Shown: in pieces, positions 1 through 64,000 of the stretch
Position numbering within the stretch: position 1 is the stretch's first letter
How the letters are laid out: every line of letters starts with the position of its first letter
Virus record (IMG/VR): IMGVR_UViG_3300021180_000005
Location: 1 to 64,000 of that record
Strand: one strand, 5' to 3'
DNA length: 64,000 nucleotides
Source: a virus
Position numbers and translations under genes: made by a program
Notes under the pieces: model-generated
Seen by the model: only the letters and a program-made list of their open reading frames with translations
What the model was told of the DNA's origin: nothing
Databases searched by the model: none

Positions 1-26
1 CCAATTCTACCAATGGAGAGTGTATA

Positions 27-401
27 ATGTTTCTTTTCACAGAGCTTGCTGCACCCCTTGCACGAGTATGGCAGGGTCAACGTCAACGCACTTCTCGCAC
101 AGCAGACGCTAAGAATGCGCCGGGTAAAGAGTATAAGTCTAAGATCACACACCGACACCAAAAGGACTTCAATGAAATCCACACAGATGTAAACGGTAAC
201 TTTTGGTTGTACAATGTAAAGACCGACGCGTGGGACATTAAGGGAGATGTGGATGATATTCCCTACTACGTAGATGGAGACGGCCTAACATGGGCTTACG
301 ATACCTATACAGGTAGATGGGATGTACCTGTGGAATATGAAGGCATAGACTTAGCATCACCAGAGGAGCTTACCGATGTCAACCCTGAGGTTGCCGGATA
401 A
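27..401 (+). CDS. hypothetical acidic protein
   Basis: A 124-residue protein with a ribosome site (GGAGAG, 15-20) six bases before the ATG. The N-terminal third is basic and Arg/Gln rich; the C-terminal two thirds is acidic and aromatic, with repeated Trp-Asp and Tyr-Asp pairs (WDIKGDVDD, YYVDGDG, WDVPVE) suggesting a small beta-rich domain. No family is recognised. It lies first in the visible + strand operon and its 3' end overlaps the start of the HNH gene by 26 bases, so the two are probably translationally coupled. Confidence 0.7.
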   Translation: MFLFTELAAPLARVWQGQRQRTSRTADAKNAPGKEYKSKITHRHQKDFNEIHTDVNGNFWLYNVKTDAWDIKGDVDDIPYYVDGDGLTWAYDTYTGRWDVPVEYEGIDLASPEELTDVNPEVAG

Positions 402-657
402 AGAATATGCGCTCCTCTGCAAGTCAATCTTGCAGAGGGACGGCTACAGGTGCCGCTCATGCAACTTTAGAGGAAATTTAATGGTGCACCATATAATTTT
501 CCGCTCGCATCAAGGAGAAGATACCACAGAGAACCTTGTAACTCTTTGTGCAAGTTGTCATCGCGGTTGTCATGAAGAACAAGGGATTGTTGTACTAGGG
601 ACTGATGCAAATGCAGAGTTGAAGTTCCTAAGGAGAAATGGATGGCGACCACAATGA
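376..657 (+). CDS. small HNH endonuclease
   Basis: A 93-residue HNH nuclease. A CRSC pair near residue 26 and CASC near residue 58 form the zinc pairs; between them HHI (about 38-40) gives the catalytic His and ENLVTLC the Asn-containing part, followed by CH. Length and layout match compact phage HNH proteins (Pfam HNH). GAGGAG lies seven bases before the ATG. Unlike most nucleases in this window it lacks a DNA-binding extension, so it may be either a homing endonuclease or a resident phage nuclease. Confidence 0.85.
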   Translation: MSTLRLPDKEYALLCKSILQRDGYRCRSCNFRGNLMVHHIIFRSHQGEDTTENLVTLCASCHRGCHEEQGIVVLGTDANAELKFLRRNGWRPQ

Positions 658-776
658 AAGAGAAGGCAATACCTACTGAACTAGAGATAGAATACTGGAG
701 AGCAGTACTAATTCTAGACTTGTTGACTGCTGAGCTATTAGCATACAAGGGACTTACATCTCCTGAAATCTCGTAG
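642..776 (+). CDS. small helical protein, 44 residues
   Basis: An ORF too short for routine calling: it begins MATTMKEKAIPTELEIEYWR and continues with a Leu-rich helix. AGGAG (631-635) lies six bases before the ATG and the start overlaps the end of the HNH gene by 16 bases, a normal coupling arrangement here. It fills the gap before the next nuclease gene. Function unknown; about 0.6 sure that it is translated. Confidence 0.55.
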   Translation: MATTMKEKAIPTELEIEYWRAVLILDLLTAELLAYKGLTSPEIS

Positions 777-804
777 TATACTGGAAGTAGAGGTTAGAAA
801 AGAG

Positions 805-1467
805 ATGAAAACTTTCAAATGCTACTGGTGCAAAACTGACATACTGAAACCAACGCACAATCAAAGGGCTGTTCATTCTAGGCACCAGCGTATGTATTGT
901 TACAAAATATGTTCAAGCGCTTACATGAAAGCGAGAGGTTTGGCAAAGCATAAGGTACGCTGTAGATGTGGTAAATCTCTGGTATACGGAGAGCTTACTA
1001 GAGGACAGAGGCAACGTGTACGAGATGGACAAAATGTAGTATGCTCTGAAAAGTGCAAACTTGCAGCACGTAAAGCACAAAGGGCAAGGAAAAACATGTA
1101 TGGAGTACCGCGTACTGAGTACAGAAAAACATGGCTGAAACACCACCGTGAGAGAAGACTTCTACATCAGGTAAAAAGCAGAGCAAAGAAAACAGGGCTG
1201 AAGTTCAACTTGATGGTTGAAGACATCGTAATACCCTCGGTATGTCCGGTGCTACAAATAGAGTTTAAAAAGGGAGACAAACTACTATCTCCCAGCGTAG
1301 ATCGTAAGAATAATCGAAAAGGTTACGTCAAAGGAAATATCCAGATAATGTCTGGACTAGCCAATGTAATGAAGAACAAAGCTACACCAATTCAATTAAG
1401 GAGGTTTGCAGCGTGGATAAACCAAGTTTACGGCCCTATCAAGAAGAAGCGCTGCAAGCAGTTGTAG
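805..1467 (+). CDS. homing endonuclease, HNH-related (DRKNNRKGY family)
   Basis: A 220-residue basic protein. N-terminal Cys pairs (CYWC, CRCG, CSEKC) form zinc ribbons; the C-terminal half holds a CPVL motif, then SPSVDRKNNRKGYVKGNIQI and a following SGLANVMKNKAT stretch, typical of phage free-standing endonucleases with an LDR-x-DN-x-KGY core. Its last 55 bases overlap the helicase gene, including its ribosome site and GTG start, so the C-terminal tail (roughly after WINQVYG) is probably read-through into the neighbour rather than conserved enzyme. Confidence 0.8.
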   Translation: MKTFKCYWCKTDILKPTHNQRAVHSRHQRMYCYKICSSAYMKARGLAKHKVRCRCGKSLVYGELTRGQRQRVRDGQNVVCSEKCKLAARKAQRARKNMYGVPRTEYRKTWLKHHRERRLLHQVKSRAKKTGLKFNLMVEDIVIPSVCPVLQIEFKKGDKLLSPSVDRKNNRKGYVKGNIQIMSGLANVMKNKATPIQLRRFAAWINQVYGPIKKKRCKQL

Positions 1468-3200
1468 ACAATCTCTGTGCAGGCATACGACAACAGTTAT
1501 TAGTGCTTGCCACTGGGCTAGGAAAGACTGTAATTGCGGCACAGCTTCCTACAGTGTTAAAAGCTATAGCACCCGGCAAGTTGCTATTTGTGGCACATAG
1601 AAATGAACTTCTTACCCAAGCTATTGACAAGATAAAGATATGGAATCCCAGCTTAAAAGTTGGGTTAGAAAAAGCCGAGAAACACGCAGACCCGGATTGT
1701 GATGTGATAGTTGCTTGCAACGCATCCATAGGCAGAGCAGGGTCTAAGCGCATGGATCATTTCTGGGATGATATTTCTGTTATAGTAATAGATGAAGTTC
1801 ATCATGCCATCGCGGACAGTTATTTAAACATTTTGAATGACTCAGGCGTGCTACTGCCCGATAGTAAGAAAGTTCTCATCGGTCTAACTGCTACGCCGAA
1901 GAGACATAACCGCAAACGCACTAACCAAGCCAATCTACTTGACGAAGACGAGTTGGTATCGTTAAAGAGCATATTCAAAAAAGTAGTGTATAGTTATGGA
2001 ATTAGAAAAGGGATTAAACAAGGATACCTTGCACCGTTATGTGGTTTCCGTATCAACACCAAAACTGTACTGGACGGTGTTAAGACAACGGCTGGTGATT
2101 TCCAAGTAGATGAGTTATCTAACGCTGTGAACACACCTGAGCGCAACGCTCAAGTAGTAAAAGCATGGAAAGACAATGTCAAAGACAAACAGACCCTATG
2201 TTTCACGGTGGACGTGCAACACGCTAAGGACTTGGCAAATACATTCCTTCACAATGGGGTTCTGGCACAACCTATATACGGGGACGATCCCCAGCGTGCT
2301 GACAAGCTACAATGGTTTGAGAATGGAAAAATACAGGTACTCTGTAACTGTGCCCTTCTTACTGAAGGGTTCGACAGTCCATCTGTAGCCTGTATAGTAT
2401 TAGCACGCCCCACGAAGAGTGGTTCTTTGTATACACAGATGGTTGGCCGTGGTACGCGTCTTAAAGAAGGAAAAGAAAAATGCATAGTAATTGATGTTTG
2501 CGATTGCTACAAACGATGTTCACTCGTTACTTTACCTTCACTGGTCGGACTCAACCCAGACATGGACCTGCAAGGACAGTCGGTAACAGCTACTGCAGAT
2601 AAACTAGAAGAGCTACAAGAGAAATACCCAACGGTAGACCTGTCACAACTGACGGACATAACCAAGGTGGACGCGTACATTGAAAGTCTTGATCTGTTCG
2701 CTGCGCCATATACGGAGGAAGTGGAGAAATTTAGTAAATTAGCTTGGATGGGCTGTAGCGATGGAAGTTATCTATTGCAAATTCCTGAGAAAAAAGAACT
2801 CAAAGGAGCATTCTCTCAGTACAAGCACGAAAAACTACACATCACTCCAAATGACCTAGAAGAGTTTGAATTGTCCATCACCTCTGTAGGTGTAGATAAG
2901 AAACTAGGAATTTACAACTCTCTACAAGAGGCGTTTGCCAGTGCCGATGAGGTGGTTCAGCGGTGTAGACCGGACAGGATGAAACTGTTGACACGCGAAG
3001 CCGATTGGCACACATACCTAGCTTCAGAACCTGCGAAAAAACTACTGAGATCGCTTAGCAGAAATAAACCAATGCTTAAATGTTTGTGTCCCGGTACGCA
3101 GCCTGCTAAGATGTGTCCTATATGTAGACTTAGTACGGGAATAACTGCAGGCGAGGCCAGCGTAGCTATAAATCTGCTTCAGGCCCGAAGAAAGAAGTGA
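1413..3200 (+). CDS. SF2 DEAD/DEAH-type helicase
   Basis: A 595-residue superfamily 2 helicase resembling the SSL2/RAD25 and UvsW-like enzymes that unwind branched or forked DNA with ATP. Motifs in order: Q-like LRPYQ (6-10), Walker A ATGLGKT (33-39), DEVHH (127-131), TATP (159-162), LCFTVDVQHA (motif IV), LLTEGFDSPSV (motif V) and QMVGRGTRL (motif VI, arginine fingers). A Cys cluster near the end (CLCP, CPIC) may be a zinc knuckle. GTG start with AAGGAGG eight bases upstream, embedded in the preceding endonuclease ORF. Probable role in replication fork processing or recombination, alongside the primase-helicase and RecA. Confidence 0.93.
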   Translation: MDKPSLRPYQEEALQAVVDNLCAGIRQQLLVLATGLGKTVIAAQLPTVLKAIAPGKLLFVAHRNELLTQAIDKIKIWNPSLKVGLEKAEKHADPDCDVIVACNASIGRAGSKRMDHFWDDISVIVIDEVHHAIADSYLNILNDSGVLLPDSKKVLIGLTATPKRHNRKRTNQANLLDEDELVSLKSIFKKVVYSYGIRKGIKQGYLAPLCGFRINTKTVLDGVKTTAGDFQVDELSNAVNTPERNAQVVKAWKDNVKDKQTLCFTVDVQHAKDLANTFLHNGVLAQPIYGDDPQRADKLQWFENGKIQVLCNCALLTEGFDSPSVACIVLARPTKSGSLYTQMVGRGTRLKEGKEKCIVIDVCDCYKRCSLVTLPSLVGLNPDMDLQGQSVTATADKLEELQEKYPTVDLSQLTDITKVDAYIESLDLFAAPYTEEVEKFSKLAWMGCSDGSYLLQIPEKKELKGAFSQYKHEKLHITPNDLEEFELSITSVGVDKKLGIYNSLQEAFASADEVVQRCRPDRMKLLTREADWHTYLASEPAKKLLRSLSRNKPMLKCLCPGTQPAKMCPICRLSTGITAGEASVAINLLQARRKK

Positions 3201-3206
3201 GGTGCT

Positions 3207-3515
3207 ATGATCCCAGAGCTAAACGTAGAGCAAGTAACATTGCTGACAAACATGGCTAGCGGCTTGGGAGCGTTCTCCCAAGTCGTGCCTGATCCTAAGC
3301 TTGATAAAGCCTCAGACTACGAAACCATCATAGAGTCAGTACGGGACAACGAGCAGCTGGTAATACTTGGGCTCATCAAAGAGCTAACAGACGAACCCTC
3401 AACTAAGGAAAAAATAGTAACACTGTTCAGTATGACAGGGCGAATGTTTCGCGTATTCGAAATTACTGACATCGCACGTAAACTATTCGACGGAGTTGAG
3501 AGACCTATTCAATAG
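3207..3515 (+). CDS. hypothetical helical protein
   Basis: A 102-residue, mostly helical, acidic protein that follows the helicase by six bases (GAGGTGCT upstream). No family recognised. It reads as one soluble domain with segments such as SVRDNEQLVILGLIKEL and a C-terminal FEITDIARKLFD. The position between helicase and primase suggests a small replication accessory role, but this is inference from context only. Confidence 0.7.
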   Translation: MIPELNVEQVTLLTNMASGLGAFSQVVPDPKLDKASDYETIIESVRDNEQLVILGLIKELTDEPSTKEKIVTLFSMTGRMFRVFEITDIARKLFDGVERPIQ

Positions 3516-3524
3516 GAGGCACCG

Positions 3525-4022
3525 ATGCCCTACGCGGACCCAAAAGTACGCAGTAGATACAACACCGCGTATAGAAAGAAGCACAAGAAGCATCTAGACC
3601 TGTACAATGCTGCATATCGAAAAGCACACAGAGAAGAAAACGTAGAGTACCTAAGGGAATGGAAGAAAGATAACCCAGATTACGACAGAGAGTGGCAAAA
3701 GAAGCACAGAGAAAACAAGCGAAGAAGTCAGAGAAAATTCCGTCGTACCCATCCAGAACGTATACGTGCTCAAAACGCCGCATATGCTACAAGGAAAACT
3801 GGTGCTGGTGGAAAATTCACAGAACAAGAATGGCTAGACCTTAAACGTAAGTATAAGTTTAGGTGTCTACGTTGTAATAGGAGAAAGAAACTGTTTCCTG
3901 ACCATGTAAAACCTGTGAGCAAAGGTGGAACAAGCAACATCAGCAACATTCAGCCTCTTTGTGGGGTTTGTAATTCCATAAAGAGTAACAAGTTCATTGA
4001 CTATCGGAAGAGGACTAGATGA
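3525..4022 (+). CDS. HNH homing endonuclease
   Basis: A 165-residue very basic protein. The N-terminal 100 residues repeat short Tyr/Arg/Lys helices (AYRKAHREE, EWKKDNPDYDREWQ), a DNA-binding arm. The HNH core follows: CLRC, LFPDHVKPVSKGG (catalytic DH), NISNIQPLCGVCN. It closely matches the nuclease at 11216-11698 in core and arm, so the two are paralogues. GGAGG lies before the ATG, and the stop overlaps the primase start (ATGA). Probably a free-standing homing endonuclease inserted ahead of the primase gene. Confidence 0.88.
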   Translation: MPYADPKVRSRYNTAYRKKHKKHLDLYNAAYRKAHREENVEYLREWKKDNPDYDREWQKKHRENKRRSQRKFRRTHPERIRAQNAAYATRKTGAGGKFTEQEWLDLKRKYKFRCLRCNRRKKLFPDHVKPVSKGGTSNISNIQPLCGVCNSIKSNKFIDYRKRTR

Positions 4023-6094
4023 GCCAAGCTATACCAGTGGAGTTAGCCAAAAGTGCGGCTATGAAGTTAGTAATCAGTCAAGGATGGACATGGCAAGGCC
4101 CAAACGGTGGACAGATAAATGTTGAGACCTGTCCCTTCTGCCGGAAGGCAGATTTTAAGTTCTACATCGCAGTGTGCGACCCAGAAGAGTCAACACGCGA
4201 CGGGTTGTTCATGTGCCACCATGGCTCCTGTCAGAAGACAGGCAACCTACGCACATTACAAGAGCAGTTAGGATTGCGTGTAGTAGGAGTGGACTCACGC
4301 AAGGAATGGTCTGGAACCAAAGGTGAACAAGAGCAATTACCCGACGCTGAGATGTGTCATGCCAATCTCCTTTCAGATGCTGATGCGATGGACTATTTAC
4401 TTCATGTCCGGGGGTTCTCAAGGGAAATCATTGAGCGACAAAAGTTAGGCCTCGTGCCGCAGCGGTTCTTCCGTGAGGCTGGCAATGTAAAAGCACTGGT
4501 CATTCCATATCTTGTCAATGGCAACGTAGTGTTCGCCAAGTACCGGACTTTGCCACCGTCACCAAAAGACTTCACGTCTTCAACGGGTTGGGACGCACCT
4601 TTGTACAACGGAGAGGTACTAAACGAAGACATACACAACGTCGTGTTTGTCGAGGGTGAAACCAACACCATCTCTCTGTTGAACTACGGCGTCCACTCGG
4701 TGGTAGGTGTACCGGGAGCAAACATAAAGAAAGCCACGTGGATCGAACAGTTGGACAAGCTGATTGAAAACGGCTTGAAGGTTTACATTCTGTACGACGA
4801 TGACAAAGTAGGCAATAAGTCGGCACAGGAGATCGCATCGCGTATTGGTTTTGATAAGTGCTGGAGAATGCAGTTGCCTTACTTTGAAATCACTGTGCCT
4901 ATAGATCAGTGTAAGCTGTGTGACAAAGACGGCTGGTCGCTTAAGGCTGGGACAGACAAGCATGTACCGTGTACTCATACTAGAGCCGGAAAGGACACTA
5001 ACGAATGGTTCCAACTCGGTGGTGGCACCTTAGAAAAATTCGAGGAATTGAAGAAACACGCTGTTCTTTTCGACGTGACTGGCGTGACATCTACAGGGGA
5101 CGCCCTACAGCAATTAGAGGACGAGTTAAACGGGAAAGTAGACCTAGCCCCTACGTATGTAAGTGGCTGGCCGGAATTGAACCGACTGATAGGGTTTGAA
5201 GACGGAGACGTGATAGATATCGTTGCCCCTGAAAAAGTCGGTAAGACTACCTTCGGCCTAAATCTGCTGGATCACATGGTGAAGACCTACGGGGAAGATG
5301 GTTTATTAGTCTGTCTAGAGATGACTCAGGCACGACTGGCGCGTAAATGGGTGGCTCACGTTACACAATTTGAAGACGCCATAACACAGCCGGGGACTCC
5401 AGAGTCTAGAGCTAAGCTGATTGAGCTGAAGACCGCAGTGGTTAAGTCAAAGGAGATCATGCGCGAGCGTAACGCAGACATCTATTTCGCCTATCCGCAG
5501 CTGGTAAAAGAACCTGAGGATGTGTTCAAGCTCATCAGAGATTGTATCCGGCGCTACGGTGTAAAGTGGGTCATGTTCGACAATGTACAGCGTCTCTGCG
5601 ACGATACGTTGAAGAACCAAGGACACCGCACAGTGCACATGTCGCAGATCAGTAAAGGGTTTGCTAAGCTAGCAAAAGACTACCGCATCAAATTAATCCG
5701 TATTCTGCAACCTAAGCGTATCGAAAAAGGACAGATCATAACTACGAACGATGTAGACGGCAGCAGTCAGGTAGCAAAGGACTGCGATGGTATGATCACA
5801 ATGTGGCGCAGCGTTGTAGGAGAGATGAAGAAGAGCGAGTACGAGGAGGAATCCGTTGGCTTTAAAGAGACTGATGTCTCGTTTGATCCCAAAACAAAAC
5901 TCACTGTTGGTTTGTCTCGCTATTCTGCTGGGGGTAGTTGCTATGTTCTTTGCGATGGTGCAAGAAGTACGTTCCGCTCTTACTCAAATGAAGAAAAGTC
6001 TAAGCTCAATACGAATCTTCAAACGTTCAACTCAGTAATCCCAATGGAAAATGGACCATCGGTGCCCGTGGCAGTAGCGAACATCCCAATCTAA
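4019..6094 (+). CDS. DNA primase-helicase (TOPRIM plus RecA-like helicase)
   Basis: A 691-residue bifunctional primase-helicase of the T7 gp4/Twinkle layout. An N-terminal zinc ribbon (Cys 38, 41, 66, 71) recognises template; TOPRIM metal residues appear as FVEGE (about 209-213) and YDDDK (about 261). A second Cys cluster (CKLCDKDG ... CTHT) is inserted within the TOPRIM region before KDTNEW, which is unusual. The helicase half has Walker A PEKVGKTT (about 402-410), a CLEM segment and MFDNVQRL as the Walker B strand, then a QPKR segment. It would prime and unwind at the phage fork. ATG overlaps the preceding stop. Confidence 0.92.
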   Translation: MSQAIPVELAKSAAMKLVISQGWTWQGPNGGQINVETCPFCRKADFKFYIAVCDPEESTRDGLFMCHHGSCQKTGNLRTLQEQLGLRVVGVDSRKEWSGTKGEQEQLPDAEMCHANLLSDADAMDYLLHVRGFSREIIERQKLGLVPQRFFREAGNVKALVIPYLVNGNVVFAKYRTLPPSPKDFTSSTGWDAPLYNGEVLNEDIHNVVFVEGETNTISLLNYGVHSVVGVPGANIKKATWIEQLDKLIENGLKVYILYDDDKVGNKSAQEIASRIGFDKCWRMQLPYFEITVPIDQCKLCDKDGWSLKAGTDKHVPCTHTRAGKDTNEWFQLGGGTLEKFEELKKHAVLFDVTGVTSTGDALQQLEDELNGKVDLAPTYVSGWPELNRLIGFEDGDVIDIVAPEKVGKTTFGLNLLDHMVKTYGEDGLLVCLEMTQARLARKWVAHVTQFEDAITQPGTPESRAKLIELKTAVVKSKEIMRERNADIYFAYPQLVKEPEDVFKLIRDCIRRYGVKWVMFDNVQRLCDDTLKNQGHRTVHMSQISKGFAKLAKDYRIKLIRILQPKRIEKGQIITTNDVDGSSQVAKDCDGMITMWRSVVGEMKKSEYEEESVGFKETDVSFDPKTKLTVGLSRYSAGGSCYVLCDGARSTFRSYSNEEKSKLNTNLQTFNSVIPMENGPSVPVAVANIPI

Positions 6095-6102
6095 GGAGAC
6101 AC

Positions 6103-6285
6103 ATGCAGAAAGTACTTGATCAGTACATTACACACATTCTGCGACTGGCTAACAAGAAACCAAGCCCAGCTCGTAGCAAAGGCATTGCATATTACACAGC
6201 AGCCGCTGAGCGTCTAGAAGCACTAATCAATGCATCTACACCTGAGTGGGTAGCATTGCAGTTTGGTAAGAAGTCAGCATTCTAA
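6103..6285 (+). CDS. small hypothetical protein
   Basis: A 60-residue basic helical protein eight bases after the primase-helicase, with AAGGAGA upstream of its ATG. The sequence looks like two helices (ITHILRLANKK and YYTAAAERLEALINA). Function is not recognised. It ends the transcription unit ahead of the terminator-like hairpin at 6292. Confidence 0.65.
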   Translation: MQKVLDQYITHILRLANKKPSPARSKGIAYYTAAAERLEALINASTPEWVALQFGKKSAF

Positions 6286-6291
6286 CGCCAT

Positions 6292-6326
6292 GGGACCGAG
6301 CGAAATCGGTCCCGGTTTTATAGTTT
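6292..6326 (+). terminator. intrinsic terminator-like hairpin
   Basis: Perfect 8-bp stem GGGACCGA/TCGGTCCC (6292-6299 and 6306-6313) with a six-base GCGAAA loop, followed by a moderate T run (TTTTATAGTTT). It sits between 6285 and the next ribosome site, so some attenuation of read-through is likely. Confidence 0.65.
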
Positions 6327-6336
6327 ATGGAGGAAA

Positions 6337-6564
6337 ATGTACATACCAGATTATATCAAAGCAGACAAATATAAATTAGAAAAATACATGGCAGCGCAAG
6401 AGCAGATGTGGATTTTAACCGACGAACATCGCAAGTTACTAGTGCGTATACAGGAATTAGAAGACGCACTGCAAGGGGTAAAAAGAAAACGCCGGATTTT
6501 GATAAAGGATTTTCCTACATTGTCACTAAGGAGCAAAGACACATGCCTGAGCATCACAAAGTAA
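6337..6564 (+). CDS. small coiled-coil protein
   Basis: A 75-residue protein starting MYIPDYIKADKYKLEKYMAA with GGAGG directly upstream. The middle is a predicted coiled coil (LLVRIQELEDALQGVKRKRR). It overlaps the RNA ligase remnant by 22 bases; its last 20 residues are low-complexity and may not be ancestral. Function unknown. Confidence 0.55.
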   Translation: MYIPDYIKADKYKLEKYMAAQEQMWILTDEHRKLLVRIQELEDALQGVKRKRRILIKDFPTLSLRSKDTCLSITK

Positions 6565-6650
6565 ACGTAGTTCGCATTGACGAGATTCTGCCCCATCCAA
6601 ACGCTGATACTCTGGACACAAGCCATGACAGCATCTACAGGTATCTATAA
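6543..6650 (+). pseudogene. N-terminal remnant of an RNA ligase-like gene
   Basis: MPEHHKVNVVRIDEILPHPN followed by ADTLD reads like the first residues of the DRB0094-type (Rnl5) phage RNA ligases, which begin with an H-K-V-x-V-x-R-I-x-x-I-x-P-H-P-N-A-D segment. A good ribosome site (AAGGAG, nine bases before the ATG) is retained. After ADTLD the frame enters unrelated sequence and stops at 6650; no ligase body (KxDG motif) follows. The endonuclease gene starting at 6625 begins exactly at this break, suggesting that insertion destroyed the ligase. Confidence 0.55.
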
Positions 6651-7278
6651 AAAGAGAGGTGCTGACCCAGTGTCTGTTGGTCAGGTGTTTGGAAAGTGGA
6701 CAGTTGTAGAAAGAGCACCTAGTCAACCGACTAAGCACACACATTTTGTATGTAAATGTACTTGTGGAAAATTACAAACTGTAGACTATCAGCACTTGCT
6801 AAGAGGTGAGTCAGTAGGATGTAGAAATTGCGCTGGTCGCGTCGATTCAGAGCATTGTAAAAAAGGACACGACTTAAATTTGTGCGGTAAGGACACACGT
6901 GGGCAATGTGGTCTATGTAGAATTGAACAGTACCTCAGGAGAAACTATGGCATAGACGCTTACGATTATGAGTTGATGTTTGGCTATCAATTTGGTAAAT
7001 GCGCCATATGCGGAAAGAACCTAGCAGTAAATGAAGCGTTCTGTTTCTTGGGAGAACAAGAAGACGCACGAAGAGCAGAAGTAGACCACAGACACGTTGC
7101 CAAAAGCATTAAACCTAAACCTGAAAAAAGAACACTGGTAAGAGGTCTGCTATGCGGTGGTAGGTATGCTGGATGCAATGCTAAACTAGGACACGTTGAC
7201 GATGTAGAGTGGTTAAGAGCAGCAGCTAACTATGTAGAGAATCCACCAGCACAAAAAGTATTCAGATTACGAAAGTAG
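6625..7278 (+). CDS. endonuclease VII-like homing endonuclease
   Basis: ATG at 6625 gives 217 residues; an in-frame ATG exists at 6577 inside the ligase remnant. The N-terminus carries a VGQVFGKWTVVERAP module followed by CKCTCGK and CRNC zinc pairs, a layout shared by phage HNH nucleases. The C-terminus has CAICGKNL, AEVDHRHV (catalytic DHRH), RGLLCGGRYAGCNAKLG, the recombination endonuclease VII signature. It likely cleaves DNA at the site it occupies, the RNA ligase gene. Confidence 0.85.
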   Translation: MTASTGIYKKRGADPVSVGQVFGKWTVVERAPSQPTKHTHFVCKCTCGKLQTVDYQHLLRGESVGCRNCAGRVDSEHCKKGHDLNLCGKDTRGQCGLCRIEQYLRRNYGIDAYDYELMFGYQFGKCAICGKNLAVNEAFCFLGEQEDARRAEVDHRHVAKSIKPKPEKRTLVRGLLCGGRYAGCNAKLGHVDDVEWLRAAANYVENPPAQKVFRLRK

Positions 7279-7283
7279 AGGAA

Positions 7284-7709
7284 ATGACAAACGAGATGAC
7301 GCAAAGGCAGGAGTTGGAGACCTTCAACACTGTCGCAGCACTGTATTATGTATTGAAGTCCAACAGTAGATCATTGCGAGTGAAACAGGCTATTTATCGC
7401 CAAGATGAAGTACAGGCACAGCCGTTAGATTTTCTGATTGATGTTGAACTAAAGTCCAAGAGGGCACTGGGAGAGCCTTACTACCAGATGTTCCTACGTG
7501 CGGTATACAACGAGAATATTGAAATCCTTCCTGAGTACATACGTAAGTCTCTAGGCAGGTTATTCCAAGAGTACCGCCTAGACCCTGATGGTCCGTACGC
7601 CAAGTTGTTCTTCGACGTTAAAAATGCACAAGTACGTAGCTACATGAATGAGGTGAAAAGTGGAAGAACTGAACCAACCAACGGCACCGCTGAATCAACA
7701 GGAGTCTAA
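7284..7709 (+). CDS. hypothetical protein
   Basis: A 141-residue acidic soluble protein, ATG preceded by AGAGGAA. Mixed helical content (ETFNTVAALYYVLKS, EYIRKSLGRLFQEYR). No family recognised. It overlaps the next gene by 50 bases and belongs to the same operon as recA. A replication or recombination mediator is possible, but only by position. Confidence 0.65.
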   Translation: MTNEMTQRQELETFNTVAALYYVLKSNSRSLRVKQAIYRQDEVQAQPLDFLIDVELKSKRALGEPYYQMFLRAVYNENIEILPEYIRKSLGRLFQEYRLDPDGPYAKLFFDVKNAQVRSYMNEVKSGRTEPTNGTAESTGV

Positions 7710-8166
7710 CGTGCCTGTCTCTACTGAGTCAGCTACTATGCCTGTGCCTGAGTCTTCTCCTGCCCTTGAGAGGCTAACACGCAAACAATGGGGACAACTA
7801 CGAAGAATGCACGTCACTGTGCAACACGGCACGGTTATCGCGTGCGGTCACAAGGCCAAATTCAGCAAGGATCACGATCCGACAAACAACTGTGTTCACT
7901 GCTGGGCGTCATACTTTGCAACTAGCGTCGATCTGGACCTTATTCATACAGTGCTTACTACTAAGGGCGGTAAGGCCCTCGTAGCGTTAAAAGGCACGAA
8001 GTTCGTTCGTATGTTTCACGGTTTTTTAAGTTCACAACTACTGCCTGCTCTTGCCGCAGAGATAAACAATGAAGAACCTGCTAAAATAGAAGGGAGCATC
8101 TTCTCTGAAACTAAACCTAACGAATCAAGTTGTGGGACATTGGAAAATTCTGGGGTTCTCCCATAA
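7660..8166 (+). CDS. hypothetical phage protein
   Basis: GTG start after GAGGTGAAAA; 168 residues. The first 35 residues are Pro/Ser/Thr/Gln rich and probably disordered. The body has VTVQHGTVIACGHKAKF and NCVHCWASYF, giving a possible Cys/His metal site (CGH, CVHC), and ends with KFVRMFHGFLSSQL. The last 30 residues overlap the endonuclease at 8132 and could be altered by its insertion. Function unknown. Confidence 0.6.
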   Translation: MEELNQPTAPLNQQESNVPVSTESATMPVPESSPALERLTRKQWGQLRRMHVTVQHGTVIACGHKAKFSKDHDPTNNCVHCWASYFATSVDLDLIHTVLTTKGGKALVALKGTKFVRMFHGFLSSQLLPALAAEINNEEPAKIEGSIFSETKPNESSCGTLENSGVLP

Positions 8167-8692
8167 GAAGTATAAACAAGGAAATGTACTGGTATGGAAA
8201 TGTCAATGTGACTGCGGGAACATACGGTGGAAGACTACGGGAAATTTAAAAGACCCACAACAACAAAGATGTAGTTCTTGTGCATCTCCAGAGAGAAACA
8301 AAAAGAGAATCAAATACTTTAGACCGTTTGAACCGCTGTTCCACAGGTTGCATTTATCATCTAAAAACAGAGGCCTAAAATGCACCCTGACGTACGACGA
8401 ATTCTTTGAGTTTACAAGTATAAACACCTGTGTGTACTGTGGTGCGGATATACAGTGGAGCCTCAGTAGTCAATCTATATCAACAAACATGGATAGAAAA
8501 GATAACTCCAAAGGCTACACTAAAGACAACTGCACTGTATGCTGTATAGGCTGCAATAGAATCAAAAGCAATCGCTTTACATACGAGCAGATGCTTGAAA
8601 TTGGTTCTTTGCTGAAGAAATGGAGAATAAGTGGAACAAACGAAGGCACAGAAGTTTCGCCAGTTGGAACAACTGAGCAAACTATTGGATGA
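8132..8692 (+). CDS. HNH homing endonuclease
   Basis: Core VGHWKILGFSHKKYKQG and CQCDCGN form the N-terminal module, CVYCG plus NMDRKDNSKGYTKDNCTVCC form the nuclease core, followed by CNRIKSNRFTYEQM. The GTG at 8132 is the first standard start; the open frame extends further (KLNLTNQV) with a CTG at 8105 behind GGGAG, which would give a more typical N-terminus. The 3' end overlaps recA by 62 bases, spanning its ribosome site and GTG start. Related to the nuclease at 19322-19855. Confidence 0.82.
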   Translation: MGHWKILGFSHKKYKQGNVLVWKCQCDCGNIRWKTTGNLKDPQQQRCSSCASPERNKKRIKYFRPFEPLFHRLHLSSKNRGLKCTLTYDEFFEFTSINTCVYCGADIQWSLSSQSISTNMDRKDNSKGYTKDNCTVCCIGCNRIKSNRFTYEQMLEIGSLLKKWRISGTNEGTEVSPVGTTEQTIG

Positions 8693-9761
8693 ACAGCACA
8701 CGATTACTAAGATCGGTAGGGAAGTGAAGAACTCATTGGTAAAACTAGGAGACAGACCTGTGTTGCGCGTACCGTGTATCAGCACAGAGCTTCCAACCTT
8801 TGATTACGACGTACTACAGTACGGTGGAATTCCTCGTGGGCGTATTATTGAAATATTTGGACCAGAATCATCTGGTAAAACTACGACTGCACTGTACGTA
8901 GCAGGACAAGAACAACGCACTGGTGGGCTGGTAGCTTATGTAGACGCAGAGCATAAACTGGAACCATCCTATGCAAAAGTCCTAGGTGTAGATATTGATG
9001 AACTGCTGTTTAACCAACCTAACAGCGGAGAAGAGGCACTGGACACAGTGGATAAACTAGTAGAGTCCGGTACTCTAGGACTCATCGTAGTGGACTCTGC
9101 TGCTGCCCTCGTACCTGAGGCCGAGCTAGCTGGGGACATTGGTGATCAACATATGGGCCTACAAGCTCGTATGTTCTCACAGGCTATGCGTATTCTCACT
9201 GGTAAAGCTGCGCGTAGCAACACCACACTGATTTTTATCAATCAAATCAGAGAGAAGATCGGAGTGATGTATGGCAATCCCGAAACGACTCCCGGTGGGC
9301 GTGCACTTAAGTTCTATTCCAGCGTTAGACTTAGTATCAGCCGTAAAGAGCCAATCTGGGAAGGAACCAAAGAAAATATCATTGGTCACTCTATCGACCT
9401 TAGGTGCGTTAAGAACGGTGGAGGAATACCTTTTCGACGCACACAGATTAACCTCATCTATCCGGGTAAAGGCCGTGCTCCGGGATTCGACAAGTTAGAC
9501 AATATGATAGAATTCGCTTCTGGACGAAATGTGTTTGATAAGCGCGGCAGCTGGTTCTGGTATGACCTAGGCACAATGACTGAAGCCAAGAAAGGTGAAA
9601 AATCCGTGCCTATAGGACCAGAAAAAATTGCTAACGGAATTGACAACCTGAAGATATTCCTAGCAAGCCGTCCTGATGTAGTTGAGCGGGTTAGAAAAGA
9701 TGTGGCTGCATTAATCAAGAAGGAAGAGACGCAGCCAGTCGCTACGGTGCCCAATGTCTGA
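8631..9761 (+). CDS. recA: RecA recombinase
   Basis: A 376-residue RecA/UvsX-type recombinase that would form ATP-bound filaments on single-stranded DNA for strand exchange. Walker A GPESSGKTT (77-85), VDAEHKLEP, Walker B LIVVDSAAAL, loop L1 EAELAGDIGDQHMGLQ, loop L2 INQIREKIGVMYGNPETT and PGGRALKF are all present, as in bacterial RecA (about 350 residues). GTG start with GGAG five bases upstream, nested inside the preceding endonuclease ORF. The bacterial-like motifs suggest a host-derived gene rather than a T4 UvsX lineage. Confidence 0.95.
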   Translation: MEQTKAQKFRQLEQLSKLLDEQHTITKIGREVKNSLVKLGDRPVLRVPCISTELPTFDYDVLQYGGIPRGRIIEIFGPESSGKTTTALYVAGQEQRTGGLVAYVDAEHKLEPSYAKVLGVDIDELLFNQPNSGEEALDTVDKLVESGTLGLIVVDSAAALVPEAELAGDIGDQHMGLQARMFSQAMRILTGKAARSNTTLIFINQIREKIGVMYGNPETTPGGRALKFYSSVRLSISRKEPIWEGTKENIIGHSIDLRCVKNGGGIPFRRTQINLIYPGKGRAPGFDKLDNMIEFASGRNVFDKRGSWFWYDLGTMTEAKKGEKSVPIGPEKIANGIDNLKIFLASRPDVVERVRKDVAALIKKEETQPVATVPNV

Positions 9762-10332
9762 GCATCGTGGAACGCTGTATACTTACAGTGGCAAGATAGC
9801 GTTCCCCGGTGGAGCACCTTCACTGTTAGACACGGCAATCAGTCTGTCCAGAGAAGGCCGTTTCGCCGGGGCAGGGCAAAGGTTCTTTCCTGTAGCTCTG
9901 CATTGTTTTGTGGTCGCTGATTTGCTGCCTGATAGACTTAAATGGGACGGTCTGATGCATGACAATCCTGAGGTCATTACAGGGGACACTCCGAAACCAG
10001 CTAAGACTGATGAGATAGAAGCCTTTGAAGTAGAGCTATCACATGCAGCTTATAAACACCATAATGTAACTATTCCTAATTATGAAGAGCATAGGCTGAT
10101 AAAAGAAGCTGATCGTAAGGCTATGCGTGGAGAAGTATACACAGTAGGAAACATTTGGCTGCAGGAATTCTATGAACCTTGCCCTGAGGCCGAAGAACTG
10201 ATTTTTCATTACGTTAAAGAATACACCTACGAAGATATGCTTGAGGCGAGCGGTAGAGTGCCAATGGAATTCATGCGTAGGTTTAGGAAGTACAAATCTC
10301 AATTAGACCCAAATCGTTTAGTGACAACGTAA
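9754..10332 (+). CDS. HD-domain phosphohydrolase (YfbR/deoxynucleotidase-like)
   Basis: A 192-residue HD hydrolase. His50 in FFPVALHCFVVADLL, His69-Asp70 in GLMHDNPEVITGD, and TPKPAKTDEIEAFEVEL match the phage HD family related to YfbR 5'-deoxynucleotidases and dATPase-type DatZ. Metal-dependent removal of phosphate from (d)NMP or dNTP would adjust nucleotide pools during infection. No PurZ or MazZ partner is seen, so a modified-base (Z) pathway is not supported. The start overlaps the recA end by eight bases. Confidence 0.82.
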   Translation: MSEHRGTLYTYSGKIAFPGGAPSLLDTAISLSREGRFAGAGQRFFPVALHCFVVADLLPDRLKWDGLMHDNPEVITGDTPKPAKTDEIEAFEVELSHAAYKHHNVTIPNYEEHRLIKEADRKAMRGEVYTVGNIWLQEFYEPCPEAEELIFHYVKEYTYEDMLEASGRVPMEFMRRFRKYKSQLDPNRLVTT

Positions 10333-10343
10333 AGGAGAACACC

Positions 10344-11042
10344 ATGCCACGACGCACCCATGGTATGACCAATTCACCAGAGTACATAGCGTACAAGGAT
10401 GCAAAAGCACGCTGTGAAAATACTTCTCACAAGAAGTGGAAAGACTACGGTGGTCGTGGTATTAAGTTCCTGTTCTCTTCGTTTGAGGAGTTCTACAGCT
10501 TACTAGGTAAGCGTCCAAAGGGAAAATCTTTAGACAGATTTCCCAACAACGATGGAAATTACTGCCAAGGCAACGTTCGTTGGGCTACCACTAAACAACA
10601 ACAGAACAACCAAAGAAGGCGCACCGCCTCAACTAGCAACACAGGATTCATAGGAGTCTATAGACGGAAAAACAATGGAAAGTTTGCCGCTCGACTCATT
10701 GTGCAAGGTAAAAGATTTCACCTTGGAAACTTTGACACTTTAGAAAAAGCCGTAGAGGCTAGAAAACAACAGGAGAATATACATGTGCGCTGCACCAAAT
10801 ACATCGACCACGAAACCGGGACCATCTTCTACGACTACAACAGTCCTTACAAAGCCAGTACCAAAGTGGCTCAAGATGAAACAACAGAACAAGTCTTCAG
10901 CCGGAAAGACCGCAAAGCCTATCGTGAAGCCATCAAGCAGCGCACAGAAGCCTCAACAAGACACAAGAAACGCCAAGCGAGCACGCTGGGCAAAGAAGTC
11001 GTTGCCAAAACAAAAACCAGTAGCGCCAAAACAAGAGCCTAA
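10344..11042 (+). CDS. HNH-AP2 homing endonuclease
   Basis: Residues 1-95 form the nuclease: HGMTNSPEY, RCENTS, DYGGRGIKF, SLDRFPNNDGNYCQGNVRWA, a common phage HNH type. Residues 103-147 (GFIGVYRRKNNGKFAARL then FHLGNFDTLEKAVEARKQQ) form an AP2 DNA-binding domain. From about residue 147 the frame runs 260 bases through the following gene, so the last 85 residues are probably read-through. AGGAGAAC precedes the ATG. Confidence 0.85.
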   Translation: MPRRTHGMTNSPEYIAYKDAKARCENTSHKKWKDYGGRGIKFLFSSFEEFYSLLGKRPKGKSLDRFPNNDGNYCQGNVRWATTKQQQNNQRRRTASTSNTGFIGVYRRKNNGKFAARLIVQGKRFHLGNFDTLEKAVEARKQQENIHVRCTKYIDHETGTIFYDYNSPYKASTKVAQDETTEQVFSRKDRKAYREAIKQRTEASTRHKKRQASTLGKEVVAKTKTSSAKTRA

Positions 11043-11280
11043 GTTTGAGTACATAACAGCGTGCTGTTCAGCGCCTGCACGTAAGCCAAAAGCTGGTCAA
11101 AGAGAAAGTGTAAAAGACCCAGATTCAGGAAAGATGAAAGACCAACCTAAAGGCTTAGGAAAATGGCGCTGTGCAGGTTGTGGTAAAATAGCAAAGGTAG
11201 CACCAAGGAAACCAAGTGCCGCACAAGAACCCAGCAGTTCGCAAAGCGTATCACAAACGCTACTACAAGCAGTACTATAA
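10783..11280 (+). CDS. zinc-ribbon protein with basic, low-complexity N-terminus
   Basis: A 165-residue protein. AGGAGA lies six bases before the ATG within the nuclease ORF. Residues 1-90 are Lys/Pro/Thr/Ser rich and likely disordered; then ITACCSAPARKPKAG and KWRCAGCGKIAKV provide a two-pair Cys site (CC and CxxC), typical of small phage zinc ribbons. The C-terminal 20 residues are read through the next nuclease start. DNA or RNA binding is inferred from charge. Confidence 0.65.
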   Translation: MCAAPNTSTTKPGPSSTTTTVLTKPVPKWLKMKQQNKSSAGKTAKPIVKPSSSAQKPQQDTRNAKRARWAKKSLPKQKPVAPKQEPKFEYITACCSAPARKPKAGQRESVKDPDSGKMKDQPKGLGKWRCAGCGKIAKVAPRKPSAAQEPSSSQSVSQTLLQAVL

Positions 11281-11698
11281 GAAAAACAAGAAACACATAC
11301 TTCTGCTTCACAAACAGTGGCGTAAAAATGGTAAAGGTGCAGAAGCATCGCGGCGAAACAGAAAGAAATATCCACAGAAAGCACGCGATGCTTCTCGTGA
11401 GTGGTCAAAAAGAAACCCTGAGAAGCGCAGAGCAAGCAAACATACCTATAGAGCCAACAAACGTGGTAATGGTGGTTCCTATACTCCTACGCAATGGGCT
11501 GCACTATACAATAAACACAGAAACAGGTGCTTGTGCTGTGGCAAAAAGAAAAGACTATCACCAGACCATGTTGCTCCTATATCCAAAGGTGGGACAAGCA
11601 ACATAGGTAACATACAACCACTTTGTCTGCCTTGTAACCTTAGAAAAGGTAATAAATCTATAGACTACAGGAGAAAACATGAGGCAACTCAGGGCTAA
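11216..11698 (+). CDS. HNH homing endonuclease
   Basis: GTG start behind AAGGAA; 160 residues. Lys/Arg/Tyr-rich arm (AYHKRYYKQYYKKNKKH, REWSKRNPEKRRASKH) then CLCCGKKKRLSPDHVAPISK with DH, and NIGNIQPLCLPCN. Nearly the same architecture as the nuclease at 3525-4022, so a duplicated element that moved within this genome or lineage. Both its ends overlap neighbours (65 bases upstream, 20 downstream). Confidence 0.85.
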   Translation: MPHKNPAVRKAYHKRYYKQYYKKNKKHILLLHKQWRKNGKGAEASRRNRKKYPQKARDASREWSKRNPEKRRASKHTYRANKRGNGGSYTPTQWAALYNKHRNRCLCCGKKKRLSPDHVAPISKGGTSNIGNIQPLCLPCNLRKGNKSIDYRRKHEATQG

Positions 11699-11873
11699 CG
11701 ACTGGGAATACATCGTGGCGGGGGTCAATCTGATCCTCGCCTTCGTGGCACTGGCCGGACTGAAGCGTACGGGTGCCGATGCATTTGGCATGGCAGCAGT
11801 ATGGTGTTCTGCCACCTCGGTGTTTGTACTGATTCGCATTTTACGGAGAGTTATCAATGAGAGACAACGTTGA
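11679..11873 (+). CDS. small two-helix membrane protein
   Basis: A 64-residue protein with two hydrophobic segments (YIVAGVNLILAFVALAGL and AAVWCSATSVFVLIRIL) separated by a short Arg/Gly/Asp loop, ending RRVINERQR. AGGAGAAAAC precedes the ATG. The hairpin topology would suit a holin-like or other inner membrane role; function is not shown by sequence. Overlaps the next gene by 17 bases. Confidence 0.6.
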   Translation: MRQLRANDWEYIVAGVNLILAFVALAGLKRTGADAFGMAAVWCSATSVFVLIRILRRVINERQR

Positions 11874-12264
11874 AGGCTTAGCATTTGCAATTTTCGTAAT
11901 CATCATGCTGGCGTTATTGTTGGTTGCTACGCCTTCCCATGGTGCCATTAGTAAACCGCATAGCAATTCCATTGGTGTTCCTATGTACTCAGAAAACCCT
12001 CTGATGTACCAAGCAGGGAGCTTATCTACTGGACCAGATGCCGCGTCGGTTGTTGATGGCAATCTAAACCTACGCATTCGTCCCATGGATACATACATGC
12101 TGTTTGATGAATCAATACTGTTCTGTGGTACGCCTACGGATAAATTTGATGGTGTAACAGAACCTATGGTATTAACATACGAACGCAAGGCACACCGCAC
12201 AGTACGCGGCCTTGGATGCCATGAGCTGGTACGCGTCGATTCTATAAAACCTAAGGGGAAGTAA
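11857..12264 (+). CDS. membrane-anchored or secreted hypothetical protein
   Basis: A 135-residue protein with an N-terminal hydrophobic segment (FAIFVIIMLALLLVA) followed by TPSHGA, which could be a signal anchor or a cleaved signal peptide. The remainder is a polar exported domain with two Cys (FCGTP and LGCHEL) that could pair. ACGGAGAG precedes the ATG. Function unknown; it is in a run of membrane and envelope genes (11.7-13.5 kb) that may contain lysis functions. Confidence 0.6.
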   Translation: MRDNVEGLAFAIFVIIMLALLLVATPSHGAISKPHSNSIGVPMYSENPLMYQAGSLSTGPDAASVVDGNLNLRIRPMDTYMLFDESILFCGTPTDKFDGVTEPMVLTYERKAHRTVRGLGCHELVRVDSIKPKGK

Positions 12265-12392
12265 TGACATTTAACCACGACACAAAAGAGACGCTAAGGA
12301 CAGTTGATTCCGTAGTGTCAATCATCTTACAAATTGCACAGCTTATCATTACCAGCTACGGGTTATGGTATGTAATGCATCATTCACACTGA
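12264..12392 (+). CDS. small membrane protein, 42 residues
   Basis: Starts MTFNHDTKETLRTVDSVVSI and continues with a hydrophobic helix (IILQIAQLIITSYGLWYVM). AAGGGGAAG precedes the ATG, which overlaps the previous stop; its own stop overlaps the next nuclease start (TGATG). This chained overlap supports real translation. One membrane helix with the N-terminus likely cytoplasmic. Confidence 0.55.
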   Translation: MTFNHDTKETLRTVDSVVSIILQIAQLIITSYGLWYVMHHSH

Positions 12393-12778
12393 TGGCCTAC
12401 AAAAACAAAGCCAGCGATACAGCGTGGAGAAAGAAGAACGCCGCGCATCTTAGGAAGTATCATAGAGCGTGGATAAAAGATCATCCAGAGGCAGCATCTG
12501 ACTATTCTAGAACTGCACGTACTGCTGTTAAGATAGAAGTACTTTCTCACTATGGCAAAGGCGGTAAATTGATGTGTTGTTGGCCTAAGTGTAAAATTAA
12601 AGACGTGGACATGCTTACGCTTGATCACGAAAAAGATGATGGTGCAAAGAAAAGAAAGAACGGAGAGAAAACAGGGTATAATGGGTATAGAGACCTTAGG
12701 AAGTTAAACTACTCAGATGGATACCAAACTCTTTGTTGTAACCACAATCAGAAAAAAGAAATGATGAGGAGACGATAA
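12392..12778 (+). CDS. HNH-type homing endonuclease
   Basis: ATG at 12392 (128 residues) is preferred over 12365 because it forms a TGATG overlap with the previous stop. Basic N-terminal arm (DTAWRKKNAAHLRKYHRAW), CCWPKC zinc pair, MLTLDHEKDDGAKKRK with the catalytic DH, then LNYSDGYQTLCCNHNQKKE. A small free-standing nuclease of the family whose core reads LDHxxxDG ... LC.NCN. Confidence 0.78.
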   Translation: MAYKNKASDTAWRKKNAAHLRKYHRAWIKDHPEAASDYSRTARTAVKIEVLSHYGKGGKLMCCWPKCKIKDVDMLTLDHEKDDGAKKRKNGEKTGYNGYRDLRKLNYSDGYQTLCCNHNQKKEMMRRR

Positions 12779-12780
12779 GT

Positions 12781-13173
12781 ATGTGGACGTATTCGCAGAC
12801 TTCTGGTAAGTTTTATAATCCACAAGGAAAATGCATATCTACAGGCTACGCTGGAGGCAACTGTGGAAAGAACAAAGAAGGACTAAACAACCCTGACATG
12901 CAAGACCAAGCAAAGATAGGTCCTTTGCCCGAAGGTTTGTATAAACGCGGTAAGCTGGTACCTCAGTCTCATTTGGGCAAGGACGCTATTGAGCTGGTTC
13001 CTGACCCTAACAATGAAATGTTTGGGCGTAGCGATTTCTTCCTTCACGGTGACACTGTGCCATCCGGTAACGCTTCTGAAGGTTGTATCATACAGCCACA
13101 TGACGCGCGTATGGAATTCAACACCTCAGATGATGACCAAATTCAAGTAGTGAGGTCCATGGATGCTTCATGA
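12781..13173 (+). CDS. DUF2778 (Tlde1-like L,D-transpeptidase fold) protein
   Basis: A 130-residue protein: MWTYSQTSGKFYNPQGKCIS, GYAGGNCGKNKEGLNNPDMQ, IGPLPEGLYKRG, then FFLHGDTVPSGNASEGCII with the His...Ser-x-Gly-Cys catalytic signature (about 88-104). This matches DUF2778, the family of bacterial Tlde1 toxins that cut or cap peptidoglycan stems. No signal peptide is seen. In a phage it may contribute to lysis or modify the host wall. Neighbouring tiny membrane genes could provide export. Confidence 0.8.
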   Translation: MWTYSQTSGKFYNPQGKCISTGYAGGNCGKNKEGLNNPDMQDQAKIGPLPEGLYKRGKLVPQSHLGKDAIELVPDPNNEMFGRSDFFLHGDTVPSGNASEGCIIQPHDARMEFNTSDDDQIQVVRSMDAS

Positions 13174-13318
13174 TATTAACTGGGGCAATGTTATTGCATG
13201 GTCTGGGGTGATCCAAAGTACAGGTGCGGCCATTGGTTACGCCTTTGCCAAGGATTACCGCCATGCATTATACTTTCTATTCGCGGCGGCAATTACATTG
13301 GTAGTGATATGGAAATGA
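13163..13318 (+). CDS. small membrane protein, 51 residues
   Basis: An ORF too short for routine calling: MLHDINWGNVIAWSGVIQST, a short polar turn (AKDYRHA), then a second hydrophobic helix (LYFLFAAAITLVVIW). Overlaps the previous gene by 11 bases and the next by four (ATGA). Two-helix hairpin, holin-like in shape. A ribosome site AGTGAGG is upstream. Confidence 0.6.
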   Translation: MLHDINWGNVIAWSGVIQSTGAAIGYAFAKDYRHALYFLFAAAITLVVIWK

Positions 13319-13509
13319 CCACAAGAGTAAGAGGTTTCATCGGGGCGCTTATGTTTGGCATGGCAGAATGGGCCAACTTCCACTACAACCTGAAATACCC
13401 GAACGAAGGCATGGGATTCATGCTCACCTTCTTCGCGTTCATACTAGCGATGTGCTTTCTAGGCTGTTTGATTGAGTTTTTGATTGGCGAAAGTTGCCAA
13501 GGCAAGTGA
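13315..13509 (+). CDS. small membrane protein, 64 residues
   Basis: The ATG at 13315 overlaps the previous stop and is preferred to the upstream GTG-type starts. It begins MTTRVRGFIGALMFGMAEWA, a first hydrophobic stretch, with a second (FMLTFFAFILAMCFLGCLIEFLI split over the C-terminal half). Together with 13163-13318 it forms a translationally coupled pair of small membrane proteins next to the DUF2778 gene, an arrangement that would suit holin/antiholin, which remains inference. Confidence 0.6.
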   Translation: MTTRVRGFIGALMFGMAEWANFHYNLKYPNEGMGFMLTFFAFILAMCFLGCLIEFLIGESCQGK

Positions 13510-13512
13510 CAA

Positions 13513-13530
13513 GCGGTTCACGAGAACCGC
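13513..13530 (+). promoter_or_regulatory. RNA hairpin ahead of ribosome site
   Basis: Perfect 7-bp stem GCGGTTC/GAACCGC with an ACGA loop, eight bases upstream of the AAGGAG of the next gene and without a T run. Probably an mRNA processing or translation-modulating hairpin rather than a terminator. Confidence 0.5.
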
Positions 13531-13544
13531 AGACAAAGGAGCTT

Positions 13545-13811
13545 ATGAGTAGTTTTCCAAGTGAAGCAGGAGAGTTCAGATTCAAAGCAGGAGATGTCGT
13601 TTGGGTTCGAGATGTGGGTAGCAACGGTTACGGCTATAAACTCACGAAGGCGACAGTTCGAGACCAGCACTATCACCCAGACCGTCATCCGGGGTATCCA
13701 AACGGTGAGGGGTATACCTTGGACGGGGAGTTGTGGTGGGACTGTTATCCCGGTTGCCGCGTCTTTGCTTCGCGGGAAGAAGCAGCGAAAGCCCGAATAC
13801 CAAAGTACTGA
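13545..13811 (+). CDS. hypothetical protein with SH3-like start
   Basis: The ATG at 13545 behind AAAGGAG gives 88 residues; the open frame extends upstream only from a TTG. FKAGDVVWVRDVGSNGYGYK resembles the opening of small SH3-like barrels, followed by an aromatic segment (YTLDGELWWDCYPGC) and a helical end (ASREEAAKAR). Function unknown. Confidence 0.6.
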   Translation: MSSFPSEAGEFRFKAGDVVWVRDVGSNGYGYKLTKATVRDQHYHPDRHPGYPNGEGYTLDGELWWDCYPGCRVFASREEAAKARIPKY

Positions 13812-13845
13812 CCAGCGGTCTGCTCAACCCTCAGACGGAGGAACA

Positions 13846-14031
13846 ATGAAGGTAAAAGTTAAAGTTCGCAAGAGATACCGATCTTGGGGTGTAAACCTCG
13901 TGGTCGGAAACCAATCATTCTGGCTAGACTTCTACGGTCCTTGGGCCGATGCACGATGGATGGCAGGAATGCTTAAAATAGCCCTGACTAACGCCGGGGC
14001 TTCGGTTAATATGTATAAAAAGTGCAAGTAA
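13846..14031 (+). CDS. small basic hypothetical protein
   Basis: Sixty-one residues beginning MKVKVKVRKRYRSWGVNLVV; CGGAGGAAC lies just before the ATG. A beta-rich basic N-terminus is followed by a helix (ADARWMAGMLKIALTNAGA). Resembles small phage nucleic-acid or virion-associated proteins only in general character. Confidence 0.55.
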   Translation: MKVKVKVRKRYRSWGVNLVVGNQSFWLDFYGPWADARWMAGMLKIALTNAGASVNMYKKCK

Positions 14032-14067
14032 CATTTGCAATCACAGTAGTTGTCATTTGGAGGTAGT

Positions 14068-14160
14068 ATGATCGGTAAAACGTTTGGTCTATTAACAGTG
14101 CTAAAAGGACCAAAGAAATCAGGGCGCTACTTAAAGTGGTTTACAAAGAGAATATCATGA
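14068..14160 (+). pseudogene. N-terminal remnant of an HNH homing endonuclease
   Basis: MIGKTFGLLTVLKGPKKSGR followed by YLKW is the standard opening module of phage HNH nucleases (compare GKWTVVERAP at 6670 and GHWKILGFS at 8132). The frame stops after 30 codons and no zinc pairs or nuclease core follow. GGAGG upstream is kept. The next gene starts within its final codons (ATGA at 14157), so the body appears to have been deleted cleanly. Confidence 0.6.
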
Positions 14161-14465
14161 ATGATCCTATAGTGGACATGGAAGACTACGGAAAAAGATT
14201 AGATCACCTTATGCAATTGCAAAACACTTGGAGCACTGTGTATGCTAGGCTCACTGCTCCTAACATCTTCCACACTGACCTAGAGAAAGCTCGCGCCCTT
14301 AGTCTGGAAATTGCGTTGGACCTATTGCAATATTACATGGAAATGGGTTATACTGATGTCACTTACGCACGAGACATTAATGCCCTTCCTAAAAATCCAA
14401 AGGAGATACCAGATGACAAGAAACATATTTCTGAGCCTTTTACTACTCATCGTGACACAGTTTAG
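14157..14465 (+). CDS. hypothetical helical protein
   Basis: ATG at 14157 overlapping the remnant's stop gives 102 residues; an upstream in-frame ATG at 14136 lies inside the remnant. Helical and acidic (RLDHLMQLQNTWSTVYARL, KARALSLEIALDLLQYYMEM). It overlaps the following exported lysozyme-like ORF by 53 bases. Function unknown. Confidence 0.6.
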   Translation: MNDPIVDMEDYGKRLDHLMQLQNTWSTVYARLTAPNIFHTDLEKARALSLEIALDLLQYYMEMGYTDVTYARDINALPKNPKEIPDDKKHISEPFTTHRDTV

Positions 14466-15489
14466 CGTTGCACAGACACAGGATAAAGTAAAAGTTTTTG
14501 CTCATGCAATTGCACGTACAGAAGGCTTCTACGTTAAAAATACGATCCCAAATAGGTGCCATAACCCCGGAGATTTGACAGAGCTGCCACACGGAGCAGT
14601 TTACCCCGGACAGGTAGGGGTTCTCAGAAAGAACCATATGGCCTATGTCCGCTTCAGGGACAATGCCGCAGGCTATGCCGCGCTATACCATCAGGTTGAG
14701 AAGATGCTGAATGGTAAATCAAAGTTTTACACGCAGACCATGACTCTGCAACAGGTCGGTAAGTTATACGCAGGTAACTCCCGGCTCTGGGCGAAGAACT
14801 TATCTTATTGTCTTGGGGTTTCGTCCAGTACGACTCTAGAGGACTACTTTGAGTTGCCGCCCCAAGTAAAGTTCGAAATCAAACCATACCCATTAGGAGG
14901 TAACATGAAAATTGGAATTGACATGGACGATGTGTGTTGTGATTTTCAAAGTTCATATGTACGACTGTTGAACAAAGTGTTTGGAAAGCCACCAATAGGT
15001 ACTGCTCCAATTGACTGGGAAGGCTCTAATCTTCAATTAAACGCAGAAGAAACAAAACAGTCGTGGGAAGAAGTGGCTAAGGTACCAGATTTCTGGGCAA
15101 CTCTTTCTCCTTTATCTAGTTTTGATAAAGAAACTATAGAGTTGTTACATAGTGCTCATTACAGACATGATGTATTTTTCATAACCTGCCGCTTTTCTAC
15201 TCCCGGCGATAGTCCTTTGAAACAAAGCAAGTACTGGTTACGTGCGAATGCAGATATTGCTGCCCCGAATGTTATCATCGCTAAAGATAAAGGACCAGTA
15301 GCAACTATATTAGAGCTGGACGCTTTTGCAGATGATAGACCGAAGAACGTTGTAGATGTACAGATGGCACGGCCTAGTGCAAAGGTATATTTGGTGGACT
15401 CTTCACACAACCAGCCGTTCATCAGTACAATCATTCCGCGCATCAAAGACCTAAAGGAATTTCTGAAGTTAATATTGGAGGCAAACTAA
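14413..15489 (+). CDS. exported lysozyme-like domain in frame with HAD nucleotidase
   Basis: AGGAG lies seven bases before the ATG. Residues 1-20 form a signal peptide (MTRNIFLSLLLLIVTQFSVA, likely cut after SVA-QT). Residues 25-150 match the P5-like phage muralytic fold: FAHAIARTEGF with a probable catalytic Glu, then RCHNPGDLTELP and VRFRDNAAGYAALYHQVEKM. No stop separates this from the HAD domain starting at residue 165. A single exported fusion would put a cytosolic nucleotidase in the periplasm, so two products from one frame are more likely, or the stop was recently lost. Confidence 0.75.
   Translation: MTRNIFLSLLLLIVTQFSVAQTQDKVKVFAHAIARTEGFYVKNTIPNRCHNPGDLTELPHGAVYPGQVGVLRKNHMAYVRFRDNAAGYAALYHQVEKMLNGKSKFYTQTMTLQQVGKLYAGNSRLWAKNLSYCLGVSSSTTLEDYFELPPQVKFEIKPYPLGGNMKIGIDMDDVCCDFQSSYVRLLNKVFGKPPIGTAPIDWEGSNLQLNAEETKQSWEEVAKVPDFWATLSPLSSFDKETIELLHSAHYRHDVFFITCRFSTPGDSPLKQSKYWLRANADIAAPNVIIAKDKGPVATILELDAFADDRPKNVVDVQMARPSAKVYLVDSSHNQPFISTIIPRIKDLKEFLKLILEAN
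14905..15489 (+). CDS. 5'(3')-deoxyribonucleotidase-like HAD phosphatase (internal start)
   Basis: The internal ATG at 14905 has AGGAGG five bases upstream and begins a complete 194-residue HAD domain: GIDMDDVCCDF (nucleophile and acid Asp), FITCRFSTPGDS (motif II region) and FADDRPKNV (metal-binding Asp pair). This is the NT5C layout, which removes phosphate from deoxynucleoside monophosphates. It shares its frame with the upstream lysozyme-like region. Works logically with the HD phosphohydrolase and dNMP kinase in nucleotide metabolism. Confidence 0.75.
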   Translation: MKIGIDMDDVCCDFQSSYVRLLNKVFGKPPIGTAPIDWEGSNLQLNAEETKQSWEEVAKVPDFWATLSPLSSFDKETIELLHSAHYRHDVFFITCRFSTPGDSPLKQSKYWLRANADIAAPNVIIAKDKGPVATILELDAFADDRPKNVVDVQMARPSAKVYLVDSSHNQPFISTIIPRIKDLKEFLKLILEAN

Positions 15490-15618
15490 TGGGTCACTGG
15501 AATCACCGTATACAGAGCACGGTGGAACCCAACACCCGGCATAAGAGAAAGCATAGGAGTCTTCAGGACTTACGAATAAGCTAAAGCAGCAAGAGACGAA
15601 AAGATAGCTACCCTGTAA
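15489..15618 (+). pseudogene. frameshifted AP2-type homing endonuclease remnant
   Basis: A good start (GGAGG, ATG at 15489) opens only a 31-codon frame. The adjacent frame reads VTGITVYRARWNP then SIGVFRTYE, stop, AKAARDEKIATL: an AP2 DNA-binding domain broken by one frameshift near the start and one nonsense codon. Compare the intact AP2 domain at 10344-11042. No nuclease core remains. Confidence 0.5.
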
Positions 15619-15627
15619 AGGAGATAA

Positions 15628-16695
15628 ATGTCAACAGCAGGTACAAAACGCGTTCTAGATTTAAATCAAAGAAGCCCAGAAGTGGAAACTCTTGTGCAAA
15701 CCCTTAATAAACGTATTGTGGGTCAACCTGAAGCCGTGAACGTACTTGCTGACATAGTAGAGACGTACCAATCTGGTCTGTGTGACCCTAATAGACCTGC
15801 AGGTGCAGCGTTATTTATGGGTGTTACAGGGAGTGGAAAAACTGCAACTGTAGAAGCAGCTTGTGAAGCTTTGTTTGGCAGTCCTCGCGCATGTGTAAAA
15901 ATAGATGCCACTGAGTTTCAATTTTCCCATGAGGTAGCAAAGCTGGTAGGAAGTCCCGCTGGGTACCTTGGTCACCGCGAGACTCCTGCATTGTTGAACC
16001 AAAAGCGTCTACAAGCATTTCACACCAAAAAGCTAAAACTTGGAATTGTGCTGATCGATGAAATAGAGAAAGCCAGCGATGCCCTATGGCAACTGTTGTT
16101 GGGCATTTTGGATAAAGCTACGTTAACTCTTGGGGATACATCTGTGGTTAATTTTAGCCAGTCTATCATTGTGATGACCTCTAACCTAGGAGCTAAGGAC
16201 ATGTCTAGGCTAATGCTAGGTCAAGGACTTGGGTATCATGCAGAGAAAGTAGTTACAGTAGACAAAGGCAAGATTACGGACATTGCCAAGCAAGCTGCAG
16301 TTAAACATTTCACCCCAGAATTCTTGAACCGGGTAGACTACACCGTAGTGTTTAATCCTTTAACCGAAAATGACATTCGTAAAGTAATGCACATTGAACT
16401 AGGTTTGGTACAAAAGACAATGTGGGATGTAGGTAAGTTTATTTACCAATTAACTGATGCCGCAAAAGAGAAAATACTAGAGGAAGGGTTCAGTAAGGAG
16501 TATGGAGCTAGAAACCTTAAACGCACTATTGAGAAGCGTATACGTATGCCTCTAGCTAGGCTTTTGGCTTCAGGGCAAATTGCTCAAGGGGACTGCGTAG
16601 TAATAAGTGATTCTGGTCAAGAGCAATTTGAGTTCTCTATTCAATCGTTACAATCCACCGCTGTTAAATTCACAGACACAAAGGAAATTCTATGA
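15628..16695 (+). CDS. ClpB/ClpA D2-like AAA+ ATPase
   Basis: A 355-residue protein equal to only the second AAA+ ring domain of ClpB/ClpA plus its small C-terminal domain. It has the VGQPEAV box, Walker A GVTGSGKT (66-73), pore loop GSPAGYLGH, Walker B IVLIDEIEKA (about 141), sensor 1 VMTSNLGAK, an arginine finger in FLNRVDY and sensor 2 GARNLKR. The N-domain, D1 and coiled-coil M domain of ClpB are absent, as is any ClpP-binding loop that I can recognise. Probably a protein-remodelling unfoldase acting on phage or host complexes. AAAGGAGA precedes the ATG. Confidence 0.9.
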   Translation: MSTAGTKRVLDLNQRSPEVETLVQTLNKRIVGQPEAVNVLADIVETYQSGLCDPNRPAGAALFMGVTGSGKTATVEAACEALFGSPRACVKIDATEFQFSHEVAKLVGSPAGYLGHRETPALLNQKRLQAFHTKKLKLGIVLIDEIEKASDALWQLLLGILDKATLTLGDTSVVNFSQSIIVMTSNLGAKDMSRLMLGQGLGYHAEKVVTVDKGKITDIAKQAAVKHFTPEFLNRVDYTVVFNPLTENDIRKVMHIELGLVQKTMWDVGKFIYQLTDAAKEKILEEGFSKEYGARNLKRTIEKRIRMPLARLLASGQIAQGDCVVISDSGQEQFEFSIQSLQSTAVKFTDTKEIL

Positions 16696-16907
16696 TCATT
16701 GACCCGCTGTTTGACACGACACAGTTAAGCGCTGATGGCTTAATGAAGTTAAAAGAAATTCGCATTGCTTTTACCAACCTTTTATACCAGCTACGAGACA
16801 CAGTGCCCACTACTGGAAGAGAATGGGCAATTGTTCAGACTAAACTAGAGGAAGCATCCTTCTTCGCTGTGAAGTCTCTAAAGAACCAACAATCCAACCG
16901 AGAGTAG
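16692..16907 (+). CDS. Acb2/Tad1-hairpin-like small protein, anti-CBASS candidate
   Basis: Seventy-one residues, ATG overlapping the AAA+ stop. The core LKEIRIAFTNLLYQLRDTVP then GREWAIVQTKLEEASFFAVK matches the signature of Acb2-family proteins (R-E-x-x-x-x-x-T-K-L-E-E-A-x-x-W/F-A), hexameric sponges that bind cyclic oligonucleotides and block CBASS, and Thoeris signals in some cases. Size is as expected. Located as the last gene of the + strand unit, typical for accessory anti-defence genes. Assignment rests on motif recognition only. Confidence 0.65.
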   Translation: MIIDPLFDTTQLSADGLMKLKEIRIAFTNLLYQLRDTVPTTGREWAIVQTKLEEASFFAVKSLKNQQSNRE

Positions 16908-16911
16908 ATAC

Positions 16912-16983
16912 AAAAAAAAATAGCCCTCAAACTGAGGAGCAGGCCGCTAGGTCTGTTCTTTAGTTTGAGGGCTATTTCTATTT
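16912..16983. terminator. strong bidirectional terminator
   Basis: A perfect 16-bp inverted repeat (16918-16933 and 16962-16977) around a 28-base loop that itself can form a 5-bp stem. An A9 run on the left and a T-rich ATTTCTATTT on the right give a U tract in both directions. It lies exactly between convergent units: the + strand operon ending at 16907 and the - strand unit ending at 16982. Confidence 0.9.
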
Positions 16984-17128
16984 ATGGCTTACAGATACTT
17001 TGACAGCCGGAACCGGTACATCCCGATACACAACAACAATTAGTTGCTCCTCCATCTGCTTTGGCAGTGGATACAGTTGACGTTGCAAAAACAATTAGCA
17101 ATGCAACCATGATAAGTGTCTTAATCAT
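16982..17128 (-). CDS. secreted cysteine-rich peptide, 48 residues
   Basis: Read on the - strand: MIKTLIMVALLIVFATSTVS then TAKA form a clear signal peptide (cut after AKA), leaving about 24 residues with six Cys (CCC, C, C, C in NCCCVSGCTGSGCQSICKP). AGAGGAAA lies seven bases before the ATG. The last gene on the - strand before the terminator. Disulfide-rich or metal-binding secreted peptide; no family recognised. Confidence 0.6.
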   Translation of the reverse strand: MIKTLIMVALLIVFATSTVSTAKADGGATNCCCVSGCTGSGCQSICKP

Positions 17129-17140
17129 ATTATTTTCCTC

Positions 17141-17515
17141 TTAATTCCATCCAATACCTAGTAGCTTCTGCCACCAAGAGTATTTCTTTGTGCGATCAAT
17201 CTTACCGCCATTGTTGAGGTAGCGCCATTTAACGCCGCCTTGGATATGTCCTGCGCCAGACGTAATGAGTCCTCCAATTGAACCTCCGATGCATACCGGA
17301 TTCGGGATTAGACTCAGTGCTGCTAGGCCAACTGTCTTGCCAAGATTGTAAGTGAGCACTGCGGAAGATACAGGCATGACCTTTGCCAATGCGTTTATGA
17401 CTCCATTGGCTTCTAGGGCTACTCCTGCTTTAAGACCGCGAACTGTCTCGTACATATCAAATCCGCCTGCTATCAAATCAAAAGCTACGAGAGGTAGAAC
17501 GTATAGATGAATCAT
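17141..17515 (-). CDS. hydrophobic membrane protein
   Basis: A 124-residue protein with at least three hydrophobic stretches (LYVLPLVAFDLIAGGF, SSAVLTYNLGKTVGLAALSL, VCIGGSIGGLITSGAG) and a charged tail (KIDRTKKYSWWQKLLG). FDMYETVRGLKAGVALEANG recalls DUF5658-like small membrane proteins with a G-x-x-E-x-N motif. AAGGAGA precedes the ATG. Function unknown. Confidence 0.6.
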   Translation of the reverse strand: MIHLYVLPLVAFDLIAGGFDMYETVRGLKAGVALEANGVINALAKVMPVSSAVLTYNLGKTVGLAALSLIPNPVCIGGSIGGLITSGAGHIQGGVKWRYLNNGGKIDRTKKYSWWQKLLGIGWN

Positions 17516-17523
17516 GTGTCTCC

Positions 17524-17895
17524 TTATACATTATCTGATGTGCAGTTACCTGCAGCGGTAGTAATGGTTGTTAAACTAGACACCAGCAATACGCTGAGTA
17601 TAGCGTTTAAGCCAGACCCGGAAATTGCTGTGCAAACTCCTAGGACAGTGATGTCATCACCCTTCACTCCATAGTAATTACCGCCGAAGCTTACGGCTGT
17701 GTGAGATGCATCGCTTTGCTGTTCCACAGCGTTTGCATCGTTAGCTTTAATTGAAATGGTGCCTGTGTCTAGCGGTGCCTGTGCGGTTACCGTTGCGAGC
17801 GAACCAGAACCTGTATATGAAACAACTTTTGCCGTGATGGAGACGTGGTCTCCAACGTTAATGGTACCGCCGTTTTTTGAAATGCCTGTAGCCAT
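17524..17895 (-). CDS. putative small structural beta protein
   Basis: A 123-residue Ser/Thr/Gly/Val-rich protein of mostly beta character (HVSITAKVVSYTGSGSLATV). Composition resembles the small capsid-associated and decoration-type proteins at 35319 and 43745 (similar GDHVSITAKVVS versus GDYVMVRCLVSS openings), but function is not clear. ATG preceded by AGGAGT. Confidence 0.55.
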   Translation of the reverse strand: MATGISKNGGTINVGDHVSITAKVVSYTGSGSLATVTAQAPLDTGTISIKANDANAVEQQSDASHTAVSFGGNYYGVKGDDITVLGVCTAISGSGLNAILSVLLVSSLTTITTAAGNCTSDNV

Positions 17896-17915
17896 GAAAA
17901 CTCCTATGTAAAATT

Positions 17916-17991
17916 TGGTAGGGCGACTCGGACTCGAACCGAGGTTGCAGCGTTTTGGAGACGCGCCGATTGGCCGCTATCTTATCCCCCT
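17916..17991 (-). tRNA. tRNA-Trp (CCA)
   Basis: A 76-base cloverleaf on the - strand. Acceptor AGGGGGA pairs with TCGCCCT except for one G-G mismatch; D loop with GG; anticodon loop CTCCAAA giving anticodon CCA; T arm CTCGG-TTCGAGT-CCGAG; 3' CCA is encoded. Trp is rare in bacterial genomes but enriched in several virion proteins here. Confidence 0.88.
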
Positions 17992-17998
17992 GAAAGTC

Positions 17999-18072
17999 TG
18001 GAGGGTCCGCGTGAGATCGAATCACTTTCCCCAGAGTCACAGTCTGGAGCCGACACCAGTCGGTACGGACCC
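17999..18072 (-). tRNA. tRNA-His (GTG)
   Basis: A 74-base cloverleaf, seven bases upstream of tRNA-Trp in transcription order. Acceptor GGGTCCG pairs perfectly with CGGACCC; anticodon stem CCAGA/TCTGG with loop CTGTGAC giving GTG; T loop TTCGATC; encoded CCA. The base before the acceptor is A and the discriminator is T, so the usual G-1:C73 identity pair of bacterial tRNA-His is not encoded. Confidence 0.82.
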
Positions 18073-18075
18073 TTG

Positions 18076-18462
18076 TTACCCATTAGGGTATATTGTTCTG
18101 CTTTTTCTTTTCCACTCTCTGCACAGTTCACACCTACAGTGGTGTCTGTTGTATGTGTTATCGGTACCGTGCTTCTTATTTTGCAGAGGTGTTGAAAAGT
18201 CTTGTTTATTTTGCTCGCTGGTTATTTCTCTGTGACAGGCTTTGCAAAGAACATCACATTTTGCAAGCTCTATATCTCTTCGTTCTATAGACCAACTCCA
18301 TACATCACTCGCTGTCTTAGTTGTACGGTCTCTATAGTGATTTTCTAAGGTATCCTTGGCACCACACCTAAGGCATTCTTTGTCTTTAAACCAAGCTGCG
18401 CGTCGTGCAGCCTTCCATTGTCTTTGATAAGCCAACTGGGCCTCTCTTGTCGCAAAGGGCAT
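18076..18462 (-). CDS. HNH homing endonuclease
   Basis: ATG at 18462 behind AGGAGG gives 128 residues; the longer frame to 18507 would start inside the promoter. Features: CLRCGAKDTLENHY (zinc pair and His), CDVLCKACHREIT (core), and HGTDNTYNRHHCRCELCREW, a Cys/His module also found in the GIY-YIG nuclease at 37735 (HGTSYAYGKKNCRCEICRKF). It has its own promoter and sits between a terminator and the tRNA genes. Confidence 0.82.
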   Translation of the reverse strand: MPFATREAQLAYQRQWKAARRAAWFKDKECLRCGAKDTLENHYRDRTTKTASDVWSWSIERRDIELAKCDVLCKACHREITSEQNKQDFSTPLQNKKHGTDNTYNRHHCRCELCREWKRKSRTIYPNG

Positions 18463-18478
18463 ACTTCCTCCTACTTTT

Positions 18479-18507
18479 AGGATACCACAAATGGAGGGCA
18501 CTGTCAA
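18479..18507 (-). promoter_or_regulatory. sigma70-type promoter with extended -10
   Basis: On the - strand: TTGACA (18507-18502), 17-base spacer, TGTGG then TATCCT (18484-18479). Located 17 bases upstream of the HNH start at 18462 and downstream of a terminator. Shares TGTGNTAT with the promoters at 23048, 38608 and 62240. Confidence 0.8.
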
Positions 18508-18550
18508 ATCTAACCATTTACTTTTAATATGACGTTGTTTTGACTCTAGA

Positions 18551-18594
18551 CAAAAGAAAGCCCCACGGAAGCAATTAAACGCTCCCAGCGGGGC
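18551..18594 (-). terminator. intrinsic terminator
   Basis: Two stacked stems, GCCCC/GGGGC and GGGAGC/GCTTCC (one G-U) separated by a small internal loop, followed on the - strand by TTTCTTTT. It ends the transcript of the spanin-like gene just before the promoter at 18507. Confidence 0.82.
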
Positions 18595-18606
18595 GGGAAA
18601 CCTACT

Positions 18607-19359
18607 CTACAGCCCTGTGTAGTGACCTACCAAACCCCTAAGTACGGCTCCTATGACTGTCCCTACGATTAAATACCGTCTCTTGCTCTTCCTAGCCTCG
18701 TCCTTGACGACTTTTATCTGTTCTTGGCATACCTTAACATCATCCGTGGCCTTTGCCTTGAGGCCTGCTATGAGCCCGTCTCGGTCAAGTACCTGTTGGC
18801 CCTCAGCAGTTAACAAAGTCTGAGCATTGGTCAGTTCTTCAGTCTTAGCTGTGAGCTGCTGAGAAAGCGCTGGGGCCTTTTCCAGCTCAACTACTGTCGC
18901 GCGAGCACCCTCTGGTGATAGAGTAGCTTGTCCATTGCTAATAGATACGCCTGCTTCTGGGACAAGAACATTCCATCGCTGGATTAATTCTGTGGGTGTC
19001 ATTGCTTTGTCTACAGCTTGCTGTTTTGTGAGCGCCGTTACAAGTTGCGCCTGAAGCTGTGTAAGCTGGGCGTCTCGTGCTTCGATCTTTGCAACTAAGG
19101 CTTGTGTGTCTGCGTCGTGCTGTGCACGCTGTTTATCAAGTGCGTCGTTCTTCTCTTGTTGAAACGCTGCGACTACCTTAGCTTGCTCTAGGTTTGCGTG
19201 GTCATGCTCTGAAATAACATTGGCTATTTTTCCAAAAGAAAACCATGACAAAAGAATTAAAAACACAACAATAAGCAATCTCTCATGTTGTTTTAAATAT
19301 GCACTGACAGGGTGTAAAGAATTAAGCAACTGCGGCGTAGGTGTAGATGTTGTTTCCAT
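18607..19359 (-). CDS. membrane-anchored coiled-coil protein, spanin-like
   Basis: A 250-residue protein: cytoplasmic 25 residues, one membrane helix (LLIVVFLILLSWFSFGKIA), long Ala/Gln/Glu coiled coil (AKVVAAFQQEKNDALDKQRA and onward to about 220), and a C-terminal hydrophobic segment (YLIVGTVIGAVLRGLVG). An N-terminal anchor plus periplasmic coiled coil is the i-spanin plan, but the second hydrophobic segment is unusual and no lipoprotein partner is seen. GAGGAGA lies seven bases before the ATG, inside the preceding nuclease ORF. Confidence 0.6.
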   Translation of the reverse strand: METTSTPTPQLLNSLHPVSAYLKQHERLLIVVFLILLSWFSFGKIANVISEHDHANLEQAKVVAAFQQEKNDALDKQRAQHDADTQALVAKIEARDAQLTQLQAQLVTALTKQQAVDKAMTPTELIQRWNVLVPEAGVSISNGQATLSPEGARATVVELEKAPALSQQLTAKTEELTNAQTLLTAEGQQVLDRDGLIAGLKAKATDDVKVCQEQIKVVKDEARKSKRRYLIVGTVIGAVLRGLVGHYTGL

Positions 19360-19855
19360 GTCTGAATCTCCTCAAGGCGTCCGTCATAATAACCCATTCT
19401 TCATAAGTAAACCTGTCGCCTTTGCCGTAGTTACAAGAACGACAGCAAACTACACAGTTTTCTTTAGAATAACCTAAAGAGTTGTCTTTACGATCCAAGT
19501 TATACGGATTTGATTTTCTGTTCAAAGTAAATGCGTTCCATACAACCTCATCGCCACAGTAATGACAGTTCTTGTCCTGTACGAACTGTAAGAACTCTTC
19601 AAAAGAAAGATTCACATCTTTCCCAGAACCATGCGCTACTGTCAAAAATCTCCTATACACAGTTTCGTACGGTCTGTACTTAGACTTTCCTTTGTTGTGT
19701 TTAGTATGACCGCAGCTTTTACTTTGACCTAATGTTAGGGAACGCATAAACACATACCGTTCCACGCCACAACTACATTTACATAGAATTTTTTTCATAG
19801 GAACTTGTAGAACAGGTGCACCTTCCACAAGCTCCCATTGACCAAATACTGCCAT
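19322..19855 (-). CDS. HNH homing endonuclease
   Basis: A 177-residue nuclease: opening module MAVFGQWELVEGAP, CKCSCG and CGHTKH zinc pair, then CHYCGDEVVWN, YNLDRKDNSLGYSKENCVVC and CRSCNYGKGDRFTYEEW. Related to the nuclease at 8132. The ribosome site AGGAGACTCAG abuts the ATG. The last 12 codons overlap the ribosome site and start of the spanin-like gene. Confidence 0.87.
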   Translation of the reverse strand: MAVFGQWELVEGAPVLQVPMKKILCKCSCGVERYVFMRSLTLGQSKSCGHTKHNKGKSKYRPYETVYRRFLTVAHGSGKDVNLSFEEFLQFVQDKNCHYCGDEVVWNAFTLNRKSNPYNLDRKDNSLGYSKENCVVCCRSCNYGKGDRFTYEEWVIMTDALRRFRHGNNIYTYAAVA

Positions 19856-19881
19856 GCTGAGTCTCCTATGCTTCAGTATTC

Positions 19882-20295
19882 TTATCTCTGCTTGCGCAAC
19901 TTATCAACGACCACAAAAGCCCACACAAAAGGTGCTGGAGCTAGTGCCCACTCTCCTAGCATTAACATGAAATCCCCAATGCTATAAATACTTCCAAGAT
20001 CATACTCATCCGCTAAGAAATTCAAATGAGTTTTGGAGGTCATCACGCAGTGGACATAGTCTAGCATTATCTTTCCATCGGGAAGGATCATAACGTCACC
20101 TACGATCTTTGTGCCGTCTTCTAAGGTTTCCGTAGTGCCGTGTTCTAGTTTCTCCAGCTTTGCTTGACTAATGCGTACTGGGAACGTGTCTTCGTTAGCA
20201 TTGAGAACTACTTGGTTGGATGCAGCCCCTAGGAAAAACAACAGCAGAGGCACAGCAACAATATAAAGAGAAGTCTTACGTAAAAACTTAAACAT
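19882..20295 (-). CDS. membrane protein, DUF5317-like region
   Basis: A 137-residue protein with an N-terminal hydrophobic helix (LYIVAVPLLLFFLGAAS) and a C-terminal helix (LAPAPFVWAFVVVDKL). The central VMTSKTHLNFLADEYDLG then SIYSIGDFMLMLGEW recalls DUF5317-type proteins. AAGGAAA precedes the ATG, immediately after a 7-bp hairpin. Function unknown. Confidence 0.6.
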   Translation of the reverse strand: MFKFLRKTSLYIVAVPLLLFFLGAASNQVVLNANEDTFPVRISQAKLEKLEHGTTETLEDGTKIVGDVMILPDGKIMLDYVHCVMTSKTHLNFLADEYDLGSIYSIGDFMLMLGEWALAPAPFVWAFVVVDKLRKQR

Positions 20296-20307
20296 TGTAA
20301 TTTCCTT

Positions 20308-20338
20308 GAGACCACCCAGTACAAGGCATCATGGTCTC
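20308..20338 (-). promoter_or_regulatory. 5' leader hairpin next to ribosome site
   Basis: Perfect 7-bp stem GAGACCA/TGGTCTC around a 17-base loop, ending immediately before the AAGGAAA ribosome site of the gene starting at 20295. A second smaller stem (CCTA/TAGG) lies just upstream. Likely to affect translation initiation. Confidence 0.5.
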
Positions 20339-20377
20339 GACGCGGCCCTATTGCTAGGTCCCCTGCTCCGCTTCTAT

Positions 20378-20412
20378 CAAAATAAAGCCACCCGTCTCTG
20401 CATGGGGTGGGC
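20378..20412 (-). terminator. intrinsic terminator after 11-codon ORF
   Basis: On the - strand GCC(C)ACCC pairs with GGGTGGC (one bulged C; 20412-20405 and 20393-20387) and is followed by TTTATTTT. It begins exactly at the stop codon of the leader ORF at 20447. Confidence 0.65.
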
Positions 20413-20447
20413 TAGGGCAATGATCTTGCGCGTTCTTTCTGTGTCAT
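20412..20447 (-). CDS. 11-residue leader ORF
   Basis: MTQKERARSLP with AGGAGATGC before the ATG and its stop codon inside the first bases of the terminator hairpin. It follows the two-hairpin RNA leader (20464-20523) that elsewhere precedes homing endonuclease genes. Either a decayed nuclease start or a true leader peptide coupled to termination. Confidence 0.35.
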   Translation of the reverse strand: MTQKERARSLP

Positions 20448-20463
20448 TGCATCTCCTAACAAG

Positions 20464-20523
20464 ATTGAGCCGGGAGTGTGTTAGGCACTCCTCGGCTCTA
20501 GCCCATGGCCGCTAAACCATGAG
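20464..20523 (-). ncRNA. two-hairpin leader RNA, copy D
   Basis: On the - strand: hairpin I CATGG/CCATG with loop TTTAGCGG, linker GCTAGAG, hairpin II GAGCCG-A-GGAGTG pairing with CACTCC-CGGCTC, then TCAATCTT and AGGAG. Same order, linker and spacing as copies at 38541, 58241 and 62168 but with different stem sequences. The stop codon of the dNMP kinase gene lies in the loop of hairpin I. Confidence 0.65.
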
Positions 20524-21216
20524 ATGTTTATTTACTCCAAACGGAAAACTTACCATTAACTCATCGAAAGCAACTACCGCACCTTCTAAGAATTCCTCTA
20601 AGGTACCGTTGTTCTCTAGTATTAGGGACCAGTCCGTAGAGTCCTGCAATGCAGTTTCACTGATGTGCGTAGCAGGTGGTAATGAATTCCTATCCACTCG
20701 CACAGCCTCTCCGTATTGCTTACAAAACTGCATCTCGTTTTCAAACCTGAGGTCCGAAATAAGTGCTATCTGAGGTTTCTCCAGTTCAATTGTTTGAGCT
20801 AATTGTCGAACCCAATAATCTAGGTCTTGCGCCCTTCTGTACTCCGCTCCCCAGAATTGCAAGAGAGTTCTTTGCTTGCCCAAAGGACACATTGGATCGT
20901 CCATGGGAGCATTAGGATCGTACTGCACCCAGTCTGGAAAATCCATGTAGTATCCTTTGCACAACGCAAAGCGACGGTTGGGCTTAAATAGGTTCTCCAT
21001 GCCGCCTGCTTCTACAGCCGCAGCGTTCACTTCGCGTTTCAATGCATCTGCAAAGGCGTATCTACGGATATCGTAGCGGAATTCATTATCTGTTATTTGT
21101 TGCTTATAATCCGGCAGAGCTATGAGTCCGCGTTGTTTGATAATCTCGGCTACGGCTGTATCTTTACCACTTCTCGCACGATATCCGAAGCCAATCACGA
21201 CTGAGTCAATTGCCAT
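20512..21216 (-). CDS. deoxynucleoside monophosphate kinase
   Basis: A 234-residue protein of the T4 gp1-type dNMP kinase family, transferring phosphate from ATP to dNMPs for phage DNA synthesis. Walker A GYRARSGKDTA near residue 11, RRYAFADALKREV, a QFWGAEYRR segment and ALISDLRFENE are family hallmarks. It overlaps the upstream 57-residue gene by one base. Adjacent on the late strand rather than with the replication genes. Confidence 0.88.
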   Translation of the reverse strand: MAIDSVVIGFGYRARSGKDTAVAEIIKQRGLIALPDYKQQITDNEFRYDIRRYAFADALKREVNAAAVEAGGMENLFKPNRRFALCKGYYMDFPDWVQYDPNAPMDDPMCPLGKQRTLLQFWGAEYRRAQDLDYWVRQLAQTIELEKPQIALISDLRFENEMQFCKQYGEAVRVDRNSLPPATHISETALQDSTDWSLILENNGTLEEFLEGAVVAFDELMVSFPFGVNKHLMV

Positions 21217-21389
21217 TATCGTAATGTAACCTTTCCTAGCTGTTTCAACTTTGCGTTGAGTTCGTATTTCGTTAAGTGAGTCTCCGAGTCCTTGAACAAT
21301 GCTACGCCGGGGACAACCACTTCTCCCAGTCCGTACGTATTAGCTACGTCAGACTGGGTACGGATGATGTATTCTTTTTGTTCGCTCAT
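21216..21389 (-). CDS. small hypothetical protein
   Basis: ATG at 21389 overlaps the upstream stop (ATGA), giving 57 residues starting MSEQKEYIIRTQSDVANTYG. Looks like a small folded acidic domain. The gene is coupled on both sides, between the HTH-phosphoesterase-like gene and the dNMP kinase. Function unknown. Confidence 0.6.
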   Translation of the reverse strand: MSEQKEYIIRTQSDVANTYGLGEVVVPGVALFKDSETHLTKYELNAKLKQLGKVTLR

Positions 21390-23023
21390 GCTCTCCATTT
21401 ACCATTCTTTAATGTGACTATGGCTCTCTGGCCGTTGACGTACAGAACTACGTGGCTCCATGACCAGCTTGAAGGTCCGGTTGTATAATCCCAGCCTTCT
21501 GTCAGCTTGGATGATGTACCAGCTACATAGAGGCCATGATAAATCCCTGTTGCGTGGGTGTGTGCTGTGGTCGCTTTCTTGCCAACTTTGGCAAGGTTTG
21601 ACGGGCTACCGAACGTACCGTTAGGCCCTAGGTGACCGTGGCATGCAAGCTCAACTTCTTTGACTTCGTACGTCTCATCTGGAAGAAGGAATGAAACCTT
21701 ACCCGGCTCCAGTCCGCCTTCGTTCTCCATTACAAACTTCACTAGGTTGACGTTCTTCGCCAATTTACCTGCGCGGAGTTCGCTGTACATGAAGGACTGT
21801 AGTCGTAAAAAGATTTCAGTGTTGGGTGGATCGACGCGATAGTCGTATTCCTGCAACCAGCGCTTTAACCAAGAGCGATCATGGTTAGCGTCTGGGACAA
21901 TCGTGTTGCACCATGGACGAATGTACCTGTCCAGAACAGCTTTTGTTTGTCGAACTTCTTCATCGACTCGGTGCAGACCTCGTAACCACGCTGTGAACTT
22001 CTCGTGGATTGCTTTGTACTTTCGCATATGCGGATTGATGCTTACACCTTCTAACAGATCGTGTATGACCTGATGTTTGGGTTTAAGCTCGTCCAGCATA
22101 CCCATAGCAGAATCCACAACCTCAGGATGTACATTCGTTGCGTGTAAATCTCCCCATGTGATGGCTTCTACTTTTGCATCTGTAGAGATTACCTGACCGT
22201 CTTCTACGATGACGTTCAAGTCTTGTATGTTCTTTCCGTTCTTTCGTGACGCTACCTGCCGTACCCACCAATTACCATCTGCATCGACCTCAACAATGAG
22301 GAATGCATAACGGTGGTGATGTTCAGCTTTAATGCCTAGCTTCTTCTGAAGGTAATTCATAAGAGTGCAAGCACCCGTTGTATAAATCATCTTGACGGGT
22401 GTGTCAGGCATTGTAGCAATAGAGCGCATCTCGATCTTCGTATGAGGGAAGATGATGCTGTCTGACCCACCGTAGGTCTCAAGTCCAGAGATCGGATTGT
22501 CCTCGGTGGGAAGGATATTCATATTTCCGCTCCACTTCAGGCCGGGAGCTAAACGCCTTGGTACGTCCGCTATGTACGGTTGAATTTTAGGATCGTACCA
22601 TAGTTCATTTTCATGTGGCTTCTTGGTCCCGTTCTTGACGGCAAGTTTGCCAAAGTTATTCTGGTTGTAACTAAACGTGCCCACCAGAATCTGAGCACTG
22701 TAATGCTTTGCCATTGCTTCGACGTTCTTCCAGAAATCCTCGTGAACGAACGTGTTATTCTGGGCGGATGTCAGGATGTAGCGTTTGACATCTCCAGAGG
22801 TTGGTAGTGATTCTTTGATTTCGGCTGCACGCTGCTTACCTCCAGCGATGGGTTTTTTAATACCCAGTTTCTGAAGGTGTTCCCACACGGTACTACGTGC
22901 CAATCCCATAGCTCTAGCGATGTCAGGTACTTTACCTGCATACTTAGAGTATAGTTCAGCGATTTTCTTACGTTGTTGCTCTCCGTGTAGTTGATGCTTG
23001 CTGCGGCTAGCTTTCTGTCCCAT
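21386..23023 (-). CDS. HTH-headed metallophosphoesterase-like protein
   Basis: ATG at 23023 (behind GAGGAACC) is preferred to 23041, which lies almost at the predicted transcription start. 545 residues. N-terminus (KIAELYSKYAGKVPDIARAM and GLARSTVWEHLQKLGI) is a resolvase-like helix-turn-helix. The C-terminal region has CHGHLGPNGTFGSPSNLAKV and TTAHTHATGIYHGLYVAGTS, matching the HGH...GHSHSPGI... metal-site pattern of calcineurin-like phosphoesterases seen in phage A1-type DNA transfer proteins. Probable DNA-binding nuclease or phosphatase acting on DNA; exact role unknown. Confidence 0.7.
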   Translation of the reverse strand: MGQKASRSKHQLHGEQQRKKIAELYSKYAGKVPDIARAMGLARSTVWEHLQKLGIKKPIAGGKQRAAEIKESLPTSGDVKRYILTSAQNNTFVHEDFWKNVEAMAKHYSAQILVGTFSYNQNNFGKLAVKNGTKKPHENELWYDPKIQPYIADVPRRLAPGLKWSGNMNILPTEDNPISGLETYGGSDSIIFPHTKIEMRSIATMPDTPVKMIYTTGACTLMNYLQKKLGIKAEHHHRYAFLIVEVDADGNWWVRQVASRKNGKNIQDLNVIVEDGQVISTDAKVEAITWGDLHATNVHPEVVDSAMGMLDELKPKHQVIHDLLEGVSINPHMRKYKAIHEKFTAWLRGLHRVDEEVRQTKAVLDRYIRPWCNTIVPDANHDRSWLKRWLQEYDYRVDPPNTEIFLRLQSFMYSELRAGKLAKNVNLVKFVMENEGGLEPGKVSFLLPDETYEVKEVELACHGHLGPNGTFGSPSNLAKVGKKATTAHTHATGIYHGLYVAGTSSKLTEGWDYTTGPSSWSWSHVVLYVNGQRAIVTLKNGKWRA

Positions 23024-23047
23024 TGGTTCCTCGTGTGACATGCCTAA

Positions 23048-23077
23048 AGTATATCACAGGCAGTCTGAATTTGTCAA
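23048..23077 (-). promoter_or_regulatory. sigma70-type promoter
   Basis: On the - strand: TTGACA (23077-23072), 18-base spacer, TGTGA then TATACT (23053-23048). Drives the gene at 23023 and probably the dNMP kinase. Shares TGTGNTAT with three other promoters in this half. Confidence 0.82.
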
Positions 23078-23081
23078 CCTG

Positions 23082-23432
23082 TTATTTCTTGGCTTTTCTA
23101 CGTCTGCGTAAGGGCTGAGAAGTCAAAGCACGTAAGCATCCTGTTTGATCTGCTAGATCAAGCCGTACACCGTCTAGGGCTGCTACGGTTTTCTCAAGGA
23201 GTTCTATTTGCGTTACCCCTTGGGTTTGCAGCGTTGTTAGACAGTTGGTGCGCTGCTGTACCAACTCGGAGTGGATTTTACTTTGTTCTTCTTTCAATGT
23301 AATCCATTCTTTTCGTGCCTTGCGGAAGGGCCACATAATTACTCCTAGGAGGCCAGCGAAGATGGCCCCTAGCACTGTCTTGAGTGCTAATGGGGCCAGT
23401 TGAGATAATAGAGGGTCAGCTATAAAACGCAT
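23082..23432 (-). CDS. membrane protein with coiled-coil tail
   Basis: ATG at 23432 behind CAGGAG gives 116 residues. One hydrophobic helix (LKTVLGAIFAGLLGVIMWPF), then a charged coiled coil (KEEQSKIHSELVQQRTNC, IELLEKTVAALDGVRLDLA) and a basic end (RRRRKAKK). May be a holin accessory or spanin-like protein; position after the tail fibres fits a lysis region. Confidence 0.6.
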   Translation of the reverse strand: MRFIADPLLSQLAPLALKTVLGAIFAGLLGVIMWPFRKARKEWITLKEEQSKIHSELVQQRTNCLTTLQTQGVTQIELLEKTVAALDGVRLDLADQTGCLRALTSQPLRRRRKAKK

Positions 23433-23472
23433 TGCCGTACTCCTGAAATTTAGTTGCGTGGGGAAGGAAGTG

Positions 23473-24855
23473 TTAATGAACAATGCAGACTACATCCGGG
23501 TCTGTTCCGGTTCTATACGTATCGCCTGCTACCAATCCACCTGCTATTGCTGCGGCATTGCTTGTGTAAACTACAAGGGAGTTTAAATTTATATGCGCAA
23601 GAGACAGTTTTCCTGATGTATTTCCAGTGGTTCCGTTTCCTATTGCTAATGAACCCGAAGCTAAGCGAGATATACTTACATCCCCAGAACCTATTGTGTT
23701 TGCCGCAGAAAATCGTATAGCTGCGCTGTTATATAAACTTACCCCAAAAGAAACATCTGTTAAAAAGACTACACCAGACCCCGCCCCTGTCCTTAGGTTT
23801 CCTTGGAATGTTCCTGAGGTATCTGCATACGTACCGTTGCCTACTCCCAATGTGGCCGCGCTAACTCTGTGAATGTTAAGATCGCGTGTCCCAAGGGTAC
23901 CCGGACAGAACCCCATGTCGCCTTGGCCTAGAATAGTAGTGCCAAACGCATAGTCAAATATAGTAGTTGTCGTTCCTTTTATAGCTATGCCTAATTCGTT
24001 GATGGCTGGACGGTATAGACCTAGTCCGGGCTCAGAATTAAAAGAGAATGATGGCGCTGTTTGTCCTTGATCATTTGACAATATACGGGCAACATAAGTG
24101 TATGCGTTTGTAGAAACACCTAAGTAATTATCTCCACCTGCGCAGTATATACCCCAATTGGTAGTTGCTGGGGTACCGGGAAGTTCTATGTATAACTGAG
24201 CATAGTTTGTAACTACTGAAGGACCTGTACCTGCCCCGTTGCCTGTTACTGGGGAACCAATATGCATTGCATATGCGTTGGTTATAGTGCCCACACCTTG
24301 CAAATAAAGCGCTGCGTTAACACCATAAACTGCAAATACAGGACCATGATCTCCAAGTGTACCGGAATTTCCATTTACTGCATATAAAAATTCTGCACTA
24401 CCTGTATTAAGATTGTAGGCTTCTCCTGATATACCAAACAAGTGCAATGCTGCTCCCGTACCATTGTGGTCTCCTTCTCCATGAATGCCACACAATTCAT
24501 TACTAAAAGACTGTGCGCAAGAGGGCAGCACATCTACTAATCCATTTATAGTGAAAACTTCTACCGCCGAGGTAGTAGTAGGATTCAAGAACGTATTAAA
24601 TGAGTACGGCAGGTTAAAAGAATTACGACTATTTCCTGTCGTATTAGTATTAGTATTCTCTGCGTAGATGAACGGTGTTGCTGCCAAGTCGAGATACCCA
24701 GCATTGCTATTGGGCCCTATTTGTACTGAACCAAGAGTTAGCATACCAGAACTATCTCCTACATTTCCGTTACCAATGGCTAAAGATGCTGGGTTTATAC
24801 GAGATATGCTAGAGTCTATCGACCCAAAAGTTACAAAAGGTGTAGATAGTGCCAT
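23473..24855 (-). CDS. tail fibre or spike protein
   Basis: A 460-residue Gly/Ser/Thr/Asn-rich beta protein. A motif of the form ISRI/L-x-x-x-SLAIGNG-x-x-G-x-(T/S)SG-x-L-x-L is repeated at both ends and a variant (VSAATLGVGNGTYADTSG) in the middle, as in fibrous repeat shafts. The end, SNAAAIAGGLVAGDTYRTGT followed by DPDVVCIVH, is a common phage fibre C-terminus. Paired with the 799-residue fibre upstream (one base between them). Confidence 0.7.
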   Translation of the reverse strand: MALSTPFVTFGSIDSSISRINPASLAIGNGNVGDSSGMLTLGSVQIGPNSNAGYLDLAATPFIYAENTNTNTTGNSRNSFNLPYSFNTFLNPTTTSAVEVFTINGLVDVLPSCAQSFSNELCGIHGEGDHNGTGAALHLFGISGEAYNLNTGSAEFLYAVNGNSGTLGDHGPVFAVYGVNAALYLQGVGTITNAYAMHIGSPVTGNGAGTGPSVVTNYAQLYIELPGTPATTNWGIYCAGGDNYLGVSTNAYTYVARILSNDQGQTAPSFSFNSEPGLGLYRPAINELGIAIKGTTTTIFDYAFGTTILGQGDMGFCPGTLGTRDLNIHRVSAATLGVGNGTYADTSGTFQGNLRTGAGSGVVFLTDVSFGVSLYNSAAIRFSAANTIGSGDVSISRLASGSLAIGNGTTGNTSGKLSLAHINLNSLVVYTSNAAAIAGGLVAGDTYRTGTDPDVVCIVH

Positions 24856-24856
24856 T

Positions 24857-27256
24857 TTATAGTGCCTCCACTTTTATATGAAGCTCATATACCATTGCTG
24901 TGCCTGAAGATGTATATCCATAGGTAAATTGAATGTTAGTTCCGGTTTTAGCATACACTACCTCGCACCCGCCTACAGCTGTTCCTGTGGTATTTGCTGA
25001 GCTAGTAACGCTGTTTCCGGCTACTGTAGTTTTAACCACGCTATCTGTAGGTGAAGTGTATATTACTTGAAACCCGTTGGTCCCTCCTAATACAGACGTA
25101 GTGCCTGCTGTAGTAATTGTAGCTGACCATGATACTCTATACATACCCGTAGCTGTAGTTGTATATAATGTGGTTGCAGAGATAGCTGCAGATTGCACTG
25201 TAAGATCACTGGTTGCTAGCTCTGAAGGCACCCCGTTGGACACTGTGGAAATTCCGTTGTAAGTTCCTATTAATCCTTGAACTATTAAAGCGGGCACAGA
25301 AACAGAAGCTAGCCCAGAACTTCCAGTGTGAGCAAGCGTCAATGTGCTAGTAGGATTAGCCATTGATGCTAGTACATCTTGTATAGTCCAAGAGTCTATA
25401 GTAGAAACTGCGCCGTTAAAGTATGTACCACTAAGGGTTAAAATAGGAGAAGATTGGTTAGCTGCCGCGCCTGTGGCGGCTTTAAACGAGGCAATTGCCG
25501 TAGCTCCAGACTGCGGAGCTCCAGTATTTGTTGTCCAAGTCGGGTTTATAGAACTGGCACTTGTGTCTACTAAGTAAGCTGCCTGTCCAGCCTCATCCGC
25601 TACATTAAAATCAGAAAGTAGACCAGTAAATGAATCATTTATACTTCCAGTTGTCACTACTGCATTACTTCCCCAGCCTGTGATCGTTACGTCCCCTGTA
25701 GTGCGCGTTACACTTCCGGGTTGAAACGTAGAACCTGTACAAGGTCCACCATTTTCGTTATCAAACACTGAAGAAGTTGTTACAGTATTAGAGAATGCAT
25801 AAACAAACGCTACTGCAAAAGTACCTCCTCCCACTGTAAAAGTATGCCCTGCTCCCACTGTTGGACCAAAGGCATAAGCTATTCTAGTTTTATTAGCATT
25901 ATTTGTAGAGGTACGTGTAGTTAAGTAATTCCATGTATTTCCATTGCTGTCGGATATGGTAGCTACCGCACTGCTGGCTGTAACAACTGCTACCAGTAAA
26001 GTAGCTCCTGTAGTGTTCAAAGTTATGGGATTAGTACCATGAAGACTAGCCACACCGCTAGCTATAAATCCTACAGTCATAGGCGCTGAGGCCGCTGGAG
26101 TAGTGTTTGCCCATGTCCATACTGCTGAGGTTGTTTGATCGAACGTGGTAGTAAACGTAGAATTGGCAAGTGTTAAATTTGCTGCAGCATTCCCTAAAGT
26201 TGACCACGGAACACTAAACCCCGGACCTAGGTCTACTTTTCCTCCAGCTATTTGAAGTGCATAAGCGTTGGATAATGCTCCAGCTGTAGTTTGGTCTGCA
26301 ATAAAAAGTCCGATATGAGGACTTGTAAATGTTCCGCTGGTCAGCGGACTGTCAATATAAATCGTCACATCATTGACGTTTGTCCCGGTCGATCCGTTTC
26401 CTGATTGGGCGTATATTGCTATATTACTCTGAGTAGTGGCTCCGGGTCCGGTGTTGCTAGCGTTAGCTTGTATAGACCAGTTATCAGCTACGTGTCCTCC
26501 TGCTCTGTTTGTGGACTCAACTGCTAATGCTACATTTTTTGTGACTGTAGCTGTGCTCCACAGATTAGAAAAAGCCGATACTGCTGTAGTTTGTAAAAAC
26601 GTTCCAGTTCCAAAGTTATCTACTTGAAAATACCCAGCTACTGGACTTATAACACTTATGTTACCAGAGTATGTAGATGGTATAATAGCTTCGGCAATTA
26701 CTCCATACAAACCTGCATTCACTGCTCCTACTACGCCCACCGATATTCCTACGTTTGACCCACTTGAAGGAGAAGATGTGAAAGTTGCAGGAGCTACGTC
26801 AAAGGCCGAATAAGCCTGAGATGTGCCGGGAAATACTTCGCTATTAGCAATTCCATTTATTAATCCGGGAGTAGAGTTAGCACCTACACCAAGCACTGTA
26901 GGTATATACGTATCTCCTGTAGATTTTACAGTAGCAGCCGATCCGCCAAACACTCCGCTGTTATTGTACTGAATAGCGTTGACAGACCCTGCTGGTACGG
27001 CTGTGGGTACGTAAGCAGAAACATTTGACCCTATAACTTGGAACGTTACATTGGTATTTCCACCGGGAGCTGCTGGGGTAGTATTGTTAAAGTTTGGATT
27101 AGAAATACTTACACTATTTACCTTAACAGAAGACCCTGCACCTATGGCAGTGTCTATCAATATCATGTTATTTGCAAGTACTTCATCCATGCCCCATGTC
27201 GCTAGGCCTAAACTAGGTGTTACTTGTTCATCCCCACCGGGGTATATTAATGACAT
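24857..27256 (-). CDS. tail fibre protein
   Basis: A 799-residue protein with a Gly/Ser/Thr/Ala composition over its whole length. N-terminus MSLIYPGGDEQVTPSLGLAT then WGMDEVLANNMILIDTAIG is an attachment-type head; PAGSVNAIQYNNSGVFGGSA is typical of phage fibre shafts. An internal SDSNGNTWNYLTTRTS region resembles a sugar-binding or adhesin-like domain (VGFIASGVASLHG...ATISDSNGNTW). Likely determines host adsorption with its neighbour. Confidence 0.75.
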   Translation of the reverse strand: MSLIYPGGDEQVTPSLGLATWGMDEVLANNMILIDTAIGAGSSVKVNSVSISNPNFNNTTPAAPGGNTNVTFQVIGSNVSAYVPTAVPAGSVNAIQYNNSGVFGGSAATVKSTGDTYIPTVLGVGANSTPGLINGIANSEVFPGTSQAYSAFDVAPATFTSSPSSGSNVGISVGVVGAVNAGLYGVIAEAIIPSTYSGNISVISPVAGYFQVDNFGTGTFLQTTAVSAFSNLWSTATVTKNVALAVESTNRAGGHVADNWSIQANASNTGPGATTQSNIAIYAQSGNGSTGTNVNDVTIYIDSPLTSGTFTSPHIGLFIADQTTAGALSNAYALQIAGGKVDLGPGFSVPWSTLGNAAANLTLANSTFTTTFDQTTSAVWTWANTTPAASAPMTVGFIASGVASLHGTNPITLNTTGATLLVAVVTASSAVATISDSNGNTWNYLTTRTSTNNANKTRIAYAFGPTVGAGHTFTVGGGTFAVAFVYAFSNTVTTSSVFDNENGGPCTGSTFQPGSVTRTTGDVTITGWGSNAVVTTGSINDSFTGLLSDFNVADEAGQAAYLVDTSASSINPTWTTNTGAPQSGATAIASFKAATGAAANQSSPILTLSGTYFNGAVSTIDSWTIQDVLASMANPTSTLTLAHTGSSGLASVSVPALIVQGLIGTYNGISTVSNGVPSELATSDLTVQSAAISATTLYTTTATGMYRVSWSATITTAGTTSVLGGTNGFQVIYTSPTDSVVKTTVAGNSVTSSANTTGTAVGGCEVVYAKTGTNIQFTYGYTSSGTAMVYELHIKVEAL

Positions 27257-27266
27257 ATTCTATTCC

Positions 27267-27740
27267 TTATTCTGGTGTTTGGAAAAACCTTTGCAAAGGA
27301 TTGGGCATGATGCGTTCTGTGTCTGCCTTAGGAAGAGCTTGCAGCTCTGCATCGCGCAAGGCTTTAGTAGCCATTTCCTCTGCATGTTCTAGCTCTTCTA
27401 GCTGTCTTTTTACTTCTTCTTTTGCCTTTAAGGCCCTATCTGCTTCTTCTTGCTTACGATTTAGTTCTTGTTCTATGGTTCTTTTTTCTTCAGCTTCTTG
27501 ACGTAAGCGTTCTGTCTCTACTGCGTGTGCGGCTTGGTCCGCTCGTTGTTTTCTTTCCTTAGCTTGTTTCTGTGCTTCACGCGCAGCGGTTTGTCTAGCT
27601 TCTTCTCTGCTCCTAGCTTCAGCTAGGTCTTTCATGGCCTGTTCATGAGCTGCTATGTGTTTTTTCTCTCGCTCTATAGTGATGCTTTCTAAAGCTTCTT
27701 GTACATCTAAAATCGTAGGTGTTTTCTTTGTTTCTTCCAT
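27267..27740 (-). CDS. long coiled-coil protein
   Basis: ATG at 27740 behind AGGAGACTCAG gives 157 residues. Almost the entire chain is Lys/Glu/Ala/Gln heptads (EARSREEARQTAAREAQKQA and onward), ending NPLQRFFQTPE. Possibly a tail fibre chaperone or scaffold-like factor; position directly between fibre and structural genes supports an assembly role, by inference. Confidence 0.65.
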   Translation of the reverse strand: MEETKKTPTILDVQEALESITIEREKKHIAAHEQAMKDLAEARSREEARQTAAREAQKQAKERKQRADQAAHAVETERLRQEAEEKRTIEQELNRKQEEADRALKAKEEVKRQLEELEHAEEMATKALRDAELQALPKADTERIMPNPLQRFFQTPE

Positions 27741-27826
27741 ACTGAGTCTCCTAGTACTTAAAAATCTAGGGAGGCTTTGACTCCCTTTAGCCATGGATTT
27801 CACATGAAGTCGAGAGTAAATCTCGA

Positions 27827-28585
27827 TTAAATCATTATAGTTCCAATGATTGGTCCAGCTCCAGTTGCAGCGGTAGCGTTCAGTCGATAAAAGCGAAAAT
27901 TAGGCAAATTCACATCGCCAGATGCAAGGGTTCCACCTGTGTCGTCTCCTTGTCCACTTTGCCATTCGTAGGTGTTTGGACCACCAGAAGCAGTACCTGC
28001 TGCAGTGATGGTTCCAATGGTTACGTATTGTCCGTCCTCATCAAAGTTTGCACCTTGAATAACAACTGTCACTGCTGACAGTGTACTGGTAACTCCAGCT
28101 TGCTGTGCTGGTAGCTTAACTGTTGCGCTTAAGGATTTACCTGACTGTTGCGAAGGTGATGCTGGGCAGCATACTGGTGCAGATGCTCCACCTGCACTAG
28201 TCAATGCGTCTCCCAGCTCAGGCTGTGGAACAATAATCTGGCCACCATCAGGTGTATTTGCTGCAACAGTGGATGACGTAATAGTATACGTTACGGTGCA
28301 AATTCCAGCATCTGTGGTAGTGACTGTTAAAATCTGTGCATTGGTTACGTTGAAGTTTACAGAGTTTGCAGCTCCCACAACAGTAATAAGACTTCCAACT
28401 GTAGGAGCGTTTCCAGCGACGATTCTAAAAGTTACTGTTGCTGTGGTTGTTACTGCTGAATCTGATATGATGTAACCAAAGGTTGGTACTGTCTTGTCAT
28501 TCCATGATCCGAATGCATATTCTGGACGGCCCTGTACAAGTAGTACTGGCACTGGTTTGAATGGAGACTTAATATAGAAACTCAT
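27827..28585 (-). CDS. virion structural protein
   Basis: A 252-residue beta-rich protein rich in Thr, Val, Ala and Gly (TATVTFRIVAGNAPTVGSLI; TPDGGQIIVPQPELGDALTS). No named family. The ribosome site AAGGAATT follows two hairpins in the leader, and the composition and position suggest a highly expressed virion component. Confidence 0.6.
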   Translation of the reverse strand: MSFYIKSPFKPVPVLLVQGRPEYAFGSWNDKTVPTFGYIISDSAVTTTATVTFRIVAGNAPTVGSLITVVGAANSVNFNVTNAQILTVTTTDAGICTVTYTITSSTVAANTPDGGQIIVPQPELGDALTSAGGASAPVCCPASPSQQSGKSLSATVKLPAQQAGVTSTLSAVTVVIQGANFDEDGQYVTIGTITAAGTASGGPNTYEWQSGQGDDTGGTLASGDVNLPNFRFYRLNATAATGAGPIIGTIMI

Positions 28586-28602
28586 GATGTTTAATTCCTT
28601 CC

Positions 28603-28651
28603 CCGGCGCATAGCCGGACCTTCAGGTTGTGGGGCTAGGCGAGTAGCCCCA
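28603..28651 (-). promoter_or_regulatory. two leader hairpins
   Basis: On the - strand an 8-bp perfect stem TGGGGCTA/TAGCCCCA (28630-28651) and a 5-bp stem CCGGC/GCCGG (28603-28617) directly ahead of the ribosome site for the gene at 28585. Neither has a T run, so mRNA stabilisation or translation control is more likely than termination. Confidence 0.5.
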
Positions 28652-28665
28652 TTGCGTTAATATTC

Positions 28666-28791
28666 TTAATACTGCTTTGGTACTTTATTAGTCAAAAGAG
28701 GACATGTTTCAGTATGTCCCCACGAGCTGTTGCAGTGATCGCAAGACTTTCCAGAATCCTGCTTTGCCAACTGCTTAGCGTATTCATCCAT
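28666..28791 (-). CDS. 41-residue zinc-knuckle protein
   Basis: MDEYAKQLAKQDSGKSCDHC followed by NSSWGHTETCPLLT gives a C-x2-C-x6-H-x3-C site, a small zinc-binding motif common in phage micro-proteins. GAGGAAGAAG is upstream and the start lies two bases after the previous stop. Function unknown. Confidence 0.65.
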   Translation of the reverse strand: MDEYAKQLAKQDSGKSCDHCNSSWGHTETCPLLTNKVPKQY

Positions 28792-28793
28792 AT

Positions 28794-31616
28794 TTATTCT
28801 TCTTCCTCTGGTTCAAAGTGAATTGAAGGATGCCCTTCTTTCCATTTTACAGGATATCCACGATTTGTTTCAAGTTTTTCCCATGTTCTTCTTGCTGCAG
28901 GAGACATGTCTTTATCACCCTGCAAAGTAATGGGTTTACCTGATCTGTTAGCTTCTGAACGAGCCGCCTCAGCAAGTCTCATGTACGCACGCTCCCCTAT
29001 TCCTTTTCCTGCTTTAGTAGAGTAAGAGGAGCGTACTGTCCATGTCCTAGGGTCTTCTTCTTCAGAAGTGGCACTTACAAGCGCTACAGAATCTCCTTCA
29101 GGGTCACGAGCAGTGACCTGATGAATATCGCCTGCTTTGTTGTACTCATAGGTGTGTTTAGTCGCATCAGTAGTCTTTGATTCTTCTGCTGGATGACGAG
29201 GCATCATTTTGTCTTTAGAAATAGTTTCATTTGCCCCCTCAGTTACATCAAAAGGCGTTTTAACGGACTCTCCACGTTTCAAAGATTGCTCAAGTTCTGT
29301 TGGAGAACGCAATGAGGCACGGCGCTCAGTTATACGTCTCTCCTCACCTGTAGGAGATTTGCCTTCGTCTATACGTCTTTCTGTTGCTCGGTTTTCTACC
29401 TTTGCTGGGGCAGCTGCAGCGGCAGGTGAGCCTCCGCTGACTTTAGGATTGCCAAATTGATCCACTGCAACCCGTAGACGAGGAAATAGCTTAGCAGCAC
29501 GCTCAGCGTTAGCTTTAGCAGAACGATCACGGTTTTCAAAACCCGGTTCACGTTCTGCCTGCTCTGCAGCTCGTCCTATGTTGATTTTTTCATCCTCATT
29601 AAGTTGTTGTGTTATTTCATTGGCTAACTGACCTCGTTCTGTACGATGTCTACGTTCGTCCCGCTTGTTAAAGTCATATTCGTTAGGTTCCAATCCGTGT
29701 GCTTTAGCTAACTTTCTAAGATTATCATCAGAAAGCTCACTTATTTTTTGCTGTACGACTGGATGGTACTCCTCTGCGCTCTTAGCTGGTTCTCTTCCTT
29801 CTTCTCCTGCTTTGACTATGTTCTCTTCCTTAGGAGTGTACTCTGTTGATTCTTCTTTAGGTAATACAGGTTTAGTTTCTTCAGCAGGAGCTTCCTTAAC
29901 TTCTGCTTTTGCCTTTGGCTCTTCAGGTTTAAGTGCGTCCTGTAGAAGTTTGTGTACGCGACCTTCTATTGTGTCTTCTGTGTCTACTACTTTACCCTCT
30001 TTAGCCTTCAATGACTTCAGGTCAGCTGCGGTACCTACCGCTGATTTTGTCTCTACTGGTTTCTCTTCCGGTAGGTTGATCTTTGGTAATCCACCTTTAG
30101 GAACCTGTGGCCCTTCAGGTGTTCCTTCAGTAAGCATCTTAGGCGTGCCCATGGTGCCTTGTTCGTTGGCTAATTGGATACGTCCATAGGATGGTCTAGG
30201 TGCTGCCGTTGGTTCCTGTGGCACAACTGTTGTGGTATGCGCTGGGCTGACTTTAGGAGGTCTATTACCTAGAGACCTAAGAGGAGAAGGCTCTGGTTCT
30301 GCTTTGGCAACAGGGGCAGCTTCAACGTTCTCAGCTGGTACCTCTGCTGCCGTAGTTTCCTTGGGTAGTACTTTTCCAATAGTTCTTCCTACTGCTCCAC
30401 CTACTTGCTGTGGAATAGTTGGCTGTACAGCCTTGGTCTTCTCTAGATGTTCCTTTGCTATGTCGTGATGTGCTTGTGCCTCGTCTAACTCAGCTTGTGC
30501 CTTGTCTAATGCAGAGCGTACTGCTTTAGGTGAATCAATACCCTGTGCATGCGAAGCAGCATACTTTGCATGTTCCGCTGCGGCTGCATCGTGTTTAGCC
30601 TGTGCGTCTGCCAAAGGTTTCTTAGTGGACTCTACATTGGCTTCTGCCTGCTTAACCTCTGGTGGTTTTGTTAGCTCTTCTATTTTTGCTCCAACTCGGT
30701 CCTTGATGCCTTTGCCCACTTTTCCAGAAGCTTTATCAATGCCGTACAATGTCGCTAATTGTGTCAATGCTCCACCGATATCGCCCTTCTGAGCTTGATC
30801 GGTTATGGACATTGCCAATGGACCTATGGCTGGTACATATTCTCCTAAAGTACCGTGCAAAAATGCAGAAATGGCGTGCCCTGTTGCTGCAGCACCGTGA
30901 GTTTTGAAGTACTCCTCCATCTCTCTTTCTGATGCGTCTTTTTCTCCTTGTGCTGGAGCAGTTATGTACTTTGCCAATAGTGTATGCGCTTCTGGATCGG
31001 CTACATTCTTTACCCTGTCCCAGAAAGATGCATTGGGTTTACCTTCCACCGTGTCTGGTACAGCTACTGGAGTCTTTGTACTCGCTATGTCTTTAACTGC
31101 TTCTGTACCAAACTGTACTAAACCTCTTCCCATTTTACCAGCTTCATGACCCACGTGCTCAGGTGTAAATCCTAAGTTTTCAGCCACTGGTGAAGCGGTA
31201 GAAGTAGGGCCTTTGGAGGTTGCCGACTCTTCATCCCCCATAACTCCATGGTACAGTCCACGGATCCCCCTAGCAGCCTTTACAGCCAGCTGTTCTGCTG
31301 GAGATAATACAGCGTTGTTTTTATCCAGCTTTGTTAATAGGTCTTCCTGCGGTGTGGCAGTTTTTGCTGCAGGAGTTGTAACCCCATAGTACGGAGGTTT
31401 TGTAATGCTATTAGTTACTGTGGGATAAGAAAGTGATGTCTGTGGTGTAGACTTTGCTACAGGGTGTAGGGGTTCTTCTGTAAGTCCCTCTGGTACACCC
31501 TGTACTTGCATTTGAGACTTAGGCAGCGCCTCTTCAGTGAGCCCAGCGGGTACACCTTGGACTTGTTGAGGGTCTTCTGTAACGTCTGCTGGAACACCTT
31601 TAACTTGCTCTGCCAT
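28794..31616 (-). CDS. large internal virion-type protein with N-terminal repeats
   Basis: A 940-residue protein. Three copies of a short repeat open it (VKGVPADVTEDP, VQGVPAGLTEEA, VQGVPEGLTEEP). The middle has long Ala/Lys/Glu helices (EQLAVKAARGIRGLYHGVMG; AEVNVESTKKPLADAQAKHD-like segments), low-complexity Pro/Glu/Lys stretches, and a C-terminal domain (VTARDPEGDSVALVSATSEE; GIGERAYMRLAEAARSEANR) resembling GNAT-like or poly-domain ends of large phage virion proteins. Probably ejected or internal protein. Confidence 0.6.
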   Translation of the reverse strand: MAEQVKGVPADVTEDPQQVQGVPAGLTEEALPKSQMQVQGVPEGLTEEPLHPVAKSTPQTSLSYPTVTNSITKPPYYGVTTPAAKTATPQEDLLTKLDKNNAVLSPAEQLAVKAARGIRGLYHGVMGDEESATSKGPTSTASPVAENLGFTPEHVGHEAGKMGRGLVQFGTEAVKDIASTKTPVAVPDTVEGKPNASFWDRVKNVADPEAHTLLAKYITAPAQGEKDASEREMEEYFKTHGAAATGHAISAFLHGTLGEYVPAIGPLAMSITDQAQKGDIGGALTQLATLYGIDKASGKVGKGIKDRVGAKIEELTKPPEVKQAEANVESTKKPLADAQAKHDAAAAEHAKYAASHAQGIDSPKAVRSALDKAQAELDEAQAHHDIAKEHLEKTKAVQPTIPQQVGGAVGRTIGKVLPKETTAAEVPAENVEAAPVAKAEPEPSPLRSLGNRPPKVSPAHTTTVVPQEPTAAPRPSYGRIQLANEQGTMGTPKMLTEGTPEGPQVPKGGLPKINLPEEKPVETKSAVGTAADLKSLKAKEGKVVDTEDTIEGRVHKLLQDALKPEEPKAKAEVKEAPAEETKPVLPKEESTEYTPKEENIVKAGEEGREPAKSAEEYHPVVQQKISELSDDNLRKLAKAHGLEPNEYDFNKRDERRHRTERGQLANEITQQLNEDEKINIGRAAEQAEREPGFENRDRSAKANAERAAKLFPRLRVAVDQFGNPKVSGGSPAAAAAPAKVENRATERRIDEGKSPTGEERRITERRASLRSPTELEQSLKRGESVKTPFDVTEGANETISKDKMMPRHPAEESKTTDATKHTYEYNKAGDIHQVTARDPEGDSVALVSATSEEEDPRTWTVRSSYSTKAGKGIGERAYMRLAEAARSEANRSGKPITLQGDKDMSPAARRTWEKLETNRGYPVKWKEGHPSIHFEPEEEE

Positions 31617-31624
31617 ATTGTCTC

Positions 31625-34600
31625 CTATTGTGTCAAACTATGGTACTGTCCATCTAAAGCGTACCCTACTACTTTGTTCTGTTTATCTCTGTACACATGC
31701 GTAGCAGTATCCGGTACTCCTTCAGGTCTAGCAGCTGTTTTTGCCGCTCCTCCTGTTGCTCCACCGAAGTCTACGTTGTCAGAGTTACGCATAGCTACCT
31801 GCTCCAGATAGTTCTGGAAGGATGCCTTAGATTCTTCACCGCTAAGATAAGGCTGAGGTATAGTATGCATTTCGTTTTTAATAATGGCAGGACTTCGTGG
31901 TATCTGGCCTTGTGAAGCCTTCAAGTTTGCAAAGTGTGCCATCATGGTTGTGTAGTAGTCTGCCAGTACTTGACGCGCAGCAGGACTTAGGTCCTGATAC
32001 TGGTTTTTATTCAGTGTGCCCTTCATCAACTGCTCAGAATACCCAGTAACTGGATGCCCTAGAAGTGCGTCGAAAGCCCCAGCTACCATCTTGCTGATAT
32101 AGTCTGGTTTCTCAGATTCTTCAGTTATAGACGTTAATACTGGTATATCTGTGGGTTTCAACTTTCCTTCTTCAATGTGCTGTTGATACTTCTGAAGTGC
32201 GTCCTGAATTACGTTATACGTCTTGTTCTTTTCTCGGTCTTTTTCAACCTGTGTAGCTGGTATGTTTGATATTCCATTAGCAGGGTCCAATCCTTGATTC
32301 TTGGCTTCTTCTGCTGTAAGAGCCTTGCGGCCTTTTGGAGTATCAAAGTACATGACTTTACCTGCTGTGCGTTTCTGCTCTGCAGTGGTAGCCTGTGTGG
32401 CAGGTGCGTTGTTAGCTCCTAAATACGCCAGAGCATTGCTATACTCCTGATCATCTATGATTTTGTTTTTATGAGCAGTTTCTAACGCAGACTTTTGCTG
32501 AGATGGATCGGCTACATCTGGTGTACCTACTTTAGCTAAGGTAGCTTCAAATGCTTTCTTGTCCTGCGCAGCTCCTTCTTTGGGAGTAACCGGGCCTGCA
32601 TAGACAATATGCGTTGGGTCCTTCTCATTATAAAATGCTACTTGTGGTCCTTGGTCCTCTTTACCGGGTTGGATTGCTCCACCTGTTACTTGTTTGAATC
32701 CCGGTATTGCGCTTTCCTTGCTGGCTTTATCTTCTTCAGCTGTAGCCTTAATAGCTTCTGGAATTTCCTTTTCGGTCTTAGCTGCTTCTACGTTTCTATT
32801 GGCTACAGTTCCGGGTATAATCTTATTCAACCCCGGAGCAGTAGCTGCTAGGCCTACTTGTCCTGCTATAGAGGCTGCACGTCCTAGTTTACCTAGTACT
32901 CCGGGGTGGTTCTCTTTAGAACCCCACGGTGTGCTTTTCAAGTAATTCTGCTTTGCTTCCTGTAATAGAAGTGCCTTTTCATGTCCCTCTGCGGTACCTT
33001 GATCTAACGCTGCTTGTATGTCGGCGTCGTATTTGGCTACTCTAGCTTCATGGTTTGGAACTATAGGCTTCATACCCGACGTTGGTGCTGGTGGACCCTG
33101 TGTAGTTGGTGTTTGCGGTCCTTGAATAGGTTGTGGTGCGCCTCCTTCAGGTTGTCCTCCTAAAGCTGCTGGCTTTGTTAATCCCGGCATTACTTTCTTT
33201 GCCCAATCTACGGCCAGTAAACTACCAAGAGTTTTCTTTGGTTTCTCTTCCTCTACAGGTTGCTCTTGTATCTTTTCGTTGTTAGACACATCAGAGGTTG
33301 TAGTCTGCACGCCTGGGTTACGTACTTGCTCTGCGGCTTTAGCCTTTGCTTTTTCTTCCATTACTTGACTATAAGGTCTAAGGTTTTGTTCCCCAGCATT
33401 AGTAGCAACCGTAGTAGGTCCTTCTGGTTTCTCTTCTGGATGTTCCGCGCGATATTGCTCAGCCTTTTCAGGGGTGAGTACTTTTTCACCGTCTTGTAAA
33501 ATGGCTACCTGATGCTTGCCGTCGTTTACATCTACATCCCCGCCGTCGTCGTATACTGGAGCCTTACCTATGGGGACTAATGGCATCTCTGGTTCAGGTG
33601 CTGCACTTTTACCTCCCGGCATGTAGCTAGGCTGTATTACGTTTCCATTGCTGGGTGTAGTAAGACGTGCTTCCTTAGCAGCTTCTCGATCTTGTGCACC
33701 TTTACGGAAGCCTGCTATGCCAAACGCTCCTTGGTCCCCTGTGGTGTCTGTAACAGGAGCTGGTGCCTTAGACTCGCTTGGTGTGTTAAGTAGACTTTGT
33801 AACCTCGCATCTGCTTCCGATTGTGCTCTACGTCCTGCAGCAGTTGATACGTCTCCACCATCATCATACAGAGGTAGAGGTGTCTTGAGGCTTTCTGGAA
33901 CAATTGGTTTCATACGCGGCTGTTCTTGTGATTGTGCAGGCGCTGTGCGTTGATGCGTAGCTGGGGCAGGAGGTGCTGGTGGGGCTATCTTTACAGGTGT
34001 CAAGTTTCCATCCGCGTCAACGTGGTACAGCACTTGTCCAGAGCCCGGTCTTTCTCCATACCCTTGTGGATGCACTAGATCACTTTCTGTAGTGACAATA
34101 GGCTTCATTTCTGGTTTTGGCTTTGGTGCGTTCTCTTTTGCCAAAGCATCGACTTGTGCTTGTTTCTCTGCAATGCCTTGTGCTTCGCTCTCTCCGGGAG
34201 GCAGTGATTTAAGTGCAGACGTTACACCTTTTGCTTTGTCTCCTAGCTTTTTTAGTGTGCCGGGATTTTCTTGTGTGTCCACATCTCCTCCATTATCATA
34301 AAGCGGAATTGGATTATAACCCATAGGGTTGTACTCATTGTTGTCTTCAGTGGGAGACAGAGGATTCATATCTCTGTTAGGTGCTCCCACCTTTACAGGT
34401 CTAGGAAAACGTTGAAGCTGCTCAGCAGTTGGTGCTTGCGGAACAGAAGGTTGAGCAAGTTTAGACATGCCAGAAGGTACAGGAGGCTGTCCTTGCGCTG
34501 CTGATATTTGTCCTTGCGGAGCAGCGGTTGTTGGAGTCGCTGACACTTGAGGCGCTTTGTTTGTAGGTGTAGTAGAAACAGGCGGTTTAGCATTTTGCTG

Positions 34601-34642
34601 CGCCATTAATGCTTTTACAATTGGATTATCTGTCAGTGCCAT
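31625..34642 (-). CDS. large Pro-rich internal virion protein
   Basis: A 1005-residue protein, Pro/Ala/Gln rich in its N-terminal half. A motif LYDNGGDVD/LYDDGGDVS/VYDDGGDVD recurs three times; the third copy leads into KHQVAILQDGEKVLTPEKAE, a phage structural module. The C-terminal 400 residues are helical (TAEEDKASKESAIPGFKQVT; ISKMVAGAFDALLGHPVTGY). Likely a component of the internal core or DNA ejection apparatus together with 28794 and 34664. Confidence 0.6.
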   Translation of the reverse strand: MALTDNPIVKALMAQQNAKPPVSTTPTNKAPQVSATPTTAAPQGQISAAQGQPPVPSGMSKLAQPSVPQAPTAEQLQRFPRPVKVGAPNRDMNPLSPTEDNNEYNPMGYNPIPLYDNGGDVDTQENPGTLKKLGDKAKGVTSALKSLPPGESEAQGIAEKQAQVDALAKENAPKPKPEMKPIVTTESDLVHPQGYGERPGSGQVLYHVDADGNLTPVKIAPPAPPAPATHQRTAPAQSQEQPRMKPIVPESLKTPLPLYDDGGDVSTAAGRRAQSEADARLQSLLNTPSESKAPAPVTDTTGDQGAFGIAGFRKGAQDREAAKEARLTTPSNGNVIQPSYMPGGKSAAPEPEMPLVPIGKAPVYDDGGDVDVNDGKHQVAILQDGEKVLTPEKAEQYRAEHPEEKPEGPTTVATNAGEQNLRPYSQVMEEKAKAKAAEQVRNPGVQTTTSDVSNNEKIQEQPVEEEKPKKTLGSLLAVDWAKKVMPGLTKPAALGGQPEGGAPQPIQGPQTPTTQGPPAPTSGMKPIVPNHEARVAKYDADIQAALDQGTAEGHEKALLLQEAKQNYLKSTPWGSKENHPGVLGKLGRAASIAGQVGLAATAPGLNKIIPGTVANRNVEAAKTEKEIPEAIKATAEEDKASKESAIPGFKQVTGGAIQPGKEDQGPQVAFYNEKDPTHIVYAGPVTPKEGAAQDKKAFEATLAKVGTPDVADPSQQKSALETAHKNKIIDDQEYSNALAYLGANNAPATQATTAEQKRTAGKVMYFDTPKGRKALTAEEAKNQGLDPANGISNIPATQVEKDREKNKTYNVIQDALQKYQQHIEEGKLKPTDIPVLTSITEESEKPDYISKMVAGAFDALLGHPVTGYSEQLMKGTLNKNQYQDLSPAARQVLADYYTTMMAHFANLKASQGQIPRSPAIIKNEMHTIPQPYLSGEESKASFQNYLEQVAMRNSDNVDFGGATGGAAKTAARPEGVPDTATHVYRDKQNKVVGYALDGQYHSLTQ

Positions 34643-34663
34643 AATGACTCCTAAAATATATTC

Positions 34664-35278
34664 TTAAACCCCGCCTGCAAAGTCCTTAGCTATACTTCCA
34701 CCGAAGTTTGAAAGTCTGGTTAACTGAGATAGCCAATCAGCTCCCTGCGTTGCTTGTTCTGTAGATACATCTTCGTTTGCTTGCTTCATAGCTCCTAACT
34801 GTCCACTGACGTTAGTGCCATACAAACCTTGCATACCTGCTGCGCCTCTTTGATTGAGGTCTTTAGCGCCCATTACATCTTGCGCGGCAACACCTTCGGA
34901 TGCACCTGCTGCAGACTTAGCTTTATCTCGTGCCAGTTGTCCTAGGTCTTTGCTAAGGGTGGTAGCGTTACCTGTTCGTGCTGCATTTCCTTTTAGTTCG
35001 CTCTCAGCTCCACCGTACGCCGCCCCTGCGCCTGCTTCTGCGTTGGTAAGCAGCTCATTAGTCTGGTTAGGATCGTAGAGGTGCGTTGCGTTCATCTCTC
35101 TTGAGAAAAACGGATTAAGCTGAGCACTTTCAGAGGTAGCTTGCTTTCCTAAGTCTGTAGCTAGACCCGATGCTTGCGCTTCATTTTGTCTTGCCTGAGC
35201 ATTGTACTGCCCACCACCCAACCCTAGAAATGTAGGGAATATTCCTTGAAACAGTAGTGCCAAAATCATTTTCATCAT
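34664..35278 (-). CDS. internal virion protein
   Basis: A 204-residue Ala/Gly/Asn/Gln-rich helical protein. MMKMILALLFQGIFPTFLGL is a hydrophobic start; FFSREMNATHLYDPNQTNEL and AAYGGAESELKGNAARTGNA resemble podovirus-type internal core proteins. The composition (almost no Cys or Trp) suits an ejected protein. AAGGAAAACG lies before the ATG. Confidence 0.6.
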   Translation of the reverse strand: MMKMILALLFQGIFPTFLGLGGGQYNAQARQNEAQASGLATDLGKQATSESAQLNPFFSREMNATHLYDPNQTNELLTNAEAGAGAAYGGAESELKGNAARTGNATTLSKDLGQLARDKAKSAAGASEGVAAQDVMGAKDLNQRGAAGMQGLYGTNVSGQLGAMKQANEDVSTEQATQGADWLSQLTRLSNFGGSIAKDFAGGV

Positions 35279-35318
35279 TACGTTTTCCTTTTAATCTACA
35301 TTTCTCTTGTGTTACTTA

Positions 35319-35939
35319 TTAAACTGGTATCTCTACCCAAGTAACAGTGGTCTGAAAACTTGTTGCACTGGCTGCGTTTAGAGCAACAGCGCAACCGGGG
35401 GCAATGCACAGTGCTCCTGCAATCTCATCTTTAACATAAGGCGCTGTTGAAGTAGTTGCGGTAGCTGATATAGAATTAGCAAACATTGTCCGTACCAGCA
35501 CTGGAGTAGCTCCCAGAGTAGCAGAAGAATCCGCTTTGCCTACCGAGGACGCAGCGCCTCCTATCAATGCAGGGTTAACTGTCAAAGGAGTAGTGTGCAC
35601 CGTAGCGGTAGCCAGAGGGTTAATTACTGCCGCCAATGAAACTACGTCAATAGCTGCTGCAGCGGCTAAATCTTGAGCTACAATTACTTCCAACAAAACT
35701 AAGTTCTTTCCAGAACCTGCAGGGTTGCTAAGAATGAACCCTGTGGCTACAGCCGCAAGGTTCGTAACTGCAATTGCGCCTTGGGTGGTTGCTGTGAACA
35801 CGTTTCCTTTGTATACGTTCTCGTAATATCTGGGCTGTAATTCGGTAACCATCAGGTCTGTGAATTCCCCAGCCCCAAACGTCACGTTCTGCCCTACTAC
35901 CTTGCCTGTAATTCCTTGATTTCCTTGGATGCTTGACAT
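35319..35939 (-). CDS. virion structural protein
   Basis: A 206-residue Ala/Thr/Val-rich beta protein (TATTQGAIAVTNLAAVATGF; SGKNLVLLEVIVAQDLAAAA) ending VTWVEIPV. It resembles small head or tail decoration proteins seen in environmental phages. ATG preceded by AAAAAGGAAC. Function not determined. Confidence 0.6.
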   Translation of the reverse strand: MSSIQGNQGITGKVVGQNVTFGAGEFTDLMVTELQPRYYENVYKGNVFTATTQGAIAVTNLAAVATGFILSNPAGSGKNLVLLEVIVAQDLAAAAAIDVVSLAAVINPLATATVHTTPLTVNPALIGGAASSVGKADSSATLGATPVLVRTMFANSISATATTSTAPYVKDEIAGALCIAPGCAVALNAASATSFQTTVTWVEIPV

Positions 35940-35949
35940 ATGTTCCTTT

Positions 35950-36273
35950 TTATACTAAATCTCCTCCCGTCACTTCGGGATCGCTCGCTAAAATCTGTGG
36001 ATCAAAATCTTGAGGCTTAGCCTTGCCGCCATCACATGCCAGCTGTGTGAGTGCCACACGCATGGACCTAATTTCCTTCAAAATCTTCAAAAGAGTATCA
36101 TTCACAGCGGTCGTGTCTCCTATCTGAATATACCCAACACCAACTCCGGGTGTTCCCATGAATACGTTAAGGGTATCCGTAGCAAAGTACATTTCTCCTA
36201 ATGACAGTGGCATAGCTGCTTGTAGATTGGCTTGGGTTCCACGCAACGGTTGAAAAGTAAAATTCCTTGCCAT
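35950..36273 (-). CDS. tail fibre adaptor-like protein
   Basis: A 107-residue protein. FQPLRGTQANLQAAMPLSLG followed by EMYFATDTLNVFMG is the same N-terminal module that opens the next gene (FAVYRGTLANLSALASTGQA), a phage hyaluronidase/fibre-like head module. The C-terminus is helical (LLKILKEIRSMRVALTQLA). Probably a fibre or baseplate component; paralogous to 36274. Confidence 0.65.
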   Translation of the reverse strand: MARNFTFQPLRGTQANLQAAMPLSLGEMYFATDTLNVFMGTPGVGVGYIQIGDTTAVNDTLLKILKEIRSMRVALTQLACDGGKAKPQDFDPQILASDPEVTGGDLV

Positions 36274-36927
36274 TTAGAATGTCCCGGCGTCAATTAAAGT
36301 CAAATTTGATCCTGCATTGATGGTTGCAGGCAACTGCGTCTGTGCCAATGTTCCGCTGATATCAGTGAAAGCTGGCTGCGCCAAACTCAATACCCCTGAA
36401 GAGTTCATTCCAGTAGCAAATTGGTGCGATACCGGAGAAGTAACTGGGAAGACGGCTGTGCCTACTAATCCATAATAATTCGTTCCGTCCGAAACTATGT
36501 CAAGGCTTTGACCTGTGAGCAAAGTAACTGAAGAAGACCCATTGATGGTGCTAGTGGTGGGAGTAATAGTTACTGTACCAGCGCCTTGGTTGGAGAATGT
36601 TGCAATCCATCCTGTTGGGAAAGTCGCACCCGCCTGAGGCAAGGTCACGGCTATTGCCGACGCATTTTTTAGAGTCACTAGTTTAGAACGGTCACTTCCA
36701 AGAACTGTGTACGTAGTACCAACCTGTGCATTTACAGCAACAAGGTCTTGTGCTACTTTTTGCCACGCATTACCTGCGCCAATACCAGCGCTTCCTGACC
36801 CAGCATCTACGTATAACTCATTTGTGTCCGTAGTCCATGCGAGTACCCCGGCTTGACCTGTAGATGCTAAAGCAGAAAGATTAGCGAGAGTACCACGGTA
36901 TACCGCAAACTTTACATTTAGTGCCAT
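36274..36927 (-). CDS. tail fibre-like protein
   Basis: A 217-residue protein: head module YRGTLANLSALASTGQAGVL then WTTDTNELYVDAG; a beta region (VTLPQAGATFPTGWIATFSN, TVTITPTTSTINGSSSVTLL) typical of fibre domains; and a C-terminal motif ISGTLAQTQLPATINAGSNL ending DAGTF. The same ending occurs in the 60-residue gene upstream, so the region grew by duplication. Confidence 0.7.
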   Translation of the reverse strand: MALNVKFAVYRGTLANLSALASTGQAGVLAWTTDTNELYVDAGSGSAGIGAGNAWQKVAQDLVAVNAQVGTTYTVLGSDRSKLVTLKNASAIAVTLPQAGATFPTGWIATFSNQGAGTVTITPTTSTINGSSSVTLLTGQSLDIVSDGTNYYGLVGTAVFPVTSPVSHQFATGMNSSGVLSLAQPAFTDISGTLAQTQLPATINAGSNLTLIDAGTF

Positions 36928-36942
36928 TTATTTCCTAATTTC

Positions 36943-37125
36943 CTAGAATGTACCTACATCTAAAAGTTGAAGAGTTGTGCCTGACCCTATACTAGTAGGC
37001 ATCTGGTTCTCGTTAATCTGTCCCGACAAGGCGCTAAGGGTTGGCATTGTATCGGTAGTTTGAGTCGTACCGTCTGTGTATACTATGTTTGAGTATCTTG
37101 ATAAATTTAAAATAGGTTTGGACAC
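36943..37125 (-). CDS. short fibre-tip-like protein
   Basis: Sixty residues; the second half LSGQINENQMPTSIGSGTTL ending LLDVGTF matches the C-terminal motif of 36274-36927. A small paralogous piece of the fibre genes, with its start overlapping the upstream stop by one base. Confidence 0.55.
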   Translation of the reverse strand: MSKPILNLSRYSNIVYTDGTTQTTDTMPTLSALSGQINENQMPTSIGSGTTLQLLDVGTF

Positions 37126-37754
37126 TATTGGACACTCCTTTTTGGACCCGGTGCTGGACGGTCCAATACAATTCCTAGACCATGTCCTCCTTGTTGCCCA
37201 CCTGGACTTGCTGTGCCGCTTCCTGTAGAAGGCAAAAGAGTAGATGCGTTAATTCCTGACATCTGTATTTGTATAGCCCCACCTAAATTTCCAAAAACTG
37301 TTGGCTTAGCAGGGTCTGATCCCGGCATTTGAGCGTAGCTTCTAAGATAATACGTATTCAGAGTTTTACCGTCGTTCTGAAACGTAGGTAAGTTTAAAAA
37401 AGAACTCCTAGATGTGCCATGGTCAATCACATGAGGCTGGGTAAAGTTAGGGTTCGTGTCTATTTCTGAAAAATATCTAATGCCTTTTTGTACGGGTTGA
37501 TTATGCACTATTGTGTGATGCAGAATCTCCCCCGGACAGATTATAACGCCGTTGCTGTACGCACCCTGCACATTTATGCTATCTACAGGAGGTGGAGGAA
37601 TTACTTTGCCAACCGCTGCTACACCTGCGTTTTTAGCCAAGGTGTTAACTGCAGTAATTATCCTATCAAACAGCGTACCTGCATAGGAATCCTTTTGGGA
37701 AATGAATGAAAGTTCCCTTCCCCCCGTAAGCTGCTCATTTGCTCCGCGTGCCAT
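37125..37754 (-). CDS. virion protein
   Basis: A 209-residue protein starting MARGANEQLTGGRELSFISQ, with a VIPPPPVDSI linker and a beta region (GVIICPGEILHHTIVHNQPV; RYFSEIDTNPNFTQPHVIDH) recalling fibronectin-like virion domains. Its Gly/Pro-rich end is probably disordered. The ATG and ribosome site sit within the last codons of the preceding GIY-YIG nuclease. Confidence 0.6.
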   Translation of the reverse strand: MARGANEQLTGGRELSFISQKDSYAGTLFDRIITAVNTLAKNAGVAAVGKVIPPPPVDSINVQGAYSNGVIICPGEILHHTIVHNQPVQKGIRYFSEIDTNPNFTQPHVIDHGTSRSSFLNLPTFQNDGKTLNTYYLRSYAQMPGSDPAKPTVFGNLGGAIQIQMSGINASTLLPSTGSGTASPGGQQGGHGLGIVLDRPAPGPKRSVQ

Positions 37755-38520
37755 ACAGTTCTCCTTTTAACTTCAAAGCCAAAACATTGGCTTCTTCTTT
37801 TTTTGTAAACCTTCCAAATTTTTTAGTCTTACCTTTTATCCAAAGTACAACTGTCCATTTATCTGCTTCTTTGTCCCAGTATACACCTTTGGCTGTTCCT
37901 TTATTCCACGCAGGAATTCCTTTATGGGATTCTGATAGTTTTCTACGTGTCTCTTCTTTAGTCTTTATACCAAACTTCTTTACATATGAATCATGTTTGA
38001 ACTTTCTACATATTTCACAACGGCAATTCTTTTTGCCGTAAGCATAGCTTGTGCCGTGCTTCCATCCTGCTTTCCATGGAGCAGGTTTGCCTAGTTTTGC
38101 TTTTCTCATTTTGCTCTTTGAATGAGCACTGTGCTTCATACCAAAGAATGAGTTTCCAGAACCCTTGCGAGAGTTTCCTATGGTCTTCCTGAATTTCTTA
38201 AGTTGAGAGGCAGTATATGGCACTCCTGCAGTTCCATCCCCACCGTCAGCAATATTATAGCCATTCGGTGTTTTTGTTTTCAACTTAACTATGTACTTTT
38301 TCTCAAGTCTATTCAATTCTTCTCTTGTTCTGCAAACTGTAAGCGTTCGTATAGTGAAATTTTCTTTTCCATACTTTAGTAGTGCATGTACCAAAGCGTG
38401 CGGTCCACGATTTCTCTTAGCATCAGAACCGTGACTACTCCACCTCTTTTTTAAGGTTTGTATAGTTTGTCCTACGTATTTTTTACCATTGACTTTGTTT
38501 GTTATTAAATAAACTTGCAT
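37735..38520 (-). CDS. GIY-YIG homing endonuclease
   Basis: A 261-residue nuclease: VYLITNKVNGKKYVGQTIQT with the Y...YVG core and Arg in LKKRWSSH, GYNIADGGDG, then NUMOD3-type repeats (KKFRKTIGNSRKGSGNSFFG; ETRRKLSESHKGIPAWNKG) for DNA binding, and the HGTSYAYGKKNCRCEICRKF module shared with the HNH at 18076. Preceded by its own extended -10 promoter and a two-hairpin leader. Its last 20 bases overlap the next gene's start. Confidence 0.9.
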   Translation of the reverse strand: MQVYLITNKVNGKKYVGQTIQTLKKRWSSHGSDAKRNRGPHALVHALLKYGKENFTIRTLTVCRTREELNRLEKKYIVKLKTKTPNGYNIADGGDGTAGVPYTASQLKKFRKTIGNSRKGSGNSFFGMKHSAHSKSKMRKAKLGKPAPWKAGWKHGTSYAYGKKNCRCEICRKFKHDSYVKKFGIKTKEETRRKLSESHKGIPAWNKGTAKGVYWDKEADKWTVVLWIKGKTKKFGRFTKKEEANVLALKLKGELYGTRSK

Positions 38521-38540
38521 TTACTTATCTCCGAGAAAGT

Positions 38541-38599
38541 TGAGAAGGGAGGTGTTCTCGGCACCTCCCCGCTCTAGCCCAGAACCGCTAAGTTCTGAG
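38541..38599 (-). ncRNA. two-hairpin leader RNA, copy C
   Basis: On the - strand: hairpin I CAGAAC/GTTCTG with loop TTAGCG, linker GGCTAGAG, hairpin II GGGAGGTG/CACCTCCC with flanking GAG/CTC pairing, then AACTTTCT and CGGAG before the nuclease ATG at 38520. The predicted transcript from the extended -10 at 38608 would start just ahead of hairpin I. Confidence 0.7.
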
Positions 38600-38607
38600 A
38601 TACTTCT

Positions 38608-38616
38608 ATTATACCA
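38608..38616 (-). promoter_or_regulatory. extended -10 promoter
   Basis: TGTGG then TATAAT on the - strand, overlapping the stop codon of the large virion gene. No convincing -35, but the extended TG-N-TATAAT and shared TGTGNTAT context with promoters at 18479, 23048 and 62240 support it. It would drive the leader RNA and GIY-YIG gene. Confidence 0.6.
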
Positions 38617-41600
38617 CACCTGTGTTGCCACCGCCAGTACTATTCAAAGTGCTCCAAGCATCGGCCTTACCTGTAAGCAACATCTTGCTTACGTTGAAAG
38701 CGCTACCGACAGCATTGGTGCTTACTTCCACAAACATTCTGTTTCCCCTGACGTTGATAGGACGGAAATAATCGTCCGCCGCTGGGGTTACTAATGGTAT
38801 ACCTATAGGTACCGTGTATGGATACCGTGGGTTTATCGTATTAGGCAACATACGAACCATGGCGTTAGTCGGATTGTTCGCTGTACCTTTAGAGGATTGC
38901 ACACCTACGATATTGGTTTGGAATACAGAATATCTTTTAGCGTGAAAACCGAAAATAGGTAATGTAGCAGCCTTTGCTGCATTTACAAATCCATACGTCG
39001 TATATAGGCTGTTTATAGCTACTCCATCATCAGAATATTTCTGATCGTCCAATTGATAAATCTTAGAAGTACCAATACCATTGCAAATAAATAATGGAGT
39101 TGATTCTTCATCTGGACGCATAATAAATTCCATATAGGGAGTTGAAATGTTCCATATAGACCATTTGCGTTTCATATCCGGGGCTGCAAGAGTTCCGAAC
39201 ATGGTTGTATGAACGCCGGGAGAACCTATCATCTCTTCAAACGTTGCCATGCCTTGGTAGTTTAGCATTAGCATTACATTTGGTGTAGTCGGTGCTGGGT
39301 TGTAAGGAGCGTTGGGTAACCATAGGGTTGACTTGGTAGATACCCCCGTTACAGGATCAGTACCTGTAGGCAAAGGAATAGCAATGAACATACGCTTATT
39401 AACAATGTCATTGCGTAGTACAATCGTATTGCCTGCATTCCAATTTATGACTTCCCACAGATTCCATAACTCCTGCATAAGCTTGGTGGGTTGGCCTCCG
39501 TTAAATCCGAACACCCCCGCCCTGCATGCTGTGACCATCCATTCTTCTCCAACATCGTAAGAACTGATTCCTATGGTCCCTACTTTATTGGATACTTCGT
39601 GAAGTCCCCACCCACCCGGCTCAGAATTTGGGTTATCCTGCGTAGAGTACATACTGTTTGTCTTCAGTAGGTACAGAAGATCACGCATTACGAATGCCCC
39701 CATACACGGCTGTGCGTTCTCACTGGTAGTATCTATGATTCCTCCTGATGAGGACGCATCGATAGACTCTGGTTTTCCAATGTACGATCCATATACCTGT
39801 GATTTTAGGTATGGAGTAGATGTGTCAAATACCTCTATGCGATCAATTTCACAATCGCTACCAGACCCTAAATCTACTACCTGCACTGACAGTGTAAGAG
39901 TAGATGGCACCCCTCCGCTACTGGCAAAAGGAACTGTCAGTAGTTTACCAGTGAATACCTGAATGTTGGTGCTCATACTGGAAAGGGGAACAGTAAACGA
40001 TCCCCAAACTGGAAAGAACTGGCTATCGGGTGTACTGTTATTCTGGTTGTAATTGCTTAGTGTAATAGTAAGCGTCCCTACGGTCCCTCCTGAGGGCGCT
40101 CGCGCAGCCACTCGTACAGAGTACTGCGTGTTTATATCTATGATTGGTACTTTGTTAGTGTCTTTGTAAGCTGTTTGGAATATCAACCCAGCATTGTGAA
40201 TGGTAGACCCTGTAGTGTTGTTTATATACAGAGACTGACCCGTCACTGCGCTTGTTATTAGCGTAGCATCTGTGATGCCCTGTGCAGCTTGCCATCCAAG
40301 AGGTATTACATTACCACCTGTAGCGCTGGGTAAAAATCCCCCATCAAACGTCAGACCTCCACCAGATGTCCAATTATTTATCTTGTTCAACTGCAAACCG
40401 TAGAACATACGCCCTGCGTATGCCACGTCCCATGCTGAGCTTCCTAGCTCAATTAAATTGAACAGGTTATCTCCCTGTACATCTATTTCTCTTGAGTTGA
40501 GGAGCACGGCATCCGAGAACGTAAGCGTAGCAGTTGTACTTAGATTGTCATTGATCACTGTGGACTTGTACGTAACAGGAGAACCATTCTGTACTTGCAC
40601 CACTACGTCTTGTTCGATTACGTAGAAATTGGCTCCCGGTACTCCATTTTGTCCTGCCTCTGTTAGGGCAATTCCTCTTGCTACTACATTTGGTGGTCCG
40701 ATGGGTAAATTAGTTACCTGTATAGACGTTGCGTTCTCTGGTACCGTAAACACAACTGGGTATGAAGGCGTTGTTTCATAACCAGTCTTGGTTATGAAAA
40801 ATACTACACCTTGCCTAGTTCCTGCCCCAATTGCTGGTGCGTTAGGGTTAGAGGTAAAGAATAACCCAGTGGTTGCTGAAGACGGTCCCGCATTTCCATA
40901 TATTGGGTTTGTACCAGTGCCCAAAGTCAGAGTACCGGGGTCTATAGTAAAGTTTTTACCAAACGTTACACCTTGCCCGTTTTCTGACGCTAAAGGTATA
41001 GGTAGTCCAGAAGTGAACCCTGTAATGTCAAATGAACCCGCCCCTAATGAACCGGGTACGATGATGTTGGCGATTAGATTAAATGGGGATAGAGTGTAGC
41101 CTGCTCCGCTATTCGTGCAACCTGTGACCGATATTGTTTGTCCATTTACAGGGGCTACTCCACCTGAAGGTACAGAGTACGTGTAGGTGGCTACTCCTGA
41201 GTTAGACATTTGCGTGCTAGTGATTGTAACTGTAGCACTAGATAAAGCTTCTACAATGGTCCATGTACTGTTCCAGTTTGTAGGAGTCTCCCCAGTTATC
41301 CGCACAGATGTTCCTGCGGCTAACCCCGGTACAGAGTTTGTCATAGTAACTGTAGCTATGGTTTGCTGGTATGTACCCGAAGTTCCGTTTGGATAGGAAA
41401 GTCCAGTAACTCCCACGTTAACTACGAAGTAAAATCTTGCTGCCCCTGCAGTTCCAGACGGCTTTGCACTTCCTACAGAGGTGACTAAATACGTCTGATT
41501 AGAGAACTGTGGAAAATTTGCTATAGTTCCTAGATAAACGTATGTAGCTAACTGATGTGCGTTGAAATACGTAGTCAACGCAGTGTCTTCTGTCTGGGAA

Positions 41601-43682
41601 TAGTAAATTACAAAGTTTGAACCAGATGTATGTGTAGGTCCGGGTCCTGCACCCCAGAATGCTCCTGCTCCATCTCCTGAACCAGTAAAAGTATGCTGAG
41701 CTGGTTGGGTTATGGAGGATATAGGATAATTAAACTGCAACGTGCCCGTAGCCGCTGGGGATATAGCTGTTGTGCCTATATTCGCCTCAGGACTTGGTAG
41801 GTCCATTTCAAAAGTTGTAGGTGTAAGACCTGTACTAAGGACAGTACCTGAAAAATTTAAGAATGTAGGTGTTGCACCTGTTATGCTGTATACCTGATCT
41901 TGAGCTACTACTGGTCCTACGTTGTACGTGAACGTGACCACATTGTTGGTTATAGAGTAAGAAGTAATGGTAAGAGTGTTACTACTGCCTGACCCTGATG
42001 CTGCTGTAAAAGCGGGAGGTGCTCCGGGTCCTATTTGCGATAAAGGGCCAAACGTTACCCCGTCGTACACGCGTGGTCTCTCGGTGCCGATAGAAAGATC
42101 AGAGAACACGATGTGCTCTTTGTTATTCATCGTTACGCTTTTTGCAAAGGAACCCGGAAGAATACCAGTCAAAGCGATATACAAAACTCCGGGGTTGCTG
42201 GTAACGTTTTCCTCCCACAGTATTCCACTGGCGTCTAATGCCAAGGTGTAAGTCTGACCGTTGTTTTGAATGTACGATTTTACGTAGTTGAAATTTACCT
42301 TTGCTGGTGAAAGATACGCCAACACATCTAGGTCATTAACAAACACTGTACCTAGACCACTTGCAGTTACCTGTACTCCGAACTGTGCGTTGTTAACGTC
42401 AGAGAATAACCACGTAGAATTCCACAAATCTATTGCACTGCCTAGGCTATAGATGGTAGGTACTGTGGTTAACGCCTGTGTCTTTGGTGATCCTACAGGT
42501 AACCCGTTCTTCATCAACTGAAGGATTATTGAAGACGACCCGGTAGTGTATGCTTGAAAAGTAGAAGTAAACCCTGTTATACCTGAGGTTGCTGGAATAG
42601 AAAAGTTATAAAAAGTTGTCTGCAGGGCCTGTGTGCCTGAGGCTAAGGTGTAATACACCGTAACCTTGATGTTGTTTGCTGAAATTGTTGCTGACCCACT
42701 GGAAACTGTTCCTGCAATTACAAACCCAAGATGTGAGTTGTTAATGTTCCCTGCAGGGGTTAACGTAGTGCCCCATTGGTACGAAGATGACCCTGCCGTG
42801 TATGTAGCTTTTGTGGTTCCTACTGGAATGTTGACTGTGCTGATGGGATTAAAAGACACCGCATCATTTATCAAACTAATCTGCAGTGATCCCACTCCAA
42901 ACACTGAACAAAACGAATCCACTGTCACCTTTATACCGTTAACAGTGGCGTCTGCTGGTATAGATGCTGTGGCAAAGTGATCTATAACCAGATGACCTGA
43001 GCTTTGCGCAGTTAGGTTAACCGTAGTGTACGATGTGCCAGTGGCTACAATATTAGTAGGAGTATTCCATTGCTGTGGTCCGGGGGCATCTCCTTCGTTA
43101 GCGGTTCTGCTAGGAGTTGGCGATACGCTGTTAGGTGATCCAGATATTGCTGAGGCAAATCCCGTAATTCCAAGAATGTTGTTTGGACTTTGCCATGCAT
43201 TGCCTGTACCAGTAACCGTAGCTACAGTAGGGGCATTTGGTCCAGAAAATTCTCCTGTAGTAGACGCGGCAATTCCGACAAGAGGTGCGTACGTACCCGG
43301 AGCTAATGTTACGCCTGCAACGGTAAATGTCTTGCCTATGGCGTTTACTGATACTACCGTCACCGTTTGTCCGTTTAGAATTGATGTCTGTCCTGTGAAC
43401 CCACTGAGGACAAATTGTTCATTAACCGTTGGGTCAGTACCGATGTAGCTGAAAGTTGCCAACCCTGCACTGCCTACTACAATCTGAGTTATAGTTAAGG
43501 TCTTGGTGAAGACATACACCGAGGACAAACCTGCGCGGGTAAAACAACTTCCGGTTATGTAATCCACGTCCCAATTTCGTGGGCTTGCTCCCTCTGGTAA
43601 GTCTGATGGATTGGCTGCCGTAATAAGCCCTGCGAACGTGTCAAGAGACGCTGTTCCGAGCTGGTCAAAGATTGTGGCCCAC
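38609..43682 (-). CDS. giant virion protein (about 1690 residues), possible +1 frameshift start
   Basis: The main frame (from a GTG at 43567) continues upstream in frame through DQLGTASLDTFAGLITAANP and SDLPEGASPRNWDVDY, which look like a genuine N-terminus, but has no start codon before a stop. A ribosome site (CGGAGG) with GTG at 43682 lies in another frame that meets CTT-TGA-C after four codons; a +1 slip there joins the main frame. The body is Gly/Thr/Ser-rich beta repeats with an embedded receptor-like region and a C-terminus (DEESTPLFICNGIGTSKIYQ; NVRGNRMFVEVSTNAVG) like podoviral tail or neck hub proteins. Confidence 0.72.
43664..43682 (-). promoter_or_regulatory. candidate programmed +1 frameshift site
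   Basis: GTG GGC CAC AAT CTT TGA C on the - strand: the CUU-UGA-C heptamer is the same slippery stop used in bacterial release factor 2 genes. A +1 move at CTT enters the long virion frame at GAC. No close Shine-Dalgarno-like spur three bases upstream is seen, so efficiency is uncertain. Confidence 0.45.
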
Positions 43683-43696
43683 TGGGTTTTCCTCCG

Positions 43697-43724
43697 TTAT
43701 AAATATAGGCCGATTTTCACGGCC
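43697..43724 (-). terminator. weak terminator-like hairpin
   Basis: GGCCG/CGGCC stem (43708-43724) followed by TATATTTATAA on the - strand, between the 82-residue gene and the giant virion gene. Could reduce read-through. Confidence 0.45.
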
Positions 43725-43744
43725 ATTCCTGTTAAACAGGTGAA

Positions 43745-43993
43745 TTATGCCTGATTGGTATTTCCAACCTTCCAGCACTGTACTGGGCTTACAACTAGTG
43801 TGACGTTCTTCTGTTCTCCAACATTACCGGGTGTTTCCACGGTCAATGATACAAGATCAGCAGGGCCACCATTTCCGCCTGCGCTTATTGGTGTAATGCT
43901 AGACACAAGGCATCGGACCATTACGTAGTCTCCTACGACAAACGGCGATCCTTTGATGTCTCTTTCTTCAAGTGTTCCTTTAGTTGACGACAT
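43745..43993 (-). CDS. small virion-type beta protein
   Basis: Eighty-two residues: VVGDYVMVRCLVSSITPISA, a Gly-rich loop (GGNGGPAD) and VSLTVETPGNVGEQKNVTLV suggest a small beta barrel. Three bases after the ice-binding-like gene. Probable decoration or adaptor protein; resembles 17524-17895 in general style. Confidence 0.55.
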   Translation of the reverse strand: MSSTKGTLEERDIKGSPFVVGDYVMVRCLVSSITPISAGGNGGPADLVSLTVETPGNVGEQKNVTLVVSPVQCWKVGNTNQA

Positions 43994-43996
43994 GTA

Positions 43997-45061
43997 TTAT
44001 CCTCGCACCGATGTTCTATCTACCCAAACTTCAAACAACAATACATCAGCCAACACTGCTAAAGGTATGGTTTGATTAGCAATGAGTTCTACAGACACTC
44101 CTGTAGCATTGCTAAAAATTTGAAGTGTATCAGTAACTGGGCTGTAATGATAAGTATATGCTGAGCTAGCTCCGATAAGAATGTTGGTAGGTTCTTCTCC
44201 CCACACATCGCATTTAAGGAAGCCGTTTACATCCACAGTTCTAGCATCCAAGAATGGAAATAACCCCATTGGAATTCCTCCAGTGGTGTAACCTCCGGGG
44301 GTGATAGTTACTAAACCCCATGCTCTTATCACTTTTCCAGTTATGTCTGGGAAGCAAAGCTCTGTTAGGCCTGCCAAACCAATAGTAGAAGACACAGAAG
44401 ATGTACCAATAGGAGGTACAATAGCTCCCGCAGAAGGAGCAACAATAGCGTTGCTTAAAAGTGTAACTGCGCCATTACGTGCAAGGGCTCTGCCATTGAG
44501 AGCTGCTCCCGTTCCAAGAGATATAGAAGATAAAGCTACTATGTCTCCCACAACAACAGCGCTGGTTCCTATGGTTGCAGAACTGGTCACTTGCCATAGA
44601 ACGTTTTTAGCTTGCGCTCCGTTAGTTAGTAAAACAGTTGATCCTACTCCAAAAGTCAAAGAGGATGCTGCTTGGAAGATGAACTGAGCGTTTGGATTTC
44701 CTTGTCCATTCAGGGTGACCGTTTGTCCTACATTAAGCAAAATTGCTCCACCGCTGTAAAGTCCAGCTGTGAAGGTTTGCCCGTCTAGTGCCCCTACAAT
44801 AGGAGTAGCAGGAGTCAAACCAGCAAAGTACAGATACGCAGTAGTAAGGTCTGTTTGTGCCTGTGCGGCCACCGCGTCAGTGATGTGTTGCGTTGCCGGG
44901 GGAACTACTATTCCGGGAGGAAATCCAGTTACAGAAGTTCCGGGGGACAAGCCTAGGTTAGCCCCGCTGATTACAGTAGCACCAGAGTTTGTAACTGTGC
45001 TACCTGCAAGTACGGCGAAGTTATCTGCTGATCCCAATAATTGATCAATTGTTAAAGCCAT
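43997..45061 (-). CDS. DUF3494 ice-binding-like domain protein with virion domain
   Basis: A 354-residue protein. Residues 1-215 match DUF3494, the beta-helical ice-binding/adhesion domain: LGSADNFAVLAGSTVTNSGA, LGLSPGTSVTGFPPGIV, AVAAQAQTDLTTAYLYFAGL, LYSGGAILLNVGQTVTLNGQ, GNPNAQFIFQAASSLTFGVG and GRALARNGAVTLLSNAIVAP. Residues 230-354 (LTELCFPDITGKVIRAWGLV ... LDARTVDVNGFLKCDVWGEE) equal the whole next gene upstream, a duplicated virion domain. Likely displayed on the particle as an adhesin or surface-binding module. Confidence 0.82.
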   Translation of the reverse strand: MALTIDQLLGSADNFAVLAGSTVTNSGATVISGANLGLSPGTSVTGFPPGIVVPPATQHITDAVAAQAQTDLTTAYLYFAGLTPATPIVGALDGQTFTAGLYSGGAILLNVGQTVTLNGQGNPNAQFIFQAASSLTFGVGSTVLLTNGAQAKNVLWQVTSSATIGTSAVVVGDIVALSSISLGTGAALNGRALARNGAVTLLSNAIVAPSAGAIVPPIGTSSVSSTIGLAGLTELCFPDITGKVIRAWGLVTITPGGYTTGGIPMGLFPFLDARTVDVNGFLKCDVWGEEPTNILIGASSAYTYHYSPVTDTLQIFSNATGVSVELIANQTIPLAVLADVLLFEVWVDRTSVRG

Positions 45062-45086
45062 ATTTTTTCTCTTTTCTATTTTGGGA

Positions 45087-45464
45087 TTAGCCTAACACTG
45101 TGGTGCGGTTCCAAGTAGCAAAAAACAAATTTGTATCATTCAAAACTTGTGGTGGAATTGCTGCACCATTTGCCAACTCTACTCCGTTTAAAAGAATCTG
45201 TAGCACATCACCCACTGGACTGTAGTGGAATGTGTACCCACCAACTGATGCTGTTACAACATCTTCTCCGTATACTTCGCAGCGAAGAAACCCATTGAAG
45301 TCTACAGTGCGTGCGTCAGCAAACTGCAGAAGTCCCATAACAAGACCTCCAGTAACATAAGTACCTGCTGAGAAGTTAACTTGTCCCCACGCTTGGATGG
45401 TTTTTCCGGTAATGTCTGGAAATGTTAACTCTGAAAGGGTGATTGTTGAAATTAATGAACTCAT
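45087..45464 (-). CDS. virion protein paralogous to the ice-binding gene C-terminus
   Basis: A 125-residue protein: LSELTFPDITGKTIQAWGQV, FADARTVDFNGFLRCEVYGE and YTFHYSPVGDVLQILLNG correspond position by position to the C-terminal domain of 43997-45061. One copy acquired a DUF3494 domain at its N-terminus. Function unknown; probably a surface or fibre subunit. Confidence 0.7.
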   Translation of the reverse strand: MSSLISTITLSELTFPDITGKTIQAWGQVNFSAGTYVTGGLVMGLLQFADARTVDFNGFLRCEVYGEDVVTASVGGYTFHYSPVGDVLQILLNGVELANGAAIPPQVLNDTNLFFATWNRTTVLG

Positions 45465-45522
45465 TTTAGTTATCTTTCCCCGCCTTACCGATTTTTGTCG
45501 GGTTTATCGGATACGTCGTCGT

Positions 45523-45747
45523 TTAAAATTGCCTATGTTTTGGCAAAACTTGATTTGTTAAGGGTTTCCTAATTTGCAAAGCATTGAATTTTCTTCTAAC
45601 TATAAATTCATACACTTGTGGCTCTTTAGGTTTCTCTTGTTTAGCTCTTAATCTGCTCATTTCTGATCTGTGCTCTATTTCGGAGAGGTGGGCTTCTTCT
45701 TTAGCTGCAGCATTTGCTGCTTTCATTTGTTCTTCAGCGTCGCTCAC
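45523..45747 (-). CDS. small charged coiled-coil protein
   Basis: GTG start overlapping the upstream stop (GTGA), 74 residues, AAGGA upstream. Lys/Glu/Ala helix (EEQMKAANAAAKEEAHLSEI) then a basic region (RRKFNALQIRKPLTNQVLPK). Function unknown; ends the glycosyltransferase run. Confidence 0.5.
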   Translation of the reverse strand: MSDAEEQMKAANAAAKEEAHLSEIEHRSEMSRLRAKQEKPKEPQVYEFIVRRKFNALQIRKPLTNQVLPKHRQF

Positions 45748-46433
45748 TGGGTCTTTTCCTTAAATACTCTCTTCATCTCTGCAATGTTTTGTTCATCTGG
45801 AAGATTTCTGTATCCACACCACGGTATGTACATTACCCACGCAAAAGGACTATCCACGGGGTTTATCCATGGCTTGTCACGTTTAGGTGCTCGCAGACTT
45901 CTGACTTTAGGTGCAAAATCTTCCTGCTTACCTGTGTGGATTATGTATCTAGAATCATGGTGTAGAGCTATGCCTTCTTTGGACAAAATGCTGGTTACCC
46001 ATACTTCATCGTTGTTGTCTCTAGGTAGCTCGGCCTTAGCTACAATACTCATAGAACGTTTTGAAAGCCAGTAGCAAAACCCGTACGGTACGGGGTATGT
46101 CCTAATGTCATTTCTGTGACCTACAAAGTCATAACTTTGAAAGTTAGAGGACAACAACTTATGAGGAATAGTTACCACATCGTCATCTATCTTAAGGATA
46201 TAATCGTATTCCTTCCCCAACGCCCACCTTGTAATACCGCGTACTTTACTTGGTAATCCTGCGTAGGAATCGTCACAATTTACGAATACCTCATCGGAGT
46301 TTGGTTCACGCTCTGCTGGTCCAAGGAAAAACCTAACGTCTGCTCCTTGCACAAGAGGCAACCATGTATCACGTATACACTGCTGATACAATAAACGCGT
46401 ATGACAGTTAACAACGGCAAGTAACACTTTCAT
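45744..46433 (-). CDS. glycosyltransferase, GT31 (beta-1,3-galactosyltransferase)-like
   Basis: ATG at 46433 (TGATG with the upstream stop) gives 229 residues. VLLAVVNCHTRLLYQQCIRD then TWLP, DVRFFLGPAE, and YILKIDDDVVTIP with the DxD metal/nucleotide motif are the GT31 pattern. Would transfer a hexose from a nucleotide sugar. It resembles the N-terminal half of the fused enzyme at 52563-53969 (IRDTWLPLV versus MRDTWLPLV). Confidence 0.78.
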   Translation of the reverse strand: MKVLLAVVNCHTRLLYQQCIRDTWLPLVQGADVRFFLGPAEREPNSDEVFVNCDDSYAGLPSKVRGITRWALGKEYDYILKIDDDVVTIPHKLLSSNFQSYDFVGHRNDIRTYPVPYGFCYWLSKRSMSIVAKAELPRDNNDEVWVTSILSKEGIALHHDSRYIIHTGKQEDFAPKVRSLRAPKRDKPWINPVDSPFAWVMYIPWCGYRNLPDEQNIAEMKRVFKEKTQ

Positions 46434-47203
46434 CACGCTCTCCTGAGTCTTTGTGGTGCTCTTATCCCTCTTGCTACAGGTTGTGAAGCTATTTGTACTG
46501 TTACAGAATCCAAAGCCACATTAGAGGCAATTTGTGCCACTGTTTTTGTTCCCCATTTATTCTGAAACTTCTCTGCACCTGTACGGCAATCCACTCCCGG
46601 TCCTGTGCGTGCAAAGGTGCTTCCTGCATGTCTGTGCTCTACAGATACCTTAGAAGTAATAGCTAAGGTATAGCCTGCTAGTTGTACCCTGTGGCTATAA
46701 TCGTCATCGTCATAGCCATAACTTCCACCAAACACTGGGTCCATCCATCCCACCGCGTCTATGGTTTCCCTTTTTATGTACGTGCAGATAAGGGCTAGTC
46801 TTTGATGAGAATAGGTTATACCCTCTACCATTGGGTACATTTGCAAATTATTACCCGCTGATCCAAGTATACGAGGGGAAAGCATTCCAATCTTAGGGTC
46901 TGAGTATGCCACTTCTTGTAGCAGCTCCCACGTGTTGCTCTGTAGGAAACGTACGTCATCTCCGCAGTATAAAATATCACTGTCCGGTGCAGCTGCTTGC
47001 CACGCCTTATTTGCATTTCCGGGATTACTAAAAATTGGAGGACCTTGTAAACATGTCCACTTGTCCCCAGTTGGCATGGTAATCTCATTGCCATCTCGTA
47101 CGAATACTTTTGGAATATCTGGCAAGAACTTATCAGCGCTCTCCACAAATACGTTAAAGATATCTGGGAATTTTCCAAGTACTGCAATTGTTACTGGGCG
47201 CAT
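46433..47203 (-). CDS. GT2-like glycosyltransferase
   Basis: A 256-residue GT-A fold enzyme: TIAVLGKFPDIFNVF start, DILYCGDDVRFLQ (DD metal motif), GWMDPVFGGSYGYDDDDYSH (acceptor/metal region) and VSVEHRHAGST. Overlaps the aminotransferase end by 13 bases. Substrate cannot be inferred from sequence alone. Confidence 0.75.
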   Translation of the reverse strand: MRPVTIAVLGKFPDIFNVFVESADKFLPDIPKVFVRDGNEITMPTGDKWTCLQGPPIFSNPGNANKAWQAAAPDSDILYCGDDVRFLQSNTWELLQEVAYSDPKIGMLSPRILGSAGNNLQMYPMVEGITYSHQRLALICTYIKRETIDAVGWMDPVFGGSYGYDDDDYSHRVQLAGYTLAITSKVSVEHRHAGSTFARTGPGVDCRTGAEKFQNKWGTKTVAQIASNVALDSVTVQIASQPVARGIRAPQRLRRA

Positions 47204-48354
47204 AGTCCCTCCGCAACAACCTGAGCGATGAAGTGCATATCTGCTGGAGTAAGTCCTTGGTGAATTCCAATAAAAGCTCCTTGTTTCTCCAAACGACTAG
47301 CCACTGGGTACTGCTCTGCCATACCGGGGAACAGTTTTCTATAAACAGGCTGACTTAACAGAGGAAACATAAAGCGAGTCTCAATTCCCCTTTGCTCCAT
47401 ATATAGAAGCAAAGCATCTCTGTCCACTCCATCTTTACATACGAACGGCCACATCATAAAGCTGTGTTCATACCCATCAGGTATACTAGGTAGTTGTAGT
47501 TTATCCTCAAAGGGCTTCAATAAGACAGTTAAACGCGTGGCGTTTTCTCTACGCCGGGCTATGTTAGGTTCCCAACGTTCCAATTCAGACAGAGCAATTG
47601 CGGCTTCTATCTCCGTACAGCGATATGAGTATCCTACTCGGTCAAACTTATACCTACGCTCTATCATGTCCTTTGTAATGCTGTCATCGTCGTCTATGCT
47701 GGTGTAGATGCTGTCTCTTCCGTGTGCCATAAGGCTTCTGCACATTTCATCGTACTTTGAAGAATTGGTTGTTACCAGCCCTCCTACTCCACCTACAATA
47801 AGGTGAGCTACATAGGTAGAAAAGCAGGCCATGTCACCAAAGCTTCCTACGGATTTGCCGTTTATAGAAGAGAACATAGTCTCACATGAGTCTTCTATTA
47901 CGTCTAATCCATAGTAATTTGCAATGGACATAATCCTAGGCATGTTAGCTGGTAGGCCAAACAAATGCACAGGTATAATAGCTACGGTTTTACTAGTCAC
48001 TTTCTCCGCAATCTTATCTGGGTCCATGTTGAACGTAAGAGGATCAACGTCCACAAAAACCGGAGTAAGATTATTCTGCAGCACCACATTAGACGTAGCA
48101 ATAAAAGTGATCGCCGGAACAAGTACTTCGTCTCCGTCTTCATAACAATGGCGTTCCTTTAGTGCCGCCAATGCAATCTGCAGGGCAGAAGTACCGCTAT
48201 TGCAGAATACTCCGTGTTTACAGCCGTGCATCTTAGCAAAGTCATGTTCAAATTTAATTGTGTATTTACCTTTAGAAAGTCTATTTGAATCTAGACAGTC
48301 GTTAACATACTTTTTGCCTTGGTCGCTTATTAACAGGTAACCTAGTGTTATCAT
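47191..48354 (-). CDS. DegT/DnrJ-family enzyme, ColD-like (His for PLP lysine)
   Basis: A 387-residue PLP-fold sugar enzyme: GYLLISDQGKKYVNDCLDSN, FCNSGTSALQIALAAL, IPVHLFGLPANMPRI, DVIEDSCETMFSS and GSFGDMACFSTYVAHLIVGG. The residue that normally is the PLP Schiff-base lysine (S-x-x-x-x-K/H) is His, as in GDP-4-keto-6-deoxymannose 3-dehydratase (ColD). That enzyme makes a 3,6-dideoxy sugar on the path to GDP-colitose. With gmd and the epimerase/reductase next door it fits a GDP-mannose-derived deoxysugar pathway. The ribosome site is AGAGACTCAG. Confidence 0.82.
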   Translation of the reverse strand: MITLGYLLISDQGKKYVNDCLDSNRLSKGKYTIKFEHDFAKMHGCKHGVFCNSGTSALQIALAALKERHCYEDGDEVLVPAITFIATSNVVLQNNLTPVFVDVDPLTFNMDPDKIAEKVTSKTVAIIPVHLFGLPANMPRIMSIANYYGLDVIEDSCETMFSSINGKSVGSFGDMACFSTYVAHLIVGGVGGLVTTNSSKYDEMCRSLMAHGRDSIYTSIDDDDSITKDMIERRYKFDRVGYSYRCTEIEAAIALSELERWEPNIARRRENATRLTVLLKPFEDKLQLPSIPDGYEHSFMMWPFVCKDGVDRDALLLYMEQRGIETRFMFPLLSQPVYRKLFPGMAEQYPVASRLEKQGAFIGIHQGLTPADMHFIAQVVAEGLCAQ

Positions 48355-49127
48355 CTGAGTCTCTTCCTTATCTCTTCATCAATTCTTTTATGAAGGTTTG
48401 TGTACTTCATAGCTTCGTGAAGATTGTCATCAATAGACTTGAGCTTAGACTCATAAAAACTTGAGGAAAGACCTCCTAAAATATCCATGAATTCCTGTTG
48501 TGTTTCAAATGACAATATACTGTCTGTATTAAAATACTCATTGACATTGGGACAACCCCAGTAAATCGGTACAGTGCGAGATACCAAGCAATCTATCAAC
48601 TTTTCTGTGATCCAATTCTTACGTTTTCCGTTTTCCATGACTATAGCGTACTGGAACGGGTATAAAAATTCCTTCTTGTCTTCCACATATGGAGGAGACA
48701 TGTGCTTAATGATGGGTATTTGCCCCGCTTGTGCTGGTAGAGTGTTATATATGTCGTGCCTAAAGTAATGACCCTTGCACATAGTCTTGGAGCTGGTTAA
48801 ATAAGACACAGAGAACTGCTTTTTGGACACATCACAGTCATCTGTCGGGTCTTCAGCCCAGCGGCATGTGCCAAAGATAAACTTATGTGAATTATTAGGG
48901 CATCCTTCTAAGGTTCTTACATTCCACGCTAATATAAGATCATAAAATGTATGACTGTCAAGTAACGTTTGTTCTGTTGGTACGATGTCGGGAGGTTCCA
49001 ACTGAAAGAACACCTTATACTCTGTGGTGTCGGAAAAGTCAAATGTATCTGTGGCTATAGACACAGGTCTAATTTGATCTGCAAAATGATTGTGTAGCGT
49101 CCCACCTATGGTTTTTGTTTTGAACAT
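48351..49127 (-). CDS. GT10 alpha-1,3/4-fucosyltransferase
   Basis: FQYAIVMENGKRKNWITEKL then DCLVSRTVPIYWGCPNVNEY is the GT10 signature (Y-x-F-x-x-x-x-E-N-S/G ... TEKL-x-D-x-L-x-x-x-T-V-P-I-Y-W-G-x-P-N). It would transfer fucose from GDP-fucose to a GlcNAc- or Glc-type acceptor. The ATG at 49127 (preceded by GACTCA) leaves a 22-base overlap with the upstream gene; a start at 49169 or 49214 is possible. Stop overlaps the DegT start (ATGA). No membrane anchor. Confidence 0.85.
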   Translation of the reverse strand: MFKTKTIGGTLHNHFADQIRPVSIATDTFDFSDTTEYKVFFQLEPPDIVPTEQTLLDSHTFYDLILAWNVRTLEGCPNNSHKFIFGTCRWAEDPTDDCDVSKKQFSVSYLTSSKTMCKGHYFRHDIYNTLPAQAGQIPIIKHMSPPYVEDKKEFLYPFQYAIVMENGKRKNWITEKLIDCLVSRTVPIYWGCPNVNEYFNTDSILSFETQQEFMDILGGLSSSFYESKLKSIDDNLHEAMKYTNLHKRIDEEIRKRLR

Positions 49128-50047
49128 TGAGTCGTATACCAATCTATGGTACTCTGAAGTCCTTTCCATAAGGGTGTTCTGGCTCTGAATCCGAAAGTTG
49201 TGGCGCGGGTGCAATCGAACAATCTGCGAGATTGCCCTTCTGGTTTACTGCTGTCCCATTTTGTCAACCCTTGGTGCCCTAGTAGAGAGGTTATCAAACT
49301 AACAACGCTCTCTATAGATACTTCATCACCTGTAGCAATGTTGACTGGTTCTTCATCGTCATATAATTCTGTAGCAAGTACTATAGCCTCTGCGCAGTCC
49401 TCAACATACAGGAACTCACGGCTAGCTTTACCTGTTCCCCAAGCTGTGAAGTCAGTACCGTTTTGCATGGCTTCCATACATTTGCGTATGAGTGATGGAA
49501 TCACATGGGAACGTGCTGGGTCAAAACTATCTCGTGGCCCGTACATGTTCACAGGTACAAGTCCGATAGCATTCATGCCGTACTGCTTGCGATACGCTTT
49601 GCATTGCTCCAAAAGGACACGCTTGGCGATGCCATAGGGGGCATTGGTCTCTTCTGGGTAACCATTCCATAGGTACTCTTCTTTAGCTGGTAAACTAACG
49701 TTCAACGGGTAGGCACACACACTGCTAATTGCTACGAACTTCTCTACGTTATGTTCTCTGGCACCTTCTAGAACTTCTGTATTCATTGTCAGGTTATCAT
49801 ATAGGAACTTTGCAGGGTTTGCAGAGCAGGACTGTATACCGCCGCACATAGCGGCTGCGTGAATTACAACATCTGGGGTATACGCACTATACAGCTCACA
49901 CACTTCTTCACGTCGTCTCAGGTCATAGTCTATGTGTCTAGCAGATACTACATCTTTGCATCCGTGCTCGTGTAGTTTGTCTACAACGTGGCTGCCGAGG
50001 AAACCTTCTCCTCCAGTTACCAGTACACGTTTGGTTGTGAGATTCAT
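49106..50047 (-). CDS. fcl: GDP-L-fucose synthase (epimerase/reductase)
   Basis: A 313-residue extended short-chain dehydrogenase: [18 protein letters not shown] binds [15 protein letters not shown] holds catalytic Ser and Cys, [12 protein letters not shown] the YxxxK pair, and [20 protein letters not shown] is the family signature. It epimerises and reduces GDP-4-keto-6-deoxymannose to GDP-L-fucose; a ColC-like role (colitose) is also possible. Overlaps gmd by four bases (ATGA). Confidence 0.9.
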
Positions 50048-51003
50048 TGTCTGAGTTCCTTTAGATCAGCCTCTACCATCATTATGAGAAGTTCATTCCA
50101 TTTTACCTTAGGTTCCCATCCAAGTTCTCTTTTAGCCTTAGAGGCATCGCCTTGTAAAATATCAACTTCTGTTGGCCTAAAATACTTTTGGTCGATTCCC
50201 ACATAGTCATGCCAATTCATGTCTAAATGACTAAAAACTACTTCAAGCATCTCTTTAATTGAGTGGGTCTCTCCAGTGGCTAAAACATAATCAGATGGAG
50301 TGCCCTTCTGAAGCATACGCCACATACCTTCTACATACTCAGCCGCATAGCCTATATCTCTCTTTGCCTCTAAATTTCCAAGAAGCAATTTGTCTTGAAG
50401 TCCTAACTTTATACGAGCGGCTGCAAGAGTTAATTTGTGCGTTACAAAGGTTTCTCCCCGGCGAGGACTTTCATGGTTGAATAGTATACCGTTGCTGGCA
50501 TGCAATCCTTGCTCTCTTGCATTCACTGTATACCAAAATGCGAACTGCTTGGCAATGCCGTACGGGCTACGAGGGTAAAAAGGTGTGGTCTCTCGTTGTG
50601 GCGTCTCCAGAACCTTGCCGAATAATTCTGAAGAACTAGCTTGGTAGTACCTTGTCTCTGGGCAATGTGTTTTTACAGCCTCCAGAAGTCTAAGTGTTCC
50701 CATAGCGTCTACATCAGCTGTGTATTCAGGGCAGTCAAAACTCACACGTACGTGGGACTGAGCGCCCAAGTTGTAGGTCTCATCGGGTTTTATTTTAGAC
50801 AGCATAGACCCAAGCGCACTGCCATCGCTGAGGTCTCCGAAGTGCAGATGCAATTGGTCAAAAATATGATCTATACGTGCCGTGTTCAAGGAAGATGAAC
50901 GCCTCACAATGCCATGCACTTCGTATCCCTTGCTTAGCAATAGCTCCGACAAGTAGGACCCATCTTGCCCTGTCACCCCGGTAATTAGCGCCTTTTTAGG
51001 CAT
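50044..51003 (-). CDS. gmd: GDP-mannose 4,6-dehydratase
   Basis: A 319-residue SDR enzyme: [78 protein letters not shown] and [17 protein letters not shown] are all Gmd hallmarks, with Thr/Glu/Tyr/Lys catalytic residues present. Converts GDP-D-mannose to GDP-4-keto-6-deoxymannose, the first step of the island. Ribosome region AGACTCAGGAGG; start overlaps the small zinc gene. Confidence 0.95.
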
Positions 51004-51164
51004 CCTTCTTCCTCCTGAGTCTTACATAGTTTATGCATAAGGAAGTACTCTTTATCTCTAATCTCTATATGTGCATCTACTGTTTCTACTCTGTTGGAAC
51101 ACAACACACACCGTCTGCTGTACAGTTTGAAGTACATCTCTAATGCTAATTTTTTCCATTTCAT
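50985..51164 (-). CDS. small Cys/His protein
   Basis: ATG at 51164 overlaps the GT11 stop (ATGA); 59 residues. [20 protein letters not shown] with CVLC and HIE, then [12 protein letters not shown]: a possible zinc site. Embedded between GT11 and gmd. Function unknown. Confidence 0.55.
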
Positions 51165-51898
51165 ATTCTGAGCCATCGTTCTGGTACTATATCTATTGAA
51201 TCTTCATTGCCTGTTCTAAACCACTGCTTAGGAGCTATCACGGTTCCTGTTTTGTCTGCCCCCAACCACGCGCCCCACCATGAGAACGAAGAATTGGCAA
51301 TGATGGCATTCTTGCACTTACTCATTAACCATATGTCTTCATGCGGTGCACAATTTACTCTAGTCATTGGGTATGGCAGTTCTAAATTATAATTCGCATC
51401 ATCTGAGAACACAAAGAAGTGTGGATTAGAAAAATGTTTGGCGGCTTCTTGATAATAACTCATAGGCAGCGTACCATGTCTCTGTGCAGCCCATGTAAGG
51501 TAGTCCCCTCGTCTAACATGAAGCATTACGCTATTTGGTGTATCTCTGATAATAGAAGCTACCACCTGAGCAGATGAACTAGGCGTATCCCTAAGAGTAA
51601 GTTCTGATTTTAGTTCATTTTCTACTATATTGAAATACCTCTCACACTGGTAATAACCTGCCAATATAGCCGGGTCTTCAATTTCTGGATTGGGGTCAAA
51701 ACGCAGTGATCTCTCTGCAACCCATCTCCAGCCGGGATGAGGCAGTATAGGCAGCGCTATGTTGAAACGGTTGAGTTGACACCCATATTGATTGCAAGAG
51801 TCCAGCAGGCTTACCGAATGTGTTTTAGATAAAGAACGAGCAAAGGCATATTGAAATAGAGTGTTGCCTATACCTCCGCATAGATTAACGGATATCAT
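51161..51898 (-). CDS. GT11 alpha-1,2-fucosyltransferase
   Basis: ATG at 51898 (MISVNLCGGIGNTLFQYAFA, preceded by TTAGGACTCAGA) gives 245 residues; the longer frame runs through the upstream gene. HVRRGDYLTW is the GDP-fucose-binding HxRRxDY motif of GT11, followed by FFVFSDD, SKCKNAIIANSSFSWWGAWL. It would add fucose in alpha-1,2 linkage to galactose. Confidence 0.9.
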   Translation of the reverse strand: MISVNLCGGIGNTLFQYAFARSLSKTHSVSLLDSCNQYGCQLNRFNIALPILPHPGWRWVAERSLRFDPNPEIEDPAILAGYYQCERYFNIVENELKSELTLRDTPSSSAQVVASIIRDTPNSVMLHVRRGDYLTWAAQRHGTLPMSYYQEAAKHFSNPHFFVFSDDANYNLELPYPMTRVNCAPHEDIWLMSKCKNAIIANSSFSWWGAWLGADKTGTVIAPKQWFRTGNEDSIDIVPERWLRI

Positions 51899-51906
51899 TC
51901 TGAGTC

Positions 51907-52677
51907 CTAACTGTTGATCGGACTGGGCCATGTACAATGGCTCCACGTGCGATCCGCATGATCCCTGTAGTACTGTTCCTCTTCTGAGAAAGGCTTTTCT
52001 AAATACCACGGCGTATGCTCCATTACGTACGGCATGTCCATACGAATATTTTGCCATCCTGCCCCAATCCATGGTGAATATGAATTGTAAATAGCAAAAG
52101 TGGTATCTATAGGTGCTAAAAACTCTCCAGAGGAGTGTTTTTTCTTCCAAAATACACCTTCACCTTCCCAACCTTTACCGTCTCCATTGGTGATAAAGTC
52201 TCTGCTTAAATCAGGTATATTGTCTAGTCTAAGGCCGGGACCTACCTTACCACACCCCGGATTATCCTTAAGCAACCCTAGAAGCTTATCCACAAGGTCT
52301 GTTGGGCAACACTCTGACGGTATAAGATCAGAATCCGTCACCACGTATGGTGTTGCTTGCGTTAGGTGCCTCCCAGTGCTCCAAAAACCCCATGGACCTA
52401 GGTTAGCCTGTATTTCCACCGTTACGCCCTCTGGGAGGTCTCTATACCACTCCAGAAGAGGTCCGTAGGTGCTAGCGTTGTCCAAAATGACCACTTTTAC
52501 GGTGCCTGCCTTCAAAAGCCATTCTATTAATACTTTGGTACTGCTCAACCTGTCTCGATTGTTCACGAAGATTGGGATGTCTGAAGCCTGTACTGGGGTA
52601 ATTGGCGGTATGTCCACGTTACTTGTGGGACGTACTTGAACCGTGCTCCTGCTGAGGCGGCGTTTAGGAAAGTCCAC
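51907..52677 (-). CDS. GT2-like glycosyltransferase
   Basis: GTG start behind GGAG; 256 residues overlapping the upstream gene by 115 bases. IPIFVNNRDRLSSTKVLIEW, VVILDNASTYGPLLEWYRDL and YVVTDSDLIPSECC (DSD metal motif) give a GT-A fold. A later GTG at the NVDIPP segment is an alternative start. Substrate unknown. Confidence 0.7.
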   Translation of the reverse strand: MDFPKRRLSRSTVQVRPTSNVDIPPITPVQASDIPIFVNNRDRLSSTKVLIEWLLKAGTVKVVILDNASTYGPLLEWYRDLPEGVTVEIQANLGPWGFWSTGRHLTQATPYVVTDSDLIPSECCPTDLVDKLLGLLKDNPGCGKVGPGLRLDNIPDLSRDFITNGDGKGWEGEGVFWKKKHSSGEFLAPIDTTFAIYNSYSPWIGAGWQNIRMDMPYVMEHTPWYLEKPFSEEEQYYRDHADRTWSHCTWPSPINS

Positions 52678-53969
52678 TGATCTTCTCCGGGGTAGTGTTT
52701 AAGGTCAAATCCGCCGATTTTCTCGAACATGCTTCTGCGGAATAAGCATGTAACAGGAATGTAGTTAGCAGTTTTAACTTCATCATAGTTAAATTCCCTA
52801 GTGCGCCAAGTTTTTACAAAGCCTTCTTCTTGGCAATCACTGTATATAACATCTGCGCCTTCACTGGCTGCTGCTAAAACTGCAATATGTTCAGGCATGA
52901 GGAGGTCATCATCATCACAAAAAGCCAACCATTCATATGACTGATCTATGCCTTGTACAATGGTATTGCGCATTGTGGCGGCACCAACTTTATAGCAGTC
53001 TTCTTCCACAGCGTGCAAAATTTCCCCATCCCATGTCTGAGCTTTAACGGATGCCTTGCATTCCTCAAGAAGTTTACTTCTACTTGCCACTGTGGGAGTA
53101 ATCACAGCTATTTTTCTTATTTTATGTTCTCTGCCCTCTGGGTTAAACATTTCGTGTTCCCAATCATAAAATTCACGTATGTCTTTATTATGAAACCCAC
53201 TTACTGGAGCAACTACACCTTGCATCCAAGCAGTGTGCTTATCATATACCCACGATTTATCAAACTTTGACGGAGAGCCTTCTACGTAGTTTGTACGCGA
53301 TAGATGTATGCTAATGGTACTGTTGTTGTGCTCTGGACCTCTGCCATATACATTCTCCTCATACCGAGTATCGTGGTGTATTTTTAAGTCTTCATGAGTA
53401 TACACCAAGCCACCTGTCCAGCGGTCTTCGGCCCATGTTAGGACGTTTAATACTTTTGTCACCGGAGCATTGTTCGGCCTATGTGGTGCCCTTGATCTTA
53501 AAGGTCTTCTATTTGGAGACACTACTACGATTGTGTCCTCTATGGGGATATGCGCAGTTGCCAATGGTCCATATGCTTTTTTACTTAACCAATAACCAGA
53601 GCCTCCAGTGGCATATGCAAAGCCGCCCTGCGGCCTGCACGCAAAGTTGCCAACATAATCGTATTTCTCAAACCCACTATTTAACAACCTGCTGGGACAT
53701 ACATATGTATCAGGGAAACACTTAAAAATAAAATCATACTCATGTTCCAAAGCCCACTTATACATAGCACGCGTTTTATAAGTAACATTCTGGTAGTCAT
53801 CTGGGACATCTAAAAATACTTCATCAGGTTGAGAACAGATGCTCCCTTGTCCCATAAATATTCTGTAATCTGCCCCAGATACCAGAGGTAACCACGTGTC
53901 CCGCATTGCTTGATTGTTTCCGTTTGTGCGGAACAATTCGCAAGACAATACCGCTATGAGTACTTTCAT
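52563..53969 (-). CDS. fused GT31-like / GT2 glycosyltransferase
   Basis: A 468-residue two-domain enzyme. Residues 1-260: VLIAVLSCELFRTNGNNQAM then RDTWLPLVSGADYRIFMGQG, FIFKCFPDTYVCP, SGYWLSKKAYG (GT31-like). Residues 280-468: IAVITPTVASRSKLLEECKA, FCDDDDLLMPEHIAVLAAAS, SMFEKIGGFD and PGEDQWTF (GT2, DxD motif). Two transfers by one polypeptide, or a hub of the glycan assembly line. ATG overlaps the membrane protein stop. Confidence 0.8.
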   Translation of the reverse strand: MKVLIAVLSCELFRTNGNNQAMRDTWLPLVSGADYRIFMGQGSICSQPDEVFLDVPDDYQNVTYKTRAMYKWALEHEYDFIFKCFPDTYVCPSRLLNSGFEKYDYVGNFACRPQGGFAYATGGSGYWLSKKAYGPLATAHIPIEDTIVVVSPNRRPLRSRAPHRPNNAPVTKVLNVLTWAEDRWTGGLVYTHEDLKIHHDTRYEENVYGRGPEHNNSTISIHLSRTNYVEGSPSKFDKSWVYDKHTAWMQGVVAPVSGFHNKDIREFYDWEHEMFNPEGREHKIRKIAVITPTVASRSKLLEECKASVKAQTWDGEILHAVEEDCYKVGAATMRNTIVQGIDQSYEWLAFCDDDDLLMPEHIAVLAAASEGADVIYSDCQEEGFVKTWRTREFNYDEVKTANYIPVTCLFRRSMFEKIGGFDLKHYPGEDQWTFLNAASAGARFKYVPQVTWTYRQLPQYRLQTSQSS

Positions 53970-54256
53970 TACTTCTCCGAGTCGTCTTTGTGATCATCCT
54001 TTTTAAATGCCCCTACAATCTTACCTATACCGTATGGTGCTGTAGAGAATGTAGCAAGAGAGCCTATTACCAAGGGTAAGTTTCCCATCCACACCGATAG
54101 TTTATCAACAGGTTGTGACATCATGTGCCTAAATATAAACCATATCAACGCCATAGATGATAACGACAACCATGTACTGGTTATGCGAGAGGAACTGGGA
54201 GAGCCATTCTCGCTAAACGCTTTACCAAGGAAAGACCAAACGCGTTCCATGTTCAT
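53969..54256 (-). CDS. putative holin-like membrane protein
   Basis: A 95-residue protein with two membrane helices (TWLSLSSMALIWFIFRHMM; LPLVIGSLATFSTAPYGIGK) and a charged C-terminus (KKDDHKDDSEK). SSRITSTWLSLSSMALIW and APYGIGKIVGAF resemble a family of phage holins. If so, the lysis partner is far away in this genome. Confidence 0.6.
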   Translation of the reverse strand: MNMERVWSFLGKAFSENGSPSSSRITSTWLSLSSMALIWFIFRHMMSQPVDKLSVWMGNLPLVIGSLATFSTAPYGIGKIVGAFKKDDHKDDSEK

Positions 54257-54265
54257 ACTGTGCCT

Positions 54266-55399
54266 TTACTCGTAAAGTGGAGTATTAAACCCGTCTCCGT
54301 CTGCTGAGATAGGAGTAAATGGTGTAATTGTTCCAAGACTTGCAGGAAGAACTCCAGCTACTGATGGGTTAGCCGCCGTGCCACAACGTGTTGCGTTTTT
54401 AATATAAAGAGGCATGGCTCTAGTTCCTGCAGCGCTTTGAAGTACTATACCTGTAAATGTATCTGCCCCTCCAGCTGTAGTGCTGGTTTGTGCATGCCAA
54501 TATGTTCCGGGAGGTAGGGTTACAGAAGGGCTTATGGTATTTGTCTGGACTGTAGGAGAGGTAAGACAGGTGAACGTCCCTGTGTCTAACAACTTGTTGC
54601 CTGCAAAACTATAAATACCAAATGCTGCCACTGGACCAATGGTGTTATTTGTACAACTAATACTGGCTTTAGATACAGTTATAGCCACGTCCAGTTGAAA
54701 CAAATAAACAATTACTTTATTGGCTGTATTTACTCCGTTCACAGCAGTTGCTGATGGTGCTTGCCAACCTCCACTAGTAAAAACTGTACCTAAGTCCCGT
54801 ATGCCGGGACCGTACATAAATGATGCACTACCAGAGAAAGAAGCAGAGCTAGCTGCTATGGTGGTTCCTCCGAAGGCGTCGGACGTGAGGGTAACGTTGG
54901 CTCCTGCGATAAGGTTGTGTACACTTTGAAGAGCGTTTGGTGTACCATTAGTTTGAAATACTGCACCTGTTATATTGACTGTTCCGTTTCCTGCATCGGA
55001 TACAGATACACTGTTCTGTCCCTGCAAGTTCAGTAATAGTTGATTTACGTTCGGCGTGCCATTTACTTGCAATGCGAGTGCCGTGCCTATACCACTGCCT
55101 GTACCTACTCCCCCGACGCTCTGGTCAGTATATACCTGCGATATTTTGCCACCGAAGGCTACTACCAGTGTATACAGTCCGGGATTAAGATATACATCCC
55201 CATGTCCAAAGCCATCCGTCAACACAGGAAAGGTCAAAGGTACTAACCCTGCCGGATCAGAAAACGCAACTGCCACTGGTGTGGGAGGATAAGTAGTAAT
55301 GTTAGCTGGTTGGTTACACCAGAATAACTGCGCACCCGGAATTGCTGGCCCTAAAACTGTTTTTACAAACTCGTCTACTCTGTATAAATTTGCTGACAT
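54266..55399 (-). CDS. tail fibre or spike protein
   Basis: A 377-residue protein: N-terminus YRVDEFVKTVLGPAIPGAQL then FWCNQPANITTYPPTP and VYLNPGLYTLVVAFGGKISQ (a prealbumin-like virion module), a middle of Gly/Asn/Thr-rich repeats (VNGTPNVNQLLLNLQGQNSV), and a receptor-type beta domain at the end. Probably a fibre or baseplate spike. Confidence 0.65.
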   Translation of the reverse strand: MSANLYRVDEFVKTVLGPAIPGAQLFWCNQPANITTYPPTPVAVAFSDPAGLVPLTFPVLTDGFGHGDVYLNPGLYTLVVAFGGKISQVYTDQSVGGVGTGSGIGTALALQVNGTPNVNQLLLNLQGQNSVSVSDAGNGTVNITGAVFQTNGTPNALQSVHNLIAGANVTLTSDAFGGTTIAASSASFSGSASFMYGPGIRDLGTVFTSGGWQAPSATAVNGVNTANKVIVYLFQLDVAITVSKASISCTNNTIGPVAAFGIYSFAGNKLLDTGTFTCLTSPTVQTNTISPSVTLPPGTYWHAQTSTTAGGADTFTGIVLQSAAGTRAMPLYIKNATRCGTAANPSVAGVLPASLGTITPFTPISADGDGFNTPLYE

Positions 55400-55405
55400 A
55401 TTACT

Positions 55406-55507
55406 CTAGCCCCATGTCCATCCGCAGATACATTTCAAAACTTCTGCTAAGCTTGATTTTCTCAACTCGCGCCCACACAATGGGCACTTGCGCATCCAGA
55501 AGTACAC
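55406..55507 (-). CDS. 33-residue zinc-ribbon micro-protein
   Basis: GTG start with GAGG six bases upstream: MYFWMRKCPLCGRELRKSSL then AEVLKCICGWTWG. Two CxxC pairs separated by 17 residues form a minimal zinc ribbon. An ATG start four codons later also works. Fills the gap between two structural genes. Confidence 0.55.
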   Translation of the reverse strand: MYFWMRKCPLCGRELRKSSLAEVLKCICGWTWG

Positions 55508-55520
55508 AAAGCACCTCTAT

Positions 55521-56375
55521 TTACCAACTCAAAAAACTAAACTCGTTATTAAGGTCCCCATCACTATTACCAAATGGAATGCGATGTATTGTCTCGTGCT
55601 GCATACGCCGTATATTAGCGTTTTTCAATGCGAACATTTGTGCAGCTGCTTCTGCTTTTAAATCCGCTAGACCCGGTGACCCCAACATGGTTGCGTATAG
55701 CACAGCAGTTTCAAACGCTAGGAAATCCGTACAATCAGGTACAGGTACAAACGTAGCGTTAAAATCCAGCGTTGGGCTGAAGAACTGAGGTAGAGAACAA
55801 TAGTACCGCATGCGAATATCTCTCTGCGATGTTGCTCCTATGAAATTCAGCTTAAGATTACGCCATTCCCAGTATCTTAAATGCCTGCCTTGCAAAAGGC
55901 TAGGCAATCCCCCGGAGGGTGCCTCCATATCCCTAAAAGGATCGTTTGACCCTGTAGAGCGTTCCCATAACTTTGTAGGGTACAACATATCATTTGGTAA
56001 TATAAAGTTGGGCCAAATCTGTGTACCATCAAAGTACCCTTCTGGTCCTAAAAAGGTCTGTATCGAAGGGTCAGAACTGCCCATGCCTTGCGTTGGGCTG
56101 TTGATAATAGGCAAACCTGTGACAATGACATTATCACGAATTAGAACTGGATCACCTACTCCTCTTAGCGATCTGTACAGCTTTCGTATAGATGAATTAA
56201 GCATCGGTTGAACGAAAGGCGAGATTGCTGGATTGTCGGTAAAAATTTGTCCTTCTCCCGGCGTATTCGTAGCACCTGCCTGAGAGTCGTTAATGAGCGC
56301 CCTGATCAAATTACAAATTGTTTCCAAACTAGTACTGCTGTCCGCCTGAGGCAGATTAAGTGTAGGTGATGACAT
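55521..56375 (-). CDS. virion adaptor or neck-type protein
   Basis: A 284-residue soluble protein: ETICNLIRALINDSQAGATN, then YFDGTQIWPNFILPNDMLYP, WERSTGSNDPFRDMEAPSGG, LRYWEWRNLKLNFIGATSQR. The late segment LYATMLGSPGLADLKAEAAA resembles head-tail adaptor proteins. Assigned from position and character; no exact family. Confidence 0.6.
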   Translation of the reverse strand: MSSPTLNLPQADSSTSLETICNLIRALINDSQAGATNTPGEGQIFTDNPAISPFVQPMLNSSIRKLYRSLRGVGDPVLIRDNVIVTGLPIINSPTQGMGSSDPSIQTFLGPEGYFDGTQIWPNFILPNDMLYPTKLWERSTGSNDPFRDMEAPSGGLPSLLQGRHLRYWEWRNLKLNFIGATSQRDIRMRYYCSLPQFFSPTLDFNATFVPVPDCTDFLAFETAVLYATMLGSPGLADLKAEAAAQMFALKNANIRRMQHETIHRIPFGNSDGDLNNEFSFLSW

Positions 56376-56378
56376 TTT

Positions 56379-57380
56379 CTAATCCTTTAAAACTCTTAGC
56401 CATTGCTTGGCACTACGCCTAGCGTAAATAACCAGTTTTATACTGTTAAACAACGCGCTTATAACACCTAGTGGACATAGCTGCCGAGATATGCCATTCT
56501 CTATGGCTTTCACATTTGTCTCTGGAACAATAGACAAGAAAGAAGCCCACGGTACTTGAGAAGAACAAAGCAAAGGTGTATATACGGACACCGCATCTGC
56601 TGCAGTTAAGCAAAATGTTTCGGTAAAAGATACGCACATTGCTAAGTCCATCTTGCTCATTGTCACAAGGAAAGCCCTACGCTCTAACCAAGGCAGTTCC
56701 TTAAGAGTATGCTGTGTATTAGCAAACAGAGACCTGAGATTCTTTAACACTTCTTCTCCTCCCTGCTCTACTCTGGAGTTTACGTAGAAGTGCAGCTCTT
56801 TGCTTTTGTTATTGGCATAACTTATTGCTGCCATGGCTTGCTCTAGGTGGTTTTTCAGTGGACGTATTGCTCCGAAGCATCCTATATGCAATGCTGGATG
56901 TTTAAATTCACTATCATACCTAGTCTCTGGGTAGTAATTAGGAAGGTATAAGAAACCTCTACTGCTGCCTGCTGCTTCTTTGAAAGTTTCTCTTGCTCTT
57001 TTATCGTTAAATGCTACGTACACGCCTCGCTTTATGTACTCAAAAACCCATGACACCGCTACGCCTTCGCTGGCTAAGAATGGCACATCGCTATGCAGTC
57101 TTACTATCCACTTAACGTTTGGATGCAGATTTTTCAATATGTCGAATTTCTCTGGTACAACCCACAGAGCTTCTACTATAACCACGTCTGGTCTAAACTC
57201 GGTTACTTCTTTGTCTATACCGTTGTTATCCACTACGGTCACTAACTCAGCGTCAACTCCGTTATCTCGTAGCATATCCACTACAAACTTTGCAGAATTA
57301 AAAAGGCCGCTTGAATTGTAGTGGTGCTTACCACCGCCGTGTGTATAGCCATTTTTCTTAAGTATAAATAGTACTTTCAT
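56379..57380 (-). CDS. GT4-like glycosyltransferase
   Basis: ATG at 57380 behind GGAGAC gives 333 residues; the longer frame reads the noncoding leader. MKVLFILKKNGYTHGGGKHH is a GT-B N-terminus, HIGCFGAIRPLKNHLEQAMA the nucleotide-sugar region, and SFTETFCLTAADAVSVYTPL the E-x7-E-like GT4 region. Joins the glycan island, although separated from it by structural genes. Confidence 0.8.
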   Translation of the reverse strand: MKVLFILKKNGYTHGGGKHHYNSSGLFNSAKFVVDMLRDNGVDAELVTVVDNNGIDKEVTEFRPDVVIVEALWVVPEKFDILKNLHPNVKWIVRLHSDVPFLASEGVAVSWVFEYIKRGVYVAFNDKRARETFKEAAGSSRGFLYLPNYYPETRYDSEFKHPALHIGCFGAIRPLKNHLEQAMAAISYANNKSKELHFYVNSRVEQGGEEVLKNLRSLFANTQHTLKELPWLERRAFLVTMSKMDLAMCVSFTETFCLTAADAVSVYTPLLCSSQVPWASFLSIVPETNVKAIENGISRQLCPLGVISALFNSIKLVIYARRSAKQWLRVLKD

Positions 57381-57463
57381 TGTCAAGTCTCCATTGCAGG
57401 TTTGGGGGTTTCTGTAATGGACTTGGCCAGTAGGTCCAAAGTATTTGCGATATAAATAAGCAT

Positions 57464-57530
57464 AGGGGGAGTGGAGCAATATACCTCTAACGGACTCAGA
57501 TCGTTAGTTGTTTATACTCACACTCCCCCT
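57464..57530 (-). ncRNA. long symmetric stem-loop, unknown RNA
   Basis: A 10-bp perfect outer stem (57464-57473 with 57521-57530, GGGGGAGTG core), a symmetric 13/13 internal loop, and a 6-bp inner stem CTAACG/CGTTAG with a nine-base loop. On the - strand the loop reads ATCTGAGTC, complementary to the GACTCAG found at many late ribosome sites. Lies in the untranslated leader of the GT4 gene. Confidence 0.55.
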
Positions 57531-57580
57531 AAGGTCTAGTGCTAAAATTACATGGCACCCTACTAATTACACACTGCAAT

Positions 57581-57597
57581 GCGTGACTCAGAAACGC
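57581..57597 (-). ncRNA. second CTGAGTC-loop hairpin
   Basis: A short GCGT/ACGC stem enclosing a nine-base loop that reads TTCTGAGTC on the - strand, sharing TCTGAGTC with the loop at 57493-57501. The stem alone is weak. Confidence 0.35.
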
Positions 57598-57617
57598 TAT
57601 GCGAGTTTTCATTTTCA

Positions 57618-57635
57618 AGTACCAAGCTTGGTACT
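57618..57635. repeat. 18-bp perfect palindrome
   Basis: AGTACCAAGCTTGGTACT between the HNH gene end (57642) and the noncoding RNA region. Could be a protein operator or a terminator stem, although only a weak T run follows on either strand. Confidence 0.6.
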
Positions 57636-57641
57636 AATCTC

Positions 57642-58226
57642 TTAATGACGAGCAGCAATCTCTTTGCAAAGTGCTATGAATTCATCATGTGACAAACTTT
57701 GTTTTGCAAGGTTTGCATCCTTACAACATGGTACGCAGTTCTTTAGCGTATAACCTATAGCTGAGTCTAAACGGTCAATTCCGTTATATGTGTAGGTATC
57801 ATTACCTACCAAAGATAAACCACGTTTGGTTCTATTTCGTGAACTTACAGATGTGTATATGTTTGATGGTTCTCTACCTGTGTAATAGCAGGGAGATTCC
57901 GTAAGTTTTCTAAACTGTTCCTGAGTCAGTTCCCACATAATGCCACGGCTTTTAGCTTGACCTTTGTAATTTCCAAATAGTCCACTAAACTCTGGATTGC
58001 TCACTGTACGAAGACAACCACAGCTGCCTACACGGTTAGACCTTAGCTCATTAGTAGGGACATTTTTAGTATTACCACAGTCACAAAAGCATTGCCACGC
58101 TGTGATTCCATTTTCACTGATGCGTTTTTGCACCACTAAGCGCCTAAAGCGCTGTCCTTCTAAGTCTAAGTGCGCTTTTATTTTTCTAGGTGCTAAATCT
58201 TTACTTCCTTTTGGTCTTCCTAACAT
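57642..58226 (-). CDS. HNH-related homing endonuclease
   Basis: A 194-residue protein: an N-terminal GRPKGSKDLAPRKIKAHLDL and GQRFRRLVVQKRIS module, CFCDCGN and CGCL zinc pairs, then CYYTGREPS, YNGIDRLDSAIGYTLKNCVP and CCKDANLAKQSLSHDEFIAL, an IDRxDxxxGY-type nuclease core. Preceded by a two-hairpin leader and AAGGAGG. Located upstream of the noncoding RNA region at 57.5 kb. Confidence 0.82.
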   Translation of the reverse strand: MLGRPKGSKDLAPRKIKAHLDLEGQRFRRLVVQKRISENGITAWQCFCDCGNTKNVPTNELRSNRVGSCGCLRTVSNPEFSGLFGNYKGQAKSRGIMWELTQEQFRKLTESPCYYTGREPSNIYTSVSSRNRTKRGLSLVGNDTYTYNGIDRLDSAIGYTLKNCVPCCKDANLAKQSLSHDEFIALCKEIAARH

Positions 58227-58240
58227 GATACCTCCTTCAA

Positions 58241-58302
58241 AGGTCGAGAAGGGAGCAGTTGAAGGCTGCTCCCAACTCTGACTCAGGATTATAAGCCCTG
58301 AG
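58241..58302 (-). ncRNA. two-hairpin leader RNA, copy B
   Basis: On the - strand: hairpin I CTCAGG/CCTGAG with loop GCTTATAAT, linker TCAGAG, hairpin II GGGAGCAG/CTGCTCCC framed by GAG/CTC, then GACCTTT and AAGGAGG before the nuclease ATG at 58226. Stem sequences differ from the other copies but pairing is preserved. Confidence 0.7.
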
Positions 58303-58313
58303 GTATTAAAAAT

Positions 58314-59156
58314 TTACTTCTTTTCCATAGGCAGTTGAGGCGATGGCTGAGTCATAGTTTGTTTTGGGGCGTATTTCAAGTTCTCCGTAGCTTCAAAAGC
58401 TTGTGCCCTAGAACGTACACCTGCCTTAATTGCAGAATCCCAGTCTCCAACGCACAGCCCACCACCTTCAAGAGCGTGGAACGGTGCTCCAACTTTGGCA
58501 GGTTGGCCACAACGTGGGCAACTGTCTAGGTGGACCTCGCGTTTATGCCAGTTAAAAGTTTCGTGAAAGTATTCAGCCGCTGCGTGATGCGCCGGGGTTA
58601 ACATTGCTGATAGTGACGCAGGATTAGAAGTCTCTACTGCACGTGCTTCTGTAAGAAGTCCACGGTAATGCTGTTCTAACCTACGTGTAGCAGCGGCTAG
58701 CTCTGTCTCATTAGGCTTCTCGTTGGTAGACCAGAATACTCCCAGTCTTCCTAGATTTTGACCAACAGAGAAACTATTGGTAATGACTGCGTCTTGGTCT
58801 AAAGAAAGATTGTCAGGATTGACAATGTCCATAGCCATGCGACGACCATCGATAACAACAATATCGATATCGTTTGAGTCTACATTTCCCTTTGGGAACT
58901 TAAAAGGAGAAGGTAGTGAGGTAACTACGGCGTACTTTTCCCCTTCCTTACGTGCCGGAATGATCATCTCTTTGATCAGCGGTAGGCGGGAAATCTTATA
59001 TTCTTGCTTTGCGATGTTGAATAGATATACAAAAAAATCTGCTGGGCGACTAAGCATATAGTCGGCAGTAGAAAAGTTCCAATCAATATTGTTGGCTCTA
59101 GTCATACCGTCGCTTAGGTCTGGTCGTCCCTGAGGTCTGCTGCATGTTGCTTCCAT
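58314..59156 (-). CDS. conserved phage protein with zinc ribbon
   Basis: A 280-residue protein: MEATCSRPQGRPDLSDGMTR start, a beta/alpha region (LPLIKEMIIPARKEGEKYAV; DIVVIDGRRMAMDIVNPDNL), helical RRLEQHYRGLLTEARAVE and CPRCGQPAKVGAPFHALEGG near the end. Not recognised by name; it lies among head-assembly genes. CAAGGAG precedes the ATG. Confidence 0.6.
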   Translation of the reverse strand: MEATCSRPQGRPDLSDGMTRANNIDWNFSTADYMLSRPADFFVYLFNIAKQEYKISRLPLIKEMIIPARKEGEKYAVVTSLPSPFKFPKGNVDSNDIDIVVIDGRRMAMDIVNPDNLSLDQDAVITNSFSVGQNLGRLGVFWSTNEKPNETELAAATRRLEQHYRGLLTEARAVETSNPASLSAMLTPAHHAAAEYFHETFNWHKREVHLDSCPRCGQPAKVGAPFHALEGGGLCVGDWDSAIKAGVRSRAQAFEATENLKYAPKQTMTQPSPQLPMEKK

Positions 59157-59197
59157 TTGTTACTCCTTGAGTCTTCTGAGTTTGTAATTCTTAGTTG

Positions 59198-59929
59198 TTA
59201 AACAGGGTTGGTATGTGCTGATAATCCACGTCCGAGTTTACTTGCCGTGGTCATCATTTTATTCCAATTCCTTTGCATAGCTTCTATTTTTTTGTCAATC
59301 AGCGCAGTACGACACCCTTGACGCTGATAAGATACAGGATTTCCCTTAAATGGTACTGCGTTGCTTCTCATAACGTCTTCTATCATGGCAATATCTGCTT
59401 TATCTTCTCTTTCTTTCAAATCTGCCATAACGGCCTTGGTTTTTTCCCAACTGATGTCTTTAGCCGCCACTATGATAGGAACCACTGTGTCTAGAAGGAA
59501 CGTATTGAGAGGCATCATCTCAAATAAGAGCTTGCCGTTTCTCATTTCACTCCAACGTAAATTGTAAAGCATTTGATAACGTCCACTGTATGGGTACTCA
59601 CCTAGTATCTGCAAACCGGAATCTTCATCAAAGTTTTGTATATAATAAATTTCCGGTGTACCATACTCCAACGCGTCGTGCCATTGTAAAAGTGCCCAGC
59701 AGGGAACTCCTCCCCCTATGAGAAGGTCTCGGTACCCTGTATAACCTATCTGGTCTTCTCCAGCCCATGCACCTCCTGCTCTGTACATAGACCGTGGGTC
59801 TCCACCTTGCGACCAAACCAGTAAAAAGTTTGGATCATCATAGCGGTTAACCCCACCAATAGCCGTGAGTCTTTCTTGAAATTCTTCAGGGCATAAATTC
59901 TGCTGGTAACTAGCTGTTAGACTGGGCAT
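59198..59929 (-). CDS. conserved phage protein
   Basis: A 243-residue mixed alpha/beta protein (CPEEFQERLTAIGGVNRYDD; FLLVWSQGGDPRSMYRAGGA; VPCWALLQWHDALEYGTPEI). Often seen near phage head genes but unnamed. Overlaps the upstream gene by 20 bases and was translated as part of the head-side operon. Confidence 0.6.
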   Translation of the reverse strand: MPSLTASYQQNLCPEEFQERLTAIGGVNRYDDPNFLLVWSQGGDPRSMYRAGGAWAGEDQIGYTGYRDLLIGGGVPCWALLQWHDALEYGTPEIYYIQNFDEDSGLQILGEYPYSGRYQMLYNLRWSEMRNGKLLFEMMPLNTFLLDTVVPIIVAAKDISWEKTKAVMADLKEREDKADIAMIEDVMRSNAVPFKGNPVSYQRQGCRTALIDKKIEAMQRNWNKMMTTASKLGRGLSAHTNPV

Positions 59930-60194
59930 TATTCATTGCCTCTCGCTGTGCTTGTACTTGCGCTTTTTTCACTTCTACATACACGTCAATTTCCTGACGA
60001 TCTGTAATTCCTAGTTTCTTTTCTAGGATGAAGTTAAGCAGTAACGCTGCAGTGTCTGCCATGCCCATAAGCTCATTGTCATTAGAAGCTAGCTTCATAA
60101 ACAACGTGTGTGCCTCACGTCTGGACATAGGAGCATCCCAGTACTTATCGTAAGGTTGTTGAATCGGTGAATCTGAACTTATGATCTGAGTCAT
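59910..60194 (-). CDS. small helical protein
   Basis: Ninety-four residues: PMSRREAHTLFMKLASNDNE, a helical ALLLNFILEKKLGITDRQEI and a C-terminal VEVKKAQVQAQREAMNNAQS. Its start codon lies within ATGACTCAGA, so the GACTCAG motif overlaps the start. Function unknown. Confidence 0.55.
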   Translation of the reverse strand: MTQIISSDSPIQQPYDKYWDAPMSRREAHTLFMKLASNDNELMGMADTAALLLNFILEKKLGITDRQEIDVYVEVKKAQVQAQREAMNNAQSNS

Positions 60195-60598
60195 TTGTTC
60201 CTTTCAATATAATCAGCTACTTTTCTCATCCTATCAGGATTGTCATTGAACAAGCCCATACCTCTGTTGCATTTAGTATGTACTATACCTCTTATTTTAC
60301 CTGTCAAGTGGTCATGGTCTACTGGAGGGAATCTATCGCCGTTTTCTTTCTCAGGTAGAGGTTCTTCGCAGGCTGCGCATAACCCTTTCTGCTCTTTCCA
60401 TCTTTGTGCATATTGCTCTGGTGTTAATCCAAAGCTACTTTTTAATGAGCTTTTTCTATGGGATTCTATGGTTTTTTCTGGATTTCTATTTCGCCATTCC
60501 TTAGTATGTGTGTTCTTGCACTCTAAGCAAACTAATCTCCCACCCTGTTGCACCTTAACATGACCCTGTGGACATGTAGATGTACTTGGCCTACCCAT
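60191..60598 (-). CDS. endonuclease VII-like homing endonuclease
   Basis: A 135-residue protein: an N-terminal zinc knuckle (CPQGHVKVQQGGRLVCLEC), FGLTPEQYAQRWKEQKGLCA with CAAC, PPVDHDHLTGKIRGIVHTKC with the DHDH catalytic motif and NRGMGLFNDNPDRM. Standard T4 gp49-type homing nuclease. Overlaps both neighbours by 4-8 bases. Confidence 0.88.
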   Translation of the reverse strand: MGRPSTSTCPQGHVKVQQGGRLVCLECKNTHTKEWRNRNPEKTIESHRKSSLKSSFGLTPEQYAQRWKEQKGLCAACEEPLPEKENGDRFPPVDHDHLTGKIRGIVHTKCNRGMGLFNDNPDRMRKVADYIERNK

Positions 60599-61229
60599 TG
60601 CTACTTTCCAATCCTTCTTCTGCGGTGTTTTCTCTTTCTACCATACGTATGTCCTGTACACGTACCACGCGTAAGCCTTCTGGGTCTGGTTCATAGTTCA
60701 TTTGCACTGAATCACAGAGTACTTCTACTTTTTTCTCATCCATAATGAATACCTCTGAGTTGTAATCACCATAGGTAACACGATCTCCTACACGTACCAC
60801 ATCTCTCATGGGTATTTTCTGTCCACCAAGGATTACGAATTGTCCGACTGCAAGCACAATACCTACATTAGAGTGCTGTCTGTACTTCGCAGCAATGACA
60901 AGTCCTGTCTTTGTGTTTAGAACGCTGCCATCTTCCATGATCTTCATGTCTGAGTTTTCTGCACATCTCTTAATCAGTACACGGTCAAGAATAGGTGATC
61001 CCGAAGCATAGGTCTTATCTGGGTATTTCTTTGGCGCTAATGGAGCTTCTTTAACCTCTGTAGATAACCAATTAGTACGCCTATCAATGACTGTTATACC
61101 TGAACCAAGTTCTTGTGGTTCTTCTGGTGCTACATTTCGTAGTTCAATCGGATCGTTTACTGTGCTTCCACCTGCTGAAAACTGTGCACTGCGTGCGCCC
61201 CTAGCTAGGGAATCGCCTCCGTTTAACAT
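60591..61229 (-). CDS. GroES-like co-chaperonin
   Basis: A 212-residue protein. The N-terminal 80 residues are unrelated; then SPILDRVLIKRCAENSDMKI, LVIAAKYRQHSNVGIVLAVG, and VVRVGDRVTYGDYNSEVFIM follow the GroES pattern (DRVLVK...G-x-V-x-AVG ... V-x-x-GD-x-V-x-x-x-x-Y-G-x-E). Would cap the host GroEL for capsid folding like T4 gp31. Its leader is structured and carries two tandem AGACTCAGGAG-type units. Confidence 0.72.
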   Translation of the reverse strand: MLNGGDSLARGARSAQFSAGGSTVNDPIELRNVAPEEPQELGSGITVIDRRTNWLSTEVKEAPLAPKKYPDKTYASGSPILDRVLIKRCAENSDMKIMEDGSVLNTKTGLVIAAKYRQHSNVGIVLAVGQFVILGGQKIPMRDVVRVGDRVTYGDYNSEVFIMDEKKVEVLCDSVQMNYEPDPEGLRVVRVQDIRMVERENTAEEGLESSNG

Positions 61230-61263
61230 GATTGAGTCTCCTGAGTCTTTTAATGTAATACTA

Positions 61264-61336
61264 CCCCGGCTATCCAGTCTCGGCGTGTTTGCGCAAGGAG
61301 ACTGGGGCCGAGGTTATGCCTGCACTAGGCGCAAAC
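61264..61336 (-). ncRNA. pseudoknotted 5' leader RNA
   Basis: On the - strand: CCTCGGC pairs with GCCGGGG (61313-61307 with 61270-61264, one G-U), CCAGTCTC pairs with GAGACTGG (61305-61298 with 61281-61274), and the loop GCGCAAAC (61294-61287) is perfectly complementary to GTTTGCGC (61336-61329) upstream, an H-type pseudoknot. Located between a terminator and the co-chaperonin ribosome site. Confidence 0.6.
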
Positions 61337-61356
61337 CTACGCAGGACAAAGTTGTG

Positions 61357-61391
61357 CAAAACAAAAGGCCCTGCGAGGTTTAGCAGAGCCT
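61357..61391 (-). terminator. intrinsic terminator
   Basis: On the - strand AGGCTCTGC pairs with GCAGGGCCT (9 bp with one G-U) around an eight-base loop, followed by TTTGTTTT. Ends the transcript of the 70-residue gene and insulates the structured leader. Confidence 0.85.
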
Positions 61392-61398
61392 GTGAATC

Positions 61399-61611
61399 TT
61401 AAACCAATTTTGCCAACTCCGCTTTAGCTGCGGCGACTACCTTAACCGCATCCGCGATGATCAACGGGTTAAGCTTATTAAGGTCCGTTACAATGGCCGC
61501 TTCTACTATTGGCGCTTCCTTCACAAACGCAGCCTTAATCTTTCGTCCAATGCTAGGCGTAAACGCACCTACTACGTATGCTGCTACGCCACCTGCAATG
61601 AGTTCTACCAT
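61399..61611 (-). CDS. small membrane or amphipathic protein
   Basis: ATG at 61611 behind GTGGAGG gives 70 residues; a TTG at 61668 would extend into the nuclease gene. MVELIAGGVAAYVVGAFTPS is a hydrophobic segment and the remainder (KAAFVKEAPIVEAAIVTDLN; ADAVKVVAAAKAELAKLV) is an amphipathic Ala-rich helix. Function unknown. Confidence 0.6.
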   Translation of the reverse strand: MVELIAGGVAAYVVGAFTPSIGRKIKAAFVKEAPIVEAAIVTDLNKLNPLIIADAVKVVAAAKAELAKLV

Positions 61612-61637
61612 ACAATTACCTCCACGGGGGTTAAAGG

Positions 61638-62150
61638 TTACTGAGTACTGTTGTGTTTCTGAGTCCAAAATCTAAGGTATTGCATTGCCCGGTCAAGCCA
61701 TGTACCGGGGATGGGTGTGAAATCTCCCTGAGCTAGTAGTATTTCTAAATTACCCAGCTTATGGTTGCACTCCCAACACAATAATCCACGAAGGCATTTT
61801 CCACATGACACTTTTCTATCACAACATGAATGTTCGTGGTCAATGTGCAATCTTACGTGAAAACCTGTACCCTCAGTTGCTGGGCACAATGCACAGTGTC
61901 CTTCTTGCAACTTTAACTTATCTTCGTAGTAATTTTTAGGAGCATGGTGCTTTCTGGCATTGCCATACTTTTTATAAAGAGACTTATCGCGCTCTTTTGC
62001 TCCTTCTCTGCACACCTTACAGCCTTTGTTAAATCTTGAATCCTCTTCAAATGTTTTGTGGAACCCACACCACTTCAGACCTTTATCTTTTGCTTCTCTG
62101 TACGCCTCTGTAGTGATGCCATATTTATATAGTCGTGCTTGTCTTCTCAT
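61638..62150 (-). CDS. endonuclease VII-like homing endonuclease
   Basis: A 170-residue protein: basic start (RRQARLYKYGITTEAYREAK), CKVC zinc pair, CALCPATEGTGFHVRLHIDH then EHSCCDRK (catalytic HIDHEH), CGKCLRGLLCWECNHKLGNL. Recombination endonuclease VII fold. It has a promoter at 62240 and a two-hairpin leader directly upstream. Confidence 0.9.
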   Translation of the reverse strand: MRRQARLYKYGITTEAYREAKDKGLKWCGFHKTFEEDSRFNKGCKVCREGAKERDKSLYKKYGNARKHHAPKNYYEDKLKLQEGHCALCPATEGTGFHVRLHIDHEHSCCDRKVSCGKCLRGLLCWECNHKLGNLEILLAQGDFTPIPGTWLDRAMQYLRFWTQKHNSTQ

Positions 62151-62167
62151 TTTCTCTCCTCTGCAAA

Positions 62168-62226
62168 GGTCAAGCAGGGCCTGTTGCAGCAGGCCCCACT
62201 CTAGTACTGGGTAATTAGTCCAGCAA
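62168..62226 (-). ncRNA. two-hairpin leader RNA, copy A
   Basis: On the - strand: hairpin I CTGG/CCAG with loop ACTAATTAC, linker TACTAGAG, hairpin II GGGCCTG/CAGGCCC framed by GAG and CTT (one G-U), then GACCTTT and AGAGGAG before the ATG at 62150. The promoter at 62240 would start transcription just before hairpin I. Confidence 0.7.
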
Positions 62227-62239
62227 TCTTTACTTCAAT

Positions 62240-62268
62240 AGTATAGCACAAGACGTGTAGAGCGTCAA
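62240..62268 (-). promoter_or_regulatory. sigma70-type promoter with extended -10
   Basis: On the - strand TTGACG (62268-62263), 17-base spacer, TGTGC then TATACT (62245-62240). Immediately ahead of the copy A leader and the endonuclease VII-like gene. Confidence 0.85.
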
Positions 62269-62326
62269 GTGCTACACTAAGGGATGTCAGGTCTCTACAC
62301 CAAGACATCAAACTTCTAAATCACGA

Positions 62327-63253
62327 TTAGATCGTGGGAACAGCAGCGTTCTGTACATAAAGTCCAGCACGAGGGGCGCTATTTGCTAAGTTGAAGCACG
62401 TATTATAGGCAAACATATGGCTGGTCAAATACGTTCCGTTCGTGGTACCCACGTCAGGTACGGGTGCAACCACATTGCCGCCGCCGAAGTCATAAAGCTC
62501 CAGAGGAGAAAGCTCGCCAATGTACCAATTCTCCATGATTAGGAGGTCCATACGCGATGCAGTTGCTGTGGCAGACTTGTGGTACTTACGTCCACCGAAC
62601 GTGTCCGAGAAATAACGCTTGGACATGTCCAGAGTCTTCTCGCCCTTAACTTCCTGAGCGTTTACGATCTGAACGTTGTACATCAAGTTACTCTGTGCAA
62701 ATGCCTGCTCAAGAGGACCATACCAAATGCCGCTCTTTAGCGACTCTGCATCTGGACCGAGTGCTCGTGTCAACAGTACTTCTGCACGTTGCGCGATTCC
62801 GGGGGTAATTGCTGCGCCGTTCAGGTTAATGGTTGGCGTGCTAAGACGACCGGGGTACGCGTTGCGGTTCAGCCCACCGATGGTTCCAGTGTTGCTGTTA
62901 ACATCCCAAGCCTTAATACCTAGGATGGAGTTTCCGCTGCCGTACGATGCACCAGCTACGACGATGTAATCGGTAACAACTACGTCAGAAGGTAGAACGG
63001 TGCTGAAATATAGAGTGTTGCTAGGGCCATCAGAGTAGCTGATAGTTGCCTGTGTAACACCACCAGTACGTTGGACTCCACCTGTGCTGTAGAACTTTAC
63101 GACCTGTTGATCGGTAAAGGCTACTGCAACGTTGATACCAGCAATGCTAGCAGTCTGGGAAGCGGGTGATCCGCCGCTCAGTACAATGGTAGCTGTTGCA
63201 GGAATCTGGTCGATCATCAAATATGTTGCGCCGTTTCGTTTGTATAAACGGCT
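62327..63253 (-). CDS. major capsid protein, exon 2
   Basis: Reads on from exon 1 after intron removal: SRLYKRNGATYLMIDQIPAT and onward. Alpha/beta body with KAWDVNSNTGTIGGLNRNAY, a long helix (AEVLLTRALGPDAESLKSGI) and YVQNAAVPTI end, consistent with an HK97-type major capsid protein of environmental podoviruses. The TTG-initiated ORF start (63220) is an artefact of the intron. A 6-bp hairpin overlaps the stop codon. Confidence 0.78.
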   Translation of the reverse strand, partial: SRLYKRNGATYLMIDQIPATATIVLSGGSPASQTASIAGINVAVAFTDQQVVKFYSTGGVQRTGGVTQATISYSDGPSNTLYFSTVLPSDVVVTDYIVVAGASYGSGNSILGIKAWDVNSNTGTIGGLNRNAYPGRLSTPTINLNGAAITPGIAQRAEVLLTRALGPDAESLKSGIWYGPLEQAFAQSNLMYNVQIVNAQEVKGEKTLDMSKRYFSDTFGGRKYHKSATATASRMDLLIMENWYIGELSPLELYDFGGGNVVAPVPDVGTTNGTYLTSHMFAYNTCFNLANSAPRAGLYVQNAAVPTI

Positions 63254-63910
63254 CTCGTAATTACTTACGAGTTCAGACTATATCATACCTTTACGGTTCA
63301 ACTGTACAAGTTGATCTCTTAGTTCTTGTCTCTTTTGGTGAGCCTCAATGTATATAGGACTGTCTGTAGTCAGCTTCAATCCCTGCTGACATCCATTTCT
63401 TCCTTCGTATACCCGCTCAAACTCTAAACCAATAAGAGCCTGCCGCTTCTTTATCACTAGATAAGGAAGCATTGTTTCAAGAACTGCTATTCGATTGTTC
63501 TTACCTTTAGGCATCCATGCGTATTGTGTTTTGCAGTTGTTCTTGTTTTTAGAGCAACTAACAGAGTACATACCACCAAAATTACTAATCAACCACTGCA
63601 TCAACTCTAGGTTGGTGTTTGCTATCTTCACGTTCATCTGGAAGATGGTTGTGTTGTTTTTGTTGTGGCTAGTACTGATACAAACGGTGCCTTCACCATC
63701 GAACAGCCCAGCCAGATACGACCAGTGCGTTTCATTTGAGTTTTTCATAAAAGTTGTAGTGCTTCGGTCTCACTTGAGACCTACTCCCTTGCGGGATAGT
63801 CGTTACACCTTCCTCAGTTCCGAGGAGCGGCTCGGTATTGTCTGATATACGATTCTATTATATCAGGTTTCCACCGAATTCTCTACATTTTACACGGGCA
63901 GATTTTGTTT
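63254..63910 (-). ncRNA. group I intron in the major capsid gene
   Basis: P1 forms between exon end CACGGGT and internal guide GCCCGTG with a G-U pair at the splice site (63911/63910). P7 strands GACTATC (63801-63795) and GATATAGTC (63284-63276) are conserved group I elements, with GGTGTAAC and AAGACC-like context. A 7-bp hairpin CTCGTAA/TTACGAG closes the 3' end at G63254. Splicing joins GGT to AGC in frame. A LAGLIDADG nuclease gene lies within. Confidence 0.85.
63278..63748 (-). CDS. intron-encoded LAGLIDADG homing endonuclease
   Basis: A 156-residue single-motif enzyme (acts as a dimer): SYLAGLFDGEGTVCISTSHN near residue 11 with the catalytic Asp/Gly/Glu, then FQMNVKIANTNLELMQWLIS and ALIGLEFERVYEGRN. 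Its stop TAG is part of the P7 element GATATAGTC, so ORF and ribozyme are interlocked. Would cleave intronless capsid genes to spread the intron. Confidence 0.9.
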   Translation of the reverse strand: MKNSNETHWSYLAGLFDGEGTVCISTSHNKNNTTIFQMNVKIANTNLELMQWLISNFGGMYSVSCSKNKNNCKTQYAWMPKGKNNRIAVLETMLPYLVIKKRQALIGLEFERVYEGRNGCQQGLKLTTDSPIYIEAHQKRQELRDQLVQLNRKGMI

Positions 63911-64000
63911 ACCCGTGCCATCACTGTTGATCAAACCTTCGATACCCTGCATTGCTGCATCCAAAGAGTTCTTCATTTCCTGTGCTTTGACAGCGAAGAG
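63911..64000 (-). CDS. major capsid protein, exon 1 (partial)
   Basis: The 30 codons visible at the window edge: LFAVKAQEMKNSLDAAMQGI then EGLINSDGTG, a helical N-terminal region typical of capsid proteins. The gene continues beyond base 64000. The last codon GGT forms the P1 U at the 5' splice site. Confidence 0.75.

Follow-up and report, generated by a model that had tools for sequence, protein, structure and literature searches.

An Acb2-type hairpin protein, a candidate nucleotide sponge, encoded by an uncultivated and probably acidobacterial virus

The window analysed here, a stretch of 64,000 nucleotides, belongs to the 103,649-base record of an uncultivated soil virus. Analysis of its nucleotide sequence indicated an open reading frame on the + strand, at positions 16692-16907, which starts with ATG, ends with TAG and encodes a protein of 71 residues; both this frame and the signature GREWAIVQTKLEEASFFAVK, located at residues 42-61, were found exactly as the initial annotation had given them. 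Its ATG and the stop codon TGA of the gene in front of it (15628-16695) overlap in the sequence ATGA, and the antisense strand of the frame is interrupted by stops. The features of the locus are as follows.

15628-16695, + strand: AAA+ ATPase of the ClpB-D2 type, 355 aa, operon neighbour (PF07724, 3.8e-32; PF10431, 1.2e-17; phrog_4871, 1.2e-81)
16681-16685, + strand: Shine-Dalgarno-like AAGGA, 6 bases 5' of the ATG (sequence reading)
16692-16907, + strand: Acb2-type hairpin protein P0001, 71 aa (PF24729, PHROG 1454, PDB 9ptq, AlphaFold2, Foldseek)
16719-16721, + strand: codon ACA of residue 10, Thr (in 33 relatives: 31 His, 1 Tyr, 1 Trp)
16815-16874, + strand: codons of the signature, residues 42-61 (translation, alignment)
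16918-16977, no strand assigned: terminator-like hairpin of 28 bp between convergent units (-50.5 kcal/mol for 16900-17000, z -10.1)

In the AAA+ protein only the D2 AAA domain and the small domain of ClpB were matched by Pfam, the N-terminal and D1 domains being unmatched. Its gene is part of a + strand unit (1-16.9 kb) that also carries genes for endonuclease VII, a helicase, a primase/helicase and RecA, all of the replication and recombination kind. Gene 16692-16907 is the last one on the + strand; beyond 17.0 kb the long open reading frames lie nearly all on the - strand, and the skews switch sign around 16 kb. The hairpin at 16918-16977 looks bidirectional, because the A run before its stem reads as a stretch of T on the - strand. 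The description of 16692-16907 as the final gene of an early-type unit, next to the terminator, thus holds for its position as the last + strand gene followed by a 28-bp hairpin. The early character of the unit is not supported by a promoter scan, which returned 7 promoter-like matches against 9.0 +/- 3.1 expected and so did not exceed chance. The last open reading frame of the opposite unit, at 16982-17128 (- strand), faces the gene and encodes 48 residues, hydrophobic at the start and rich in cysteine in the tail (CCCVSGCTGSGC).

Comparison of the 71-residue protein with PF24729 ('Acb2/Tad1, hairpin domain'), a check suggested in the initial annotation, gave a significant match of 34.7 bits (E 2.1e-8), above the curated Pfam gathering cut-off of 27 bits, with residues 12-62 of the protein on model positions 5-55. 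The lack of such a match, named in the annotation as part of what would refute the idea, thus did not arise. A search of the whole record revealed this protein as its single PF24729 match (34 bits). PHROG 1454, to which no function is assigned, also matched (E 5.8e-7), and each of the two profiles hits every one of the 34 sequences in the family alignment described below. No match was found in NCBIfam or in PADLOC-DB, a collection of defence models. The phmmer search of the PDB retrieved one chain, 9ptq 'Acb2 homolog 43' (E 2.6e-6). A held-out profile, constructed from the 33 relatives only, was run on the six-frame open reading frames of the window and of three other phage stretches and scored 72.0 bits (E 5.9e-21) on 16692-16907 and 19.8 bits on T4 Vs.4; among 10,000 shuffled versions of the protein the highest score was 9.6 bits. 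The 34-row family profile, with the window protein included, matched 9ptq at 8.4e-25 and T4 Vs.4 (7uq2) at 0.0044 among PDB entries. Profile-profile comparison with the T4/p26 Acb2 group aligned 30 C-helix columns with a probability of 92.8 and an E-value of 3.9e-7. Acb2 of the Pseudomonas phages (p26; the 8h2j and 8ixz sets) is linked to our protein by this joint-group comparison and, weakly (E 0.03), through T4 Vs.4, but it is not matched directly by the branch profile and its IKGYRDL start is not common to both. These results establish the 71-residue protein as a genuine Acb2/Tad1-hairpin family member; the family is already known, and the protein is a new and somewhat unusual member of it.

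No relatives were found in viral contigs by a scan with the single sequence, while a scan with a three-row seed alignment yielded 40 loci, 35 of them in viral contigs and 5 in contigs of genomes, the latter binned as Acidobacteriota (2), Alphaproteobacteria, Bdellovibrionaceae and Paceibacterota. Searches of annotated phages by tblastn, using the 71-residue protein and two relatives, revealed homologues in Mycobacterium, Gordonia, Arthrobacter, Streptomyces, Paenibacillus, Sulfitobacter and other phages. Most of these are named hypothetical, and StellaBean gp101 is named 'cyclic nucleotide sequestering protein'. This protein of a Cluster E mycobacteriophage belongs to the same family, having the FxxH...GREKAVVKTKLEEA core in common and 38% identity over 60 residues (tblastn), but its close kin L032 falls in a separate actinophage clade and its gene adjoins one for a ClpP-like protease.

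Three observations concern individual homologues. The protein of Paenibacillus phage Ash (L052:1489-1704) and the hit H143 are annotated as '(putative) phosphomannomutase' in Paenibacillus larvae phages; for Ash the name looks wrong, because PF24729 identifies its protein as a hairpin protein (80.7 bits). The family match in cyanophage S-2L carries the name 'tail assembly protein'. Locus L005:5572-6213 comprises, in one frame, about 140 unrelated N-terminal residues and a C-terminal Acb2 hairpin, the hairpin being the only part matched by Pfam, and may be a fusion.

The family alignment consisted of 34 rows, the window protein included; 7 of the 40 loci were left out, L011, L014, L018 and L020 as copies of others and L030, L036 and L037 for their uncertain starts (F-x-x-H was also seen by eye upstream of the hairpin in these three), and L005 was trimmed to its hairpin part. 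Seven residues, F7, R43, T50, K51, E53, E54 and A55, were invariant in 34/34 rows, the conservation at residues 44-59 being partly built in because the scan patterns spanned these residues, with residues 7, 10 and 43 outside the patterns. Judged from this alignment, the conserved C-helix core R43, T50, K51, E53, E54 and A55 is present in the window protein. The identity of the protein to any relative in the phylogenetic tree was at most 49%. The fork that unites it with 9ptq had a support of 87/70 and was not starred, so that the tree does not place the protein firmly.

An AlphaFold2 model of the single chain, predicted with the 34-row alignment as input (pLDDT 92.3, pTM 0.74), showed an antiparallel hairpin of two helices at residues 14-35 and 43-65 preceded by a short helix at 5-7. 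The protein shares the PF24729 hairpin domain with Tad1, as the Pfam name indicates, but the model contains no strands of 3 or more and lacks the N-terminal beta-sheet domain described for Tad1 (PMC12043709); the protein is therefore of the Acb2 type. Foldseek against the PDB placed two chains of 9ptq, entitled 'Acb2 homolog 43 in complex with 3'cADPR', in the top two rows (TMq 0.83 and 0.82, rmsd 1.1-1.2, E 3.7e-3) and T4 'Vs.4 in complex with cGAMP' (7uq2) third (E 2.5). VIA-align gave 9ptq a Z of 9.0, which is within the range that helical arrangements can attain without kinship, 7uq2 a Z of 6.7 and unrelated helical chains 6.4 and lower. Rows 1-15 of the BFVD search were all named Acb2/Tad1 hairpin proteins (E 0.05 to 0.7). 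Kinship could not be decided from the fold match by itself, because the Foldseek E-value is modest and unrelated helices can reach such a Z; structure and sequence together decide for kinship with the Acb2 hairpins. Acb2 homolog 43 is similar in length (76 residues against 71), is 36% identical over 64 aligned residues (rmsd 1.1) and has the F-x-x-[H]-x-[LV] start and the GRE..KTKLEEA.FFA core in common with the window protein; it differs in that the H of its FxxH is T in the window protein, and the tree does not join the two firmly.

Gene 16692-16907 very probably encodes an Acb2-type sponge, whose binding of nucleotides we infer. The 71-residue hairpins would form a hexamer, as solved Acb2 proteins do; the six chains present in each of the entries 9ptq and 7uq2 fit such an assembly. 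The pockets between subunits would hold nucleotide immune signals tightly, without cutting them, and with the signals captured the host effectors would stay off during infection, a form of immune evasion. The ligand is the least certain step, about equal weight being given to the cADPR isomers of Thoeris and to the cyclic di- or trinucleotides that serve CBASS and type III CRISPR, and both could bind. Tad1 has been reported to bind both kinds of ligand. The relatives lie beside varied neighbours in many virus contigs, which fits a stand-alone counter-defence gene. The sponge reading calls for some caution, as the identity to relatives in the tree does not exceed 49%, residue 10 is altered, so that a pocket could be changed or lost, NCBIfam and PADLOC-DB gave no match, and a scan of the neighbours of 16692-16907 with Pfam and PHROG recognised no other counter-defence gene.

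Since the gene overlaps the AAA+ gene as ATGA, its product might instead be an adaptor or partner of the coupled ATPase and not a sponge. Two homologues have a protease gene next to them: a ClpP-like gene precedes the Acb2-type gene in phage StellaBean (L002:2187-2966), and a gene for an HslV-type peptidase follows it in Rhizobium phage RHph_N2_6 (L046:831-1295), neither arrangement being general among the relatives. Against a partnership, the AAA+ gene (15628-16695) was found in 0/11 other phage records, 9 of them of relatives and 2 of Tunturi phages, in a search that had no positive control. The neighbours of the relatives likewise argue against it. From 34 of the 40 loci (L011, L014, L018, L020 and L036 were left out, and L026 had no usable neighbour) 64 neighbour proteins were collected, each the longest nearby + strand open reading frame of at least 80 aa, some of them possibly spurious; no Pfam family occurred in more than 2 of them and CLP_protease occurred in 1. 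We consider an adaptor of the ATPase very unlikely. Partnership with Clp as a general rule was rejected, the neighbours of relatives being varied and the AAA+ gene not having been found in the 11 records. The putative sponge gene seems to stand alone, without a conserved partner, and hairpin relatives occur in many virus contigs without a fixed partner gene.

The best phage matches of the helicase were Tunturi_3 and Tunturi_4 of Tunturiibacter, a genus of the Acidobacteriaceae (41% and 37%), and the same two phages gave the best matches of RecA (47% and 50%), which makes an acidobacterium the probable host of the virus. PF24729 is absent from both phages according to the same search that detects the match in the record of the window, and the held-out profile gave a marginal match on Tunturi_4 (E 0.013). 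Near a convergent unit of Tunturi_3, a gene for 89 aa overlaps the end of an ATPase gene by one base; synteny with this pair was rejected, as the ATPase is not matched by the AAA+ protein of the window, nor the 89-residue protein by the family profile. Among 200 genomes of the presumed host order, taken as the order of the genome that carries locus L040, a CD-NTase (SMODS) match was found in 20 and a match to STALD, a domain which we take to mark ThsA, in 3, so that both types of signal may exist in the host order. The present gene would add an uncultivated virus, probably one of acidobacteria, to the sources of Acb2-type sponges.

Alignment of the start region revealed that the 33 relatives carry H (31), Y (1) or W (1) at position 10, where the window protein has T; 9ptq carries H at the equivalent position. 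The alignment from F7 to L12 is gapless, and T10 is therefore not an alignment slip. In the branch around 9ptq, which we call the FxxH branch for its invariant F and near-invariant H, F is found in 33/33 relatives; the window protein retains F7 but has T in place of H10, and was therefore assigned to the family but kept out of this branch. The substitution may mean that the pocket or its specificity differs; T10 is a lead and not a result. It could mark a specificity variant of the Acb2 fold, which would catch a different immune nucleotide or ignore the decoy of a guard system in phages that probably infect Acidobacteriota, an idea we regard as unlikely on present evidence. T10 offers a natural test of whether the start residue governs ligand choice. 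The same substitution might also indicate a partly blunted Acb2, in which the change at H10 removes or weakens one site and so avoids guards of the Panoptes type at the cost of some sponge activity; Panoptes is described as punishing Acb2 activity, phages losing or mutating Acb2 in response (PMC12657218, PMC12657230). The frame, however, is intact and all seven invariant residues are kept, which argues for continued function, and we hold such blunting to be improbable.

Within the sponge reading, the evidence on the ligand points in two directions. The initial annotation proposed a sponge directed mainly against CBASS, binding cyclic di- and trinucleotides. The founding Acb2 proteins act in this way (PMC12043709, PMC11722364), cyclic dinucleotides being bound at one site and trinucleotides at another (PMC12043709). 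In T4 Acb2 the exchange Y8A disrupts cyclic dinucleotide binding (PMC12657218), and for Acb2 T68M a lowered binding affinity is described (PMC12657230). T4 Acb2/Vs.4 has PF24729 and the KTKL.EAS of the C-helix in common with the window protein, in which the invariant T50 of the KT motif aligns with T4 T68 and is thus retained. The T4 protein is longer between the helices, with 88 aa against 71. Its GY start, N20 and K23 are not conserved in the branch of the window protein; all rows of a six-row T4/p26 set share G7, Y8, N20 and K23. In the Pfam register (T4 7-83 on model 1-58) T4 Tyr8 falls on T9 of the window protein, while the VIA end points (model 1 on chain 1) allow F7 instead, so that no tyrosine of the dinucleotide pocket can be assigned. 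CD-NTases in 20/200 genomes of the presumed host order favour a CBASS target; against it stand the unassigned pocket tyrosine, the 3'cADPR in the crystals of the closest solved homologue and a host that is itself only probable. A mainly anti-CBASS sponge is a serious candidate to which we give somewhat less than an even chance.

A sponge of the Acb2 fold directed mainly against Thoeris would bind 3'cADPR and/or 2'cADPR rather than the cyclic oligonucleotides of CBASS. It draws on the nearest solved structure by both sequence and fold, Acb2 homolog 43 with 3'cADPR, on the position of T4 Tyr8 at T9 in the Pfam register and on N20 and K23 of the T4/p26 group, which this branch does not conserve; on the other side, the tree does not clearly put the window protein into the 9ptq clade, H10 is missing, and the ThsA-type STALD is rare in the presumed host order, where SMODS is commoner. 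We judge this target plausible, yet short of probable. The label 'Acb2-like' does not by itself imply 'anti-CBASS', as the nearest relative of known structure was solved with a Thoeris-type signal, and the reading of the label is corrected in this sense: PF24729, fold and relatives agree on a sponge candidate, and the anti-CBASS part is not established, given the 3'cADPR in 9ptq, the T4 pocket tyrosine without a clear counterpart and T10. With 3'cADPR in the nearest solved relative, the protein is most safely described as a nucleotide sponge that may be directed at signals of Thoeris, of CBASS or of both systems.

Several further features were recorded in the window. An HNH endonuclease lies at 11216-11698 (+), an AP2 domain of the type found in homing endonucleases was matched below threshold at 10344-11042 (+), and four further open reading frames that looked nuclease-like by eye had no Pfam match. 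Three tRNA genes (Trp, His and Phe) lie at 17916-18072 (-) and 58226-58309 (+), and two glycosyltransferase-like proteins were identified with PHROGs at 52563-53969 and 56379-57479 (-).

Follow-up and report, generated by a model that had tools for sequence, protein, structure and literature searches.

In Staphylococcus aureus, several C-rich hairpin loops of RNAIII pair with the Shine-Dalgarno (SD) sequences of many mRNAs and block initiation of translation (PMC2837412). In Xanthomonas, the apical loops of sX13 share a common motif, its targets are enriched for the complement of this motif near translation starts, and repression has been demonstrated (PMC3771888). The Vibrio cholerae RNAs OppZ and CarZ originate from operon 3' ends and repress genes of the same operon, resulting in their unequal expression (PMC7398697). 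The accessible sections of a 2025 review of phage regulatory RNAs that act by base pairing (PMC12197685) cover OOP, sas, c4, aQ, PreS, VpdS and 24B_1, whose action is confined to one phage gene in cis, to host targets or to single targets; these sections describe no phage RNA that regulates a tagged set of its own late genes.

We identified a hairpin RNA element in a 64,000-base stretch of phage DNA (the window), whose loops carry the complement of a short tag located at the ribosome sites of many late genes. Its hairpins, like those of RNAIII, show the same short loop sequence for SD regions; however, RNAIII is a host-encoded virulence regulator with plain anti-SD C-rich loops, whereas the present element is a phage RNA with a repeat unit of ~75 nt, and its tag is not a plain SD sequence and marks a subset of phage genes. 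Stable stems, a shared loop motif and complementary sites near starts are held in common with sX13, which is bacterial and directs a C-rich loop to G-rich sites, and for which the available part of the report describes no joint switch of the loop and the target set. The position just downstream of a targeted gene on the same strand resembles that of OppZ and CarZ. The latter are RNase E-dependent bacterial cases, of which OppZ binds Hfq, whereas the present element belongs to a phage, and the window by itself already contains about ten tagged sites. A conserved loop seed and complementary sites at the starts of several separate genes are the features that it shares with the RNAIII and sX13 type of regulators. 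The working principle is known from bacteria; in the literature searched, its proposed use by a phage to address a late regulon of its own by means of a code, with joint evolution of both partners, appears to be new.

The window covers positions 1-64000 of an IMG/VR record for an uncultivated virus (103,649 bases), has a G+C content of 45%, and represents an uncultivated phage family with ~104-kb genomes. Its plus-strand genes include primase/helicase; the minus strand encodes the terminase large subunit, a GroES-like protein, a T5-A1-like DNA transfer protein and glycosyltransferases, and we refer to it as the late strand by inference from its virion genes. The relative G001 is full-length (103,946 bases, 54% G+C), while many other relatives are partial. 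No cultured relative was found by nucleotide search of phage records or by tblastn with the capsid and virion proteins, the terminase search gave only matches below 30% identity, and scans of genome contigs revealed no host or prophage. The T5-A1-like DNA transfer protein family is strongly matched at 21386-23041 on the minus strand (E 1e-152), unlike the capsid and adjoining virion proteins, which match nothing known. The major capsid gene, a single ORF in relatives, is in two pieces here (locus at window 62327-63748 and at 63890-64354 of the G000 contig), separated by a 156-aa ORF (63278-63748) as by an intron or other insertion, and the capsid genes of several relatives also seem to be interrupted.

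Both hairpins of the element have 9-nt loops on the minus strand (TTCTGAGTC and ATCTGAGTC), and the region folds with a z-score of -4.4, in agreement with the two stem-loops and nine-base complementary loops of the preliminary description. Copy 2 appears to have arisen from copy 1 by tandem duplication. An exact hairpin search found no match, thus we used a gapped two-loop pattern, which gave 17 matches, 8 of them dropped as apparent coding false positives (L020, L022, L024, L026, L027, L030-L032). The two-loop layout was observed at the same locus in six distinct relatives, with invariant loops and changed stems; in more distant relatives, there is a single copy followed by an ordinary terminator-like hairpin. 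A covariance model built from eight more distant relatives places the element at the same position in about 20 phages and matches copy 2 of the window weakly. The loop is invariant in all eight seed sequences. In the alignment of the element, 81.9% of cells are paired, and all 21 pairs show double changes. The covariation score reaches 0.672, compared with 0.21 for shuffled and 0.12-0.18 for slid alignments, with the caveat that a model-fitted alignment is biased towards the structure. Conservation in related phages is thereby confirmed, including covarying stems.

In the outer stem P1, pairing reaches 97.5% and eight pairs have changed on both sides; its cells comprise 143 Watson-Crick pairs, 13 G-U pairs and one A-C pair. 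The G-U pairs identify the minus strand as the RNA, which thus exposes CUGAGUC in its loop. An RNA from the opposite strand, with the plus-strand strings TATAAATA near 57450 as promoters, was also considered and is ruled out by the same G-U pairs. Searches against Rfam gave no gathering-level match in the window and nothing relevant around the element at E up to 10, which indicates that it is not a known riboswitch, intron or ornate RNA. The first bases of the element, before P1, are nearly always CUU (CUC in one case), and the last, after P1', are AUG (GUG in one case), often extended to AUGUAA; the corresponding borders in the window are at 57624-57626 and 57551-57553 on the minus strand. 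In many relatives, the element is preceded by an AU-rich leader close to ATTTCAGYA, found in the window at about 57626-57640 and again before copy 2 at 57533-57550 (both minus strand); this leader is possibly a processing site. An extra hairpin just upstream of the element was observed in L071 (before 17841), L075 (before 6788) and L084 (before 10095). Its loop, AACTCAGA (or CCTCAGA), presents the tag itself rather than its complement and could kiss the element's own loop.

In relatives, the element lies directly 3' of the stop codon of a conserved 280-aa gene on the same strand, and this gene is itself tagged in most phages. In G001, the HNH/endonuclease VII-like gene that separates the two in the window is missing from this position. 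Near the element, no sigma-70-like promoter was detected, although the promoters of the host are unknown. Single-copy relatives possess a terminator-like hairpin just downstream of the element; the terminator scan of the window did not pick up copy 2 with its weak U stretch. ARAGORN calls a tRNA-Phe on the plus strand at 58226-58309, which overlaps hairpins before the HNH gene and looks doubtful. The RNA is probably derived from the late transcript, an origin that is inferred in the absence of expression data.

The tag was examined in the window and in related contigs. All minus-strand GACTCAG sites assigned to gene starts in the preliminary description are present; that at 60194 had been placed at or near the start and in fact shares bases with the start codon (ATGACTCAG). 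Likewise, near-matches are present as described at 49127 (GACTCAATG), 53969 (GACTCGGAG) and 59156 (AACTCAGAAGACTCAAGGAG). On both strands of the window, GACTCAG occurs 21 times vs 8.0 expected, a count reached in none of 100 shuffles. Its clustering at starts, earlier based on a manual scan, holds when counted by program: of the 13 minus-strand copies in the late region, 7 precede a start by 0-25 nt, whereas 0.37 would be expected (binomial p 2e-8). A few of these starts were picked with the sites known, and more weight is carried by the multi-genome test on seven non-redundant related contigs with our own programmatic gene calls, where 37 of 108 sense copies are near starts vs 4.7 expected. 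An exhaustive k-mer count in seven related contigs found ACTCA at late-strand starts 85 times vs 9.8 expected (8.6-fold), and 7 times vs 6.9 expected, i.e., without enrichment, at starts on the opposite strand; the respective values for GACTCAG are 34 vs 1.5 and 1 vs 1.1. The SD word AGGAG is enriched on both strands (late, 97 vs 9.5 expected; opposite, 71 vs 6.7). Overall, 131 of 691 late-strand starts are tagged, compared with 4 of 407 on the opposite strand. The motif proposed earlier is thus real, but GACTCAG is not its best form, which is ACTCA(G/A) joined to the SD sequence on either side, CTCAGGAG..ATG or GGAGACTCAG-ATG. A backward-pattern control was unclean for the tag, as GTA..ACTCAG hits stop codons adjoining tags, and we relied on strand and background controls. 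When the bare loops are scored by duplex energy, the enrichment is modest (type 1, 30% of starts vs 15%).

Two types of loop were distinguished, UCUGAGUCC (type 1) and UUGAGACUCC (CCGAGACUCC in one contig) in a single clade (type 2), in which the tag is correspondingly GGAGUCUC. The capsid protein of the type-2 contig L079 is about 59% identical, and CTGAGTC does not occur on the late strand within the 21 kb of its locus. Late starts of this contig show GGAGTCTCA in place of the type-1 tag, and a hairpin with the loop TTGAGACTCC begins 6 bases past the stop codon of the 280-aa gene; this loop is the exact complement of GGAGTCTCAA and contains the only TGAGACT on that strand in 21 kb. L101 and L103 have the loop TTGAGACTCC at the same place, L105 has CCGAGACTCC, and all four contigs have GGAGTCTC tags at starts. 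Over the whole contigs L079, L101, L103 and L105, GAGTCTC..ATG occurs 7, 6, 7 and 2 times on the late strand, respectively, and never on the other strand. Late starts of type-1 contigs carry GACTCA 117 times and GTCTCA 3 times, vs 1 and 12 times in type-2 contigs (Fisher p 1.5e-13, uncorrected for shared ancestry). In L102, L104 and several type-1 contigs, the loop type was assigned by clade, since the contig stops before the element; when only contigs with an observed loop are counted, GACTCA or ACTCAG vs AGTCTC or GTCTCA gives 117 vs 3 for type 1 and 1 vs 13 for type 2. L106, which is distant from both groups, retains the type-1 loop and type-1 tags. The switch may have happened only once on the tree, in which case its many sites are not independent proofs.

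The tagged genes of the window include members of the sugar island with starts at 51898, 51003, 50047, 49127, 48354 and 46433, as the preliminary description had supposed, and the conserved core targets (Table 1). The 280-aa gene is tagged in every type-2 contig that holds it. Across both loop types, the tag is present in 20 of 21 GroES orthologs (GACTCAGGAGACTCAATCATG in the window, GGAGTCTCAATG in L079) and, in 25 of 26 contigs, at the start of a 500-aa gene that immediately precedes the capsid gene. In type-2 relatives, a GroEL chaperonin gene (L079, 14370-16019) lies next to GroES, and its start is untagged. Predicted structures gave no identity for the 280-aa and 500-aa targets: the former has no significant match in PDB, and the latter is mostly helical with a disordered N-terminus and low pTM. 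The place of the 500-aa gene next to the capsid gene suggests, by inference only, a role of its product as a scaffold or in assembly. No tag was detected at the start of the major capsid gene (0/28) or of an 863-aa gene (0/25); some capsid starts were misplaced by the gene caller because many capsid genes are interrupted. In the late-strand homing-endonuclease group, only 3 of 55 genes are tagged. Homing endonuclease genes on this strand (58226 and 62150 in the window) have another start context, ACCTTT..AGGAGGA, across many insertion sites.

Table 1. Coordinates of the hairpin RNA element, tags and associated genes in the window.
Feature	Position	Strand	Evidence or remark
RNA hairpin copy 1: CUU-P1-inner stems-loop UUCUGAGUC-P1'-AUG	57550..57626	-	Covariance model, E 1e-5, best match in the window
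RNA hairpin copy 2: G/C-rich P1, loop AUCUGAGUC, then U-rich stretch	57460..57533	-	Second-best model match in the window, E 0.37; fold
Copy 1 loop heptamer CTGAGTC, complement of target tag	57585..57591	-	Invariant in alignments
Copy 2 loop heptamer CTGAGTC	57493..57499	-	GATCTGAGTCC in 7/7 aligned two-copy sequences
HNH/endonuclease VII-like gene, not part of element	57642..58226	-	Inserted between 280-aa gene and RNA
Conserved 280-aa gene, core target, upstream neighbour of RNA	58314..59156	-	Tag in 27/29 of orthogroup
Tag AACTCAG..GACTCA (then AGGAG), upstream of 59156	59168..59182	-	
GroES-like gene, core target	60591..61229	-	phrog_3188 E 5e-6; NCBIfam GroES E 3e-7
Tag GACTCAG (in GACTCAGGAGACTCA), upstream of GroES start 61229	61241..61247	-	
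Tag (AGGACTCAGAATG), upstream of start 51898	51900..51906	-	Also at start of G003 ortholog
Tag, upstream of start 51003	51015..51021	-	
Near tag AACTCAG, upstream of start 50047	50051..50057	-	
Near tag GACTCA, directly before start 49127	49128..49133	-	
Tag (GAGACTCAGATG), directly before start 48354	48355..48361	-	
Tag, upstream of start 46433	46443..46449	-	Likewise in G005 ortholog
Tag (AGGAGACTCAGTATG), upstream of start 27740	27742..27748	-	
Tag (AGGAGACTCAGCATG), upstream of start 19855	19857..19863	-	

A trans-acting RNA had been offered as one possible explanation of the motif and is now the best-supported one, on the basis of the covarying hairpin, the complementary late-specific tag and the joint switch of loop and tag. 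The tag covers the SD or start region, as with RNAIII and sX13, and the element follows a tagged gene without a recognizable promoter, as with OppZ and CarZ; we thus propose a repressor derived from the late transcript. Specifically, we consider it likely that the phage encodes a trans-acting antisense RNA whose loop pairs with the tagged late ribosome sites and most likely represses them. The RNA, present here in two tandem copies, would be made from the late (minus) strand directly 3' of the 280-aa gene, and its loop would pair with the 7-10 nt tag over the SD or start-codon region, a pairing that is well supported. Such pairing would block 30S binding, so that tagged genes would be repressed as late transcripts build up. 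Expression of the core targets (500-aa gene, GroES, 280-aa gene) and of many genes in the sugar island would be lowered relative to the major capsid gene and other untagged genes, and the negative feedback would uncouple translation inside one operon. At the sequence level, the conserved structure and strand of the RNA, the late-only enrichment of the tag, its conserved core targets and the joint change of both partners are established. The discrete RNA and its cutting or termination from the late transcript are inferred without expression data, and so is repression, which is the most likely outcome judging from the position of the tag only.

The same pairing could have the opposite sign, with the RNA activating or licensing translation of tagged late genes, for example by opening structure, protecting the mRNA or guiding a modified initiation complex. 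The core targets look essential for virion assembly, their tag is kept across large divergence, and it sits tight against the SD sequence as if it were part of the initiation signal. However, its overlap with the SD sequence or start codon, on either side, would bring pairing into competition with the 30S subunit, and the capsid gene, presumably the source of the most abundant product, is never tagged; we regard activation as unlikely. Much less credible is a phage RNA-binding protein of the RegA or CsrA kind that recognizes the tag, with the hairpin as its competitor or unrelated to it. Although such repressors do recognize a short motif at many ribosome sites, a sponge would carry the tag itself, as do protein-sequestering RNAs of the CsrB type, whereas the loops carry its complement; moreover, loop and tag have changed base for base, which a protein would not need.

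We give equally little credence to a role of the hairpins in cis, as a leader or riboswitch for the gene that follows, or to their being mere terminators. They do precede a conserved gene (MSSPTIN..), and a terminator-like hairpin is provided by copy 2 or, where there is a single copy, by the hairpin behind it. This gene, however, has no pairing partner for the loop at its own start in any of 19 orthologs (tag in 0/19), unlike the arrangement of a cis-acting element, and another gene is inserted between in the window; furthermore, the loop is far more conserved than a terminator requires and matches tags elsewhere. That the enrichment arises by chance or from an extended SD preference, ACTCA being the preferred spacer of the host, would fit the usual fusion of tags to GGAG, but is already contradicted and retains almost no plausibility: genes on the opposite strand have ordinary SD sequences without enrichment of ACTCA, homing endonuclease genes on the late strand lack the tag, and the tag differs among clades in step with the loop.

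Beyond antisense repression by the late-transcript RNA, we tentatively suggest, with somewhat less than even confidence, that the element defines a regulon in which the tag serves as an address within ribosome-binding sites, newly captured genes such as those of the sugar island gain it, and loop and tags switch together, in the manner of a transcription factor and its operators but at the RNA level. In the strongest form of this idea, the RNA would be a translation factor setting the stoichiometry of late proteins, possibly by activation. The usual view is that virulent phages set the timing and balance of their late genes by transcription, terminators and the strength of ribosome sites; the element would be a single phage RNA that controls translation of many late genes via a shared, evolvable tag. 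It would also be a natural case in which an RNA seed and the entire set of its targets have evolved in compensation, offer two candidate seed-tag codes for orthogonal control of translation, and indicate that conserved phage RNAs outside Rfam may be found by matching loops to ribosome-site motifs. For this phage family, the tag would give a handle on unknown assembly genes, namely those for the 500-aa and 280-aa proteins.

Follow-up and report, generated by a model that had tools for sequence, protein, structure and literature searches.

What interrupts the gene at the right-hand edge of the window (the whole 64,000-nucleotide stretch analysed here), and where does the interruption end? The gene is encoded on the minus strand, its first exon extends past the window edge and the rest is found on contig G000, a virus record of 103,649 bases. 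The first-pass annotation had proposed that the major capsid protein (MCP) gene is split by a group I intron interlocked with a LAGLIDADG gene. We consider it very probable that the presumed MCP gene of this uncultured phage of about 100 kb contains an IA-like group I self-splicing intron, which in turn carries a LAGLIDADG endonuclease gene; splicing and homing we infer from comparative sequence evidence. The proposed intron and its interlocked gene are upheld by covariation, by a covariance model built from introns at other sites, by a LAGLIDADG family match and by homologues that run uninterrupted across the join.

Exon 1 begins at an ATG at 64354, on the same contig and outside the window. 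It comprises 444 nt encoding 148 amino acids and ends GAT GGC ACG GGT with last base 63911, as had been read from the sequence (...NSDGTG at CACGGGT); the part within the window (63911 to 64000) aligns with intronless relatives. The intron, with its 3′ end corrected as described below, occupies 63910 to 63218 (693 nt). Exon 2 (63217 to 62327) starts ATG ATC GAC (MIDQ) and encodes 296 amino acids plus a stop codon.

Upstream in transcription lie, in order, the large terminase (PHROG 2, 4e-15), an 863-aa ORF, an endonuclease gene and a 500-aa ORF, followed by the split gene. The 863-aa and 500-aa ORFs gave no family match, and their portal and scaffold labels were assigned by size and place only. 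NCBIfam NF033394 (capsid_maj_Podo) matched residues 55 to 269 of an intronless homologue of the split gene with E=5.3e-5 and 22.6 bits, below its cut-off of 80. Pfam and PHROG searches of the capsid candidate, a comparison of its profile with the PDB and a tblastn search of the MCP against INPHARED phages returned no match. AlphaFold2 run on nine intronless capsid homologues yielded a pLDDT of 28; because this model was unusable and was not taken as evidence, the identity of the gene is not proven. The major capsid protein is nevertheless the best reading and a likely one, given the gene order and the NCBIfam match. The earlier assignment is therefore kept as likely, with a family match below cut-off and no structural support.

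The ribozyme was examined with covariance models. RF00028, whose gathering score of 50 is a score threshold and not a structural defining feature of group I introns, matched the intron at 20.9 bits (E=0.0093) in a 1.1-kb piece. No match reached the gathering score in the window, and a scan of the whole window at E≤0.5 did not recover the intron. The search named as a check by the first-pass annotation thus finds a match, but one so far below the gathering score that Rfam alone would not settle group I identity. Related ORF-less introns of the same type score 57.8 to 86 bits with RF00028, and we attribute the shortfall of the window intron to the 470-nt ORF in P8. A covariance model made from eleven introns, all from other sites of relatives' genes (R3), matched the window intron at 100.7 bits (E=3e-27), the sole match in the window, L002 and L003.

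Covariation was assessed by aligning the core and 3′ domain of 13 introns of this type, five sharing the window's insertion site and eight from elsewhere in the gene. Across 46 core pairs, standard pairs filled 98.5% of 594 pair cells, and 27 of the 46 pairs had changed on both sides. Double changes numbered 135 against 40 expected. The covariation score was 0.636, compared with 0.214 in shuffles (none of 500 reached 0.636) and at most 0.155 in slid controls. The conserved core (P3, P4, P6, P7 and P8) with its P3-P7 pseudoknot is present, and P3, P4, P6 and P7 are paired in all 13 introns.

The individual helices could be placed as follows. P1 is formed between exon CACGGGT (63917-63911) and the internal guide sequence GCCCGTG (63899-63893), giving CACGGGU/GCCCGUG with a U.G pair at the 5′ splice site, as first noted. 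The P3 5′ strand TGTAG (63887-63883) pairs with CTACA (63759-63755). P4 (63878-63873 with 63836-63831) encloses P5 (63866-63860 with 63848-63842) within 63831-63878; P3 and P4 both show compensatory changes. P6 (63830-63829 with 63809-63808) and P6a, at 63808-63830, were placed from the alignment of the 13 introns. The two P7 strands that had been reported are located at 63801-63797 (GACTA) and 63280-63276 (TAGTC) and are invariant. Between P7 and P3, at 63766-63796, lie two covarying helices, P7.1 (TCCC/GGGA) and P7.2 (GGTCTC/GAGACC). P7.1 and P7.2 mark subgroup IA, and we describe the intron as IA-like. The terminal hairpin of the earlier reading is P9 (CTCGTAA/TTACGAG, 63271-63254), which is paired in 13 of 13 introns with compensatory changes. 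Base 63218, a G, is the predicted omega-G and final intron base, as placed by intronless relatives and spliced alignment. Since the spliced aligner rewards a U before the intron, a G at its end and, in the final run, the P7 motif, these features are not counted as independent evidence. In L032, a C to T change in the exon is matched by a G to A change in the guide, and this co-variation of P1 supports a functional intron.

The 3′ boundary differs from that first proposed. The intron had been ended at G63254 on the argument that a single 3′ G allows the exons to be joined in frame; joins at 63254, 63218, 63215 and other positions all stay open, so the uniqueness argument fails, yet the split of the gene by an intron stands. 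Use of G63254 as the splice site would give a capsid protein with 12 extra residues, SRLYKRNGATYL, encoded by the 36 nt that follow. This G lies directly after P9, is in frame and is the endpoint of the RF00028 match, and the 36 nt are open in frame in the window, L038 and L040. However, RF00028 matches also end 36 to 51 nt early in relatives (L020, L049), and the 12 residues are missing from all ten intronless relatives, which read INADGTGMIDQ or INADGSGMIDQ. Moreover, the stretch taken as exon forms P9.1 (GCCGTTT/AAACGGC, 63252-63230), a 7-bp hairpin found at the equivalent place in 13 of 13 introns, with six of its seven pairs changed on both sides. Flanking exons in relatives, including those at other sites, place this hairpin inside the intron. 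The conservation of P9.1 and the absence of the 12 residues from intronless relatives together lead us to define the intron as 63910-63218 and to regard splicing at G63254 as very improbable. With the intron running 36 nt further, through P9.1 to G63218, the predicted join is INSDGTG|MIDQ, the predicted spliced RNA junction is ...GGCACGGGT/ATGATCGAC, and the joined protein has 444 aa, one more than that of intronless L004 (443 aa). The corrected 3′ end is an example of a ribozyme hairpin misread as protein.

Alleles with and without the intron were compared across the corrected join. Six intronless relatives (L004 to L007, L013 and L039; about 86-94% identical) are continuous across the junction, as are four more distant ones (L029, L031, L033 and L058; about 57% identical); all read INADGTG|MIDQ or INADGSG|MIDQ. 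Intronless homologues therefore align with the joined protein across the join, an outcome on which the first-pass annotation had staked its reading. An intron at the same site in L032 has an RNA core 99% identical to that of the window, although in the 150 nt of exon 1 preceding it only 119 positions are identical. Near-identical RNA despite a diverged exon, together with the occurrence of intron-plus and intron-minus alleles, suggests recent transfer of the intron.

The P8 loop contains the gene (63748-63278) for a LAGLIDADG homing endonuclease of 156 aa with a single motif. PF00961 (LAGLIDADG_1) matched it at 29.9 bits against a cut-off of 23.1 (E 1.1e-6), and phrog_5046 at 3.7e-29 over 150 of its 156 aa. 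The ORF starts at the P8 5′ strand and ends with a TAG whose three bases open the P7 3′ strand; gene and ribozyme thus interlock, and the earlier observation of a nuclease stop codon inside P7 is confirmed. Comparison with the same-site homologues of L038, L040 and L046 gave dN of 0.10-0.13 and dS of 1.3-1.7 (dN/dS about 0.1), a sign of strong purifying selection that supports function. In L032, the endonuclease is 38% identical to that of the window while the RNA core is 99% identical, so the endonuclease of an otherwise identical intron appears either to have been exchanged or to have diverged far faster than the RNA.

Other introns of the gene carry different arrangements. In L027, L030, L034, L040 and further introns at sites 100/1 and 120/2, LAGLIDADG ORFs start upstream of P7 and their C-terminal codons cross both P7 strands (for example ...VETTRETP...DDIVRTA); this overlap goes further than that of the window intron. 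By eye, endonuclease VII/HNH-like ORFs replace LAGLIDADG in the L042 intron at 417/1 and the L046 intron at 377/0, within ribozymes of the same two families as described below.

Taken as a mobile intron, the element would act as follows. The transcribed RNA would fold from P1 to P9.1, exogenous guanosine would cut after CACGGGU, and the second step would take place at G63218, joining 63911 to 63217, releasing 693 nt and restoring the 444-aa presumed capsid protein. The endonuclease would be translated from within the intron and would cut intronless capsid alleles at the site, whereupon repair would copy the intron in. The intron could splice poorly or need a protein. It might instead be a dead relic whose ribozyme no longer splices, with the capsid gene non-functional or an alternative copy. 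Some relatives do have stops or relic-like pieces in the capsid gene, among them a 41-nt remnant in L040. We judge this very unlikely for the window phage, in which every core helix is intact, the exons are open and conserved, the endonuclease is under selection and the split gene has a single match in the 103.6-kb record. That the capsid gene has been cut in two by a free-standing endonuclease gene, each half being translated separately, is barely credible: free-standing endonuclease VII-like genes adjoin many genes of this phage, but here a covarying group I core flanks the ORF on both sides, P1 is formed with the exon and the reading frame is restored exactly.

The window intron has many counterparts in the same gene. 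An IMG/VR search with the protein returned 56 loci, among which the same phage is in some cases assembled more than once. With intronless L004 as the query, spliced alignment identified 73 distinct introns in the MCP gene of these loci, 55 of which have a covariance-model match. The covariance-supported introns fall at 23 nominal sites, or about 22 if 32/2 and 33/2 are the same; calls at 15/1, 19/2, 21/0 and 349/1 had no core support and were left out of this count. A predicted P1 of at least five pairs is found in 62 of the 73 introns, compared with 17% of mismatched exon-intron pairs. Two ribozyme families are represented. The window intron belongs to type A (model R1); type B is compact, at about 200 nt, and is mostly missed by RF00028. 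The helices of type B covary in 28 introns, with 95.5% of cells paired and 0 of 500 shuffles reaching the observed level. At two positions, 100/1 and 377/0, some phages have a type A intron and others a type B intron.

Some genes hold four to six introns: L040 has them at 6/0, 15/0, 100/1, 120/2, 147/0 and 421/2, L038 has five and L049 four. Micro-exons result, one of 15 nt in L018 (6772-6786), which restores GLYVQNAAV, and one of 23 nt in L028, between 414 and 421. Near-identical introns occupy neighbouring sites, at 414 and 421 in L028 (88%) and at 414 in L011 and 417 in L012 (91%). A 41-nt out-of-frame insert is seen between capsid codons 15 and 16 in L040 (1228-1268; also in L041 and L056). 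It resembles an internally deleted type B intron of which P1 and the P3 5′ strand remain.

In 17 longer records, which are related and partly redundant, RF00028 (not trained on these introns) placed 14 of about 20 matches in the MCP gene, about 1.7% of the DNA; the remaining matches lie by a terminase and a tail-like gene. Further type A introns (L111 to L115) were seen early in a gene for a large tail-like protein (LPEGASPR) and beside the large terminase of one record. The window phage has one such intron in 103.6 kb.

The same 103.6-kb genome also contains seven or more endonuclease VII-type genes as well as an HNH gene (window 60191-60598, 61638-62150 and 57642-58226; contig 66349-66801, 75310-75726, 77949-78299, 84689-84913 and 6931-7242), several of them interspersed with structural genes to either side of the capsid gene. 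Genes for tRNA-Trp, tRNA-His and tRNA-Phe lie at window 17916-18072 and 58226-58309, and the tRNA-Phe gene abuts an HNH-type endonuclease gene.

Introns in capsid genes had been called uncommon, yet they are less rare than this implied, given that the gene is a hotspot in this clade and that cases have been published. The introns of Twort ribonucleotide reductase and T4 td, nrdB and nrdD (cited in PMC3984707 and PMC3706429) are, as here, phage group IA-like, some with endonuclease ORFs in ribozyme loops. The host genes of the Twort and T4 introns are nucleotide-metabolism genes, and the endonuclease families of those introns differ from that of the window. Closer in host gene is mycobacteriophage LittleE (Cluster J), with a group I-type intron in the MCP gene, a LAGLIDADG-like ORF, and splicing established by RT-PCR and N-terminal sequencing; unlike the window phage, LittleE is an unrelated phage with one 819-nt intron, its ORF on the opposite strand and the intron class left open (PMC3706429). 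A capsid-gene intron of lactococcal Tuc2009 is cited in the same paper. The MCP gene of a crAss-like Zeta phage lies in five fragments, so that there, as here, an MCP gene of uncultured phages holds several group I introns; however, that phage belongs to another order and has four intervening segments in one gene (PMC7886860), compared with about 22 sites in one MCP family and up to 5-6 introns per gene here. Gut Jug phages also have many group I introns (18.5 per genome), of about 206 nt, in core genes and with metatranscriptome-supported splicing; their genomes are 360-402 kb and the introns are described in terL, nrdD and polymerase genes (PMC12363816), whereas here most detected introns are in one gene. 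A study of psbA introns in freshwater cyanophages (PMC8557907) contains no capsid intron. Thus, capsid-gene introns were known before, and the density and number of sites in this one capsid gene exceed the published cases that we found in a partial coverage of the literature.

As an apparently mobile group I intron in a presumed phage capsid gene, the window intron is clean and complete. Our judgement is evenly balanced on whether the clade's capsid gene, with two ribozyme families, about 22 sites, five to six introns in some genes and exons of 15-23 nt, is a sink for introns in the manner of fungal mitochondrial cox1. On this reading, the near-identical introns at neighbouring sites would show that introns reach new sites through reverse splicing or recombination besides single-allele homing, and endonucleases would be swapped between near-identical ribozymes. 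Ordinary gene calling will miss or truncate the capsid genes of such phages. The finding raises the question of how a protein required in hundreds of copies is made via several splicing events with micro-exons. With about 22 invaded positions, one structural gene supplies intron-minus, ORF-less and ORF-bearing alleles as a natural series for tracing how introns are gained and lost, exchange endonucleases and reach new sites.
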